From Lepraria neglecta (Eukaryota > Ascomycota > Lecanoromycetes > Lecanorales > Stereocaulaceae): a stretch of 64,000 bases of DNA. Of the stretch, positions 1-64,000 are shown in pieces. Position 1 is the stretch's first letter, and each line of letters starts with the position of its first letter. The notes under the pieces were generated by a model. That model was not told the origin of the DNA and did not search any database. It saw only the letters and a list, made by a program, of their open reading frames with translations. The stretch covers positions 1,178,001 to 1,242,000 of the forward strand of contig CM065650.1 of assembly GCA_033220425.1 (NCBI GenBank). The letters are read 5' to 3'. The position numbers and the translations under genes were made by a program.

Positions 1-410
1 AGTTGTCGAGAGATGTCTTCGAGTGCTGGCATACGGTGTCGATGAAGTATGGTTAAGAGGCCCGGCCCCGTACGCGGCAAGAACAAGTGCTGGCCATATG
101 TCTCTTCGTTCGCCGGTGTATCTGTTAGGAAATCGAGGGAGACTGGTACTGTCCCCCATGGACCATCGAACACATATCTTGGGTGTTCGCTAAGACCGTC
201 GGAAATGAGATGCCTGAGTGGACGGCTTCGCGATCTTTGACGACGAGCATTTGAACGGTGTAGGGAACCGGTTGGTGGGTTGGGCGTTGACCAAAATTGC
301 TCACGGATATAGTAGATTGTGTAGCCCAAAGCTACTACCGTTAAGGCAAGTAGAACGGGCTTGTGTCTTGCGAGGGAGGGGGCTGTCCAGCGGGTGCTTT
401 GGCTTGCCAT
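1..410 (-). CDS. 5' part of a membrane-anchored protein of unknown function (runs off left edge)
   Basis: An open frame starts at an ATG (positions 408-410, minus strand) and stays open for 136 codons to base 1, so the 3' part lies outside the window. The product begins MASQSTRWTAPSLARHK, followed by one hydrophobic segment (about residues 19-36), then a Ser/Arg-rich linker (RRQRSRSRPLRH), then a mixed globular stretch containing RYVFDGPWGTVPVSLDFL. This looks like an N-terminal signal-anchor protein with a soluble domain on the far side of a basic stop-transfer segment. The context ACC-ATG-G is good for initiation. I do not recognise the family. Its promoter would lie in the spacer to the right, shared with the 3' end of the Prp17 gene. 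Confidence 0.6.
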   Translation of the reverse strand, partial: MASQSTRWTAPSLARHKPVLLALTVVALGYTIYYIREQFWSTPNPPTGSLHRSNARRQRSRSRPLRHLISDGLSEHPRYVFDGPWGTVPVSLDFLTDTPANEETYGQHLFLPRTGPGLLTILHRHRMPALEDISRQ

Positions 411-924
411 GGTTTTGGCCCCCTGGTGGGCTCATGTTGTGAGTGGCCCGAATCTGATATGTATTGCTGGTAGCTTTCCGATGCTTGGTCCCACAGCAGT
501 AGAGGATATGCTTGCCGAACTGGTGGTGTTGCACAGAAGAGCTGAGTCGCGGTGCGTAAATATTTGGGGGAAGTTGTAAGCTTCGTAAGGCTTTGTGACG
601 TGCGCTAGCGTTCCCACTATCATATCTCTTGGTATTACGAGGTCTTGCAGGTAGCAAAAAGGCCCGGACAATAGTCCCTCCACATTCCGTCCTGGGTGCT
701 CGAGCTGCAGGATGGCCACTAATTAGTAATTTGAAGTTTGCACGGCTCTTCAGACCTAAAATCTCTAATCTTTTACTGCTCACTGTCAAGTATATTGGAC
801 GTAAAGTTGGGGAATTATCCCGAGTATTTTGCGAACCGCGAGGAGGTATCCTCGGTATAATAGGCCTGGCGTCCTCCTAATTCCAGAAAAGAAAGGTGTT
901 TCGTTCTCTATTCAAGCTACAATT
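411..924. other. Spacer: promoter side of the left-edge gene, 3' side of Prp17
   Basis: Antisense frames are open here but show no recognisable domain or splice logic. I see no RNA gene or repeat. Confidence 0.4.
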
Positions 925-2679
925 CTAATCCCAATACTTAATCACCCCGTCCAACCCAGCCGTCGCTACCCTCGAACTCGTCTGATCATTCCACTGCACG
1001 CACGTAACAGCACCTTCCCCAGCCCTGAACTTATGATACATCTTGCTCGTCTTCCAATCCCAAAAGCAGACCCAACCTCCACTATCACCACTAGCGACAT
1101 AACTCCCATCATTACTAATAGCCACATCTATCGCGTACCCGCTCGTATTGTGCCCTCGGAAACACTTCTTTCTGTTCTGGCGGAACCGATCGGTGGATGC
1201 GTACACGACGATTTGATTATCGCCGGATTGAAAGGCGACGGATTTTCCGGAGGGATGCGGCGCGGCGGAGACGAGGGGATACATGTAGGGTTCAGCGATG
1301 AATTTGATGGGGACGTTGATATTGAGTTCCCATGCGCGAAGGGACTTGTCGTCAGAGGTAGTGATGAAACGGCGATTTTCATCGCAGAAGGTGATGGTGT
1401 TTATGGGCCCGAGATGGTGGTCGTATTCCTGGGACATTTGGCCAGAGCGGGTATCGTATTGGAGGATTTTCTTATCGGAGAAACCGGCGAGGAATTCGTA
1501 AGGGTGGGACGGGTTGAATTTTATCACGTGCGGGATTGCGGTGTGCTTGAAGCGGGAGGTGCAGGTGCCTGTTTCGGTGTCCCAGAGTTTCATGGCCCGG
1601 TCGAATGAGGCAGATAAGAAGTGGGTGCCGTCGGGGTCGAAACAGATGTCGGAGATGGATTTCGTGTGCCCGTTGTATGTGCGGAGGAGCTCGCGGTCGC
1701 GGTAGACGTCGAAGAGCTTTATATTTGCGTCTGCGCTGGCGGATAGTAGTAGATGGTCTGTGGATGGGAAGAAGCGGATAGCATTGATGGGCTTCGAGCC
1801 ATGCTTCCAGGTGTGGATGAGATTCTTTGGGATGTAGTTTTTCTCGGCCCCGTCTTCTTTGTAGAGGTCGATGTTCATGTCCCGAGGGGCGTGCATGTAG
1901 GTTCTGCCTTGGTAGTCGTATTGGGTGCTCCCGTTGAAATCTGTCGTTTCCATGTTGGAGAGGTCGTCCTGGTAGTCTGTGCCTGCTTTGTTCATGGGCG
2001 CAGCTGTCTCGGGAACGAGTGACTCTTCAATATATTCCTCGTCACTCGCTAGTTCTTCCTTGGCTAAAGCTTCTTCATCCTCGTATTGCTCGTCTTCTTT
2101 GTACTTCGCCCACGGGCCCAGGTACCGCCCCTCCCCTTCAAGTATGCTCGAGTCTCCTTTCTTTTGCCGTTTCCGCCGATCTTTTGATGACTTCATTTGT
2201 ACCACATCTCGACCCCCATATCTCTCTGCGGCGACCATATCTCCAATCAAAGCCCCATTTGCACTTGGCTCCTGAGCGTAGCCTCGAGATTGAAATGTCC
2301 GGTGCTGGTTTGTGAATGTAGCATCGCTAATTGCAGCTTCCTCGGCGTATCCTGTGAGTACGTTCTTTCTCTTCAAGGCATTGCCCTCGGCTGTCTTGAA
2401 GGGGTTTGAAGGTCCTTGTGCTGGCTTGGAGAGATCTTCATAGCGGACATTATAGGTGAGAGAAGTATCAGTAGGTTTAGCCAGCATCATCTGCAGGCGC
2501 ATAGGATCCTGCGTGATGTTAGTGCTAAAGCTGAGAGTCACGGCTGAGTAGGACCAAACATCTAACGATACATCTGGAGCTGCTACTATGGATGTCGCAG
2601 CAGCTTTTAGGGCTTCATTTGAGGGTCTGGGGGAGAGTTCTTCATCACTCGAAGCGTATTCAGTACCAAGGAGCGCCAT
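925..2679 (-). CDS. PRP17: Pre-mRNA splicing factor Prp17/Cdc40, WD40 protein
   Basis: A single-exon gene of 584 codons. Prp17 (Cdc40) is a spliceosome component acting at the second catalytic step, in the nucleus. The N-terminal 280 residues are low-complexity and charged, with an acidic block around residues 195-225. From about residue 285 the protein is a WD40 propeller, starting IPKNLIHTWKHGSKPINAIRF, with repeat ends such as SASADANIKLFDV, SASFDRAMKLWDT and the terminal ATAGLDGVIKYWD. The linker preceding the propeller and the first blade match the Prp17 family rather than generic WD40 proteins. The frame is open 13 codons further upstream (an ATG at 2718), but MALLGTEYASSDEE is the natural start because family members begin near such an acidic motif. 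It is divergent from the hydrolase gene starting at 2968, with 288 bp between the starts. Confidence 0.92.
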   Translation of the reverse strand: MALLGTEYASSDEELSPRPSNEALKAAATSIVAAPDVSLDVWSYSAVTLSFSTNITQDPMRLQMMLAKPTDTSLTYNVRYEDLSKPAQGPSNPFKTAEGNALKRKNVLTGYAEEAAISDATFTNQHRTFQSRGYAQEPSANGALIGDMVAAERYGGRDVVQMKSSKDRRKRQKKGDSSILEGEGRYLGPWAKYKEDEQYEDEEALAKEELASDEEYIEESLVPETAAPMNKAGTDYQDDLSNMETTDFNGSTQYDYQGRTYMHAPRDMNIDLYKEDGAEKNYIPKNLIHTWKHGSKPINAIRFFPSTDHLLLSASADANIKLFDVYRDRELLRTYNGHTKSISDICFDPDGTHFLSASFDRAMKLWDTETGTCTSRFKHTAIPHVIKFNPSHPYEFLAGFSDKKILQYDTRSGQMSQEYDHHLGPINTITFCDENRRFITTSDDKSLRAWELNINVPIKFIAEPYMYPLVSAAPHPSGKSVAFQSGDNQIVVYASTDRFRQNRKKCFRGHNTSGYAIDVAISNDGSYVASGDSGGWVCFWDWKTSKMYHKFRAGEGAVTCVQWNDQTSSRVATAGLDGVIKYWD

Positions 2680-2967
2680 GTTGTGGGGAGTGTGAAAAGC
2701 GCACAGAAGTGAGAGCACTTTGCTGCGGAAAGAAAGTTGATGCGAGCCTTACAGGAAGTAAGATACTAGCGTTGACAGAAACACCGAAGTTTAGCCCTGA
2801 GGTCCGATCTTCCACCTCGAGCGAAGCTTTGGAGCTCATGCGAACCTACCACTCGATAACTTCTCGAGTCCAACGGCAAACGACACCTACGATGATTTCG
2901 ATGTGCGCCTGCACCGTTCCGATATTTGCAATTGAGGTTACTCCTCTTGCAAGACACAGCATCGACA
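2680..2967. promoter_or_regulatory. Divergent promoter region between Prp17 and alpha/beta hydrolase genes
   Basis: The two start codons face away from each other across 288 bp, so both promoters must lie here unless one gene has an upstream leader exon. No clear TATA box is visible. Confidence 0.4.
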
Positions 2968-4259
2968 ATGCTCCCTGAGCCCTCCTTCACCTTCACCATT
3001 CCTTCGGTACACGATAATACTACGCTCGATTGCCGCGTATACAATCCACCACATAATGTTCTGAATGCAACAGAATTTCATGAGCAATGGCACCCAAGGG
3101 GAGCGATCATCGCACACCCTTACGCGCCCCTAGGAGGATGCTATGATGATGGGGTTGTCTTATCAGCTGCGGCCGAGATACACAAGCAAGGCTTTGTCGT
3201 TGGGACTTTCAACTTTCGGTAAAGTTCCAACGAATACAAGCCACTTCAGTCAATTACAGCATTGATTGACGTTCTTGTAGTGGTGCTGGATCGTCTGGAG
3301 GTAGCACAAGCTGGCAGGCGAAGCCCGAAATCGAAGATTTTGTATCGTTCGTTGGGTTCTTCGTCCATTACATCGAAGGTCTTCGAGAATCAACGCCTCA
3401 GTCGCCCTCACAAAGAACTTTCGGATCCAAACCATCACCCATGCCCTCTGCTTACGACTCGACCTTAGCTCCCATTGCTTCAGAAACACTGGGCATGACA
3501 TTAATACTAGGAGGCTACTCGTACGGCGCTTTGATCAACATTCATCTTCCTGCGCCAGATGTCATACTACAACGCTTTCAAAGCGTTGCGAAGGGTACTG
3601 CTGAGGCAGAAATTAGACTTCGAGCGGTCAGCTTAGCAGCACAATGGAACATGGATGCCGAGATATACCGGGAAGCGCGACAAGCGAGGAGAATTGGATC
3701 TCATGAGAAGATGAGACCCTCAACGCGCTCGATGGCTGTGGCCATGGGAGGGGATGAATCTGAGCCAGGCAGCCGCCGCCCTAGCCATGAGTCTAGAAGG
3801 AGTTTGGACGTTGTGAGAAGAAGCGTGGACAAAGGTAGAAGAAAGCTAGGTCTCAGACGCCATGGCAGTGATACGCCGGAGGAGGCCATGATTGAAGAGA
3901 GCTTTACCTCGATGAAGATTCCGCCGCCACAGACCCACTATCTGCTGATATCGCCACTACTCTCTTTGGTGACAGCATTTGTCACTATGTTCTCAAGTTC
4001 AATAAGAGCAAATACACCTCAGGGCGAGGAGAAAATTTGCATTTCTCCCACACTTGCTGTCTATGGGGACAGGGACATTTTCACGTCACAGAAAAGGTAT
4101 CGAAGATGGGCTGAGGGTCTGGCTGCGAAACCAGGATCACGTTTTCAGTTTCGCGAGGTCGCTGGCGCTGGCCACTTCTACCACGAAGATGGAGTAGAGA
4201 CGGAATTGCGACGCTGTATCAGGGAATGGGTACAAGAGATTCGAGGTTGCTCTGGTTGA
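2968..4259 (+). CDS. Alpha/beta hydrolase with charged insertion
   Basis: Two exons: 2968-3218 and 3281-4259, separated by a 62-bp intron (GTAAAG...TTGTAG). The product is 409 residues. The splice restores GTFNFRGAGSSGGSTSW, a conserved oxyanion-side stretch of this hydrolase family. The nucleophile elbow is GYSYG (Ser164), the acid is in VYGDRDIF (about residues 347-349), and the His is in GAGHFYHED (about 382). Between elbow and acid lies an atypical 80-residue basic, Ser/Arg-rich insertion (about residues 215-290, with SHESRRSLDVVRRSVDKGRR) that looks disordered and phosphorylatable. No signal peptide is seen, so it is probably cytosolic. Substrate unknown. A start 14 codons earlier (2926) is possible but less like the family. 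Confidence 0.82.
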
Positions 4260-5304
4260 ACAGCTTGCTAGCTCGAAGACTACAATCTTTCAGAGCTCTG
4301 GCTATTTTTACTCGGTCTTACTCAATGTCAAACCTGGCTTAAACCCGACAGATTGGACTCCATTCCTATTTGCTACTAACTTTCACTCTCGAGAGCTACG
4401 CCCATCCTTATCTACGGAAATTTGTCCGCTCGCTGGGAATATCCAGCTTCGTCAAGGTTTGATGGTGTTGTCGATTCCTTTGGTGCACAGACGTGGCTTC
4501 GGCATTTGAAGTTTGGTTGTCGGTTTGTTGCCGTTCTTGGTTCGCATTTCGATGATTGAAAAAGCACACAATAATCTGAGCTGGCAATCATGCAGCTAGG
4601 ATGCGCAGAACGTGGGGGCTTCCTTATTGAGGGGATGGAAAATAGCATTGGTAGATCGTAACCCTACATTTGAATACATCCCATTTGCCGGATGACCATC
4701 AGCAACATGATACCCAAAGAACCGTCGTTCTAGCGAGGTTCTCATCAATCAGCTGGGGCTGTCAAATGACTCGGGTGCTCAACGCTAGAGGAACAAGCAC
4801 GATTAAGGGATGTTTAACGAAAACTGAACGAGATGCATTAATAGACAAAGACACGCCTCTTCATTTCATCTCTCTACAATTGCCGTGTATTTAGATCGTA
4901 GGAATCCATTAGTAGACCCCACTTCATATGTACCTGGATAGAAAAGCATGACGAGCCATCGATCGAAATTCAATTTGAAGCGCCGGAGCGTCCGCCCCTT
5001 ACTGATTGACCCGCGTGGCCGTGCTGCGCGTGGGGTGTGTTGGTGACCCGCCCAACAGAAAATATATCAAAAGTAGCCCTCCTAACCGTTGTGTGATGAC
5101 CCGCGTGACAACCTAATGTATCATTATTCCTCTATTCCGTACTAATGCGCACCACCCCATGTCGTCTCTTCCATATCCTCTATATACCATCCGAGCTCTC
5201 TCCCCGCCAATGGCCATGACGACACCCCTTTAGACGACTCGATCCCACTTACAGAACGTGACCTCCATTAAAGCAATGCAGCAAGCCACAATTAAAATAC
5301 TACA
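4260..5304. other. Spacer upstream of the patatin-type lipase
   Basis: Short open frames here (about 4412-4648 minus, 4670-4894 plus) have no recognisable content. The last 150 bp hold a TATA-like stretch (CTATATACC near 5180) suited to the lipase promoter. Confidence 0.4.
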
Positions 5305-7912
5305 ATGACCTTACTTCAAAGCCCGTCCTTATTACAAGGGCTGGGTTTAAACCATGGCAACGACGAAGCTCGCCCAAGTTCCGCAGGGAAACAGCAGAAA
5401 TCGCTGTGGTCCACAAGCTCCCTTGCCAACCTCATTCACTTCGCGCGAAACCCGGTCGAGAATGTCGGAGAAGCCGTCGAGAATTGGTATGATGGGACCA
5501 CGCTGGAAGAGCGAGCTACAAGGCAGGTCCTGGCAGACAGGAAGCAGCTCTTGTACCTGAAGATGCGGACAGCGACAAGTCACCCAGACTGGGAAACAGC
5601 AGCAACAGAACTCGATGACATCGAAGGCAACAATGAGTGGAAGTCGATCTTTGACTCCCCAGACTACGATGCAGATCTGGTGGAAGCCCGGCTGAAACAG
5701 TTAGACGAAGCACGCATAAGCTGCGACATTGGTCGAATGCTGTTCTTGCTCCGGACGTCACTTTCTCGAGGATTGGGGGATATGGGTAATCTAAAAATGT
5801 ACAAGCATACACACATCGGCACGAAGGACCTGATAGAAAGATACATTACATCGGCATTGGCGACCTTGGATGCATTACTGGACGTCTCGGCGAGGGCAAA
5901 GTGCGATGGAATGGAATCAAAATACATACTTGAGCAGATTTTATCCTCGAGGCAGGCCTTTGGGAGGAGCGCTCTGTTGCTGTCGGGAGGAGCTACATTC
6001 GGGATGAACCATATCGGAGTACTCAAAGCGCTACATCAAGCGAAGCTCTTACCTCGCATTATATCTGGCGCATCGGCAGGAAGCATAGTCAGCGCGGTTG
6101 TCTGTACACGAACCGAAGAAGAAGTGCCGGCACTATTGGATAGCTTCTGTGATGGGGACCTTGCGGTGTTTGAGGAAGAGGGCAACGAGGACGGACTGCT
6201 ACGCAAGGCAGCACGGTTCCTCAAGTATGGTGCTCTGTATGACATATCACATCTCACAAGGGTGATGAGGGATGTGTTGGGAGACATGACCTTTCAAGAG
6301 GCATACAACCGGACGAGAAAGATCTTGAATATTTGCGTTTCGAGTGCGAGTCTATACGAGCTTCCTCGCTTGCTTAACTATATTACTGCTCCCAATGTCT
6401 TGATTTGGTCTGCTGTGTAAGTCCAAATCACGATTCTTAGATGACAAATAGCTAACGAGAACCAGTGCTGCATCTTGCTCTGTTCCATATATCTATACAG
6501 CCGCAGCACTCTTAGCCAAAGACCCCAAGACAGGCGAAGCTGTCCCCTGGAACCCATCCCCACAGCGATGGATCGATGGTTCCGTTGACAACGATATACC
6601 CATGACTCGACTAGCCGAAATGTTCAACGTCAACCACTTTATTGTGTCTCAAGTCAACCCTCATGTTGTTCCCTTCCTCATCAAAGACGAAGACGCCATT
6701 GGAGAAGAAGTCAAGAGTTCCTCTTCTACAATCTCACCGGGCTCCTCGTGGTTCAATAGTCTTTCACATCTTGCCAAGGGTGAGGCATTACACCGGATGC
6801 AAACTTTGGCGGAGATGGGCATCTTTCCCAACATCTTGACCAAAACGGTCTCCGTTCTGAGCCAGAAGTACTCCGGCGACATCACCATCTTTCCCGAGAT
6901 ATCCTACTCCGATTTCCCTCGCATGCTTTCAAACCCAACTCCAGAGTTCATGCGCCACGCCATGCTTAGCGGCGAGCGAGCCACCTGGCCCAAGATCAGC
7001 ATTATCAAGAACCACTGCGCTATTGAACTAGCGCTCGATGATGCAGTGCAGAAGCTCCGAGCACGAGTGGCTTTCAGCCCCAGCGAAGTCGAGCTTCGAA
7101 TGAATAAGCAAATAACGCCAACTTCGAACACCGGCAGAGGGATCAGAGGAGGTAAACGCACACGGGTGAAAAGACCGTTGTCACAAAACAGCACTGCCTC
7201 TGCGCCTGTTCCTGCCATCAACAACACTGCCCTGCACACACACAATCAACCTGCTTCGGGCCGTCTCGTCCCAGGCCTCCGACACAAGAAGTCTAGAAGC
7301 ATCAATACCGTCCTTGCTGAACCATCATCTCATCTTCTGTCCGAGGCCTCCTCTCCAACAGCGGAGCGCCTCGCACCAACCAGAACTTTAAACGACGTCA
7401 CCTCCAGCGGCGCAGACGAGATGACCTCCAACCTCACCACCTCCTCTTCATCCACCTCTTTTTCCTCCCCCACAGACGAACCCTCATCCCCTGTGACTGA
7501 CTCCGAATCCAAATGGCACCACGGGCTTTTCTCCTCCGTCTCACAGCCAGCCACACCCTCGTCTCAAACCCCCGCATGCTTCACCACCAGCCAGTCACCC
7601 ATCAGCGCTAAGGCCTCGAACCCTTCTTTCGTTATGACACCAAGCAAAAGCTCGACAGATATGGTATCCAGTCCCCCTGAATCAAGATACAAAAGACTCT
7701 TCCATCACCGGCCACAAGGACAGGCGGCGGCGAATTTGGTCGGCAAGAATAGGGAGTCGAGGTCGTCGGGAGAGAAGGAAAAACCTAGACCGGCGAGAGA
7801 TGCGTCGTCACCGAAGCCGATGAAGAGGAATTGGGCGTTGGAGATTGATATTCCGGCTGCGACGAAGAGCTTAGTGAGTAGGGGGAAGAAGAAGGGGAAT
7901 GGGGAGGCGTGA
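5305..7912 (+). CDS. Patatin-like triacylglycerol lipase/phospholipase (Tgl3/4/5 type)
   Basis: Two exons: 5305-6416 and 6466-7912, with a 49-bp intron (GTAAGT...ACCAG). The product is 852 residues. The N-terminal ~200 residues, including the stretch around ENWYDGTTLEER, match the region that precedes the patatin core in yeast lipid-droplet lipases. The catalytic core has the oxyanion loop GGATFGMNH (about 228-236), the lipase elbow GASAG (Ser257) and, just after the splice, the dyad Asp in RWIDGSVDND (about 407). NVNHFIVSQVNPHV is also typical of the group. The last 300 residues are Ser/Thr/Pro-rich and probably disordered; length is in the range of Tgl4/Tgl5-like proteins. Expected role: triacylglycerol or lysophospholipid hydrolysis at lipid droplets. 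Confidence 0.88.
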
Positions 7913-8351
7913 TTGATGTCTGTTGTTGCATACTGGATTGATGGCTATAACGGGCGTTCTACCCTTGGGGTTGGCTGGGATGAGTTATGATTGACGGTTA
8001 GCGAGCATTAACATTGCGATTGTAGACCCTTCTAACATAGATGAGAATATGAATTTAGGCCTATACGGAGGTGAAAGACAGGCAGGCTTGGGGTCAAGCG
8101 TTAGAGATTCATAGAACGAAGCCCAAGAGAATAAATCTAAATCTAAATCTAAATCTAAATCTAAAGATACAAGGAACACATCCGCTGACGAAAACTACAA
8201 TTTTAAAACTCTGTAAGGTGATTCTTTTCACAGCTCACATGCCCAATATACAGCCGACACCATCTCATCTACTCACCCCCGTCGATATCATATACACACC
8301 ACCACCAATCGACATCGATATGGGTTCCAACAACGACCCATCACAACACAA
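7913..8351. other. Convergent 3' spacer
   Basis: The lipase and the membrane-protein gene at 8352-10299 end towards each other here. Apart from a hexanucleotide repeat I see nothing. Confidence 0.5.
8132..8166. repeat. Microsatellite (TAAATC)n
   Basis: Nearly six perfect tandem copies of TAAATC lie in the convergent 3' spacer between two genes. Confidence 0.95.
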
Positions 8352-10299
8352 TCACAACAACCCCGGCCCCCTCAACCCTCGCTCATAATCAACATCCTTA
8401 CTCCACCTCACCTCCTTCCTCGCCCTCTCACTCCTTCCACTCCTCCCACTCCTCCTACTCCCTATCCTCATAACGCCCCCACCCCCACCCTCCCTACTCC
8501 TTCTCGCTAATCTTCCATCATTCGGGTTGGGGGTGTCGGCCCGTACATCTCCATGTACGTTGGGTGCGTCCCTCCGCTCGTGGCCCTTCTCACCACCACT
8601 ACCACTTCCCCTACCTACCCCACCCCCACCCTGCCGTAATATCTCCCCAGCACCAGGCGTCCCCCTCCTAGCCGGCGGCTGCAGTGGTTGGAGCGGTGTA
8701 CCGAGCCTCAGCGGCGTGCTGTTGTCCGAGCTTATAGATGCAAAAGCAGGGGATTCAGACATCGGCGGAATTCGATCTTGGGTATTAGAGCGTGGTTGCG
8801 TCAACGGACTAACTGGACTCGGCGACTGTCCCTGCGTCGCTCGTATGCGGGTATTTTGAATGGCAATCCGCTCCCAGGATACGAGGCCTGTGGGGTGGAC
8901 TAGATTACGTTGGGGCTGAGGCTGAGGTTGAGGTTGAGCCGGAGACAGCTTCTTATCTTTCCATTTTTTCCTAGAGCTGAATTTAGAGTTTGGAGGCTCG
9001 TAGCGCGTTGCCGGTAAGAAAGTCTGGGAGGGTTTTAATTCTGCTTCGGTGGGGATGGAGTGTTGGGATTGAGGTTGGTTGAAGAGGGTGGAGAAGGGGA
9101 TTGGCGAGTTGCGCGTTCGTATTGGTTGTTCTTCTGCTGAGGTTTTGGCGAATGGAATTGGAGACTTTGAACTGCGGGTTCGAAGGGGGGCGGGCATGGG
9201 GACTTTTTGCGGGTTTAAGGGGGCTGGATACGGGAGGGGGCGTGGGTTGTCGCTTTGGTTTCGTGAGTGGCCTTTTTGGGTGGGGATGGGGGTGGGGGTG
9301 CGGTGGTTGTAGGCTGGGGAGTGGGACCAGGTGGTTGTGGATTTGGAGATGTGTTTTCCGTTGCGGTGGTGGGATTGTGGGGGGGCGGTTTGGCCGTGGA
9401 CGTAGATTGTTGTTAGGAGGAGGGTTCCGATCAGAAATACGCCGACGGGGACGGAGATGGCTATTGCGACGCGGGTGGAGTAGGGAATGGTGGGAGAGGA
9501 TGAGGAGCAGTTAACGTTTGAGTAATTTGAGGGGGGATGGTAGGTGAATATTTCGGAGGGTCGGATGGGGAAGGGGAGGTTTGGTGCTGGTTGAATTCTG
9601 CAGGCGTATTCGAGGGTATTGAGGACTTTGCTTTTTGTTAAAAGACTGGATTTGTTGGGAAGCTGGAGGAGCTTACAGTTCGAGAAATACAGCTGGTTTG
9701 GAATTTTTGCAAAGCAGGAGGCACAGCCATCGACATTTGGAAGGAAGTTTGGGTCCTGGCAGTAGTCGTATGTTGTCGTTATATTCGGCATAAGAATGTT
9801 TATCTCGAGAGCGTTTGATATTTTGGTACAGGAGGAGAGACATTGAGTCGTTTGACTTGATATCAGGGACTGGTTTCCGTTATTTGGAAAACTAAATAGA
9901 CACCAGTCTAGAGTGTATCTTATGTTGTCTAGAATGTGTCAAATATCAGCCATTGATACTCCTTTTTTCCAGGAAACGAGACAATGAAGGCTTACAAAGG
10001 GCCCATCCTACGTCTGTCTGCACCGTATATGGGTTAATCGCCGGACTTTGGATCTCGCAGGACACGCAGTCCTGGAAAGCTTCTCCGACGACGGTACTGT
10101 TATAATCTTTGTCATGACAAACGATGTCGCTTCCATTGGTATTGTATGCTGTGGAGGCACTCGAGCACACAGATGTACAGTTGGATCCCGGAACAACGTA
10201 TAAGGCCAACGCACGCGGCAGAATCAAGGAAAGGATCAGTAGAGACACAGCAGGATGATACGATGTATCACTGCAACCAAACCAAAACAAGGGCCTCAT
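8352..10299 (-). CDS. Single-pass membrane protein with Cys-rich ectodomain and long disordered cytoplasmic tail
   Basis: Two exons on the minus strand: 10299-9996 and 9928-8352, with a 67-bp intron (GTAAGC...TTCTAG). The product is 626 residues. Residues 1-32 look like a signal peptide (hydrophobic core VSLLILSLILPRALAL). The ectodomain has many Cys and N-glycosylation sites (for example NCTSVCSS, DYCQDPNFLPNVDGCASCF). One transmembrane segment lies at about 255-278 (VAIAISVPVGVFLIGTLLL). The remaining ~350 residues are Pro/Ser/Arg-rich and end in a basic tail (KEVRWSKDVDYERGL). This is the common filamentous-fungal layout of a cell-surface sensor or wall-associated protein. No named family is recognised. 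The splice is supported by the continuous Cys-rich reading frame across the junction. Confidence 0.75.
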
Positions 10300-11792
10300 T
10301 GCACCCTAGTTGAAGGAAGTCGCATGAAACAAGATCCCTGCTGTCTACATTAAGAAATGAAACAAATATGCCCGTCGACGCCATCAAAGCCTCGTCCACC
10401 AGGGGCAAGAGAAGGCAAGTGCACTGATGATGATAGATAAAAGGTCATGAAATGGCCCGTGGAACGTAGCACTGACTACGAGGCCCGAATCTTTACATTG
10501 AGCCTTTAATCAGCGCAATAAAGAGATATGACAAGCCTTTTCGAGCGTAATCCCACCTCATATCACTGCGCATATGATATGAAAAGCATATCAAATCAGA
10601 AGAATGGAAGGTTTGACGTGTCATGGTGGTGGATCTCCGATCTCATTAACAGCCTTATGACATGAGCAGCAAGCCAAGCAACATACCCATGTAGGACCCG
10701 TGCAGTGCACCAATAAGATTCTGTGTAACGCGTGAAAAGCTTGAATGTGGACAGATTGCAACAGAGATAAAGGTATCGGGTGTATGGTGGATGCTTGCTC
10801 ATGACGGCTGGCGGATAGCGCTTCACGGTTGAGACACTCATCGGCGATTGGTCTTTCGGCGCCGTTCAGACCTTGCCACAGTGTATGCGGCGAGCCGTGT
10901 TAGGCCTGAGTAATTCGAAGTTCATAACAGACGGCTAGTCGCGTCTCGTGGGTCTCGTGGGACCAAATTTGCTCTTCCTGGTTACTGTGCTTGGATGAGA
11001 AGAGATTTCTGCCGCGAGTGGTAACGTCAGAGTCGCGTATGCCAGAGGAGATGCCTCCAAGAGAAAAGGCACATAAGTGAAAAAGCACGTCAAGGCAGAA
11101 TCTCCAACCGTAATCACCGTCGAAGTGGGGATGTGAGATCTCGATAGGATTGTACTGGACAGGAGGATGGAAGGTTGTTGATTGCCAAGTCCTGGAAAAC
11201 TTTGACGAGCACGGAACCAGTAAAGCCAAAGTCCACGTCTAATAACCTCAAGAGAAACGTATTACGAGGCTCTCCGATGACTCAAGCTCACTGAAGCCGC
11301 ATAATAAATATGTTTAATTGACTAAATCATTTAGATTGTACATGTTGGTGTGCCGAATATGACGGCCTGCGTATGGTGTCTCGTACCAATGCAGCCAATG
11401 CTCTAGCCTACAAGCCGCTCCCTTGCAAACACTCGTTCCTGTGCTACTGTGAGACTAGACTATAGGATAATTTCCTCCGAACCTTGTTGACTGCTGAATG
11501 CGACCACGTGCTCGGAGATTTTAGAGGAGCGCGCAAAGTCCTCCAAGCGCTGCCCTCTTGCTGGGTATGTCTCTCATGCGCAAAATTGTATCACCTCTGA
11601 CTTAGCCGCAGACAATAAGCCAGCTGTGACAACTTGATGGCTAGTCTATGCTCCTTCGGCGTATGCGTACATGACCGTGGGAGGTCGTCATGTGCGTGCT
11701 CGGGGGTAGATCCGACCAGGGTTGAGACTCGTTGGGTCGGACGAAATAGCAGTTTTATGATTACAGCTCTTTGACTTCTCTGGGCGGCGACT
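10300..11792. other. 1.5-kb spacer
   Basis: It contains the promoter of the membrane-protein gene to the left. Small open frames (for example 10900-11229 minus) show no domain or plausible splice partners. Nothing else is recognised. Confidence 0.35.
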
Positions 11793-12434
11793 TCAAACTC
11801 TTCCGTAAGTCCAATTAGTGTTAGGTACAGAAATGGCAAGTCGAGGCGGCGTTGATTTATATGTAGGTAGTTCCTCGTCTGAAAGATAGGCTGTTGGTCG
11901 CAGAGCCGGGTGTACCGAGCCGTTAATGACCGTTGAATCGTCCTGAACGATTATCCGCGGTGTTCGATCGCTTTGGACTGGCGCTGGTCGCGCTGCTTCC
12001 ATAGGCTGATTGCTGATGTCGTGCTTGGCTATTAAAGGGGCCTCCACCGCTTCTTGAAAGGTATATTGCGTGATGTTCTGAGGTGCATAAACACATCCGA
12101 GGTATGAGTCTTGCCTATTCCAGACGCTTTCGAGCTCGTTTAAAGTCAGATACTCATCCATTTCTGGAGTCTGACCGCGACGTTTCCAGAGGACTTCCGT
12201 CTTAGAACTGTTCCGAAGGGTGCTTCGAGACGACGAGGTGCTATTGTTGCGATTTTCATGGCTCTGGAGAGCGTCTTCATTACTTCTTGCGCTTCCTGGA
12301 CGGTTTTGCAACGTGAATTTGGTTGAAGGCCGCTGAACTAGACACTTGACGGTGGTAAAGATCTTCGGTGACCTAGTGCGCTTTGGTGGAGTCGAAGAAC
12401 GAAGAGAATATACTTTATTGAATGATGTATCCAT
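11793..12434 (-). CDS. Hypothetical protein, 213 residues
   Basis: An uninterrupted ATG-to-stop frame in an otherwise gene-poor stretch. The product starts MDTSFNKVYSLRSSTPPKR, is basic and Ser/Thr-rich over the first 80 residues, then has a mixed region (EMDEYLTLNELESVWNRQ) and ends with SDEELPTYKSTPPRLAIS. It has no signal peptide or membrane segment. I do not recognise it. The C-terminal 10 residues may be intron read-through, because a second open frame begins just beyond. It is longer than chance open frames nearby, but without a homologue it remains tentative. Confidence 0.4.
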   Translation of the reverse strand: MDTSFNKVYSLRSSTPPKRTRSPKIFTTVKCLVQRPSTKFTLQNRPGSARSNEDALQSHENRNNSTSSSRSTLRNSSKTEVLWKRRGQTPEMDEYLTLNELESVWNRQDSYLGCVYAPQNITQYTFQEAVEAPLIAKHDISNQPMEAARPAPVQSDRTPRIIVQDDSTVINGSVHPALRPTAYLSDEELPTYKSTPPRLAISVPNTNWTYGRV

Positions 12435-13460
12435 TTTGAAGACCTAGACAATCGATGTAAATTAATTAATGATTAAAGCAATTGGACGAGGGAACGAGGG
12501 CTTCTATATATCTGTGCAAATATGTCTTGCAAAGCCTCATTAGGGAGTGCACTGCCAAAAAAGCGCCATTGATCCATAGGTTCGCGGGCCTGACGGGAGT
12601 ACCTCGCCGCAGGCAAGAGAAGGAGCCCGCCCCCGTCTTACATCCGGTTTATGCTTATAGTCTCTAGTTTTGGGCAGTGAAACTTCCCCTATGCAGTAGA
12701 GCCGATGGGATCCCACGCTGCCACCAATCCCACCAATCCCACCAAGCCTCGCGATGGGCTAGCCTTCTGAAACTTGTTAAACGCATGCAAGATGCAGATA
12801 GGGTCTCTTGAAATAATTTCCACATCAATAACTTGCCTATACACTGCCAGTGGGCTTAGAATGGGGCTTTGCAACAGACCTTCCTCGAATGAGCAGCACT
12901 GCCACCAAGACATGCGACTAGCGCTAGAACATGATCGCCTTAGGGCGGTCGATCATTTGCACCAAACCATCAAAACGGTTTTCCCTACCAAAGTCCATGA
13001 TTAGTTGGGGGGAAGGTTTTTTTGCAAGCCAAATCGCAACGAGGAGTGTACGTCTGAGTATCTGCTGAGCACTGAATTACGGGCTCTCCTATGCGTACAC
13101 CCTATTTCACTTCCGCGTACACCTCAGTCCACTTGGCATGCATAATACCCACGGGCACAAACCTGAGTTTATACCCGATTGGGCTGCTGGCGGGGTACTA
13201 ACTACCAGTAAAATTTGAAATATCTCTGCTGACCACGATTGAGGAGAACGAGGATGAGAGCGAGGATAATGATGAGGATGAAGATGAAGATGAAGATGAA
13301 GATGAAGATGAAGATGAAGATGAAATGAGGGTTACTATGAGAATTTTCCCTATCTATCTCTTTACAGCTTGGTCTCCTATTCCCTCTCTCCCTCTTCCTC
13401 TTTGATCACCAGCTTATCATCTGGCCCCTCTATATACCTACTCTCTGACCCTGACAACAC
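12435..13460. other. 1-kb spacer
   Basis: It holds the GATGAA microsatellite and no recognisable gene. Small open frames at 12482-13004 look like chance. Confidence 0.4.
13277..13324. repeat. Microsatellite (GATGAA)8
   Basis: Eight perfect tandem hexanucleotides, preceded by degenerate GAGGAT/GATGAG units. They lie outside the recognised exons. Confidence 0.97.
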
Positions 13461-15231
13461 TTAGTCTTCATAATCCTTCAGTAGCGACCTCAAAGTCAGT
13501 CGGCTGGGTGGCGGGACATCTGGGTTCCAGCAGAAAGCATTTGGCGGACACGGAGCGTTGCAAGAGCAAAGGTAAACCGCGCTTGCAAAAGCTGCTGTTT
13601 TGCCGTCTCCACATGAACCATAGCCGTTGGGACAGGAGGTCGTGCAGTTTAACTGGCCGCGAGGAGTGTTGTCGTTCTTTTCAGTAGTTAAGTGTCAGTG
13701 TATAAACTCTGTTGATTTAACAAGAAGAATGCTCAAGAAGAATGCTCGGAAAAGTCACCGGATAAACTCGCGGGAGAAGGTGTGGGAGCGGCTTGGGGTG
13801 TAGTAGATGATGTGGCCGGTACTGCGGAGGTGGGTACAATGGTAAGGTTAGCCAATGCCTGTTGCGCGGTGTGGAGGTCGTCTACTGAGCCGAAGGGTTT
13901 GTTCGGATAGCTTGGACCGTCGACGCATGGGCAGCCTTGCCACTGCGGACCTGGACATACAGCGTCCATCTTGGAATCGTTGTCTTGCGTACCTCCACAA
14001 TTGGAGCATTGCGGTATATTTTCGGGAGCCGGATCACAGGTGGTCATAGAGGCCGATGGGCCGCTTTGCGTGACCGAAGCCGGGATGACGAACTGGGTTG
14101 AGGTTGCATCTCCCTCTACAACTTGCTCGTAGACCATCCAGAATGCGATCTCGGCAAGGAAATTGATGCCATCGCTGTTTAAAGCAAGGAGAGGTAGGTT
14201 TTGTTTTGCGTCTGCGATGAACGATGTCAAGTGGACTGAATCCCGGCAAGACGGTCGGATACAGGACAAGAGCGTGCAAAGGCCCATTCTGGGATGCTTG
14301 ACCCATGAGGCTCTCCGCTATACTTTCAACGCAGTCGAGACCTACAGCCTGTCCGCCTTTGCCTTTAGCACATTGGCCGTGAACACCGATGAGTTCGACG
14401 ACATTTGTTTCCAACCGTTGAGGCAGCGTTATCACAATATCACCCGTACCAAAGCCATAGCCATCGCCATCGCCATCACCTGAGGCGGTGCTAATTGCTG
14501 GAGCACTGGAACAATCAGAAATGTGCGTTGTGAAATGCCAACGAAAGCAAGACTTACCTTGCAGTTGTATCAGATCCACCCGACAATGTTACAGTGATCA
14601 TAGTGGCATCATTGACTGTTGTGGCGAGTACTACTGTGTTCGAAGACTGAAACGACGATGCCTGAGAAATATCACTCCCGGGTTGATGGACGTGGCTGAC
14701 TGGACCAGCGTTGCCCTGGTGCCCTCTCCATATAGCGTACGCGAGTACGAGGAGGGAAAGGCCGAAGTAGGTAGTGACGCCGAGTTGCCTACTTTGCAGG
14801 CCGTACTCTTGTGGATTAAGCGCTGCTACCACGCTGGATTGCCAGTCGGTGTTGTACGTCTGGGGACAGGTGCTCGCAATGATCGAGCTAATGTTGTTCT
14901 GTAGGTCCGAGCCGAAGTAGATATCAATTCCGTCGGTAGGCTGGCTGCGTGGAACAAGTAATAGAATGTTGGTAATTGTGGGGGCATTTGGCTATCTCTG
15001 CGTCAGCTGTATTGAGAATTGTGTGCGCGGAGGGAGATGCTACCGGTGTGTCTTCGTAATTCGAAGCGGGGCCGAGGGTTATCGTTGGCAATGGCCCCTG
15101 GCCTTGTCGTTTGGCGAGAGCTGCAGCTTCAGTGGTAGAGGGTGACCGGGGGACTGGAGCTGCGTGAGGGACTAATGTGTTGGTTGCGAAGCCGGAGGCC
15201 GAGAAAGTAGGACAACGTCCAGGAGTAGGGG
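13461..15231 (-). CDS. Multi-exon Cys- and Ser/Thr-rich membrane or secreted protein; 5' end unresolved, one junction out of phase
   Basis: Five likely exons: 15231-15044, 14991-14558, 14505-14303, 14211-13759 and 13676-13461. The first two introns are 52 bp each, with a CTGAC branch site or a GTAAGT donor; the third (GTCAAG...TCGCAG) is less certain. The coding text includes DGIDIYFGSDLQNNISSI, a membrane segment (TTYFGLSLLVLAYAIW) and a Cys-rich part (CSNCGGTQDND). The last exon encodes NCTTSCPNGYGSCGDG and stops at 13461. The donor before the last exon leaves one base over while the acceptor is in phase 0, so the best frames do not join. The true splice may differ, or the gene may be damaged. 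No start codon was found in frame upstream; another exon is expected. I do not recognise the function. Confidence 0.5.
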
Positions 15232-16375
15232 CTGTATAGTTGCAATATCACTCTGCCGCAACTCCAAAGAGGTCTGGAGGAGCTTAGATGGCTTGTAGAA
15301 GGGCCGAAGACAAATTTTGGAGTTTTGGAACCACGGGATATCACTGATAGGTGTATGAAATTTGGGACTTGAGATTATATATGCTCTCTAATCGCTAGAC
15401 ACAGGCTGGATGTGAGTTCTGTATGACAGAAAGAGTCTTGGACAACCTGAACTATTTCCAGGAGCACTGCATTGTTGGGTGCGCAAATCCTGATTGCTAT
15501 CCGTGGTCATAAGTAATGTTTCGGAGCTCTGGGAGAAGGATTTCTGTTGCTTAGAAAGGACTCCACAGTCCATGTCTACCAGCGTCAAAACGCAACTCGA
15601 GCATCGTGGGCTCGGAAATGACAATCGTATACTTCTGGACGCTATGGAGTGGGGAGGAGTAGTGGTCATCGTCTCATAATCACACGCTTGGTATTTACGT
15701 TGTATCTGATCCTTTTGGCGTCAAGAAGGATGCTCTAGTATGAGCTAGAACGTATGAACGGGTGAAACAGAACTAGATGTTGTTGCCTGTCCGCGTTTGC
15801 TCTTCCAACATGATACCGAAAATTGCGGTCAGTCCTTTGGGATGGATCTACTTTGTCCTGCGGTGACATTTGATGCTGGACGGTATTGCTTACCTTGTGA
15901 GGATGTCCGCTACCTTCTGACACACTGGAATAGATCCTCTAGGGTCCAGGCCTGAGTTGGGTGCTGCTGTACTCAAACACGATCAAGGTCACGGTCAAGG
16001 CCATACAGAACAGTCTGAGGCAATTTTCAATCCCTCTTATACAGGATTCCTGATGTCGGGTTCTCATACAAGCTCTTCTCTCTCGGTCCAGCACTTTGTG
16101 TCCCTCCTATCTCGAGACAACTCAAATTTCGAGGCGATATCTACAATACTCTGAAGCCAGTGATCCATTCAGACTTTCATCTCCCAATTTCCAATGCGAC
16201 CACAAGTTCTCTTCGAACACACCCTGGTAGTAGGGTTGGTGTTTGCCACGCCTAGTCGAGCACTCACATACTGGGTTGATTCCAGTTGCTTTGATTTCAA
16301 CGGTGTCGTAGCCAATGTCTTGAGAATGGCAGCGAGTACTTCCTTCCGCATTGCCAATCTGGCCGATGCAAACTA
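15232..16375. other. 1.1-kb spacer
   Basis: It should contain the missing first exon and promoter of the leftward gene. Several short frames on both strands cannot be told from chance. Confidence 0.35.
15375..15381 (-). promoter_or_regulatory. Possible TATA box
   Basis: TATATAA on the minus strand lies about 140 bp upstream of the first recognisable exon of the gene ending at 13461. Only the motif and position support it. Confidence 0.25.
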
Positions 16376-17884
16376 GCTCACGACTCTCAGCAACGAACTT
16401 CTCGAGACGATATTCACCCACCTAGCCCACGACAAACCCGCTCTCTGTGCGCTAGCAGCCGCCGACCACCGCCTCAGCGACATCGCACGGTCTTCATAGT
16501 TCGCCACCTCGAAGTATGGGTCGTCTCCCCCGAGCCTACCCAAACTAACAGCTATGACCACCTCCTTCGGACCCTCGCCTCGTCTTCATAGTTAACAAGG
16601 CACGTGCGAAGCGTGAAACTGCAATGGGCTGGCGATATCGCCGGGCAGAAGCCTATACCTCATGTAGCCAATGCCCGGGCGAACGCTCTGTTAGCACAGT
16701 TGCGCAATATCCAGGAATTGGAGATCGCGAACTACAGCCAGAGCTGTAGCCCTTTCATTGCGGATTTCTTTAACACGAATCCAGCACACAGGTTGCGGGA
16801 GGTCAGGATTGTGGATCCGAAGATGTCTGCGAATGAAGTGGCGCGATACTCTGAATTTCGAGATTTGGAGACGAATGCGTGTCCAAAATATCAAAGGCTC
16901 GCATGCTGCAATACCGCAATCTCATAACAACATCGATCACGACGACGGACACGCGACCCCCAGGCTGAAGATGTTAGATCTTGGGCCGTACACTCACCTT
17001 ACTCCTTCTACCTTACGCCCACTCCTCTCTATCTCGCAAGATGTTACTGCGCTGCGCTGTATGCTATAGGGCCACCAGCCTCCTCTGAAAAAAGTCATAA
17101 GTCCTTCCAAGATGCAGATGCTGCAGACCCTCTCCCTACACAGCATCGCCGTCGCATTTACACCGCTGCAGAATTGCCTCGTTGAGCTGCATCTGACAGG
17201 CGGTGTCCGAACCCATTGGCCGGGGCATGATGGCTCGCGTTTGGATCTGAGCGGGTTTGTGAAGCTGGAGGTCTTGGCTGTGCCGGCGTCGTGTTTTGTC
17301 CAACTTGCTGGGGGAACTTGGGCTGGGAGGGTGATGCTGTGGAGATTGTAGCCTGTTTGCTTGCGCGAGTTGAAAGTAGGAGATAGTAATGCTTTACGAT
17401 AGACGAAGGAAAAGTATGCTGACGACTCTGGCCCAACAACAGGTCAGATTCGAGGTCGGCCAAGCGTTCTTGTACACCAATGACGAACTCCCTATGCTGT
17501 TTCCTGGAGATGTCAATGGTGCTACGCTAGGCGCTATCGACAATGAACGATGGGCTTTGGCTGTTGGAGTTGGGGGAGCATTCGGCGCAATTTCCTGGGT
17601 TGGAGAGGATTGAGATCGAGGAAAGTATGAAGGGTTGGAGAACGGTTTCGTATCATGGTTTTTGGTGGAATTTACAATATCAGTTAAGGCGAGCTTTCGA
17701 GGCAAGGAGAATACGATTCCTTGTTTGGCTGACGAAGCCGGCACGGCGAGTGGCCTTGTGCCCGGTTGGGGAGAGGGTGGGGCAGGTTTGTGCGATCCTG
17801 GCAAATGTGTGGGGCATACACATGGCTCGAGTAATCAATCATGGCTTTAGCAAGATGAAGGGGGCAATCTCTTTCCTGGAATGA
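16376..17884 (+). pseudogene. Decayed F-box-like gene
   Basis: The translation starts with an F-box-like motif, TLSNELLETIFTHLAHDKP followed by ALCALAAADHRLSDIA, then runs into a TAG. Leu-rich stretches in the other two frames continue the same style: LLAQLRNIQELEIANYSQ, then PRLKMLDLGPYTHLTPST, then QTLSLHSIAVAFTPLQNC, and finally FPGLERIEIEESMKGWRT near the end. The frame changes at least four times with stops between, and no GT-AG introns reconcile them. Intact relatives would be fungal F-box proteins (SCF ubiquitin-ligase adaptors). A gene with many short introns is possible but less likely. Confidence 0.55.
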
Positions 17885-18127
17885 GGATATGAGATATGAA
17901 TATGCGTAGGGCGAGAAGAATGGCACGATGGCTAATAGTAGGGCTGAAAGGAGCGGCCGCTAGTCTAGAAACAGAACAAGTGTGTCGGCCCATCAGAGGG
18001 CAACTCTTCGAGATGCCTTTCAACATTCCAAAGCTCACCGAGTCACTGAGCAAACCTGACAACTCTCAACTTCAGGAGACTTCACGTCTCTATCAGCAGA
18101 CTATCTCTCTTTATCTTCTTCCACAAA

Positions 18128-21100
18128 ATGTCATCAGCTGACCTCTTGAATCAAGATTTTGGCTCTGAATCAGAGGACGACAACTTCAACCCAGCACCTG
18201 CTGGTGACTCAGACAATGACGCTGCTGGCGATTCTGACGATGAAACGAATGTGACTACAAAATCAAATAATGCTCAACAACGAAGACGCTCCTCAGGGCA
18301 GCGGAATAATGGCGAAGAAGATGAGGACACTAAAGACAATGGTGCTGAAGATGCGGATGGGGTAGGGGATGAGGACGAGGACGAGGACGAAGAAGAGGAA
18401 GACGAAGACGAGGAAGAAGCTATCTCTGTAAATAGCCCCGCTACGCGATTCATTTAGCCCGAAGCTGACAGTCAGAACAGGGTCGGCCGCGAAAGCGAGT
18501 ACGTCGAGATCCGCGAAATCAGTTCCTCGATGTCGAAGCCGAAGTCGATGAGGAAGATGAGGGCGATGAAGAAGACGAGGAAGGCGAAGCGGCCGGCTTT
18601 ATAGCTGAGACGCATCCGGACGACCTCGTTGATCTGCCAGAGGGCGCAACTACCGATGACAGGAGGCATAGAGAGCTCGACCGTCAACGTGAGAGAGCAC
18701 AGCAAATAGACGCAGAGCAACAAGCGCAGCTTCTGCGAGAAAAATACGGTCGACGGACAGCCAACACAGCCGATCCAGTCACAGTACCAAAACGTCTACT
18801 CTTGCCAAGTGTGGACGACCCAAGCATATGGGGGGTGAAGTGCAAGCCTGGCAAAGAGCGGGAGATTGTGTTTGCAATCACGAAGAGGATCGAAGAAAGA
18901 GCTGGAACGAAGAATCCCATGCCGATAATCTCTGCGCTCGAACGAGGCCGTACTATGCTTGGCTACGTGTATATCGAGGCTCGCAAACAGGCTGACATCC
19001 ATTCAGCTCTCGACGGAATTATGAATGTGTATCCTAGGAGCCAAGTGATCCTGATTCCAATCAAGGAAATGCCTGAGCTATTACGAGTCACCAAGAGCGA
19101 GCAGCTACAACCCGGTGGATATGTCCGGATAAGGCGTGGAAAATATGCAGGCGACCTGGCCCAAATTGACGACGTTGAGACTAATGGACTTGAAGCGTCC
19201 TTACGTGTAGTCCCACGCCTTGATTACGGTCAAAACGAGGATGTTAATGCGCCTATGGTAGACGGAGGCATCAAGGGAGACGCAAAGCGCAAGAGGCAGG
19301 GTGCCATGGGTCTTACCAATGCAGCAGTCCGACCTCCGCCACGACTGTTTAGTGACGTTGAGGCTAAGAAGAAGCACATGAAATTCCCGCAGCAAATGTC
19401 TACTTTTGACAAGAAGCATTGGCAGTATCTGGGAGAGAATTACATCAACGGCTTCTTGGTCAAGGATTTCAAAATTCAACATCTAATTACAGAGAACGTC
19501 AATCCCTCCCTGGAAGAGGTCACTAGATTTTCGGCAGGTGCGGAAAATGGAGCAGAAAATCTGGATTTGACAGCTCTCGCGGCAACACTGAAGAAGAGCA
19601 CTGCGAATGAAAATTACTTGCCAGGGGATACCGTCGAGGTTTATGAAGGCGAGCAACAAGGGGTTACAGGAAAAGCTATATCAGTACGAGGGGATATTGT
19701 GACGATAGGCGTGACAGAAGGGGAATTACGTGGCCAGAACATTGAAGTGCCAATCAAGGGCCTCCGCAAACGCTTCAAGGAAGGTGACCATGTCAAAGTC
19801 ATTGGTGGAAGCCGATATCGAGACGAAGTTGGCATGGTAGTCAGCATCAAGGCCGACCAAGTCACCCTGCTAAGCGATCTGAGCATGCAAGAGATTACAG
19901 TCTTCAGTAAAGATCTACGGGAGGCGAGTGATTCTGGTGTTGCAGGAGGACTTGGAAGATACGACATACATGATCTGGTTCAGCTTGACCCAGCGACAGT
20001 GGGCTGTGTCACAAAGGTGGATCGTGAGTCACTGCGCGTCCTGGATCAGAATGGGTCTGTAAGGTCCATCATGCCTTCGCAGATATCAAATAAGATTGAA
20101 AAGCGGCGGAACGCAGTTGCTACTGACCGAAATGGCTCAGAGATACGGACCGACGACACAGTCCGTGAAATTGGTGGTGAGCAAAAGCAGGGTGTTATCC
20201 TGCACATTTACCGGTCTTTCCTCTTCCTCCACAATCGCGAGCAAACCGACAATTCAGGCATATCTGTGGTACGAGCCACCAATGTTGCTACAGTGGCAGC
20301 AAAGGGCGGCAGAGTTGCTCAAGGTAGCAGCAGTGGACCCGATCTTAACAAGATGAACCCTGCACTGATGAGAAATGGTGCCAACGGCAACACCCCAATG
20401 GCACCACCAAAGTCTTTTGGTCGGGATCGAGCTCTCGGCCAGACTGTCACTATTCGAAAAGGACCCTATAAAGGACTGCTTGGTATTGTGAAGGATACCA
20501 CCGATTCTGAAGCACGAGTCGAGCTGCACACCAAAAGCAAGACTATCACCGTGCCCAAAGACACACTCGGCTTCAAAGAGTATGTGCATCCTCTTCCAGC
20601 TTCATGCAACATGTCACTGACCTTCTTTCAGCCCCATGACCGGACAAAACATCGACTACACGCGCTTTTCTGGATCTCGTGGACGAGGCGACGGCGGCAG
20701 AGGCGGCTTCTCAGGCAACATGGGCGGCGCTACACCCGGCAGAGTGCCTGACCGGCCAGGAGGCCGAACCCCACTCCCCATGGCGGGAGGCCGCACTCCA
20801 GCATGGGGAGCCGGCGCCGCTTCAGCACGAAGTACGTCTCCTACCCTCTCATCCTCTCCACTCCTACTAACACACCCAGCATCCACCTGGTCCGCCAACG
20901 TCTCGACAGCCCGTACTCCAATGTGGCGCCAAGACGCTTCCAGCGCCAACGCCAACGGCGGAGGCCGCACCCCAGCCTACATGGCCTCGAACGACGGCAG
21001 CCGCACCGTAAACCCCTACGCCGACGGCTCTCGAACCGTAAACCCCTATGGCGGCGCCCCCTCAGGCGGAGCCCGCACCCCAGCCTGGAACCCCACCGCC

Positions 21101-21487
21101 ACATCCTCCTCCTACTCGCACGATCCCTTCGTCTCCTCCTCCTCCACCACCAACACAGGCGGCCGTACCCCCGCCGACGAACCCTCCTACCGCACCCCCG
21201 CACCTTCCTACCCCACCCCCAACGCCACTGGCCCCGCCAGCAATAATCGCCCCTATGATGCCCCAACACCAGGAAAAGATTTCACTACGGCGCCTACACC
21301 GGCTGCGCAGCCAAGTAATGGGTATCCGAATGTGGGGAACACGCCTGCTGCGATGGGAGGGGCGCCGACGCCGAAGTTTTCGGGGGATGCGCCTACGCCT
21401 TTTGGGGGGCAGCCGGAGACGCCGGGTTGGGGAGCTGTGGGGGAGGATACGAGTCCTAGGTATGAGGAGGGGACGCCTAGTCCGTAG
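18128..21487 (+). CDS. SPT5: Transcription elongation factor Spt5
   Basis: Four exons: 18128-18427, 18481-20579, 20632-20831 and 20880-21487. The introns are 53, 52 and 48 bp; the last has a perfect TACTAAC branch site. The product is 1,068 residues, close to yeast Spt5. Spt5 pairs with Spt4 (DSIF) and couples RNA polymerase II elongation to capping and processing. The first ~190 residues are strongly acidic. The NGN domain (about 210-300) contains [21 protein letters not shown] domains follow, recognisable at [54 protein letters not shown] and [18 protein letters not shown]. The C-terminal ~270 residues form the CTR, with repeated GGRTPAW/SRTVNPY-type units that are substrates for CDK9-like kinases. 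The GTATGT donor at 20580 restores the CTR frame as GFKDPMTGQN. Confidence 0.95.
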
Positions 21488-21888
21488 GTTGGGAGGAGCG
21501 GTGGTGCTTGGAGATTGCGCGCAGGGGGAATGGGGAAGGGGGGAATTTCAGCTTTCTTGAATTCTACTCAATTTTGGCATTTGATAGCGTAAGAAGGGAA
21601 TGTTGCATAGCAGGGGACACCACATCTACAGCTAGGTAGAAAAGCCTTGAGCGGTTCTTACGTATTTATACACGCTTACTGCGTGCGAAGGGCTTTCTAA
21701 ATCAATAACACTAGTAGAACAGCGTTGTCGTTCCCATATCTGCTCATCTGATCTATATACGTAACTTATGACATGAAAACCTCCGCGATCACGCACGAAG
21801 TCTACTCAAAACGATGCATCAGATATCCAAGTAGTTTGAGCCTGCGTAACAATTCTCCGTTCCCAGATGCAACCACAATGCCCCTATC
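21488..21888. other. Convergent 3' spacer between SPT5 and the PMD1-like gene
   Basis: Two genes end towards each other. AT-rich, nothing else seen. Confidence 0.5.
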
Positions 21889-24800
21889 TTAAACAATGCC
21901 CAGCCCAACTCCATTGCCGTTCGCATTAGGATTAGAATGAGGAACCCCATTACCAACTCCATTAGCAGCCGTAACACCACCGCCGGTCCTGCCAAAACCT
22001 TGACCCCGCTCCCTCGCTCTCCTCCCTTCCATCAAACCTCTCAAGCCTCGTTTCTGTAAGCCCACTACACAACTCACGCCGCCAGACCAGATTTCGTCAG
22101 CGCCAAGAGCGACGCTTCTTCCACTGGCGCCGCGTTGAGTAGCACATTCATTTTCGCTCTCGCTGGCGGCACTGCTGCTGATCTCGCTGCCAGTTTCATC
22201 GCCGCTTTCGGTGTCGTCAGGTATGCGGTTCTCTTGCCGGCCTCCTTGAGAGCGTGTGGTTGTAAGAGTCGCTAAGGCGAAGTCGTCAATGGCATCTTGT
22301 TCATCTTCTTTACTAAACGCAAAGCCGGTGCCGCGACCGCCTCCGGCAGCCATGGCTGCGGCATTGAAGAGGGCAGCTGCGTTGCGTCCGTCGAGTATCT
22401 GATGGAGTCGTTCGACCGTTGCTTCTAGAAGCCCATCAACACGGTAAGGACGCGCGAGTTGAAGGAGTGAGCAGAGGATCTGGGGTGTGCAGAGGTTGTG
22501 TGGAGGGCTTGGGAGAGAGGAGGTATACAGATAGTGGACGAGAGCACGAATGGTGAGGACTGTGTGTGGGAGGTAAAGTTGGCGAGGGCGAGATGATGGA
22601 GCGAGGGTGTGGGGCGTCGGTGGGTCTTGGGACCTGTTGGATGAGAGAGTGTTATTGCTCTGACTCGAGGTAGCAGTGAGGGTTGAGGGTGTGGCGGAAG
22701 TGGCAGTTGTTATGCTTGGGGTTATCGTGATCGAGGAGTTGCGAGAGGTCATGGATTGGTTTATATGGCCCGGGCGGAGAGTGCCGCCATCAGAGGATGA
22801 TGAGGCGTCATTTTGGAAGGCTGTTGCGGTGCTTTCACGCAGTAGTTGGACAAAGAAAGGTCCCCACCGACGGGCGAGTAGGTAAGAATTGGCAGGAATG
22901 CGTTCCCCGCCAATAGCAATTAAATCCATATCGGCGAGATCGCGAAGGGTCATAGCCATAAGACCAATATCGATGGCTGCGCCGGGGAGTGGACGTCCGA
23001 CTGGTGCTGAAGCCTTGAGGGTAACGGATGGCGGGAGGACTGGAGCGCTGATGGAAGGATAATTAGACGTTGGCCACGCCTGGCGAGGATTGTCGTAAAG
23101 GCCAAATGCTTCGAGTTCAACCATGCAAATATTGGAGAAGTTGATTCGACGGTGATTGTAGTCTTCGACCAAGCTCCGTTTCCGATTACCCAGAATAACG
23201 AAGGTATTACGGCGGGGCCATAGAATACCTCGATTCCAGCTTCCTTGGCTGAAGACTCCTCCACCTGCATCAATGCGGCTCCATGTTAGGGTTTTTAGAT
23301 CTAGAGCCCAAAGTGCGTACTCTTGCTTGGACGACGTGAGGTACGTTCCACTGACAACAAAATGATTGTCTAGGACGCCCCCATTGGGGAATCTTAGTCC
23401 TGGAGGGGAGAATTGTCCAGTCATGGGCTTTTCAACTAATGAGCCATCTGCTATCCGAACTTGAAGCTCTAATTTGACGTCCAGGAAGTTGTAGTTCGAG
23501 TAAATCAGCATTGAAGATTCTGTGTCTGCTCTGTCTGACCTTCTTGTTGTTCCCTCCATTTCATCAGCTTGATCTGGGCCTTTCCCAATCTTTGAGGCTG
23601 CAAGGCTCGTCAATGGGGCTACTACGCTTCGATACGCGCCACAGCTTCTTCCAAGAGGTGTGGTGTCTGTCCACTTGAGACTCCGCAGGTTGAAGACACT
23701 GATTTGCTCGATGTAATGGTTAGCGCTATCCTGGCCTCCAACGACGACCATCTCGGCTCCTCCAGTTCCGTCCAGTGCTACACCTAAAGTTCCTTGATTC
23801 GGTATTGAGGATGGCGGGTTGTGATGTATGGCAGAAAGAGGAGCATTTGCGGAAGTGAAGGTTGCTGATGACGGAAGCACAGCAGCACAATGAGCGTAAC
23901 GTCCCTGTGGCGTATTTGAAGTTGCTACATGGGTCCATCTTCGCCTCTGAGCATCGTAAATATGGATATCTGACATGACAACAGTATCAGGTTGCTCGGC
24001 CGTTGGAGGAGGCTGTCCTTGGCCTCCGTTGTCGTGCGCTGGGTTTGGTGCAGGTGACATTCCACCATAACATATAAGTTTGGTGTCTCCTAAGGGACAT
24101 ACGCTATGGAAGTATCTTGCTGGAGGAATGTCGCCTGTGGTTTCCACCTTCGTCCAATGTCGGCGTACAAGATCCAACTCATACAGATCGGACGTAAGCT
24201 GCGGCCGCCGTCGTGAGAGGACTCGTCCTCCAAAAACATACAGTTTATCTCCCAATATTGTAGTCGTAGCGCCCACCAAAGCATGGGGCTCTTTCCCTGT
24301 ACATTTGTGTACATTGCAGACCAACCCAGAAAGATTGGTAGTTCCATTTGTAGATGGTGGGGTGGTGTTCTGGACAGAGGAAGGCTCCATTGGTGCTGTC
24401 GTCTCGCCACTCCTTAGGGGTCTCGCCGTCGACTCGGTGTTGGTGGTCGATTGGACATCATGTTGAAATTCATCTTGAAGGCTCGATTCGCTGCTGCTAT
24501 TCATGTCTGCATGGTATGTACTCGAAGAGGGTTTGAATCGACCAGCATACATCTGATTTGGTGAAGGCGCGGAGGCGTTAGAGTCCAATGTACTGGTCCG
24601 GCTTCTACTCGTAGTAGGACGTGACATTCCGGTGTAAAGCGACTTGCACGAGTATGGTGTTGTTTGTGACGCTCGAGGAGTGCTGCCGCCACTACTCGGA
24701 GGGGTTGGTGGGAAGATCCCGAAAGGCTGGGCAAAAGCTGGAATCAGAATGGGTATGTGTCGTGGTCGTGGAGGAGAGTTCGTCACTACTGGGATTTCCT

Positions 24801-25191
24801 CTTTCTCGAAGTCGTAGGTAAGTCTAAAACTTGCAGGTGGAGTCAGTGGTGAGACTGGTTCCGAGTATTTGTATGACGGCGGTAGGTCCTTCAAGACAGA
24901 GTTAATGATAGCCGGAGGAATGACAATAGGTACATGTTTAGGTCTGCGTTTGCTGAAGCCTGCTTCATAAGAGCGATCGTTGGGCGAAGTATATACTGAG
25001 GGAGGGTTTTGAAGCAACGGCGGAGGGTCGCGTGGTGGGGTAGCTGGCGCAAAGCCTTTCGTAAAGATTTGGAGCTGACTTGGTGTAGACGTTTTGCCCA
25101 ATGGACCTCCAAGAGGATCGAAACGATTGAGCGTCAGAGCTACCTCAGGCCTGAGGCTCGAGTCAGCACGCCAGCTATCTACTAAGAACAT
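21889..25191 (-). CDS. PMD1: Kelch/BTB protein, Pmd1/Mds3-type negative regulator of sporulation
   Basis: A single long exon, 1,100 residues from the ATG at 25189-25191 (MFLVDSWRADSSLRPEVAL). The frame extends ten codons further upstream but starts with TTG. Residues ~1-280 are Pro/Ser-rich and disordered. A kelch propeller follows, with GDKLYVFGGRVLSRRRPQ, DIPPARYFHSVCPLGDTK, TPQGRYAHCAAVLPSS and later blades to about residue 680. After it comes a BTB/POZ-like segment (YLLARRWGPFFVQLL) interrupted by a Ser/Thr-rich insert and resuming at TVLTIRALVHYLYTSSLP. This order matches yeast Pmd1/Mds3, which act in TOR/pH signalling and repress sporulation genes. An N-terminal intron cannot be excluded. 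Confidence 0.85.
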   Translation of the reverse strand: MFLVDSWRADSSLRPEVALTLNRFDPLGGPLGKTSTPSQLQIFTKGFAPATPPRDPPPLLQNPPSVYTSPNDRSYEAGFSKRRPKHVPIVIPPAIINSVLKDLPPSYKYSEPVSPLTPPASFRLTYDFEKEEIPVVTNSPPRPRHIPILIPAFAQPFGIFPPTPPSSGGSTPRASQTTPYSCKSLYTGMSRPTTSRSRTSTLDSNASAPSPNQMYAGRFKPSSSTYHADMNSSSESSLQDEFQHDVQSTTNTESTARPLRSGETTAPMEPSSVQNTTPPSTNGTTNLSGLVCNVHKCTGKEPHALVGATTTILGDKLYVFGGRVLSRRRPQLTSDLYELDLVRRHWTKVETTGDIPPARYFHSVCPLGDTKLICYGGMSPAPNPAHDNGGQGQPPPTAEQPDTVVMSDIHIYDAQRRRWTHVATSNTPQGRYAHCAAVLPSSATFTSANAPLSAIHHNPPSSIPNQGTLGVALDGTGGAEMVVVGGQDSANHYIEQISVFNLRSLKWTDTTPLGRSCGAYRSVVAPLTSLAASKIGKGPDQADEMEGTTRRSDRADTESSMLIYSNYNFLDVKLELQVRIADGSLVEKPMTGQFSPPGLRFPNGGVLDNHFVVSGTYLTSSKQEYALWALDLKTLTWSRIDAGGGVFSQGSWNRGILWPRRNTFVILGNRKRSLVEDYNHRRINFSNICMVELEAFGLYDNPRQAWPTSNYPSISAPVLPPSVTLKASAPVGRPLPGAAIDIGLMAMTLRDLADMDLIAIGGERIPANSYLLARRWGPFFVQLLRESTATAFQNDASSSSDGGTLRPGHINQSMTSRNSSITITPSITTATSATPSTLTATSSQSNNTLSSNRSQDPPTPHTLAPSSRPRQLYLPHTVLTIRALVHYLYTSSLPSPPHNLCTPQILCSLLQLARPYRVDGLLEATVERLHQILDGRNAAALFNAAAMAAGGGRGTGFAFSKEDEQDAIDDFALATLTTTRSQGGRQENRIPDDTESGDETGSEISSSAASESENECATQRGASGRSVALGADEIWSGGVSCVVGLQKRGLRGLMEGRRARERGQGFGRTGGGVTAANGVGNGVPHSNPNANGNGVGLGIV

Positions 25192-25942
25192 TGTAAGCCT
25201 AGGGCTCTTGTCTAAGGCCAATTAAGCGGGGCAGTATAGGTGACAGAGAGGAGGAGCAGTGTTGCAGATTCCGGGGTCATGCCCGTTGTCAAGAGCGTAT
25301 GCATGGCATTATTATAAAGGCATCAAGAAAGAAGCTCACCCCTCGAGCCAAGTGAGGTCTAGCCTCCTTGCTCTTACTTTTGCCCTTGGAACTTGGTACG
25401 TTTCACACCGAATTGACAAATTCAGCAAGTTCGCTCCTTCCCAAGGCCAACGCTCTGGTTATGTTTCGGCTACTTGCTTCCTTGTTTAAGACCCTTGCGT
25501 ACGAACGAGGGACCAACGCGTATGCGAATGCTACTAGATGTCGCAACAGACCAAGGAACAGAAGTATATTGAGAAGTTAGCCTATACCGTGGTATTGGGA
25601 CTGAGCGCCTTGAAGGTAAGGTAGAATAAGTCTGCAAGGGAATGAAGCTGTTGCAGGCTGCAGGCTCCTGGCTCCTGCTGGGTCGAGGCTATCTAATCGC
25701 AACCGAGTCCGCCTTGGAGATCTGCAACAACTGCCGGCGGAGTAGCGCCAAGCAAATCTCCGCAAAGCTGACAGCTCCGAACCTTCATTTAAAATTCTCG
25801 CTCCAATGGTGTATCACATTGCAAAGGACAAAGAACTTCTGTTGGCACTAAATATCACCGGAGAATATTATTCGGTTACATGACGCTCCCAACCTGTACC
25901 CAGATCCGAACCGAAAACGCCCAATCCGTCCGTATTCCCCTT
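25192..25942. other. Spacer: promoter of PMD1-like gene, 3' side of peroxiredoxin
   Basis: No gene-like content. Open frames at 25259-25851 lack domain or splice support. Confidence 0.4.
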
Positions 25943-26745
25943 TCAGACAGCGGCACTCGTCTGCTCCTTGGGCAGAGGCGTGAATCTCAAATATGGCTTG
26001 ACGATCCTGAGATGAGGATATTGCTCCTTCGCCTGTTCTGTCTTGACACTCGGGTGCACAATCACGTCATCGCCTGGAACCCAATTGATAGGGGTTGTGA
26101 CCTTGTTCTTGTCTCCAGTCTGCAATGAATCCACCACCCGCAGAACCTCGGCTGTGTTGCGACCGGTCGAAGCCGGGTAGGACATTATGAGACGTATGGT
26201 TTTCTTGGGATCGATAACGAATACGCTTCGGATGGTGAAGGCAATACCCTTCTGATCGACGTTGGTGGTGTCTTGATGGTCCAGCATATCATACAAATAG
26301 GCCACCTGCCTCTGCTTGTCGCCAATGATCGGGAACCTCAACTTGCTGCCAGAGATCTCGTCGATATCCTTGATCCAGCCGCCATGGGAGTCGATCGTAT
26401 TCGCAGAGAGGCCGATCAACTTTACGCCTCGTTTTGTGAATTCAGGTTCCAATTTGGCAAAAGCGCCGAGCTCTGTGGTGCATACGGGCGTGTAATCCTC
26501 GGGGTGAGAAAATAGGACTACCCAGTTGTCACCGATAAACCTGGAGCCTGTCAGTGATCACGTTCTAGAAGAGGTAAAAATTGGGCGCATACTCGTGGAA
26601 GTCAATGGGACCATTCGTGGTTTCGGCTTGGAAGTTTGGAGCGACTGACCCAAGACGCAGGCTTTTCTCTAGGTCAGTGCTTTCTCTGAGACTAATTCAT
26701 TGACTGTACTTACGGCTGGGGACGATCTTCTCCCTGAGTACCCAT
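25943..26745 (-). CDS. PRX1: 1-Cys peroxiredoxin (Prx1/Prdx6 type)
   Basis: Three exons: 26745-26714, 26661-26593 and 26540-25943. The introns are 52 bp each (GTAAGT...AAAAG; GTATGC...CTCCAG). The product is 232 residues. The splice rebuilds the peroxidatic motif HPEDYTPVCTTE, with Cys54 attacking peroxide. The Prx6-specific C-terminal dimerisation part (WVPGDDVIVHPSVKTEQA) is complete. The enzyme reduces H2O2 and organic peroxides. Starting at MGTQGEDRPQP there is no mitochondrial presequence, so the product is probably cytosolic, unlike yeast Prx1; an upstream exon is not excluded. It shares a 597-bp divergent promoter region with the MFS gene. Confidence 0.92.
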
Positions 26746-27342
26746 ACTGATGTTGTAAAGCTTCGAGTTTGCAGTAGAAATGATCTTCACGGCGGTAAAG
26801 CTGCAATGGAAGTTTGGGAGAGCTGTAGGTGTAAATGGGGGATTAGGAAAGTAGAATTGGCCATGTTTATCACGTCTTTAAAGCAAGGGCGAAAGCTGAC
26901 AAAAATGGTCCATCACGCAATTGCAGCTAAAGTTTACTTTTCTGGGCAACAGCAGAAACGTCATCCCGGGTGGCAAAGCTTAAATATCTACCTGCTCGAC
27001 ATTCGGGGACTCCCGTCAGAAGAGCCTCGAGGAACGATGCCATTTATGACGATTGTCTTGATTATTAAAGCTCAGGAGTGATTGGGGGCGGAATGTAATG
27101 TTATCACCGTGCAGTCCGGGAATAACAAGGTTACGCCAGCTACCTAGTGTGGTGCTTCCCTTGAAGCTTGCCGTGGGGCACCCACGCAGTAGTTGGGGAT
27201 CTACGAGTAATATTGGTAACGTCTCTGATATGTCATTCGTCTTCTTCTTTTCCTTTCTCATTTCGTCCGCCCATCTTTGTTTCTCCCATTTCGTGCGCAG
27301 GATTCTTTGCATACGGACCTACTGCAATGAGTTGAATCCACT
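26746..27342. promoter_or_regulatory. Divergent promoter region between peroxiredoxin and MFS transporter
   Basis: Both start codons point outward from this 597-bp region. Small open frames inside it are unsupported. I could not identify specific binding sites. Confidence 0.4.
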
Positions 27343-29222
27343 ATGGCCACACCAGAGATCAAACTTCCCGCTGGACCGTCTGAAACCTTAGAAAGCGATC
27401 AAACGACAATTGGTCCCAGAGGCAGTAACCATTCTCTCCAATGGCCAGAGAAGGATGTCGAAAAGAAAACAGCGTCTGCTCCACTACCTTTGCAGGGAGA
27501 CGAGCCAATCATCTACCATTATCTGACATTCGAGACCGAGCTGCCCCTACCAACCAGCCTAGGTCCATGTCGAGATGGCACAGCTGCTCCAGAGCCTCCA
27601 GATCTGCGAAACTACGTGTCTCCTTTCACTTGGTCTGAGTCCCGTAAAACATTCATGACATGGCTGTCCTGTGCTGTCACCGTCGTCACGGCCTACACTG
27701 CCGGTTCGTACAGCCCAGCTTCTCAGCAGATGTCTGAATACTGGCACGTCAGCCAAGTAGCCACTTATGTGGGCATCACAACCTTCACAACAGGCTTTGC
27801 AATAGCCCCCATGGTCTTGGCACCCTTTTCAGAGCTTAATGGAAGGAAACCAGTGTTCATCGCCACAGGAATCCTATTTGTCATCTGCCAGCTGTGCTGT
27901 GCTGTCACCCGCTCTTTTTCAGGGATGTTGGTTGCTCGCTTCTTCGTTGGAGTGGGAGGGAGCACATTCTCTACAATGGTTGGTGGGGTGGTCAGTGATA
28001 TGTATCATGCACAAGGTAAACGCAGGACAATACGCAAGGAGGGCCTTTATGTGGCTGACAATCTTGTAGATAGAAACACTCCTATGGCTCTGTTTTCAGG
28101 AGCTGCGTTATTCGGCACAGGTCTTGGACCCCTCATCTCTGGTTTCATTTCTCAATATGTGTCTTGGAGATGGGTGTTCTACGTGCAAACTATCGATTGC
28201 GGCCTAATCATTCTTGCTGTGGCGCTTTTTTTCAAGGAAACCCGGGGCAGTGTACTGCTGAGCCGAAGAGCTGGCCTTATCAACAAGTGGTATGAGGCTA
28301 GAGAAGAAGCTGGTCTTGCAGGTGTTGATATGCCGCTGGAAGACAGCTCAAAAAAGCATAGTCAGAGGATCAGATGGAAGGTTAAGTCGGATGAAGAAAG
28401 AGAAAGCCTGGCAAAGATGATTGGCATCTCGGTCTACAGACCGTTCCGTGAGTCAATTTCTTACCTATGATGCAAGAGCCCTCTTTAACGGATTCTAGAT
28501 CTGCTCTTGACCGAGCCTGTTGTTTTCTTTTTCTCTTTGTGGATTGCATTTAGCTGGGCTGTACTCTATCTAACATTCTCCGCTATACCACTTGGGTTTA
28601 CGAAGTATCACGATTTTAATACTGAACAGAACGGGGGAGTATTTACTGGTAAGTGGAATGTTCACATCTAATCTAATAGATCTGACGGTGAACAGCTATG
28701 TGTGTTGGCGCTTTGATATCCACTGTTCTCAGCATCTACCAAGAAAAGCTCGCAAGGCATTATGGCAAAATCTCCTCCACTCCTGAGGGACGGCTATACT
28801 TCGCTTGCATCGAGAGTGCTCTCCTACCCATCGGCCTCTTCTGGTTTGGATGGACATCCTTCGCTTCGATTCATTGGATTGTGCCTACACTTGCAGTGGG
28901 CTGTGCTACTATGGGAATATTCTCCGTCTACCTCGCAGTCTTCAATTACCTGGCCGATACCTACCATCGATACGCGAGCTCTGCATTGGCAGCGCAATCG
29001 TTCTGCCGCAATATACTTGGAGGAATCTTCCCGCTCGTCACTGATGCGATGTTCACGAAGATGACATTCGCTGGAGCTGCGAGCTTTCTTGGAGGTGTCG
29101 GAGTTGTCCTCACCATTGTGCCGTGGGTGCTGGTGTTTTATGGGCCAATGATTCGTGCACGAAGCAGGTTCGCGAGTGTGGGTAGCCTTGGAATGATGTT
29201 GAACTCAGTGATGGTGTACTGA
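27343..29222 (+). CDS. MFS drug:H+ antiporter (DHA1, polyamine/multidrug type)
   Basis: Four exons: 27343-28015, 28070-28447, 28499-28648 and 28696-29222, with introns of 54, 51 and 47 bp, all GT-AG. The product is 575 residues with ~100 hydrophilic N-terminal residues and then 12 predicted membrane spans in two blocks. Landmarks are SYSPASQQMSEYWHVS at the first span, LAPFSELNGRKPVFIATG (the MFS motif between spans 2 and 3), LGPLISGFISQYVSWRWVF, and the conserved YLADTYHRYASSALAAQS in the C-terminal half. These place it with fungal DHA1 exporters such as the Tpo1-like group. Expected location is the plasma membrane, exporting toxic compounds or metabolites; substrate unknown. Confidence 0.88.
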
Positions 29223-29728
29223 TGGTCATAGGAAATCATGAATTGAGGCCTGCATGCCGTTTTTGCATGCTTTGCTACCAAGGGATCTCAGTAACATGTG
29301 CTGTCAGAAGCCTGCCAAAAGTCACCAGCGCGCCACCATCGGATAGCCACAGCGAACTCGGGTCAAAACCTCGGCCCTAATAACTTGAACGCCTTTGGCT
29401 TCTCAATAGTCACCACGTGGTGAATGAAGCTGCTTGTTGCCACGGATTTATGCAGCTTTGGATCTTGTATGTTCCGAGAAATGAACACCAGCCCACCTTC
29501 GCCACGCTATCTTCATGATCTACCGGATGTTTTGCTTTCGGAACTTTTGTGGATCTTGAAGCTATGACGGATCAGGAAGCTGTATCCCTCAATCGTTATC
29601 GATATTCGAACCCCTCTGCGGGGCTTGTCCCACCGGCTCCAACCTTCTCTGCAAGCTGTCTTTCCCTCCTAAAGCTACCTGACTTCTTCATCACAGCTCT
29701 AGAAACTTGCACCTCAAAGAGCTCCACG
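29223..29728. other. Spacer upstream of aldehyde dehydrogenase
   Basis: It holds the ALDH promoter. An in-frame reading upstream of its ATG exists from 29549 but has no conserved content. Confidence 0.45.
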
Positions 29729-31290
29729 ATGTCCGACCTCTTTGTTAACCTCGAGGCTCCCAATGGCCGAGAATACAAGCAACCGATTGGCTTGTTCATC
29801 AACAACGAATTCGTCAAATCGTCTTCTGGGGAGAAGATTACAAGCATCAACCCAACGTACGCCCTCACATCGTCCACATCTGAAGTGTTCTTGGGGGCTG
29901 ACCTTCCACCAGCGATGAAACTGAAATAGCCTCCGTCTACTCTGCCTCAGCCCAAGATGTCGACACAGCAGTCGCTGCCGCTCGAAAAGCATTCAAAGCT
30001 CCCTCATGGCGCGACCTGCCCTCAACAGACCGAGGCAACCTCATGCTTGAACTTGCCTCCCTTGTCGAAAAGCATGCCGAAACTCTTGCTACCATTGAAA
30101 CGTGGGACAATGGCAAACCTTACTCAGTCGCCCTGAACGAAGACGTCGCTGAGGTTGCCGGAACCTTACGTTACTACGGCGGCTACGCAGACAAGATCCA
30201 TGGCCAAGTGATCAATACCAGTCCTGCCAAATTTGCCTACACCCTGCGGGAGCCGTTGGGTGTATGCGGGCAGATTATTCCATGGAACTATCCATTAGCA
30301 ATGGCAGCGTGGAAGCTTGGTCCGGCCCTGGCATGCGGAAACACCGTCGTTATTAAGGCGGCAGAGCAGACACCGCTGAGCATCTTATATTTCGCGCAGC
30401 TAATCAAAGAATCCGGCTTCCCACCAGGCGTCGTCAACATCCTAAACGGCGTCGGCAAAGAGGCCGGAGCAGCAATCGCAAGCCATCTCGACGTCGACAA
30501 GATCGCCTTCACAGGCTCAACAGCTACAGGCCGACAAATCATGAAAATGGCCAGCATCAACATGAAAAACATCACCCTAGAAACCGGCGGCAAGAGTCCT
30601 TTACTCGTCTTTGCGGACGCGGATCTCGACCAGGCGGTTAAATGGTCACATGCGGGTATAATGTCGAACATGGGCCAAATCTGTACTGCAACATCTCGTG
30701 TGTTGGTTGAAGAGTCCGTCTACGACAAATTTGTGGAACTCTTCAAGGAGCAGGTCAAAGCCGTCAGTAAAGTCGGCGACCCGTTTTCCGACGATACATT
30801 CCAAGGTCCTCAAGTCACAAAAACGCAATACGACCGTGTACTTTCATACATCGAATCCGGGAAATCAGAAGGCGCGACTCTAGCTACTGGCGGCGAAGCA
30901 TACAAAGACGTCAACGGCAAAGGCTTCTTTATCACGCCTACCGTCTTCACGAACGTAAAGGATACCATGAAGATCTACCGCGAAGAAGTCTTCGGACCAT
31001 TCGTTGTCATCTCGTCTTTCAAGACTGAGGAAGAGGCGATTGAGAGGGCGAATGATACGACATATGGACTTGGCAGTGCGGTATTCACGGAGAATCTTAC
31101 GAAGGCTCATCGGGTGGCGAGGGCTATTGAGGCGGGTATGGTTTGGATTAATAGCAGTAATGATTCGGACTATCGAATTCCGTTTGGAGGCGTCAAGCAG
31201 AGTGGTATTGGGAGAGAACTTGGGGAAGCTGGCTTAGCAGCCTATACGAATGCGAAGGCGGTCCATGTCAACATGGGAACACGCTTGTGA
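29729..31290 (+). CDS. NAD(P)+-dependent aldehyde dehydrogenase
   Basis: Two exons: 29729-29856 and 29913-31290, with a 56-bp intron (GTACGC...CACCAG) that restores SINPTDETEIASVYSAS. The product is 501 residues, the standard ALDH length. Key motifs are IIPWNYPLAMAAWKLGPALA, the Rossmann segment FTGSTATGRQIM, the general base Glu266 in LETGGKSP, the nucleophile Cys300 in GQICTATSR, and EEVFGPFVVIS. It oxidises aldehydes to acids; this subfamily covers acetaldehyde and general aliphatic aldehydes in the cytosol. The C-terminal YTNAKAVHVNMGTRL matches fungal AldA-like enzymes. Confidence 0.94.
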
Positions 31291-32024
31291 GACCCGGTCG
31301 AAATTTGGATGGAGGAGTGAGGGTAGAGAAGTCTTAGAGGGTTCTGACTGGCTGTGAATGATGACATGCTTAATGAGATAAGGCATTTGGAAACAGCTCA
31401 TACTTAGGTAGAGGGCCTTTGAATTTACAAATACCATGCTCAAGCATCCTCGAGTTTGTCAAATAGTACGCGCTACTGCACCCAGAAACCGTCACATTCC
31501 GTACTCGACATTGTGCTCAATTTGGCTTCTATGAAACTCAACTACCTTCTATTTTGCCAGGTACGGAATTTATCAGAGTACAAGTTGTCAGACTATCAAG
31601 CTCGAATGCTGGCTACTTTGCTAAGTGTCGTGTTCCATAATCTATCCCATTCGTGAGATATCATACTCTACATCCATTCATTTCACTAAACATCTTCAAA
31701 AGATCATGAGTGTGCCTCCCTCACTGGACAAACATGCCCCTCAGCTTTCTTACATGGCTATCATAGTAGCATATCCTACTATTAGATGATCAAAAACCCC
31801 CACTGGAGTAGTAACAGTCTCTCATGCTAGGCCTCCGAGATTTGGTATTAATAAGCTCTGCTCACAGCTGCACTTTCCCATAGACACGAATGAACCATCA
31901 TCCGCCGAAAAAGGGGGAGCAAGAAGTCATTGCAGTCCCGGGGGCGGTATTAGGCGGGCCCGGGCAAACCGTGGGACTACAATGACTTCTTGCTCTCCAT
32001 GTTGCGCCTGGCATATGACTCGCC
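31291..32024. other. Convergent 3' spacer with a long hairpin
   Basis: It lies between the 3' ends of the ALDH gene and a small membrane-protein gene. A 23-bp inverted repeat is near its right end. No gene is seen. Confidence 0.5.
31917..31995. repeat. 23-bp inverted repeat with GC-rich 33-bp loop
   Basis: Arms 31917-31939 and 31973-31995 are reverse complements over 23 bp with one mismatch (GAGCAAGAAGTCATTG at the outer end of each). The loop is GC-rich and contains GGGCCCGGG. It begins 30 bp downstream of the stop codon of the leftward gene ending at 32025. It may be a 3'-end hairpin or the relic of a small inverted-repeat element. I saw no flanking target duplication. Confidence 0.85.
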
Positions 32025-32946
32025 TTACCGATTACTGCTAACCTCGTATATAGGATTGGAATTTAACTCATGCCCGTTAATGCGGCCAAGCTCCTGCGGC
32101 ATGTCGTTCATTGCAGCTGAAGGCGGAATCGGAGTGTGCCTCCCTCGCGGCAGACTTCTTTCCAGCAGACTCTCCAGCTCGACTCGGCGCTTATGTTCGC
32201 GGTAGAACAGGAAGCCTAGACCCAGGAATAGCGCAATGCCGACGGGGACGCCTATGCCGGCTCCGATTGCTGCTGCGTGGGATGACGAGGAGGATGATTC
32301 TGTGGAAGTAGGTGTTGTAGAGCTGGTTGAGGGTGGAGCTGTAGCAGGTGTGTTGTTGATGGTAGTCGACGCAGAGCTCGAAACAGATCCGTGGCTCGAA
32401 GATGTCGTGGCGCTTGAGGCCGATGCTTGTGCTTCAAGATACGAGAGTGGAACGAATGGATTGCCGAAAGCGAAACCTGTGATGCTCGCGTTGCAACAAT
32501 CTCCTATGCTGTGGGTGGTGTCTTGCATAATACCGCAACAAAAGGAGAAGGACGCGGTGCCTCGATTCCCACAAGGATAGACTGGACTGAAAAGGTTTTG
32601 TGAAACTTGAAACTCTCTACATCAGCCTCGGGTGTGAGATAAAGACTGCCGGGACATGATTACCATCTGTGCAGTCCTGTGCGCAGGGGGCTGGGAAGCT
32701 TGAGTCTGTGCAACCTCCTCGGTAGGTGTATCCGTTATTTCCCATGCAGTAGCCTGTCGTCGTACATGCAGACGTCGAAAGCTGGCAGCAAGCGCTGACA
32801 CCGCCCGCTGTTGTATTGCAAGTCTGATAACCCGTCTCAACGTCATTGGTGTCAGTACCGTCCGGGAAATAGCATTGAGAATACACCAAACCACTACATA
32901 AGTACAATGATATTACGATGTACATATGGGGTGTACGAAAAGCCAT
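32025..32946 (-). CDS. Small Cys-rich, Ser/Thr-rich single-pass surface protein
   Basis: Two exons: 32946-32664 and 32581-32025, with an 82-bp intron (GTAATC...TCCAG). The acceptor used is the second of two nearby AGs because only it joins the frames (CAQDCTDVYPCGNRGTAS). The product is 279 residues. The signal peptide ends near residue 24 (SGLVYS). The ectodomain has about 14 Cys (CCQLSTSACTTTGYCMG, FSFCCGIMQ). A Ser/Thr-rich stalk runs from about residue 145 to 195, a transmembrane helix lies at 196-221, and the cytoplasmic tail is short (YREHKRRVELESLLERSL). It has the fungal surface-sensor layout, like the protein at 8352-10299, but I cannot assign a family. Confidence 0.78.
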
Positions 32947-33614
32947 TGTGATGATTCTTGAGAAAAATAGTGGTTGTGAAATTGTTGGAAGCAATGGGAT
33001 TCCAGCAGGATTGCAACGCTTGGGGGTGTTTTTCAGCTCCTCTTGCAAGTCCATGAAAGCATGCAGGGGGAGAAGCCAGGAATCGACCAATCAAGTTCTC
33101 TTTGAGCCGCCACATACACGGACCGCATCTCAGCCTCGCTGCTTCATCGGAGGTATGGAACACTTCTCCAAAAGAGAAATTGCTGAGAAAAAGTAAATGT
33201 CGCAAATCCTCGGAGGGAGAATTTATGCCAACGAAGGCGACTGAGGACTGTGTTGCAAAGGACTGTGATCAACCAGGCTACCTCGCTCTTTTGAAGAGAG
33301 GAGGGCGGCACAGAATCCTACGACACTGGATCTGCGGCTGAAGCGCCCACATGGCTCAGCCGCATAATCCTCTGCACAACACTGTAATTCAAACACCAAT
33401 CCACGCGTTTCGTTCGCCATTTGATCAAGCCTCAGGGCAAGCTTGCTTCGCTGCCGGTGCTTGAGACGCAGCCACGGAAGGACTTTGTTGACGTTTAACT
33501 CATCGGAGGCTAGGTCCACGAGCCAGTCGTTGAAACGAAATTCTTGACGAGTGTGAACCTTTCACGTCCTGAAGTAGCATGCGGAGTTGAGTCGTTGTAG
33601 GCGCTCTCCCATGG
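32947..33614. other. Spacer upstream of the small surface protein
   Basis: Promoter side of the gene at 32025-32946. Unsupported short frames lie at 33223-33519; these could be further debris of the F-box-like relic to the right. Confidence 0.35.
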
Positions 33615-34600
33615 TCATTGTCTGTTGGACTCCGCCCCACTTATCAGATAGTAAGTAGGGTATTGCGCGTCACCCCCAAGCTTGAGATAACGAGATACGC
33701 CTGCCAAGTAATTCTCATGTATCTTCCTAATGCGTCTGACAGAAACTTCGTCATTACTTCTTGCATTGGCCTTGATTTCCACACCCTGTAGCCCTTTGAT
33801 CCGTACATCTGCCAGGCTCATGGCCGGGGGTACTTTCTCGAACGCATCCCGCCACGGCTTTGACTTATCCTTTAGCTCTATATGCCCAATCTTGAAGGTC
33901 TTCAAAGTGCTCCTGTGTCGATGTATGAACCCAAGGAATGCCTCGCTCATACCGCACACGGCCATCTTAAGATCGGTTAATTTTGGCCAAGTAACCCGGT
34001 GAAATATCTGAGACATCGGGGACATTATATGATCAGTCGATAGCTCCCATGATATCGTCGCCTATGATATCGTTGTCTGTAGAATAGAAAGAGAGCTTTA
34101 AGGTCTCCACTTGAGGCGCAGCTCCGAGAAATGAGATGATCTGATAGAGCACTGAATCGGGCGAGGGAGAGTAGGGCTCTAAGACACCAAGGCGGAAGCT
34201 AAGCTTCATGGTGCGCACATTCTGCAACGCCTCCTGTGTCAGGAAACGACAATTATCCAAATAAGAGTGAGAGAGACCACGGAACCAGAAGAACCATGGG
34301 ATTGCATCAATGTTTGATTTCTTTGACGCGAGATGGGCTTTCAAACCGAATTACTGCATTGGCAAGACATGCAAGCGGCCTCGCAGTATCAGACAATGTG
34401 AGACCCTGCTTGTAAATGTCATACTCCTGAAAAGGGTCTTCTAGGAAGAGTCGTTCGCTGCAGACGCGATAGAAAAGGGTTCGGGCTATCCTCCGTATTC
34501 TCAAGTGCATCTAATAAATGATTTGGCCTACCAGGCATATTGTAGATTATCAGGGAGTGCAGACTCGAGAAGGAGGATATTGCCGGGGCTAAGACATCCG
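33615..34600 (-). pseudogene. Broken F-box/LRR-like gene
   Basis: Three neighbouring minus-strand frames form one protein style but do not join. The first is RIRRIARTLFYRVCSERL to ANAVIRFESPS. The second is AIPWFFWFRGLSHSYL to VETLKLSFYSTDNDII. The third is TWPKLTDLKMAVCGMSEA to LADVRIKGLQGVEIK. Upstream, PGNILLLESALPDNLQY resembles an F-box core. Overlaps between frames need single-base shifts and no GT-AG intron fits the junctions near 34035 and 34350. Fungal F-box proteins have this pattern of LxxLKL motifs. Confidence 0.5.
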
Positions 34601-34674
34601 ATCTTATCGTTTATTCTTTGTTAGGTACAACTGCAGGATCTAGGACATAGAATGTAGGGTAGCCCACAGGGAGT

Positions 34675-34735
34675 CCCCCCCAGAGCACCCCCAAAAGCCC
34701 CCCTAAGCACCCCCCCAAGCACCCCCGAACGCCCC
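34675..34735 (-). other. G-quadruplex-prone tract at the start of a 3' UTR
   Basis: Six runs of 4-7 C on the plus strand (G on the minus strand) lie in 61 bp, at 34675-34681, 34688-34692, 34698-34703, 34710-34716, 34722-34726 and 34732-34735. The tract directly follows the stop codon of the minus-strand gene at 34736, so its transcript would carry closely spaced G-runs. Confidence 0.85.
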
Positions 34736-35295
34736 TTATTTCTTCTTTTGGCAGTTCGCCAGCATCATGCTCGTCATTGTCATGGAAGCCGAGTCGAGAT
34801 ACACCACGCGTCCCTGAACATCTTGCAATGTTACTTTCATTGGTGTGACTTCCTCTTGCACAACCTTAGCCACAGAGGCCAGCAACCCTTTCTCGAATTG
34901 TTCCATGCTTTTGGTGACTTCCGATCCGACTGTAGCCTTGACTTGTTCTTGTGTAGCTTTGGTGATCCGCTTCTCCATTGGTGTGACTTCCTCTTGCACA
35001 ACCTTAGCCACAGAAGCCAGCAACCCTTTCTCGAATTGTTCCATGCTTTTGGTGACTTCCGATCTGACTGTAGCCTTGACTTGTCCTTGTGTAGCTTTCG
35101 TGATCCGCTTCTCCGCTGCTTCAAGCTGACGGCCATAGATCCAGACCTCTGTTCCGACACCCGCTCCAAGGAGTGCCATCGGGTAAACGAGATACTTTAG
35201 GACTAGAGCAAGTTAGCTACAGGTAAAATCAAGAGTAAACAGAGAATGGAAGACCGACAATTGGGGAGGAGTCGTCCACCAGCTTGTGCCGCCAT
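34736..35295 (-). CDS. Small coiled-coil protein with internal duplication
   Basis: Two exons: 35295-35259 and 35202-34736, with a 56-bp intron (GTCGGT...CTCTAG; the donor is weak). The product is 167 residues and starts MAAQAGGRLLPNFLKYLVYP. A short hydrophobic segment (YLVYPMALLGAGVGTEVWI) is followed by two near-identical 46-residue units (EKRITKATQGQVKATVRSEV; then KSMEQFEKGLLASVAKVVQE and TPM), likely helical. I do not recognise the family. The N-terminal hydrophobic stretch suggests membrane association, perhaps mitochondrial, but this is inference. It is divergent from the amidase gene. Confidence 0.65.
34838..35113. repeat. In-frame tandem duplication, 2 x 138 bp
   Basis: Units 34838-34975 and 34976-35113 differ at only a handful of bases by eye. 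The unit is 46 codons, so the frame is kept. Confidence 0.9.
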
Positions 35296-35725
35296 TGTGT
35301 TGGTTTGAGGAGGATTTGAAGTGTTCGGTTTATGTGAAGTGAGCGGGATTCGTTGCTGTGAGATTGTAAAGGATGGTGTGTTGTTGAGGTTCGTAGGTTT
35401 AGAATCGTTGGGAAATGGTATTTGGTCCCCATTTCTGTAGAGGAAAGTGCGTTTCGAATCCATACTGAAGGTTTGGTTTGGAAAGAGCAATGAGTTGAGA
35501 GTCCGGAGAAGCTATTAGAAAATCCGTGTTCGGCCTACTTGCCATTTCTATTTGTGCCAAGTGTTGCCTTATCGACCCCGCGAACCGTCAGTAACCCAGA
35601 TAAGGCCAACTGCGTCTTGAGGACAGACACACCTTCCTTGATAGGGACATGATGGACATTTGCCGTCAAGGTCACTTGTTCAGTCGGCTTCTTTGCCTCT
35701 CCAATTGCCAGAGTCGACAGCCACC
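35296..35725. promoter_or_regulatory. Divergent promoter region, small coiled-coil gene and amidase
   Basis: Both starts point outward across 430 bp. No specific element was identified. Confidence 0.35.
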
Positions 35726-37514
35726 ATGAGCAAGCCAAGCTGGCAAAAGGTTGCAAAGACAGCAAAAGAATACAGAGATGCTAGCATTCATCGCGTTGAT
35801 CCACCCGTTCCTGAGGTCCCGGCCCAGCTGCCTCTTGATCGAACAGAGATTCCAAAGTATCTCCTCACGACGGAGGAAGTGCTGATAACCGAAACACAGC
35901 CTGAAGAACTAGTTGCCTCACTCGCTGCAGGCCAGTACACGAGTACTACAGTTATAACTGCATTCCTGCGTCGAGCTGGAATTGCTCAAGCTCTCACAAA
36001 TTGCATCACTGAGCTTCTCCCAGAACGAGCTATCGTCAGAGCGAAGTTGCTCGACGAATACTACAAAGAGCATAGAAAACCCATTGGACCATTGCATGGC
36101 CTCCCCATCAGCGTCAAAGAGCATATTGGGATGAAAGGCCTGACGCTCAATGCGGGATTCATTAGCTGGTGGGATATAAGGGGGGAAGGTGACGCCCATG
36201 TTCTGAAAATCTTGTGGAACGCAGGCTGCGTTTTCTACGCTCGAACAACCGAACCGCAAACTTTGATGCATCTAGAGACATCTAGCAATCTCTATGGAGC
36301 CACGACGAACCCATTCAACAGCCGACTTACCTCTGGTGGCAGCTCTGGAGGGGAGGGAGCCCTCATCGGCATGCGCGGTAGCTGTCTAGGTCTCGGAACA
36401 GATATCGGTGGCAGTATTAGAAGCCCCGCTGCAAACTGTGGTCTATACGGTTTGCGGCCATCAAGTTATAGGATACCAGTGGAGGGTTGGTCGGCCACCA
36501 TGGGTGGCCAGGAGCAGGTTGTTGCAGTTCTTGGTCCCTTGAGTACATCGCTTGACGGCGTCAAAATGTTTATGAAGACAGTCATCAGCGCAAAGCCCTG
36601 GCTGAAGGAGCCCTCGTTGATACCAATACCATGGAGAGACCAAGAAAGCTGGCTTGGGGGCTCATCTGGTAGAAAGAAGATCAAGATTGCAGTCATGTGG
36701 AACGACAGAGTTGTCAGACCACATCCCCCAATAATTCGAGCATTGCTGGAAGTAGTAGAGAAGCTCAGGGAGATTGAAGGGGTTGAGCTTGTTGAATGGG
36801 AGCCACACGCGCATGACGAAGCATGTATGTAGTCAGCCTTCTCCTTTTTGCCTAGTGGAATTAAGTCTCATCTAGGGGAGATCATATCCAGCCTTTATTT
36901 CAGCGACGGCGCACAAGAAGAAAGCGACGCAATCGAAGCCTCAGGCGAGCCATGGCGGCCACTTTCAACCTTCATCATCAAGGAAAACCCCAATGTGAAG
37001 AAACTTTCCGTGGACGATATCTGGCACTGGACACAGAGAAGAGAAGCCTACAGAAGTGCGTACGCGAAGATTTGGAATGACACCGGGACTAGCGTTGGTG
37101 ACACAGGCGAATTAGAGGGAATGGTAGATGTGATCCTGTGCCCAGTGGGACCGGGCGCCGCACCTCCTCTTGACTGTGCGAGATACTGGGGCTATACTAG
37201 TCAATGGAATATTCTGGATTACCCGGCATTAGTTTTTCCTGTTACAAAAGTTGATCTTGGGGTGGACAGAGTTGACAGCGACTACAACCCGATGAATGAG
37301 AAAGACGAGTACAATCACGAACTGTGGCAATCAGGACCCGAGAAATACGAAGGCGCTCCTATCTCTTTACAGCTTGTGGGACGTAGATACGAAGATGAGA
37401 AGGTAAGGGCTCTATTTGCTTTACTAATATAGAGAAGCTGACGAGTGAAAGGTGGTCGAATCTCTGGAGTTCATCAAGGCGAAAATTGGCCTACCATTTG
37501 CCAATTTCGTGTAA
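35726..37514 (+). CDS. Amidase-signature hydrolase (acetamidase/FAAH-like)
   Basis: Three exons: 35726-36824, 36876-37402 and 37452-37514, with introns of 51 and 49 bp. The product is 562 residues; the start is in a strong context (CCACCATGA). The catalytic Ser-cisSer-Lys triad is complete: Lys131 in LPISVKEHIG, Ser206 in TSGGSSGGEGA and Ser230 in DIGGSIRSPA. The K-S-S spacing (75 and 24 residues) equals that of mammalian FAAH. The last small exon supplies the family end VVESLEFIKAKIGLPFANFV. The first acceptor must be TCATCTAG at 36875; an earlier AG gives a stop. The enzyme hydrolyses amides to acid plus ammonia or amine; fungal relatives include acetamidases. No signal peptide, so cytosolic. 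Confidence 0.92.
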
Positions 37515-38296
37515 GAAAAGCGTCGAGGCAGGCAACAAGTCTAAAAATGATGCAAGTCTTCTGCGCTTCGGTGGCTTTATCGGATTACAAATATAGATTT
37601 CACGCCGACTGTTATTGCCTGTTGCTCCAGCAGAGCAAATCAAGGTCGAACCAGGCTCTCCAACGCTGAAAAACTCCAAATTTTACGGTCCATAGAATGA
37701 CAACTCGCCTAGGGGTCTCTTCGTCCCTCCATCTGCAAAAACATGTAACAATACATCTAGGCACGTGAGGAACTGCCTTATTTGATATGTCGCATGCAAT
37801 ATGGCGTCAGTAGCTTACGTAGGATTGGACCCTGTTGCGAAATGCATCGAGGCGCAGGAACATTCTTCAATTCTAGACTTCGCTTTAACTTTGCAACAAA
37901 TTGCCATGAACATCTACTGTTTCTAAATATGTTAGATCAGCAATTCCCATCTATGCGATAGTAGAAGATCTGCCCGTGCCGAGCAACGACTGCCACGATG
38001 GCGCCAGCCGATCCTGCTGATCAGGAGTTTTGCCAAGTGAACCCATGCCAGGTTTTGGGCGATGGCCACGCATGAGACGGCATCATTCTTCGTTCGCTCG
38101 AAAGGGTCACTTCATAGGCAACGGCCGGAAGAGCAAGTCTCTTCAAGGTATGCATCAAATTGTGGCTATGTGAAGCTTGCTGGTCGAGATCGCCTGGAAG
38201 ACTCGGAACGTCATACAAGTACCCACTAAAAACCGGCTTGGCCACCAGTGTTTATAACAAATCTCGTCGCCTTTGCTGGCTTTTTGTCTACCAAAT
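37515..38296. other. Spacer upstream of phospholipase B
   Basis: It contains the phospholipase B promoter, with a TTATAA-like box near 38252. Nothing else is recognised. Confidence 0.4.
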
Positions 38297-40318
38297 ATGC
38301 ATATCGAGACCTCTTTTTCAAGCGTTTTTGCTCTTCTTTTGACCTGGACTGCCTCTGTCCATGGTAAGTAAGGCCTCAACGCGCCAGGAACTCGTGCTAA
38401 ACAAATCCTAGGATCCTTCTTTGTACCCAGAGAGGCATCATTGGAAGCCGATGCTGCTGTCGCCTTAGCAGAGCTTGAAAGCCGAGCGTTTCCTAACGCG
38501 CCGAATGGCTATACTCCCAAAGGAAGCAACTGCCCATCACCTCGACCATCCATCCGCAGTGCCTCTGCCCTCTCAAACAATGAAACGTCATGGCTGGAGA
38601 AGAGGCGGAACAATACGGTTGCCCCAATGCAGGACTTGCTGGGAAGATTGAACATCGCTGGTTTTGACGCTGTATCCTACATCTCCAATCATAAAACCAA
38701 TGCAAGCGCCTTGCCAAATATTGCCATAGCAGCAAGTGGGGGAGGATACCGAGCTTGCCTCAACGGTGGGGGAGCTATTCAGGCATTCGATAGCCGGGAA
38801 GAAAACTCGTCAGCTGCTGGCCATCTTGGGGGACTGCTCCAGTCTGCAACATACTTGGCTGGTCTGTCAGGTGGGGGATGGCTCGTTGGAAGTATCTATG
38901 TCAACAACTTCACTAGCATCTCCGGTCTTCTGAACACCAATTCCGGCTCTGTGTGGGAATTTGAGAATTCCATCTTCGAAGGACCAGCAACCAGTAAATT
39001 TCAAGTCTTCAGCTCTGCAGAGTATTTTGACAATATCTACAAGGAAGTTGGGGACAAGTCATACGCAGGCTTCAATACCTCCATCACAGATTACTGGGGG
39101 AGAGCGTTATCCTACCAGCTGGTAAATGCAAGCGATGGTGGGCCCGCTTATACATGGTCATCCATACAGTTGCAAGACAGCTTCGCGAACGCCGATTCTC
39201 CTATGCCGATATTGGTCACGGATGCACGTGCCCCTGGCGAGACGCTGATACCTAGCAACACCACAGTCTACGAATTCAATCCTTTCGAGTTTGGAACTTG
39301 GGATCCAACGACCTACGGCTTCGTTCCCCTCGAATTTCTTGGATCGAACTTCTCTGGTGGTGTCCTTGCCGAAGACGAGGACTGTGTACGCGGGTTCGAC
39401 AACGTTGGGTATGCAATGGGGACCTCTTCCTCTCTATTCAATCAATTTCTCCTCCAAGTTGATACAACCTCCATTCCACAAGTCGCCAAAACTTTCGTCA
39501 CCAAGATCCTGGGTGCTATAGGCGAGGACAACAACGATATCGCAGAGTATACGCCCAATCCATTCTACGGTTATCACAATGCCACCTCGAAAAATGCCCA
39601 GGAAAGGAGCCTTGCACTCGTCGATGGCGGCGAGGATCTTGAGAACATACCTCTCCATCCGCTCATTCAACCGCATCGACATGTGGACGTCATCTTTGCC
39701 ATCGATAGCTCCGCCGATACCAACAATTATTGGCCCAACGGCACATCTCTTGTGGCAACATACCAGCGCAGTCTGAATTCTAGCGGAAACCTCGCAAACG
39801 GCACGTCCTTTCCCGCGATCCCAGACCAGAACACCTTCGTAAATCTGGGACTAAACACACGTCCTACATTCTTCGGCTGCAACTCGTCAAATACAACCAC
39901 CATCGCGCCGTTGATCGTCTACCTCCCCAATTCCCCTTACGTCTACCAAAGCAACGTGTCCACCTTCCAGCCTAGTTACAACACCAGCGAGAGAAATGAC
40001 ATTGTCCTAAATGGATACAATGTTGCTACGATGGGCAATGGCTCTGCTAATGCTACGTGGCCTACGTGCGTGGGATGTGCGATTCTCAGCAGAAGTTTAG
40101 AGAGGACAAATACGCCTGTTCCGGATGTCTGTACCCAATGCTTCCAGTACTTCTGCTGGGATGGCACCGTGAACAGTACGAATGCTTCTACGCCGTATGA
40201 ACCGCCGTATAAGGTAGGGCCTGTGGACAAGAAGAGTGGCGCTATGAGAGTGACGAGGTATGCTGTCCCAGTCTTAGCTGGGTATCTGGCAATAGTGGCG
40301 GCAACGATGACTTTGTAA
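38297..40318 (+). CDS. PLB1: Lysophospholipase / phospholipase B, probably GPI-anchored
   Basis: Two exons: 38297-38363 and 38412-40318, with a 48-bp intron (GTAAGT...TCCTAG). The product is 657 residues. Residues 1-22 are a signal peptide ([14 protein letters not shown]). The cPLA2-type catalytic core has [19 protein letters not shown], the nucleophile elbow GLSGG (Ser175) and the Asp in [16 protein letters not shown] (about 427). There are about 20 Asn-X-Ser/Thr sites. Cys-rich C-terminal text ([14 protein letters not shown]) precedes a hydrophobic end ([19 protein letters not shown]) suited to GPI attachment. It removes acyl chains from phospholipids and lysophospholipids outside the cell or in the wall. 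Confidence 0.94.
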
Positions 40319-43300
40319 GAATCTGTATTGTACACTGTCATATTTTCTGCCCCTTGTGTCATACAATTATGTTTCATTAGTAAATATTAGCAACAGCACT
40401 TTTTTGGTCAACGTAGCGCTTTCAGCATGTTCGTTTGTACATATGGAAATGTCCCAAAAGCGGTTGGAATGCTCGCCGTCGAGGACTGGCAAATTACACG
40501 ACGTCTTCGTCCCTCCATTGCTCCTAGACTTTTACAAAAATTTCTTCTTCACTTAGCATAAGGGTACCATGCCATTCTTCCTCGTTATTGTGACAGTGCT
40601 TCGCCTCGACTAAGCCAAGCTCAGCACTATTAGTTCGTGATGCGACTGACAGGAACAGGGGTGAAATCCCAGAGTTGGGCACCCGTTCAAAAAAGGGTGA
40701 ATCTTGCAGTCCTGGCGAGATGCCACTGTTTTAAATACCAAGACTAAGACCAAGAGAACCGGGTCAACGTGGACCTATGTGGGCTTTGGAGACCCATTTC
40801 TCTCTCCCTTTACCTGTCCTTGCTGTCGTTCGCAGCAGGAGGCCCGGTCCAGCACTTTCCGTTCTACTTCGACATATAAACAATAGCTCCATCATTGGTC
40901 GTCGGATCCCATTTCCATCTCACATTCCTGCCCCGGCGTCTGCTTCTTTTCCATTACCAAACAAACCTCGCACGTGACCGTTTCCAGATGTGGGATTGGC
41001 ATTAGCCCCAGCTGGCTACATCACTGGGTTCAATCCTTGCATAGAACCACTCCCCTGGAACCACGCCGTCCGTTTATCCTAAAAGCAACGTCACCCCTTC
41101 TCATCTCAACTCGTCAAGGCCTATGCAACCCCCACCCCAAACAAGCGAGACGAATCGCCACATCAACTATCATCCCACGCAAAGTCGCCGCTCATGTCGA
41201 TCAGGGACCTTGGTGGACCCGGTCTGTGCTCGGTGGCTTGCTTGAGCACGTTCCAGCCTCAAAACAGGGTTTCCTGTTAGGGAGATCGGTGATCAGAGTA
41301 GGCTTTCAGAGTCGTAGGACGTGTAATAAACTATTGAATCTTCGAACCCTACGACGATCATCATCTTCTTAGCAAGCTAAGAACTGAGACGGAGGCTTTT
41401 AGCGATGGGAAGTGGTAGCTGTCAGCTGAAGCGAGATTTCCAGAATTTCGTGAGGCATATTCCATCTATGCTGTAATGGCATTGTGAATTACTACAGCAA
41501 ATTCTCGTACGTACCGAGATCAGTCAAACAAAATCAAGTCTGAGGCATTTGGCCCCTGCAAACCCAGTTCCTATTCTCCCTCCCCTGTTCAGCACAAAAC
41601 AACAGTGTCAATAAATCCAGTAAAACATTGCCATACCTCTTACCCATTCCAACCAACCCCCACGCCACACCTGTGGACTCAAGCCCCCACCCAAACAGCT
41701 TGGGCCATTCACCTCTCGCCTGCAGATCCCCCGACCCGCCCTAACTCTAGCCTCTAGCCAGCCCCCAAAGCAATCTGCACAATCTGCAACCTGTCGCCTC
41801 CCTCCACGCTAAGCTAAGGGAACCCCCTAAGCTAGTGGTGCATCCTGCAGAAACGCGCATGCATGGCGTAATCTGTCGGGCACCTGCATTGGGTTGGAGG
41901 TGGGCGCGTGCTTGATGGGTTTGGTTCGGTGGGTTTGGGTTTGGTTGGGGAGGAAAGAGGGGGGGTGGTTGCGTCACCATCATCCTACACGCTACAAGCA
42001 CAACGACACCACCACCACATATGGTGATCATCAGGGCTAAAATAGAGTATTTTGAGTTCTGCTTGTCATTCATTTTACCTGCATATCGCTACTACTGTGT
42101 CACATACTCTACTCCCCTGGGACCTTAGGCCTCGGTCTGAAACGTACGGAGAGGGAAATCACGCTACCGATTCCCGCCACGTCTGTCTGTCTGGCTACAA
42201 GGCAGAAACAGAACGAGACCGAGACCGGTTTGGACATCTTCAGTCCGTAGGTACCTTAACGAAACGACCCTAACTTACCTTAGCCACCATTTCACCAATT
42301 GAAGCGGTGAGTCCAATACGTGCGTGGGGGCCATCACAGCACCTACACTTCCACATCTCCTTTACTTTTTCCTCGCTACTGTACGAACAAATTGCATGAT
42401 GAGCTGGCACAGCTCCCCCTTCCTCCTACCGATCAATAAGAAATGCGACATGCAAGCGAGAATGTTGGTGGATTTGGATTTGGTCACTTTTTAGGCAGTG
42501 TTGCATGCAGAACGTAATGGTTGCATTGTGCGTGCAGGTCGCAGCCGCCTACTTTGGTCCTAGTACGTTTTGACCGCTACTCGCAGGTCATGCAAGACAT
42601 AGAGCTACATGAGGGGCCGAGGTGTACAGGGGCGGCGTTAGTGCATTAGGCACGTGTCCCGTCTTTGTCGGACGTATTGTGCTGGCAATTTTTTCAAGGG
42701 GTTTTTGTTGGCTTGGCAGGTATTTTTTTTAATTGAGTGAATTGTTTGCGGCTCGCTTGCGGAACTCTTTCTCCTGGTGCTAACTAGCCTTTTTCATGAG
42801 ATTGAGGTTACACCGCTTTGGGGATTTTTTGCGGGAAATTATTGTTTGTTTCAGGCCTCAAGCCTCATGTTGTGTGGCGGTGAATGGCTTCTTCAGCCTT
42901 TTGCTGTATTCTCTCTTCTCTATGACCACAGGCCTTGCGAGGGCAATGCAAATAAGGTCTATATACATAAACGCCTGATAAATACAAATCCCGATCTAGC
43001 TCCCAAACAATCTAGTAGTACTTTGTACGTACTAAGTCTATGTGTCAATCTTATTCCATAGGCACAAGCAAATCGAACTGCAAAAACAAAATCTCCCCGA
43101 GTATATCTGCAAAATCAAACGATGACCGCCCACCCAAATAGTACCGTGTAGTATAGTAGTAGTTCCACCGCCGCCGCCCTAGCCAGGGGGATTGTAGGAG
43201 AAATGATGACGCTGCACGCTGGAACGCTGAGAATGCCAACCGCCGGGTATATTTGCTGCTTGCAGGAATTATGAAAGGAAAGGAAGGAAGGACAACAACC

Positions 43301-43411
43301 ACTCGCTCGCTAAAGCGCTAAAGGACCGACTTGCAAAAATCTTGTTGTGTGGACGTAGGAAAAAATGTCAATGTGTACATCGCTTTTGGTATGCTGATGA
43401 GGAGTCGAGAG
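40319..43411. other. 3.1-kb region with no supported gene
   Basis: Between the convergent 3' ends of the phospholipase B and bZIP genes. The longest open frame (40974-41372, plus, 132 codons) is Arg/Ser-rich without recognisable domain. C-rich and AT-rich patches alternate. A non-coding RNA or a gene of very short exons cannot be excluded. Confidence 0.35.
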
Positions 43412-44986
43412 TTATCGAGGTGCGGATGGGTCGTAGGGACCGGGTTTGAGGGAGAAAGGGTCTTGGAGACGGCCTCTGTTGCCACCCTGGCTTTGCTCGG
43501 ACATGCCCGTCATTGATCGCTCGAATTGAGGCATTGGCGGTTGTGGTGGTTCGGGTCCTTGAGGTGCTGGTCCTGTAGGCGGAACGTAGTTGCTTGTACG
43601 GCGACGTGTGTTCCTGCCACCATTGCGATTCCCACCTTCTGGGCTCTGATATTGCACGTTCCCCAACCCCATTGCCCCTCCAAAAGAGGCATGTCGCCTT
43701 TGCCTTGGTGAAATAGGCCGCGGCAAAAGATGAGCGTGACCTGGATTGCGAGTAGCCATCTCACGAAAGTAATCCCTCTCCCTCCGATAGTGTTCTCTTT
43801 CCTCTTCCATTTCCCGAATCTGCTGCTCCAGCTTCGCAATGTTCTGAGACGTTTCGCGCTCCTTTTCTTTTCGGCGTTGACGGAAACGATGGGAGGCGGT
43901 GGCATTGCGCTTGCGTTTCTCGTCAGCGACTTTTGAGGCAGCTTGCACGTCAACAGGTACCTGTATGGGACCGTTTTCCGTGTCGAGGGTCATCATTTGA
44001 TAGCTGCCTCCTCCTGTGGAGCTGCCTGATGGGCCATCGAACTTCATTTGTGCCATTGAAGATGCTGGGCCTGCGGCCGTAAAAGGAGTGGTGAAGAAGG
44101 ACTGTGGTTGACCAGTGGATAGAGTGGGCTGTGCTGCAGCAGGAGGCGTTCGACTCAGTTGACTTAAGGAGGAATATTGAGTGCTCGGACTGTCGCTTGT
44201 GGACGCTGCTGGATATGGTCCCGCTCCCACTCCACCTGTGCGATCCAAAAGACCTTGCAAACGATTGTATCCGTGTGAGGAAGAGTCTAGACTCTCTCGA
44301 CGGCCAGAAGGCGATCGGGGAGGCGGCAAGGACGAGCCATAAGTATCGCTTGAGATAGAGGGGACTCGAGCCATTTCTGGTAGGTGATGATTTGGCGGTC
44401 CTCTCATACCAGTATGTTCTCGAGACAAAACGAATGGTGATTGTTTGGCATCCATTGTTCCACTCGCATTGCCCATGGTGATCGGACTGGGAGCGTATGT
44501 AGAGGGTGATCGAGGAGTCAAATGACCCGAAGGTTGTGAATACACGTTCCTCAAGGGAGGTGTGATACTGGGAAGTGAGACATTGGCCGATGAAGGGTTG
44601 ATTATGGAGGTTGCCGGCAAAGAGGGCGTTGCTGAAGGGGGCATTGCTGAATTTGACGCAGACTCTGAAGGAGAACCCGAGTGATCACCATTTCGTCGTC
44701 GGCTTTGCGCATTTGCAGCGGCTCCACTTGTGGTAGGATTGAGTAAATTCTGGACACCGATGGGACGCGATGATCGCAGGTCCGGGGGTGTAGATGATTG
44801 TGGCGGTGGTCGTGCTGACACGTTGGGCGTCGGAGAAGGGTTTGAGGCCGCTTCTTGGGATGCTGAAGGCGAATTGGTACTTTGGATGGGAGGCAGAGCT
44901 CTGGATCCGAGAGGAGGAAGCCGTTTCGATCTATCATCGTGTAGATAGCTGGACGAAGGACGCGATGCAGCAGGCCCCTGCGACAT
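43412..44986 (-). CDS. bZIP transcription factor
   Basis: A single exon, 524 residues from MSQGPAASRPSSSYL. Residues 1-350 are Ser/Pro-rich and disordered (activation-type). The basic region is DEKRKRNATASHRFRQRRK (about 356-375), with the DNA-contact signature N-x-x-A-S-x-R-F-R seen in Cys3/Zip1-like factors. A leucine-zipper or charged coiled coil follows to about 413 (IAKLEQQIREMEEEREHY). The C-terminus is Gln/Pro-rich. The target pathway is not deducible; sulfur metabolism is one possibility because of the basic-region signature. The frame stays open 128 codons further upstream to an ATG at 45370, so a longer N-terminus is possible. Confidence 0.85.
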   Translation of the reverse strand: MSQGPAASRPSSSYLHDDRSKRLPPLGSRALPPIQSTNSPSASQEAASNPSPTPNVSARPPPQSSTPPDLRSSRPIGVQNLLNPTTSGAAANAQSRRRNGDHSGSPSESASNSAMPPSATPSLPATSIINPSSANVSLPSITPPLRNVYSQPSGHLTPRSPSTYAPSPITMGNASGTMDAKQSPFVLSREHTGMRGPPNHHLPEMARVPSISSDTYGSSLPPPRSPSGRRESLDSSSHGYNRLQGLLDRTGGVGAGPYPAASTSDSPSTQYSSLSQLSRTPPAAAQPTLSTGQPQSFFTTPFTAAGPASSMAQMKFDGPSGSSTGGGSYQMMTLDTENGPIQVPVDVQAASKVADEKRKRNATASHRFRQRRKEKERETSQNIAKLEQQIREMEEEREHYRRERDYFREMATRNPGHAHLLPRPISPRQRRHASFGGAMGLGNVQYQSPEGGNRNGGRNTRRRTSNYVPPTGPAPQGPEPPQPPMPQFERSMTGMSEQSQGGNRGRLQDPFSLKPGPYDPSAPR

Positions 44987-47900
44987 ATAGACCTTGTCCT
45001 GGAAATACCGATTCTCTTGAGCGCCGTGGCATTGATATTTGTTTACTTTCGAGTCTTGGTAAGTATCTCTGTACGGCAAAGACGATCGAAACTGACTGTA
45101 AGATCTTGAGATGAGTTCTGGGTGATTTTCCTCAACTTCCGCGAGAGAGTAGGGCGGACCTCGGAAAGGGAAGGCGGAGTGGTTTGGTGATAGGACCTCC
45201 ACGGCGGCGGTTGTGGGGGACGAATGAAGTCCCAGTTTTCGAATATAGAGTGATGACTGGATAGTTGGGCTCGTACAACGTAATAAAGGAATATGTACTA
45301 GGAGATAATTGCAATGTTTACGCACAGTGTGATGAATAGACAGGTGAGCACGTGCAAGGTGTATGGACAATGATGAGCAAGAAAATGAGGTGATTTGGGA
45401 ATAGTGTCGTATATACTAGTAAGGCTTGCTGTCAGGCATACATGAGGGAATCTAAAAGAGTGGGGAGGTAGTGGGATATTTAGGTTGGGCAGCATGCAGG
45501 CGGTGAGGTAGTGGTGACACCCCATGCCCTGCAATGCACATCACCTACCCCTGCCCTGAGATCTAGGGACAAAAGGATGAAACTAAACATTGATTAAAAT
45601 ACCTGGAACCTGCCACTTGGACTAGAAGCTCCATCGAGTCCTTCCTTTAATTCTTTGGGACGGCGCGGCGGGCTCGGGGAGCATACGGGAAGCAGTGCTA
45701 GGTTCATCGGAACCATCCCATAGACATAGACCGAACGCGGGCGAAGGATCCAAAGGCACACCGGCCCCAGTGGGGGGCCTCAAATTATCCATATCGTCAC
45801 GCGAAGAACACCCCCAAATAGGGTAATTCTGTTGATTGTCCGTTGCTATTTTTGTTCGTTGCCTCTCAATCGAGAATCCTAGAAAGGAGGCTTTTCGACT
45901 TTGACGTATCGCGCGGTTCCCCAACCACGTTGTCGGCGCACGCTATCCAATCCCTTATTTCTCAAACTGGTACACTAGCACCCCTGCCCATCTGCCCACT
46001 CGCACCAACAAGATCAGGGGTGGCAAGCATCAGGGCCGCTGGGTTGTTACAGACTGACTGCTAACTGTACAGCATAAGCCACGAGGCCATGAATAAAGTC
46101 CTCATCGTGCGCCTCAGACAGCCTACAGGCCGTTAAGATAGAAGCGCAATCTCATGACGTGGCATGGGAACGTCATCCATGTGAGCCATAGAGGTCTGTT
46201 GCAGAGCTACTTACCTTGGCTCGGAGGATAGACTTTGCCGGAAGTCATTCCCCTAGATCGGGCCATCCTGCATGCCTGCCACGCCACGTTTCTTTCGTGC
46301 AGAAATGTAGATCTTAGCGAGCCCCTAAATTAGCTGTTTTAGGATAGCTATTAGCCACAGGAAATGGTGATAGCCCTGCATGAACCTCAGGTGACGGCTG
46401 GCTATTGATCAATCTCGATAACTTGAGAAAAGCAATTTAGTTAGCAATCAGCGTTAGTAATGATAAAAGACCTATTATCACTGATGATTGTCTTCACTCT
46501 GTATCAGAATCTTGCGCTGGGTTCTGGCTCCTTGGGCAATGTTCTTTGAGTGCCTCGAGTGCCTATGGTGACGAGGTGCGGCCATAGGTCATCATCATTG
46601 GGAGGGATTGGTGGATTGCAGCTAACATGTCACAACTGCATTAATTTGCATGAGGCTTTTTCTTTGATTAATAATTTTCTCCCACTTTCCCTCAGCTCCA
46701 TCGCGCTGGCGTGTGATGAATCAAACGCTTGACAGGCTGGAAGCTCTCGCAGTCCTCGTACTAGAGGAAGATGGCGTTAGTTGGGGGTTGCGCCGGAGGA
46801 ACCTTAATGGGGTGGGTGGATGGCCGGCTGGTGTTCCGAAATGATGGAGGGGCGCCGGTAATGAGATTAGGGGGAGATCTTGGCGCCATTCATATGCTTC
46901 CATTTGGATTCCATGGGGGTTTGGGTCGGAAAATTACTCCTTTACAGATCGATTAATTCGATTATGATGGACATGTTTACTAGATTGAGACATTCTGACA
47001 GATTTGGCGCGCCAATCGAGCTCCACCCTAGAGATTGCAGTCGTAAAGCACGACCCCTTCCCTTGTTGGGAAGAAACAGTCACGTTTTGCAAAGACAGCG
47101 GGATTGGTGACAGGTCACGCAAAAATGTGAGTAAAATTAAGGAGAATCAATTCCTCAAGCTAGTCCGAATGAACGATTATTCCGACCATTCGCCGCCAAA
47201 AAGAGAGTTCGACTCTTGCGGGCGTTGACTGACATCTTGACAGGAAATTTCGTCAGCGCACATGGCAACAAGGGGCTTTTCTCGGGACCCTCGTGGCTTG
47301 CAGGGTTGCACGTCTGGCCCAGAGCCCCAGACAGCCCAGACCATAGGCATGACAAGCTTGATATCAGGAATCATCCGCCTATCTTCAGCTTCAATCTCGT
47401 TTTGATATCCAGGAGCATAGTTGAGGACCACGGCTAGTTGGACACGAAGTCCACGAGTAAAATGCATTGATAAGAGTCCAATGTTGAATACATTACCTCA
47501 TGTTTTGGACCTCATTGGCGTGAAAAGTGTAAAATGCGTCCTAACAATTTCTTTCCATCTTATTTCCGGTACTTGTGATACTTGACGCGCTGCAGACCTC
47601 GCTGAAAGCTAGAACTGCGTTGCAGTCAGGGGCTAGTATTAGTCGTCGACATCGACCAAGATTTAATTGTTGTTATTAATAGCAAGGTTTAATAATATAA
47701 AGTCTTAATAATGATAGCGTGGGAGAGCACGTGGCTTACATATACTTCCCACGAGATAACGGCATGACGGCATTATTCCATGTGAGAATCTACTGAGTTT
47801 GTCCTAAATCTCGCGTTTCAGGACGCAAGATTGAAGAGGCGTTCAGGCTGAGGATTTCTGGATGCAAAGCCATCCGAGGCTGAGAGAGTGGGTGCCGACA

Positions 47901-48010
47901 AACTTTTCTTGTGATCGAGATTGCCTTCACATGAATACTCAGATCTCAACACGATTCGACTTCAAGGGAAAACAAATCTCTCTTCGTACATCATACGAAA
48001 GCCTTGATAT
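44987..48010. other. 3-kb region: bZIP leader and gene-poor DNA
   Basis: The first ~550 bp would be the leader and promoter of the bZIP gene. The remainder has only short open frames and AT-rich patches (for example 47660-47720). No tRNA or repeat was recognised. Confidence 0.35.
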
Positions 48011-48975
48011 CTACTGATTTCTAAATTTGTAAAGGGGTAAAGCCCCTATTCCCACATGCACTTTGAACAAGCTTCCTCCATACTTGACAGAATCGGGATA
48101 CTTCTCAGGCTCCTCATCTGCAGCAGAGGTGATGAACAGGTCCTCCGCAGCAAACGCAGGACACGATATCATTCTTGTAGGCAACGAGATCTCCCCGAGA
48201 AGCTTGGCTTCGGCGACACTTTGAGAACCTTACCACCACCACGACCAGCAATCCAAAGACACCCTGTTGAGTCCATTGCCAGCCCATCAGGACCACCATC
48301 TCCCTCAGGATGGTAGAATACCTCGCGATCTGAAATAGGTGTGTCGGTGAAGTACATTGTCTTCCATCGACAGTGAAGCCCATGCCATTAGGGATTGTCG
48401 CTTTCTCAATCATTTGATGGAGCGTTAGATCAGGATCTAGACGGAAGAGGACACCTTCGTCTTTGAAGTCTGGCTGAACCTTAGGATCGTTTATTGTGCT
48501 GGCCCAATATCTTCCCTAGTGATCACAACGATTCCATCGTTGAAACGCATCCTGCCTTCGATCAGTATGAGCTCTACTCCTAGCCTTGGGGTTAGGCATT
48601 TCTGTAAATTAATTGAATTTGAATTTACCTCTCATCTTTTCCAGGCCCTTCACGTTCCTCCCAGACTTTTTGGCATCTTGATTCGTGATCGCATAGCTAT
48701 GCTTAGCACCCACAATGATTTCGTTGTCAGAGCCTTCGATGTCCGCTGTCGTACTGTCACAACATCAACGAAATGAATGTGCATAACCTCTGGCAAAAGA
48801 GGCATACCTAACGGGAGTACCAAGATCAAATGACTGTAGTGAAGATGGACCTTTGTTAAGATCCACGATATGTAATTTCTCTTAACAATATCGACAAAAC
48901 GGAGGCAATGTGTGTTGGTCTCGTAGCATGGTGCTTTCCCCAACCACACTTCATCTCGATGTATGGCTGCCCCAT
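48011..48975 (-). pseudogene. SMP-30/gluconolactonase/regucalcin-like gene, broken
   Basis: Reading right to left, the family can be followed nearly end to end in shifting frames. The order is DEVWLGKAPCYETNTHCLRF, then GSDNEIIVGAKHSYAI, an intron-like gap (GTAAATTC...TTTACAG, about 48600-48631), RMRFNDGIV, a shift plus an in-frame TAG, GRYWASTINDPKVQPDF, MIEKATIPNGMGFTVDGR, a one-base shift, MYFTDTPISDREVF, GPDGLAMDSTGCLWIAGRGG, another shift, and AFAAEDLFITSAADE to KYGGSLFKVHVGIGALPLYK with the stop at 48011. At least three frameshifts and one nonsense codon are visible. Intact relatives are Ca2+-dependent lactonases. It looks like a recently lost gene because the protein signal is still strong. 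Confidence 0.85.
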
Positions 48976-50039
48976 CTTAGCCGCGAAATCGAGAACACTG
49001 CAACGCTAGATTCGCAAACCTCTGTCACCTTCCATCGCTGCATCTCTGCCATTCCGACCCAAGCCCTTTGCAATCATATGAGATTGGTTGAAAGGAGGAG
49101 TCGAATTTGCGCTGAAAAAGTCAGGTCAGAATGACGTAGTCACTAAATCCGCCAAAGCCCAACGCAGTGGTACCTTCCATCGAAAAATTGAAACTTGAGG
49201 ATATACAGAGGCACTTACTAAGGAATTTTTTTTTATATTTACAGGTTTTGAGACTGCTGAAGTCTAGGCACAATGGGAGGCGCTCCTTCTAACCACTATT
49301 CGTCCATGGAAACTCGAACATGAAGCCAAGTGCGTGAATGCTATTAATTCAACGCTCTGCACGCCCATCCCACACAGTTATCTTCACGGATGGACGAATG
49401 ATTTCAATCGACCCACAAAGCATTCATCGGCTTATCAACTGTCCCAACCCAAAGATCTAAGTCCAGTCATCTGGGGCAAGAATAGCCTGTCACTGTACCC
49501 CACACCTGCCAGGATCTCTTCTGAAGCTTGGGCCCTTCAGCAGACTCCAAGTATAGGCAGGTTGTAGTTAAGGTGGTCCCAGGTGCTTTGTAATGTCTGC
49601 TTGATCCCTTTTTCGCGGCTATTTTCAATAGACTTGCACAGGCAGTATCACGACAGGATTTCAGTCCTTCGGAGGCCATTTGCTCTACTCATCCGCCTTT
49701 CTTCGATAGCCAGGAAGCATCGAGAAAGGTCTCCAAAATGACATCAAAAGAAACGCAGGGAAAGCCAGTCTGCCTTGCAACTTGAATCATTAAAGTTCTT
49801 GATTTGATAGTCAGACTATCGAAACAAGTCCTCCTAAACACTCCATCGTCATCATCGTCATCATCACATCAAAGTATTCTGTCACACCTTGGACTTGAAC
49901 TCCTCATCAAATAAGAAGAGAAAGGCGTTAGGCTACCCGCCGTTAGCGCCGTTAGCCGCATTGCAACGGTCAAATTGATCTAAGCTAACTCTCACTTTCA
50001 CACACTTTCAACAACAGTCAATTCGTCTTCGTCTTTGCG
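48976..50039. other. 1-kb spacer
   Basis: It holds the promoter of the EVE-domain gene and the presumed old promoter of the SMP-30 relic. No other gene is recognised. Confidence 0.4.
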
Positions 50040-51132
50040 ATGGCACCACCAAAGCGCAAGGCAAACGCCGTAGAAGAGGCTACAGCTCCTCCTGCAAAGA
50101 GAGGACGCCGCTCTACAATGAACGAAAACAGCAAGAAAGCCATTGAACAAACAGCAGCCTCATCGCGTCCCAGCCGAATCTCACTAGCAGCAGCAGATGC
50201 TCCCAGATCACTCAGGAGCTCCACCGACGGGGCTATTACACCAACCTCAACAACCAAGAAAGGAATGGAAATTCCCATTAATGCTTCCGCTGCTAAATCT
50301 ACCACCAAAACCAACCCTGCCAAAGGACGCAAGAAGGGGAAGAAAGCTGTCAAAGTCACATCTTCACAGGGAGACGAGACTCCTGTGGCCAACGCTCGTT
50401 ATCAGGCCAATCTTTCCACTGATATTTTAACTAAGTCAAAGCCTGAGGTCGCTGAGGAACCTGAGGAGGAGCACCCTGAAGGACCTTCTTATTGGCTTAT
50501 GAAAGCCGAACCCGACTCGCGTATCGAGAAGGGCAAGGATGTTAAGTTCTCGATCGATGATCTCAAAGTCGCAACAGCACCTGAGGGATGGGATGGCGTC
50601 CGCAATTATGTTGGTAAGCTCAGGCGCTGATATCTTTGAGCTCCGCACGGCTTGCTAATTGAGTCCCATAGCGCGCAACAATATGCGCTTGATGATGAAG
50701 GGTGACATGGCGTTCTTCTATCATTCAAATTGCAAAGTGCCAGGGATTGTGGGGATAATGGAGATTGTCCAAGAGCACTCAGTCGACGGTAAGTTCTCCT
50801 TCTCAGCCTACGCCGCGCAGGCTAATCTTGTTTCAGAGAGTGCTTTCGACCCCGAGCACCCCTACTATGACGAGAAGTCTGACCGCGAGAAGCCGAAATG
50901 GTGCCTCGTCCACGTCGAGTTCCGCCAAAAGTTCCCTGAAATCATCAAGCTTAAGGAACTTCAGAAGTACGCCAAGGAAGGCGGTGTTCTAGAGAACATG
51001 CAGGTCCTTAAACAGTCTCGCTTGAGTGTGTCGAAGGTCACGAAGGAGGAGTGGAATTTTATTACGAGCTTGGTGGATTTTGAGGAGGTCGCTACTGCTT
51101 CTGCACAGCCTCAGCCGCAGATAATTGCCTAG
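50040..51132 (+). CDS. EVE-domain protein (thymocyte nuclear protein 1 type)
   Basis: Three exons: 50040-50613, 50672-50788 and 50837-51132, with introns of 58 and 48 bp. The product is 328 residues. The first ~140 are basic, Lys/Ala/Ser-rich and nuclear-signal-like (MAPPKRKANAVEE, PPAKRGRRS). The EVE domain starts at YWLMKAEPDSRIEKGKDVKF and runs through WDGVRNYVARNNMRLM, GDMAFFYHSNCKVPGIVG and WCLVHVEFRQKFPEI to about residue 315. The second intron is required: it removes 48 bp and restores EHSVDESAFDPEHPYYD. EVE domains are PUA-like folds that bind modified bases in DNA or RNA; the fungal role is not established. Confidence 0.88.
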
Positions 51133-51381
51133 GTCTTTGAATTTGAGGATCACAGCATTTTTACACGTTCTGCTCATAGCAAGGCGTTGGCGGACGGCAT
51201 TTAAGGTGGGATTGAGCACGTGAATTCATCTTTCAAGCTGCAAATGGACGACATGGGAGGCTGGGATCCAGAATGTCCAATCGTCTTTCGTATTTCGTTC
51301 CAAGGCAACACAACATGTCCTACCGGAAGCATCGTCCTTGGTGTGGAACTAGCAACGCCTCGAGGAATCATCTCACAGCGT

Positions 51382-52065
51382 TCAAGGCTTCAGCGCATAG
51401 AGTCTAACAGGGTACAACCCCTTCGGAAACCCCCTCTGCAACTCCGTCTTCATGCATCTAATATCCGCCTCCTTGAATAGCTGATGAAACTTCTCATTAG
51501 TTCTCGTGACACTGCTATCCGTCTCATCGAAGATATCTTCCCAATCTCGATTCGTACTCATATTCTCCTTAACCACAATCCATCCATCAATCGTTACAGC
51601 TTTCTTACATCTCTGAAGATACTCCACTAGCTCCTTATCCTTCAAATGTCCCAAACACCACTGATTCCAAATGAGATCGTACTGTTGCTCCGGGACCCAA
51701 TCTTCCAACCCACTGACATACACATTGCCCACCTGCCCACTCCCAGCCATCTCCGCGCCTTTGACTTCGTTAGCAAACTTCTCGATTGGTTCCACTACGT
51801 CAATGGTCTCGCAGACTGTGCTCAAGAACCCTGCAGTGACACGTCCAATCCCCGCACCACAGTCCACACCTCGTTTGAGCGTCCCATTACTTGAAGGAGA
51901 AGGATACTCGCGGCGTAGCTTGGCGAGAAAGTTGGCGGATCCTTTGAGATCGGTGCGTGAGATTCGGGGATAGCCGCCGAGCATGCCATCGACGGTCGTG
52001 GGAATTGAGTTCCAGTATTTGAGGGAGTCGGAGGTGGAGATGTTGGTGTCTGGGGATGTGGCCAT
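51382..52065 (-). CDS. TAE1: Alpha-N-methyltransferase of proteins (Tae1/NTMT1 type)
   Basis: A single exon, 227 residues, matching yeast Tae1 (about 232). N-terminal signature: YWNSIPTTVDGMLGGYPRIS. The SAM-binding motif I is VDCGAGIGRVTAGFL (about 67-81), the acidic loop is DVVEPIEKF, and the substrate-pocket motif is DLIWNQWCLGHL. The enzyme methylates the exposed alpha-amino group of proteins starting X-Pro-Lys after Met removal, such as ribosomal proteins. Cytosolic/nuclear. It is convergent with the EVE-domain gene (249 bp between stops). Confidence 0.93.
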   Translation of the reverse strand: MATSPDTNISTSDSLKYWNSIPTTVDGMLGGYPRISRTDLKGSANFLAKLRREYPSPSSNGTLKRGVDCGAGIGRVTAGFLSTVCETIDVVEPIEKFANEVKGAEMAGSGQVGNVYVSGLEDWVPEQQYDLIWNQWCLGHLKDKELVEYLQRCKKAVTIDGWIVVKENMSTNRDWEDIFDETDSSVTRTNEKFHQLFKEADIRCMKTELQRGFPKGLYPVRLYALKP

Positions 52066-53063
52066 GATGGTAGTGGAGTTGGCGCGAGGTTGCTGGTGGG
52101 GGTTGGATGCTGGGAGGGTTGGTTACTGGAGGTTCTTTGCGGCGGATGTCTCTTGAGGAGTCTCCGGAAGGGTTTGAACGGATCCGGGGTCTTGAATGGA
52201 GGCTGTTCCCAAACATCCACTATGATATTTGAAAGTCCAATGTTAGGGTCACGGGTCGCACAGAAGCCTGACAGAGTCCCTAGAACAGGATCCTCATAGA
52301 TCAGAGATCCATTGCCTAATTCGAGGGTCCTGATGATTGAGCTTTAAGCAACTCGTCACTACCTGGGACAGTGTCATTGGACTGCTGACTGTCTTCGTTG
52401 CTGCTTCACAGGACTCAATATCTCAACAGTGCTATGCCAATAACAAAGCCTAGTATCTTTCAATTAACACGATTTCCCCTAGGAGCCTTAGAACCGTCTC
52501 GGTGTAACTTCAATTGATTTTGAGGATACTCATTCTCCATGTTGCCATGTAATTTGATGATACAAGGCTTGGCAATAAAAGAAATGGCAGGTGTGCCGAA
52601 AACAGCTTTCTACTGGCCTGGAGGTTTTGGACCCTCCTCTTCCTTTACATATCGGGCAATCGACCGCGAAGATGCGTAACTTATTTCTACTTTGGTACGG
52701 GTTCGCCTCAAGTCAAATCATGAAATTGTTCATGTATCGCTGCTATTGTTCGTCGACGAACTCTTCTCCACCCCCTCCCTTTGCCGTTCTTTACCCCGCT
52801 AGCTCCGCAAAGTTGACGTGATAAGTCCTTTTCTTCTTCCGCGTCTCTTATTAAGATCCATATGTAGCAATTGCTATTCCAATTCCCATTTTGTTGTTTA
52901 CCTAGCTTCTAGGTACTTTCTAGCCTCGCCATCCTGAAATATTCTCGCACCATAGCTGGACTACATTGCCTCTCCTACTCTAACCACTAAGCATACAAAA
53001 AGTGACCCTCGTCCAGGCATTGAAACGGACAGAGTGATTTGGATATCTTGATAAATTACAAAG
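52066..53063. other. 1-kb spacer, promoters of TAE1 and SDR genes
   Basis: Divergent start codons point outward. No coding content is recognised. Confidence 0.4.
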
Positions 53064-54146
53064 ATGTCTGCAGCCACTGCCCAGCTGCCACTCTTGCTGA
53101 GGGCGGTCCGAGCTTCTGTCCCTTCCATAACACAAAGATGCCTGGCAACAAGCCATTGCGTACGGTACTCTTCAACTCTCGAGAAGCCCCCGAAAGGCAA
53201 TGAGCCGCAGAAGCCAACCCGCCAGCCTCCTACTCCTCCGCCCCAAGAGACAGAGAATTTGAAGACGAATACAGCCTCAGGAAGCTTTCTCGGCACTACA
53301 AAGCGACTGCCGGAGTTCAGTCTCACAGACAAAGTAGTTCTCGTGTCTGGCGCCGCGCGAGGTCTGGGTCTGACACAGGCTGAAGCGTTGCTGGAAGCCG
53401 GCGCAACTGTCTACGCCCTCGATCGACTAGCAGAACCCTCGCCAGACTTCTACCGCGTGCAGAAAAGAGCAGCTGAGGAATTGGGAACCACTTTCTACTA
53501 TCGACAGATTGATGTTCGGGATAATGAAGGTCTAAACAAGGTCATTGCCGAGATTGGAGATACACATGGGCAAATGGACGGACTGATTGCCGCTGCTGGC
53601 ATACAGCAAGAGACTACGGCGTTGGAGTATACAGCGAAGGACGCGAACATGATGTTCGAGATCAACATCACAGGCGTATTTATGACAGCACAAGCTGTAG
53701 CTAAGCAAATGATCAAGTTTGGTAATGGTGGAAGTATAGTTATGATTGCCTCGATGAGTGCGCACATTGCGAATCGGGTAAGCTTTTCTTAGCATTTATG
53801 AACGCGGCGATGACATTACTGATACAGCACCTAGGGCCTGATATGTCCTGCATATAACGCTAGCAAAGCCGGAGTCATGCAACTCGCCAAGAACCTGGCC
53901 TCAGAATGGGGCCAATACGGCATCCGTGTCAATACCATCTCACCAGGCTACATTGTCACCGCCATGGTAGAAGAGCTCTTCAAACTCTATCCCGAACGGC
54001 GGGTTGATTGGCCGGCCCAGAACATGCTCGGAAAACTCAGCAAACCCGAAGACTTCAGGGGTGCCGCCGTCTTCCTCCTCAGCCCAGCGAGCTCGTATAT
54101 GACTGGCGCCGACTTGCGAATGGATGGTGGACACGCGAGTTGGTAG
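53064..54146 (+). CDS. Short-chain dehydrogenase/reductase with mitochondrial-type presequence
   Basis: Two exons: 53064-53777 and 53835-54146, with a 57-bp intron (GTAAGC...ACCTAG). The product is 341 residues. The first ~80 are Arg/Ser/Pro-rich without acidic residues at the start (LLLRAVRASVPSITQRCL), like a mitochondrial targeting peptide. The Rossmann motif is SGAARGLG (95-102), followed by the cofactor-selecting Asp in YALDR. The catalytic set is Ser232, Tyr245 and Lys249 (PAYNASKAG after the splice). ISPGYIVTAM and MTGADLRMDGGHASW end the fold in the manner of fungal polyol/sugar SDRs (sorbose reductase, arabinitol or mannitol dehydrogenase). Substrate is inferred only at this level. 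Confidence 0.9.
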
Positions 54147-54179
54147 ACCATTGATACCCATAGACTTGAATACTTGAGC

Positions 54180-54889
54180 TCAACCGTACAAACCCGAGTC
54201 CTCCGCTGTAACCTTTCCAACCCTCACATCTCCCACCACGCCTTTCGCTCCTAATCCCCTTACAACGCCCTTTGCTAGCCCCAAATTCTTCTCGATCTGT
54301 TCCTCCCCCATTGCCTTATCATCCCTCATCACAAGCACCTGCCGTATCGTAGACACATCCAGAAATCTCCTTCCTCCATCACCTCTCCCAGTCTTAGCGA
54401 ATTCAGTATCCGCTTCTTGTTGTAGACGCTCGCGAGCTCGGAGCACTATTAGGGCTGGGTTCTGTGAGGCGTCGGGGAAAATCTGGGGGTGAGGCTGATT
54501 GGGTGAGGTTTTGGAACCGCCAGAGGAGCCTGAGGGGGCCGGGTTGAAGGTAGAGCTGTTGGATAGGGTTGAGGACGGTTGGACAGGACCTAGAGAGCGG
54601 AGAGACGCGGCGAAATCTGGGTCGGAGGCATCGAGGGATATTGCTAGCAAGGTGTCAGCGAAAACTTGGTAGGACAGTAGTCATCTAGAGATTAAGGCGT
54701 ACATTCATCCTTCGTAGCGCTGGCTTGTGACTGAGGATGTACCGTAGGACCTGGAGCTGCCGGTTGACCTGCTGGGGGAGAGGGTGCGGAGGATGCATTG
54801 GAGGTGGGAGATGGAGGGACACGCTTGGGATATTGCCGTCTTGCGGCGCCAGCAGCTGTTTTGGCTGCTTTTGAGGTAGATGAGCCCAT
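54180..54889 (-). CDS. Small hypothetical protein, putatively N-myristoylated
   Basis: Two exons: 54889-54703 and 54643-54180, with a 59-bp intron (GTACGC...TGCTAG) joining as ATKDESISLDASDPDF. The product is 216 residues. It starts MGSSTSKAAKTAAG, a good N-myristoylation context (Gly2, Ser6) followed by basic residues. The middle is Pro/Ser-rich. The C-terminal ~65 residues look folded and helical (RRFLDVSTIRQVLVMRDD, EEQIEKNLGLAKGVVRGLG), a helix-turn-helix-like pattern. The stop is 33 bp from the stop of the convergent SDR gene, so 3' ends probably overlap. Function not recognised. Confidence 0.72.
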
Positions 54890-55171
54890 CGTATGGTATT
54901 CAAGGATGGTGGTGAGGTAGTGTCAAATGTAAATACACTTCGGCATGAAGTCACCAACTCCGCTGGCATCTCCGCAGGCTTGGCATCAGTTTTCCTGCCC
55001 AGCGAGTCTGGGACGCCTAGGGAGGGCGCTTGCAGGCAATTACAATTCTAGAAGACCTCACATGAATGTTGAATGGCCTACCATGGCTTCTCCGTCTGCT
55101 TTCGAGTATCTCGCAAGCTTGAATAAGTTGGAAGAGTACCGAAATTCTATTGGTAGCTAGATCTTAAGAGC
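54890..55171. other. Promoter side of the small putatively myristoylated protein, left flank of the NLR element
   Basis: No coding sequence is supported. It ends at the 8-bp direct repeat bounding the element. Confidence 0.4.
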
Positions 55172-55179
55172 ATTTAGGC
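55172..55179. repeat. Left copy of 8-bp target-site duplication
   Basis: ATTTAGGC directly abuts the left terminal inverted repeat. The identical octamer lies at 60784-60791, directly abutting the right terminal repeat. Confidence 0.8.
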
Positions 55180-55196
55180 CAACGCTGTTAACGGTT
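55180..55196 (+). repeat. Left terminal inverted repeat, 17 bp
   Basis: CAACGCTGTTAACGGTT, identical to the reverse complement of 60767-60783. Confidence 0.85.
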
Positions 55197-56027
55197 TCAA
55201 CGGTCCAGTTGGAAGGCAAATTGGACCAACTACTAGATCTTGGTGGTTAGCAGTCTATAGCCTTTAAATAGACGCTACTAATTCTGCAGGCTTTGATAAC
55301 ATTCGAAATACCCCTTTTACTCAAAATTACTATAGTTTCGCGTAATAGGAGCGTGGTAAAGCCAGCGCTACAAAAGACCACAGATTCTTAGTGCTCGAGT
55401 ATAATACCGTTCTTTGCTTCAAAATTCTTATAGAATCTCTCAAACTACGTTATGCCTCCCGCCTATATATCCTAGCAAGTTTTAGCCCCCTGCACCACTT
55501 TTTAAGCAGCATTTTTCGCTGTTTTGTCAAGCAGGGAAGTGGCGGTTCGTGAAAACATGGGAAAGCCGATTATAAAGCCGAATACCGCTAATTACCTTGG
55601 CATGTAAATTTAGATCCGCCAACGCTACGGGCCGGCTCGCTGCCTTAACTTTCCCTCTCTCCTTGTATTTTACACGCCCCCTTCCCATCCTTTCCAATTC
55701 CCCATACCATCCCCCTCTTGGCTCATGCCAACACCGTTCGTTTACTCCGCCGTACTTAATATACGTCACTGCTACTCCTGTCCCGCCGTAGTTGCCAAAG
55801 GTCGATTTTGCCGGGTTCCAGCCTAACGGGGATGAGCTGCACCTCATCGACTACGAGACGTAGGCTACTTCTGTATTCTAATTCACACTTCAAAATGGAA
55901 GCTTTTCGGGATACTGACGTACCTCTCGTATATGAGTCTCTAACATACATATCCAAAAATATGAGATCTTAACGTTATTGGAATTTTCGAGGTCCACAGC
56001 GTATACGTGAGCATTGATACAGTCCGT
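55197..56027. other. Left interior of the element without a gene
   Basis: AT-rich DNA that from about 55761 becomes alignable, in inverse orientation, with the NLR promoter at 60219-60487. An open frame at 55527-55847 (minus) is not supported. Confidence 0.5.
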
Positions 56028-56239
56028 ATGGCTGAAGTAGTGGCTATCTTCGGACCCGTGTCCTCTATCGCCTCCCTCGTAGATCTAAGTACTAAAGTCG
56101 TATTTCGACTCCGCGAATATGCCTCTAGAACCTCCGACGTGCTAGAGTCCTTTCGTTCTCTATTGAGGCGACTTCCCTTATTGACTGTGACCCTCCAACG
56201 AATTAGAGAGCAAGCTCAGGCGGGTCGCTTACCTGACGA
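55761..56239 (+). repeat. Left arm of long inverted duplication
   Basis: It aligns with the reverse complement of 60007-60487. Shared text includes CTCCTGTCCCGCC, CAGCCTAACGGGG, TCACACTTCAAAAT and the first ~70 codons of the NLR. Homology stops abruptly at CCTGACGA, where the NLR copy continues and this copy switches to unrelated sequence. The arms are clearly diverged, so the duplication is not recent. Confidence 0.85.
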
Positions 56240-56255
56240 AAGTCATGAGCTATGA
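56028..56255 (+). pseudogene. Truncated SesA-like N-terminal fragment of an NLR
   Basis: The frame from the ATG at 56028 gives 75 residues, MAEVVAIFGPVSSIASLVDL through LPLLTVTLQRIREQAQAGRL, matching residues 1 to about 71 of the NLR at 56908-60218. It then ends after four foreign codons. No NTPase domain follows. It could be an expressed single-domain SesA-like peptide, but the abrupt break at 56239 points to a fragment. Confidence 0.75.
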
Positions 56256-56448
56256 AGACATCATTGAAGCACAGGCAAAGCGCGACATTAAGGATGCAGC
56301 AGGCCCCAGCCGACAACGTGGAGGTCGTCAGCGTAGACGAGGTACGACCAGGAAAAGCGATAAATCGCTCGCGGAAGAATTAGAAGATAGCAGGCGTGAG
56401 ATCCAAACACTTGGGCTAGAGCGGTATTGTTTAGTCTTGCAGTTTTGA
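56245..56448 (+). pseudogene. C-terminal remnant of a pogo/Fot1-type DDE transposase
   Basis: Sixty-seven codons, MSYEDIIEAQAKRDIKDAAG, a basic Arg/Gly stretch (RQRGGRQRRRGTTRKSDKS), an acidic helix (AEELEDSRREIQTLGLERY) and the end CLVLQF. Fungal Fot1/pogo-like transposases commonly end with such a basic block plus a GL-x-x-YC-x-VL-x-F terminus. The catalytic DDE domain is absent. It begins within a few bases of the point where the SesA copy breaks off. The family call is from memory of the tail pattern. Confidence 0.5.
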
Positions 56449-56907
56449 GCTTTGGCATCATGGAGTCTCCTTGTTGATTTAAAATAAGCTCAGTTGATGC
56501 TGAACTGTCGCGAAACAAGTAAATGCAACTGGGATTTGATATAAACCCCGGGGAACTCCGGGATAACCTGTTCGGGATTAGCTTTCCCAGAGAAAAGGGA
56601 GGATGGACTGTAGCAGCCACTTATATCATTCAAGCTTCCAATGGGTACTTAGAGAGCTTCGTTCGAAGGAGTTCTATTGATCCCCCTACTCCCCTGCTAT
56701 GTATAGTTCTATATAAAAGTGGGAGATTGGGTATGAAAACTCTGCTTGCTAAGGGTCTAACCCTATGCGGTTGGCACCCTGTCACGTGATCGCTACCCTT
56801 CTCTCCCAGCGCCAAGAGTTCTGTCATATAGCGCACTCTTCTCAAACTCTAAAATTTGGATATTTAATTTGAACATATAACTGCCGATTAGCTTTGCAGT
56901 GGGTCAT
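56449..56907. other. Spacer between transposase remnant and NLR 3' end
   Basis: No coding content is recognised. It may include the 3' end of the transposon remnant. Confidence 0.4.
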
Positions 56908-59900
56908 TTATTCATGAGTGTGGATTTGACAACTCGTACTCCTTACGCGCTCGAACATCTGTTCTGCCACGTCCAGCTTACCCTGCTCACAATATAGCCT
57001 ACCGAGTACGTGAACCGTATCGAGAGTCGAGGTATGGTCCGGCCCGAGTGCTTTCTCCGTCCCCGCCAGTGCTCGTAAGTACATCTGTTCTGCCACGTCC
57101 AGCTTACCCTGCTTACGATATAGCCTACCGAGTTCGTGGACCGTAGTGAGAGTCGAGGTATGGTCCGGTCCGAGTGCTTTCTTATACCCCGCCAGTGCTC
57201 GTAAGTGCATCTGTTCTGCCACGTCCAGCTTACCCTGCTCACAATATAGGCTACCGAGTGCGTGAACCGTATCGAGAGTCGAGGTGTGGTCCGGTCCAAG
57301 TGCTTTCTCCGTCCCCGCCAGTGCTCGTAAGTACATCTGTTCTGCCACGTCCAGCTTACCCTGCTTACGATATAGGCTACCGAGTGCGTGAACCGTATCG
57401 AGAGTCGAGGTATGGTCCGGCCCGAGTGCTTTCTCCGTCCCCGCCAGTGCTCGTAAGTACATCTGTTCTGCCACGTCCAGCTTACCCTGCTTACGATATA
57501 GCCTCCCGAGTGCGTGAACCGTATCGAGAGTCGAGGTATGGTCCGGCCCGAGTGCTTTCTCCTTCCCCGCCAGTGCTCGTAAGTACATCTGTTCTGCCAC
57601 GTCCAGCTTACCCTGCTCATGATATAGCCTACCGAGTGCGTGAACCGTATCGAGAGTCGAGGTATGGTCCGGCCCGAGTGCTTTCTCCGTCCCCGCCAGT
57701 GCTCGTAAGTACATCTGTTCTGCCACGTCCAGCTTACCCTGCTCACGATATAGGCTACCGAGTTCGTGAACCGTATCGAGAGTCGAGGTATGGTCCGGCC
57801 CGAGTGCTTTCTTATACCCCGCCAGTGCTCGTAAGTACATCTGTTCTGCCACGTCCAGCTTACCCTGCTCACGATATAGCCTACCGAGTTCGTGGACCGT
57901 AGTGAGAGTCGAGGTATGGTCCGGCCCGAGTGCTTTCTCCGTCCCCGCCAGTGCTCGTAAGTACATCTGTTCTGCTACGTCCAGCTTACCCTGCTTACGA
58001 TATAGCCTACCGAGTTCGTGGACCGTAGTGAGAGTCGAGGTATGGTCCGGTCCGAGTGCTTTCTCCGTCCCCACCAGTGCTCGTAAGTACATCTGTTCTG
58101 CCACGTCCAGCTTACCCTGCTCACGATATAGGATACCGAGTTCGTGGACCGTAGTGAGAGTCGAGGTATGGTCCGGTCCGAGTGCTTTCTCCGTCCCCAC
58201 CAGTGCTCGTAAGTACATCTGTTCTGCCACGTCCAGCTTACCCTGCTCACGATATAGGCTACCGAGTGCGTGAACCGTATCGAGAGTCGAGGTATGGTCC
58301 GGTCCGAGTGCTTTCTCCTTCCCTGCCAGTGCTCGCACGAACATCTGCTCGGCCTTCTTATGTCGGTCCCAACCTAACAGCACCAGCGCAATAACATGGG
58401 CCGCACTAAAGACAACCTCGTCTAAGGAGTGAGACCGCCATAATTGGCTGAAATGAGGCGACTCGAGATGTTCAACATGGTCTAACAGTCGCCGACTGGT
58501 AGACCAGTATTGTGGGTTGGATTTGTCCTCTATACTATCCGCAGCACACCTCAATGCGATCTCGAATAACAGCGGTATCGGCGGATTGTTGAGACCCTCA
58601 ATCAGCCAGTCGTGCAGACACGGGTGGACCTGATACGAGCCTATCACCACCTCCACCAGATTGTAGTCCTGAAGCCTCGACATCGCTCGCTGGAACCAAA
58701 CTTTATTTTCCGTGACACGACGTATACCAGGTACCGCGTCACTCGCTCCCGCTTTGATAAGCTCGTACCATATATCGCGGTTACTGAGATAGGCAAAGAA
58801 CGTTAAGAGCTCCGCGGCGTCATCGTCCTGCCTCCTCACCTGATCCAAAGAGATCGTCCACGTGGAGGCTAATGTACGTGCTTCGTACTCGTACAGCTCT
58901 TCAGTATCCGCTCCGACCAAGTCCGTCCACGTAGAATGATATAGGTCGAGATACTCATAACATAAGATGCCGGTTCGTCGTAAATAGGCGCCTGCCGTTG
59001 CCAGAGCCAATGGAAGTCCGTCGAGACGTTTCGCAAGGTCTGTCGCCGTACTATCTAGAACACGTCAGTGAAAGGACTTGAGAACGTCCATTAGGATTGG
59101 TTGCTCTCACCGCCGGAAAGATCCTGCCCAGAGCGCTGCGACAAGATAGCCACACCCGTCTCCACGTCTTCTAGCTTCTGCACTCGCAACTGTTTCCCAA
59201 AGGTTAATTTAGTGGATCGGGTAGTGATAATAATATTGCCTTGGGAACGTAGAGGAAAGTATGATCGAATGTCATACCCTGTTGGCGATCGGACGCCTGG
59301 CAGACTTGGATCATCGTAGTTGTCGAAGATTAAAAGCCACTGGTCATTTCCGGGCTCTGACAGCCATCGTCGGACCTGCTCGATCTTGACTTTCTCCTCA
59401 TCTATGCTTTGTGCTGTTGAATCATTAGATTTGTGGATAATCACAGTTGCCAAGTCTGCCATGCTCTGTCTCAAGCTTGTTTCATCTTTTGCGTTCAGCC
59501 AGAAAACCGACGAATACTCGTCAGCGCAGGCTCGCACGTGCGCCAGGCTCAACTGTGTCTTGCCCACCCCTCCCATGCCGGAAACACTGGTAATACGTTG
59601 ACGATGAGGATGCTGCGTCGGTATGAGGATGTCTCGCAGTTGCCGCAGCTCGGCCATCCGTCCAATGAAGGCATCCGGCTCGATCTCAGGTGCTTGTCCT
59701 AGGCAGACACCAAACGACTGGGGCGCCGCTAGTGGTGTCAAAGTCAATTTGGACAGCTCTTCTAGAATGCGATCACCCGTATCGACATGCTGCGTTGTCT
59801 GGTGTAAAACCAAGAAATCAACATCTTTATGTATCTTCTCCACTGCTTGACAGACTTTGTCTTCTCTCGCCAGGCTCTTCAAAGCCTTTAAGGCCCGTTC

Positions 59901-60218
59901 TGTCTTCGAAGCATTTTCTGGCGGGATAATGCCGGACAGACATGTTTGTACGATCGACACCTGCGCCAGTGTGCTGTCCACGACATCTCGTAGTGCCTTC
60001 GTCACATCGTCAGGTAAGCGACCCGCCTGGGCTTGAGTAGTGATTCGTTGGAGGATCGCGGTCAGTAAAGGCAGGCGGGTGGACAGAGCACGAAAGGATT
60101 TTGGGACGTCGGAGGTTCTGGAGGTGAACTCGCGTAGTCGAGATACGATTTGGGCACTGAGGTCGACGAGGGAGGCGATAGAGGTCACGAGTCCGAGGAT
60201 AGCTATCGCTTCGGCCAT
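56908..60218 (-). CDS. Fungal NLR/STAND protein: SesA-like domain, NB-ARC NTPase, 11 near-identical TPRs
   Basis: Two exons: 60218-59111 and 59054-56908, with a 56-bp intron (GTGAGA...TTCTAG) that restores LDGLPLALATAGAYLRR. The product is 1,084 residues. The in-frame reading seven codons upstream begins with GTG, so the ATG at 60218 is chosen. Residues 1 to about 143 form a helical SesA-like domain (MAEAIAILGLVTSIASLVDL, SDVPKSFRALSTRLPLLTAI), found on NACHT/NB-ARC proteins in fungal self/non-self systems. NB-ARC: P-loop GMGGVGKT (214-221), Walker B LLIFDNYDD (295-303), sensor GNIIITTR, GLPL box (382-385). A linker of ~200 residues ends near WDRHKKAEQM. Eleven 42-residue TPR units and a partial twelfth complete the protein. 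All nucleotide-binding motifs are intact. Expected action is ligand sensing by TPRs, ATP-driven oligomerisation and signalling or cell death through the SesA end. Confidence 0.9.
56968..58353. repeat. Eleven tandem 126-bp TPR repeats
   Basis: Exactly 11 x 126 bp, in frame, coding 42-residue units of type AEQMYLRALAGTEKALGPDH followed by TSTLDTVHALGRLYREQGKL and DV. A partial unit follows at the C-terminus. Differences are confined to about ten positions of the unit (5, 6, 10, 12, 13, 25, 29, 32, 35, 36), with positions 12, 25, 29, 32, 35 and 36 varying repeatedly. Confidence 0.97.
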
Positions 60219-60487
60219 ATCGCCTGTATCAAAGCTCACGTATGCACTCCCGACTGCGAGAACCTTAATAATAACAGTATTTTGTCCTTAAAAATGTGTG
60301 TAAGAGACTTATGTGTAAGATATATATCAGAATCCCTTATATTTTGAAGTGTGATATAGGATATAGAGAGAGCCTGCGTCCTAGCGCTTGGCTGGCGATG
60401 AGATGCAGCTCAGCCCCGTTAGGCTGAACCCGTAAAATTGCCAACTAACTTTTAAGGACTATGGCGGGACAGGAGCACCGATAACGC
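60007..60487 (-). repeat. Right arm of long inverted duplication
   Basis: It contains the NLR promoter and first ~70 codons and aligns with the reverse complement of 55761-56239. Confidence 0.85.
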
Positions 60488-60766
60488 ATTTACAGGACCG
60501 CGAATTAAACGTATAGGTTGGCAGAAAGCAACAAGCATTGATAGTAGGGAGGCTGCGGAGAAGGGGAACAGAAGGAGAGGTCACTAATAGTTTTAGACAG
60601 TTCGCCAAGACCACTGGAATTAGCTTCGGGGCTAACTCCGGGAGCTGTAGCCCTTAAGTCCGATATAAGCGTAAAAAATCAGACCTAATATCTAGGTACT
60701 GTACTACTATTAAGGAAAAAAAGGCAGACTAACGGTCAAAATCGTTAAGACCCTTAATAGTTGGTC
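60219..60766. promoter_or_regulatory. NLR promoter region inside the element
   Basis: It lies between the NLR start codon and the right terminal repeat. A TA-rich box (TATATATC near 60321) lies about 100 bp upstream of the ATG. The proximal ~270 bp are duplicated in the left arm. Confidence 0.4.
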
Positions 60767-60783
60767 AACCGTTAACAGCGTTG
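60767..60783 (-). repeat. Right terminal inverted repeat, 17 bp
   Basis: AACCGTTAACAGCGTTG, the exact reverse complement of 55180-55196. Confidence 0.85.
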
Positions 60784-60791
60784 ATTTAGGC
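60784..60791. repeat. Right copy of 8-bp target-site duplication
   Basis: ATTTAGGC, identical to 55172-55179 and directly abutting the right terminal repeat. Confidence 0.8.
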
Positions 60792-60987
60792 CAACTCTCT
60801 GTCCAACAAACGGGCCACGAACAGTCAACGAGATTCTTTTGAGTGCCACACTTCCCAATCGCCGACTCGTTCACATTGCCTCCCTCGTCTCTCGAACGGC
60901 GGCAAATTTTCCAGACGCAAAAAACATCCTTACCCATCAAGATGAAGCTCGAGCTCGACTCCTCCTGAAAGAGTACACGCAGGAACG

Positions 60988-62617
60988 CTAAACGGACAGC
61001 TTCAACTTCTTACGGCGATCCCGGCTCTGCTCCCTAGACTCCGTCTTCGCCATCGATGCTATAGAGAAAGACGACGCATTGTAATCTGAAAGGTCGACTT
61101 CGAGTTCTTCCATGGCAACGGACCCACGTTTCCGTGGCGAATATTGGTTCGTGGGTGATGCGGCTGCGGACGACCGAGTAGTGTAGGATTGGGTTGTATA
61201 GGCTGGTGTTGGAGGCTCTAGCAAGCCCGGGCTCGCACAACCTTCAGAGCCGCTGGCGTTTATGCAAGACCGTTGCTGTTTCGTCCGGCTCCGTTCCACA
61301 GTCGCCATCCAGTTCCTCGCGGCACGAGCAATTATGGAATGCAAGCCGCCCCATCGAATGCGATTCACTCCTAGGGTGTTTCGCTCGAAGAGGTTGTTCA
61401 ACCCAAGGGCGAGCCTTTCGATGTGTATGTTTGGAGGCTTGTCACCGAAGTCGAAATGTAGGGTAAGAGTATGGCCTATGGCGGTATCTTGGTTGGAGAT
61501 ATCCATTTGAGATGTCTGCCGAGTCGTCTGTCGAGTCGTTCGGGCCTTTGTATCTCCTCTTCGCAGTGGATGAAGCATAATGCGACCAGCCGAAGTCTTC
61601 TCCTCCCTGTCGGATAATACCGGAGTCTGATTTTTAGGGAAGTGTGGTGCATCTTCTTTGATCTTATTCAGGAGCTCCACTGTGGTGAAACGACCTCCCT
61701 GCTGCTCCTCCACTAGAGCTTCTAATGCATATATCAGAGCGGATGTGAAAGAGTCTTTGCCTGGGACAGGAGTCGAGGCCATCTCCTTGGTCGCAGCGAG
61801 ATATTCGAACAATCTGGAGCTCGTTAGCTAGGCATTACTATCAAATCAATAGCGAAACTTACCTTGGTTGCCCTCGAGTAAGTCCCAGATTACCAGCATA
61901 GCAGCTTCAATGACGCATTAGCGAATGACTCGTCGCTGCGAAGGTGGAAGATTACCAGTCAAAGAGTTCAAGAACATCCGCTTCAGCGGGCTTCAGGAGG
62001 TCCTCAGTCTGGTTCCAAACTATGCTGTTGACGCGTTTCCTCTTGTCGTCAAGGTGCTTCTTCTTGTCGTCACGTTCCTTCTTGGTGTGTCCAAGTTGCT
62101 TCTTCGTCTCGGTTCCGTGTTTCTCGGTATCATTTGGAGAACATTTTCTAAGAGGATCAGCGACTGCTCGAGTATTTAAGAGACGTTCTTTGACTTACCC
62201 AAAAAGCTCCAGAGAGCCAAAGTAGCTTCCCGGTCGACCATGACCGGCATAGTATACTATGAGGAGAGTATTTGGTCCATCATGAGCTTTAACAAAGGCT
62301 GCAACGGTCGCATTGACGTGCACTTGCAGCTTCGTTTCGAGACTATTGTCGAGATACTCTATCTGAGTGTTGTATTTGAATTTCTTCTCGAAGACTGCTT
62401 TGAGCCTTTTCACCTCCCCTTTGGTGCTCATGTCATTGGAGTCATCTTGCCAACACAACAGTAAGGCCTCGACCTTTTCATAAGTAGAAGGTTTTTGATA
62501 GTTTCCTCGGTCCATGATCTCACTCCATTTCAATTGATGCTCCGAGTTGTCAATTTCATCTCTGAACTGGTAGTTGACTATTTTGGGCGTCTGCGGCGTT
62601 CGTAGTTTGGGCTGCAT
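60988..62617 (-). CDS. Caspase-like protease (peptidase C14)
   Basis: Four exons: 62617-62199, 62147-61956, 61904-61863 and 61813-60988, with introns of 51, 51 and 49 bp. The product is 492 residues. It begins MQPKLRTPQTPKIVNYQFRD. The catalytic His is in NTLLIVYYAGHGRPGS (His126) and the Cys in ELFDCCYAGNLG (Cys205, rebuilt exactly by splicing a 42-bp exon). Between them lies a Lys/Asp-rich stretch (TKKERDDKKKHLDDKRKR, about 161-178) that looks like an added charged helix. Downstream, FTSALIYALEALVEEQQ and the tail IHIERLALGLNNLF follow, with a disordered Ser-rich end and basic terminus. The fold groups with metacaspase/caspase-like peptidases, implicated in fungal cell death and stress. Both catalytic residues are present, so activity is plausible. 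It is on the same strand as the NLR, whose element ends 204 bp away. Confidence 0.87.
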
Positions 62618-64000
62618 TGTGGACCGGATGATTTTATTGTCTCTTGAACAGCGAGGCTAGAACCATGCGAATGGCGGTGCGTTGCCTTCGAGGAAGGAGA
62701 TGTCTTGATCAAATTCTGTAAGCCTTGTCAGATCTCCATTTTTCTGGAGGAAAGGTCGTCGATGACCGATCTTTTCAGGTAATCCTCACTTTATATGGGC
62801 AATCATCTAGTCAACATCCGCAGGAGCCGCAGTGAGCTGTTCAAGGCTGTGCTGTAACGGTGTACAGCGGACTCGATGAATATCTTCAATTGCCCAGCCA
62901 CTTCGTGAGCCTGAGCTGGATCGCAGCTCCAAGCCAACGGAGACATAGCCTGAAAGGACACAATGGTATTCATCGCGATTGAAGGAGCTGCCAGCTTTCG
63001 AAATGCGCCTGAGCTGCCAGCTGCCTTATGCCTGATGCCTGATGCCTGATCAACCATATTGTGATACGGTGATAGAGTGTTGTTTTCACTAAGGGACGCA
63101 CATAGCCCCAAAGCTACGATATATCATGCTGCATAAGCTGGGAAATTCAAACCCTCCACACACCATGAACATGGCCGAATGCAAGTCTGCTTTTCTTGGC
63201 CGAGATTGTCTGCCATGTCATCACATTTAGATGCTTTTCGGCTTAAAAGATTCTGTACCAACGTTTAAGAGACGTACAAAATTCACAATTCTGTAAGCAA
63301 AAATATATTGTCAAACTTCGTATCTGTGGAGTTAGAGCGGGTGGGGTTTGGCCGGTTGGGGGGTGAGCCCTTCTAGTGGGGCGCCAAATTGCGCAGGCCG
63401 CAGAAAGCTCTTTAGTCGATTCCAAGCTCGCCTATCAGTGTGGGGTTCTCTACACCCACAGCCCTCAATTGCAACCCCGCAACCACGATTTGGACCGTTG
63501 ATTGGACTTCTTGTTAGCGATTGCTGATAAGAGAGACAAAGAGAATGTGCAGAGCCGCAAGGTCAACAAACCTGAGAGGCTGGCCTTGCGAAGCGTGATA
63601 TTTAAGGGTGGGCCCCCAATGGCGCAGCAAAAGCTTCACGGGCCGTAGCTCTCTGTCGATCTCACCAGGCTTTCCAAGACGCCCTTTTTTCACCATGACG
63701 GAACAAGGCTCTGTAAGAGTGCCGTTCTGGGCAGCAACGCTAGGCGCAAGTGCTGATTGTAGCGCAGCAAGGCCCATTCAAGCCTACTGAAAGGGCAGAT
63801 GTTGACAGGAGGAACACATTGCCGGTAAGAATTTGAACTCCGAAGACGCTGTAGCAGTAATGCAACAAGTTCTCATACCAGATTTTAGCGTCCGCGAAGG
63901 TATCTAGATGGAAGAAAGCTCAACAAGACGGATGAACAAGGCATCTTTACATACCAGGTCACCGTCGTAAGCGCCGTGTATGACAGCCAGCAGCACACAT
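62618..64000. other. Right-edge region without supported gene
   Basis: It contains the promoter of the caspase-like gene. Short frames at 62803-63111 and 63514-63777 (minus) have no recognisable content. A 7-bp tandem repeat lies at 63029-63049. Confidence 0.35.
63029..63049. repeat. Short tandem repeat (TGCCTGA)3
   Basis: Three perfect heptamers in non-coding sequence. Confidence 0.9.

Follow-up and report, generated by a model that had tools for sequence, protein, structure and literature searches.

The factors behind variation in fungal NLR repertoires are described in PMC12258605 as not yet fully understood, and the locus analysed here raises the question of whether a small cut-and-paste DNA element can hold such a receptor as cargo. 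The window, by which we mean the whole stretch of 64,000 nucleotides that was analysed (C5:1178001-1242000), contains an intact NLR gene inside a cassette with terminal inverted repeats (TIRs) at window positions 55172-60791; window coordinates are used for the cassette throughout, and contig coordinates for all other loci. The genome searched was the window's own assembly, comprising 42,023,604 bases in 11 contigs. On comparison of its ends, arms and cargo with the rest of this genome, we consider that the cassette is probably a gene-bearing, non-autonomous hAT element of a Pack-hAT-like kind, and a candidate mobile package.

Cassette ends and their family

The initial annotation described the cassette by perfect 17-bp TIRs, the same octamer abutting both of them and a subterminal motif at both ends, and all three features were confirmed (Table 1). 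Direct comparison of the two ends gave complementarity at 17 of 17 positions, and the length of the repeats lies inside the range of 5-27 bp given for hAT elements in PMC12506042. With up to three mismatches allowed, the 17-mer matched twice in the window against 0.06 expected, a count reached by none of 100 shuffles. The octamer ATTTAGGC is not rare by itself: the window contains three copies where 1.59 are expected, and 19 of 100 shuffles have as many. It is informative only because one copy abuts each cassette end. The subterminal motif GACCAACTA was seen twice in the window against 0.34 expected, with five of 100 shuffles reaching two. By chance the right flank goes on with CAAC, and the direct repeat then reads ATTTAGGCCAAC; the ends cease to be complementary precisely at CAACG, and the duplication is thereby fixed at 8 bp.

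Table 1 Features of the cassette (window coordinates) and further family elements with exact 8-bp duplications (contig coordinates)
Feature	Position	Strand	Remarks
Target site duplication, left copy	55172..55179	+	8 bp, ATTTAGGC; adjoins left repeat directly
Terminal inverted repeat, left	55180..55196	+	17 bp, CAACGCTGTTAACGGTT
Left arm of miniature hAT element	55180..55255	-	Solo positions 347-424, 95% identical
Subterminal motif, left	55224..55232	+	GACCAACTA; 27 bp inward of left repeat
Stretch without another DNA match in genome search	55258..55725	.	Query positions 87-554
5' fragment of second NLR, broken off	55726..56239	+	Inverted; 71% identical to receptor upstream region and SesA start
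Short open frame	56245..56445	+	Putative pogo/Fot1-type transposase tail
Nested dispersed element	56591..56804	+	214 bp; ends AGAAAAGGG / CCCTTCTCT
NLR gene, intact	56908..60218	-	1084 aa; one inferred 56-bp intron, 59055-59110
TPR array	56955..58354	-	126-bp unit, 11.1 copies, 94% matches
Region upstream of NLR	60219..60523	-	Common, inverted, to left fragment
Right arm of miniature hAT element	60580..60783	-	Solo positions 1-80 (89%) and 172-306 (84%)
Subterminal motif, right	60758..60766	-	GACCAACTA; directly beside right repeat
Terminal inverted repeat, right	60767..60783	-	17 bp
Target site duplication, right copy	60784..60791	+	8 bp, ATTTAGGC; adjoins right repeat directly
Family element	C1:4098742-4099936		Exact 8-bp duplication
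Family element	C2:5907562-5910889		Exact 8-bp duplication
Family element	C4:2802979-2806218		3,240 bp; exact 8-bp duplication, ACTGTGTT
Family element	C5:4769348-4773323		Exact 8-bp duplication
Family element	C7:294754-300964		6,211 bp; exact 8-bp duplication, GAATCAAT; AT-rich, decayed

Other copies of the TIR pair, which the same annotation had envisaged, were sought across the genome. An exact search located the 17-mer four times and its reversed pattern not at all. Two of the matches are the cassette ends, and the remaining two delimit C1:3945199-3945622, a solo miniature element 424 bp long with its own perfect 8-bp duplication, GTTCTTTC. As a query, this solo element returned at least 47 matches, a lower bound obtained from scoring 40 of 50 candidates; the count takes in its match to itself and three pieces of the cassette. 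A left-type end motif (the repeat plus ACCRACTA) was present at 68 places and a right-type end motif (the repeat plus GGTCCAGTTT) at 50, with reversed controls of zero in both cases; the repeat-only pattern was less clean (367 places versus 160 reversed). Pairing the left and right lists by position yielded 33 pairs spanning 271 to 9,544 bp (median 694, cassette included). Seven of the 33 exceed 3 kb, duplications having been checked for part of these position-based pairs.

Setting aside the end that belongs to the cassette and three rows that duplicated a place reduced the 29 rows of right ends to 25 distinct ones. Within the sequence examined, 12 of the 25 have a left-end partner with an exact 8-bp duplication, and one, element L025, has a duplication with a single mismatch; for the remaining 12, the sequence first examined contained no partner with a matching duplication, and two of these were matched later. 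Upstream of the right ends at C6:937764 and C4:3088851, about 6 and 8 kb of sequence, respectively, contained no convincing left end. Altogether, exact 8-bp duplications were found on 17 other elements (the 12 and five more). C8:2896233-2897125 was paired by position, yet it lacks a matching duplication, and C2:4866621-4867820 has nine rather than eight identical bases flanking it.

The hAT dimerisation domain PF05699 had 18 matches in the genome. One element, C4:874677-877914 (3,238 bp), contains an open frame of 823 residues, with the first Met at residue 34, whose C-terminal 616 residues match this profile at 1e-19; a 96% identical protein, P0241, was present in the database comparison. A genome search with these 616 residues gave 19 matches, among which this element was the only complete stop-free one. 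At least one stop was present in 17 of the 18 others and ten or more in nine, nearly all of them TAG or TAA, as RIP would be expected to produce. The 3,240-bp element on C4 (Table 1) had no match in the hAT transposase search, and it contains frames that, by eye, we take to resemble a pogo-type transposase. The stop-free element shares the ACCRACTA and GGTCCAGTTT motifs with the cassette, and its duplication is imperfect (CATCCACA / ATCATCCA, offset by 2). Of the hAT transposase with matching TIRs that had been envisaged for the cassette, the stop-free frame was found, but the TIRs of its element are identical to those of the cassette at only 13 of 17 positions, and the element is therefore a plausible but unproven helper. 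The 17 other elements with 8-bp duplications, together with a stop-free hAT transposase in a motif-sharing element, support the hAT-like reading of the initial annotation and the assignment of the cassette ends to a hAT-type family of this genome.

A receptor gene between the arms of a miniature element

When aligned to the solo element, the two cassette arms proved to be complementary, non-overlapping pieces of one miniature hAT element, split between solo positions 306 and 347 with both ends and the 8-bp duplication intact. About 5.3 kb of cargo (55256-60579) replaces solo positions 307-346. Among the matches listed and in a local comparison, only the solo element and the cassette contained solo positions 175-246, and we therefore take these two as sister copies. 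The arms represent separate parts of a single element and have the same octamer at their outer ends, from which we conclude that both ends were inserted in one event. The trinucleotide GTC occurs at either edge of the segment of the solo element that the cassette lacks, and again at either edge of the cargo. Apart from this GTC, which the solo element has too, inspection of the inner cargo borders revealed no target-type duplication. The missing segment of about 40 bp was also sought at the cargo edges, where similarity was at chance level (a fraction of 0.74 of 500 shuffles did as well at the left edge, and of 0.63 at the right edge).

As had been proposed, just one long gene in the cassette was seen to be intact, the SesA/NB-ARC/TPR receptor. 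Its frame is intact across the inferred intron, which has GT/AG borders, and the protein matches the Pfam profiles SesA (3.7e-15), NB-ARC (1.2e-6) and TPR_12 (1.3e-143), all over cut-off. It has the architecture of a fungal NLR, with an N-terminal signalling domain, NB-ARC and superstructure repeats. By analogy with known families of fungal NLRs, the TPR array of the cassette receptor would presumably bind a ligand, with nucleotide-dependent oligomerisation and SesA signalling as further steps. Diversifying selection in the TPR units was considered and rejected: over 10 of the 11 units, with the last, diverged unit dropped, pN was 0.056 and pS 0.064, a ratio of 0.87 and thus not above 1.

The cargo is composite and includes two receptor paralogues in opposite orientation, the second represented by the broken-off fragment near the left arm. 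The short open frame at its side we read by eye as the tail of a presumed pogo/Fot1-type transposase, and positions 56371-56456 have a 74% match to DNA upstream of a receptor paralogue on C1. The nested 214-bp element is flanked by 5-bp duplications, CCCAG, at 56586-56590 and 56805-56809.

We searched the genome with the cargo as DNA in pieces (55172-56880, 56810-59000 and 59000-60600). No close second copy of the receptor cargo was detected in this search, and the cassette is single-copy in this genome, which gives no indication that it has multiplied. The best other DNA match of the receptor cargo is 73% identical (C1:5352339-5353307), and that of the TPR part 67% (C6:4259268-4260319). The paralogue on C1 (C1:5352188-5353354) encodes a protein 64% identical to the cassette receptor; it was rejected as a second cassette because no family ends were present in 2.0 kb upstream and 3.0 kb downstream of it.

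Proposed loading and arrival of the package

In the reading that we prefer, a gene-bearing, non-autonomous hAT element, the cargo would have entered through template-switching repair of a break inside the miniature element, at a cost of about 40 bp, and a related hAT transposase could then cut and paste the whole package. With terminal repeats, subterminal motifs and target duplication all intact, the package should be movable in principle. Loading before arrival at the present site and loading after it seem to us about equally likely.

Loading elsewhere, followed by insertion of the loaded element as a unit through hAT cut-and-paste, has in our judgement close to an even chance of being what happened. 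Perfect terminal repeats and a duplication surround the loaded element and there is no close donor in this genome, both of which are consistent with arrival as a unit, whereas the lack of a second loaded copy in the genome argues against it. The relationships of the receptor also bear on this point. Its best protein match is 75% identical, followed by Rhinocladiella mackenziei (69%) and then, at 55-59%, by lichen fungi, Exophiala oligosperma and one further match. In a tree of 24 rows, with 9 of 21 inner branches unresolved, the cassette receptor clusters with its 75% match, Rhinocladiella and Exophiala (supports 99/97, 99/94 and 96/92), whereas the paralogue from this genome falls with lichen fungi (86/89). 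This topology favours arrival as a unit and hints at transfer between classes; old duplication and loss would account for it too. The SesA part alone points the other way: it is as close to a lichen-fungus protein (Heterodermia P0008, 76%) as to P0001 (74%), and closer to the Heterodermia protein than to that of Rhinocladiella (65%). P0023, a protein of other architecture, matches the SesA part at 78%. Elsewhere in the window, an Spt5 exon has its nearest named proteins in lichen-forming Lecanoromycetes (Psora crenata, 86%), another match reaching 97% over 74% of the query.

The other form of the preferred reading, to which we give somewhat less than an even chance, is that the package was loaded in place and never moved. 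Here the miniature element inserted at ATTTAGGC while empty and an inner break was later repaired with receptor-gene DNA; the octamers would then date the empty element, and the NLR would be a passenger that has never transposed. The single copy in the genome fits such a history, as do the break points, which lie inside the element (306/347 of 424) and not at its ends, and the GTC at both of them. Two other large members of the family (3,240 bp and 6,211 bp) also contain non-transposase DNA. For Pack-TIRs of animals, the account given by PMC8277862 favours in-place loading where an element is single-copy. The same account places animal fillers often near a recognisable parent, whereas the best match here is 73% identical and on another contig, and the composite make-up of the cargo likewise counts against repair in place.

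A more specific proposal, namely that a miniature hAT element was loaded with the receptor in another fungus, that the package crossed into this lichen-type fungus, perhaps in a thallus inhabited by black yeasts as well as lichens, and that it inserted intact, seems unlikely to us. If it were true, small cut-and-paste elements, besides giant Starships, would spread immune receptors between fungi. Very improbable is a composite element, in which two separate miniature elements landed on either side of a resident NLR. The family has dozens of copies, but after two independent insertions one would expect unlike duplications and a complete element on each side, and we rejected such insertions in view of the identical outer octamers and the complementary arms of a single element. 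The possibility that repeats and octamer surround an ordinary gene by coincidence can be dismissed as practically negligible, for although neither GACCAACTA nor ATTTAGGC is rare alone, the shuffles, the empty reversed controls and the four exact 17-mers in 42 Mb, which form two bounded elements, all speak against coincidence.

Relation to known gene-carrying elements

With the hAT superfamily the cassette has in common 8-bp duplications, short TIRs and a same-genome relative with a transposase containing the hAT dimerisation domain; it differs in having an intact NLR and no transposase. Like the animal Pack-TIRs described in PMC8277862, it holds DNA of a non-TE gene between intact TIRs and a duplication, with inner break points. 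Unlike them, its cargo is 5.3 kb long with an intact gene, and its best match in the genome is 73% in DNA and 64% in protein (67% in DNA for the TPR part). The animal screen, as set out in that source, requires a parental copy at 90% identity; there being none here, the cassette resembles a Pack-TIR and is not filed as one under that definition.

Gene capture by a fungal hAT element has been described in Pseudocercospora fijiensis, where a hAT element with an 8-bp duplication captured histone H3 (PMC6710886). The cassette is likewise a fungal hAT-type element with an 8-bp duplication and a captured host gene. The histone copy is reported there as intron-less and transcript-like, multiplied to hundreds and inactivated by RIP, whereas the cassette receptor is single-copy, has an intron and retains an intact frame. 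An NLR-family gene, Patatin-TPR, is reported in ToxhAT, a 14-kb TIR element (PMC6737239, PMC11857905), whose TA duplication led in 2025 to its reassignment to Tc1/mariner under the new name ToxTA (PMC12506042). According to these sources, ToxTA is mobile, has 74-bp repeats, carries ToxA and an MFS gene too, and rides in Starships (PMC6737239, PMC12506042, PMC11857905). Both are non-autonomous TIR elements with an NLR-family gene among their cargo; the cassette has an 8-bp duplication and 17-bp repeats, as against the TA duplication and 74-bp repeats of ToxTA.

The initial annotation knew of no TIR cassette with such cargo, a claim of novelty that we have narrowed. A TIR element with NLR-family cargo (ToxhAT/ToxTA) and gene capture by a fungal hAT element (histone H3) are both published, according to the sources cited. 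What stands is that, among the papers listed by searches of open-access literature, a body that includes neither subscription papers nor preprints, none showed an NLR inside a fungal hAT element or one of its miniature forms. Because the ends are intact, a solo sister is present, the related transposase is stop-free and the intact receptor is the only long gene inside the cassette, one route of NLR variation, in which a hAT element moves a receptor and strains come to differ, is directly testable at this locus.

Starships offer a further comparison, as a Starship in Gaeumannomyces is reported to carry one SesA-NACHT-WD40 NLR (PMC12134995) and is fungal mobile DNA with a SesA-type receptor, as the cassette is proposed to be. 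The cassette differs in being a 5.6-kb TIR element, and we rejected the idea that it is part of a Starship: the genome has 36 matches to PF11917, the DUF3435 captain profile, and the window none. The nearest captain match on C5, a weak and partial one at 1065184-1065495, is about 168 kb away.

Elements related to the cassette by their ends, and the element nested in it

When the genome was searched with the 616 C-terminal residues of the frame in the autonomous-looking 3,238-bp hAT element, a complete and stop-free transposase frame was found only in that element among the 19 matches. Protein comparison showed that P0241 is 96% identical to its transposase. None of the 19 matches lay in the 3,240-bp family member; its interior includes low-complexity sequence, and frames there resemble, by eye, a pogo-type transposase. 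The interior of the 6,211-bp member is AT-rich and decayed, with a GC content mostly between 0.28 and 0.38 in 300-bp steps. The dispersed element nested inside the cassette was detected in more than 20 places across the genome by DNA search.

Large hAT-type elements and the dispersed element nested in the cassette
Feature	Locus	Position	Length	Ends, duplication or frame
Autonomous-looking hAT element	L081, L058	C4:874677-877914	3,238 bp	823-residue stop-free frame
Family member	L084	C4:2802979-2806218	3,240 bp	exact duplication ACTGTGTT
Family member	L082, L037	C7:294754-300964	6,211 bp	exact duplication GAATCAAT
Dispersed element with 5-bp duplications		window 56586-56809	214 bp	ends AGAAAAGGG/CCCTTCTCT

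Relatives of the cassette receptor

Two proteins, P0023 and P0046, have a SesA domain close to that of the cassette receptor and a different C-terminal part; P0046 has a precomputed protein-kinase domain (PF00069). The sequences of this pair point to domain swapping around the receptor's SesA. Upstream of the NLR paralogue, C1:5353301-5355300 (L079) contains frames that by eye resemble a pogo/Tc1-type transposase.

Cassette neighbour, window composition and Starship captains

A short way to the right of the NLR-bearing cassette, and outside it, is a minus-strand gene (window ~60988-62656, extent judged by eye) that appears caspase-like. Its profile matches are weak and below cut-off (Peptidase_C14, E 0.012; Raptor_N, E 0.0075), and it contains a YYAGHG motif. 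Elsewhere, positions 9001-10000 of the window have a GC skew of +0.53, well above the remainder of the window, and overlie a proline- and serine-rich open frame of 528 aa. A profile search for the Starship captain family (PF11917) returned 36 matches genome-wide, several containing stops; two of them form a pair within one 530-residue stop-free frame at C6:3007792-3008835.
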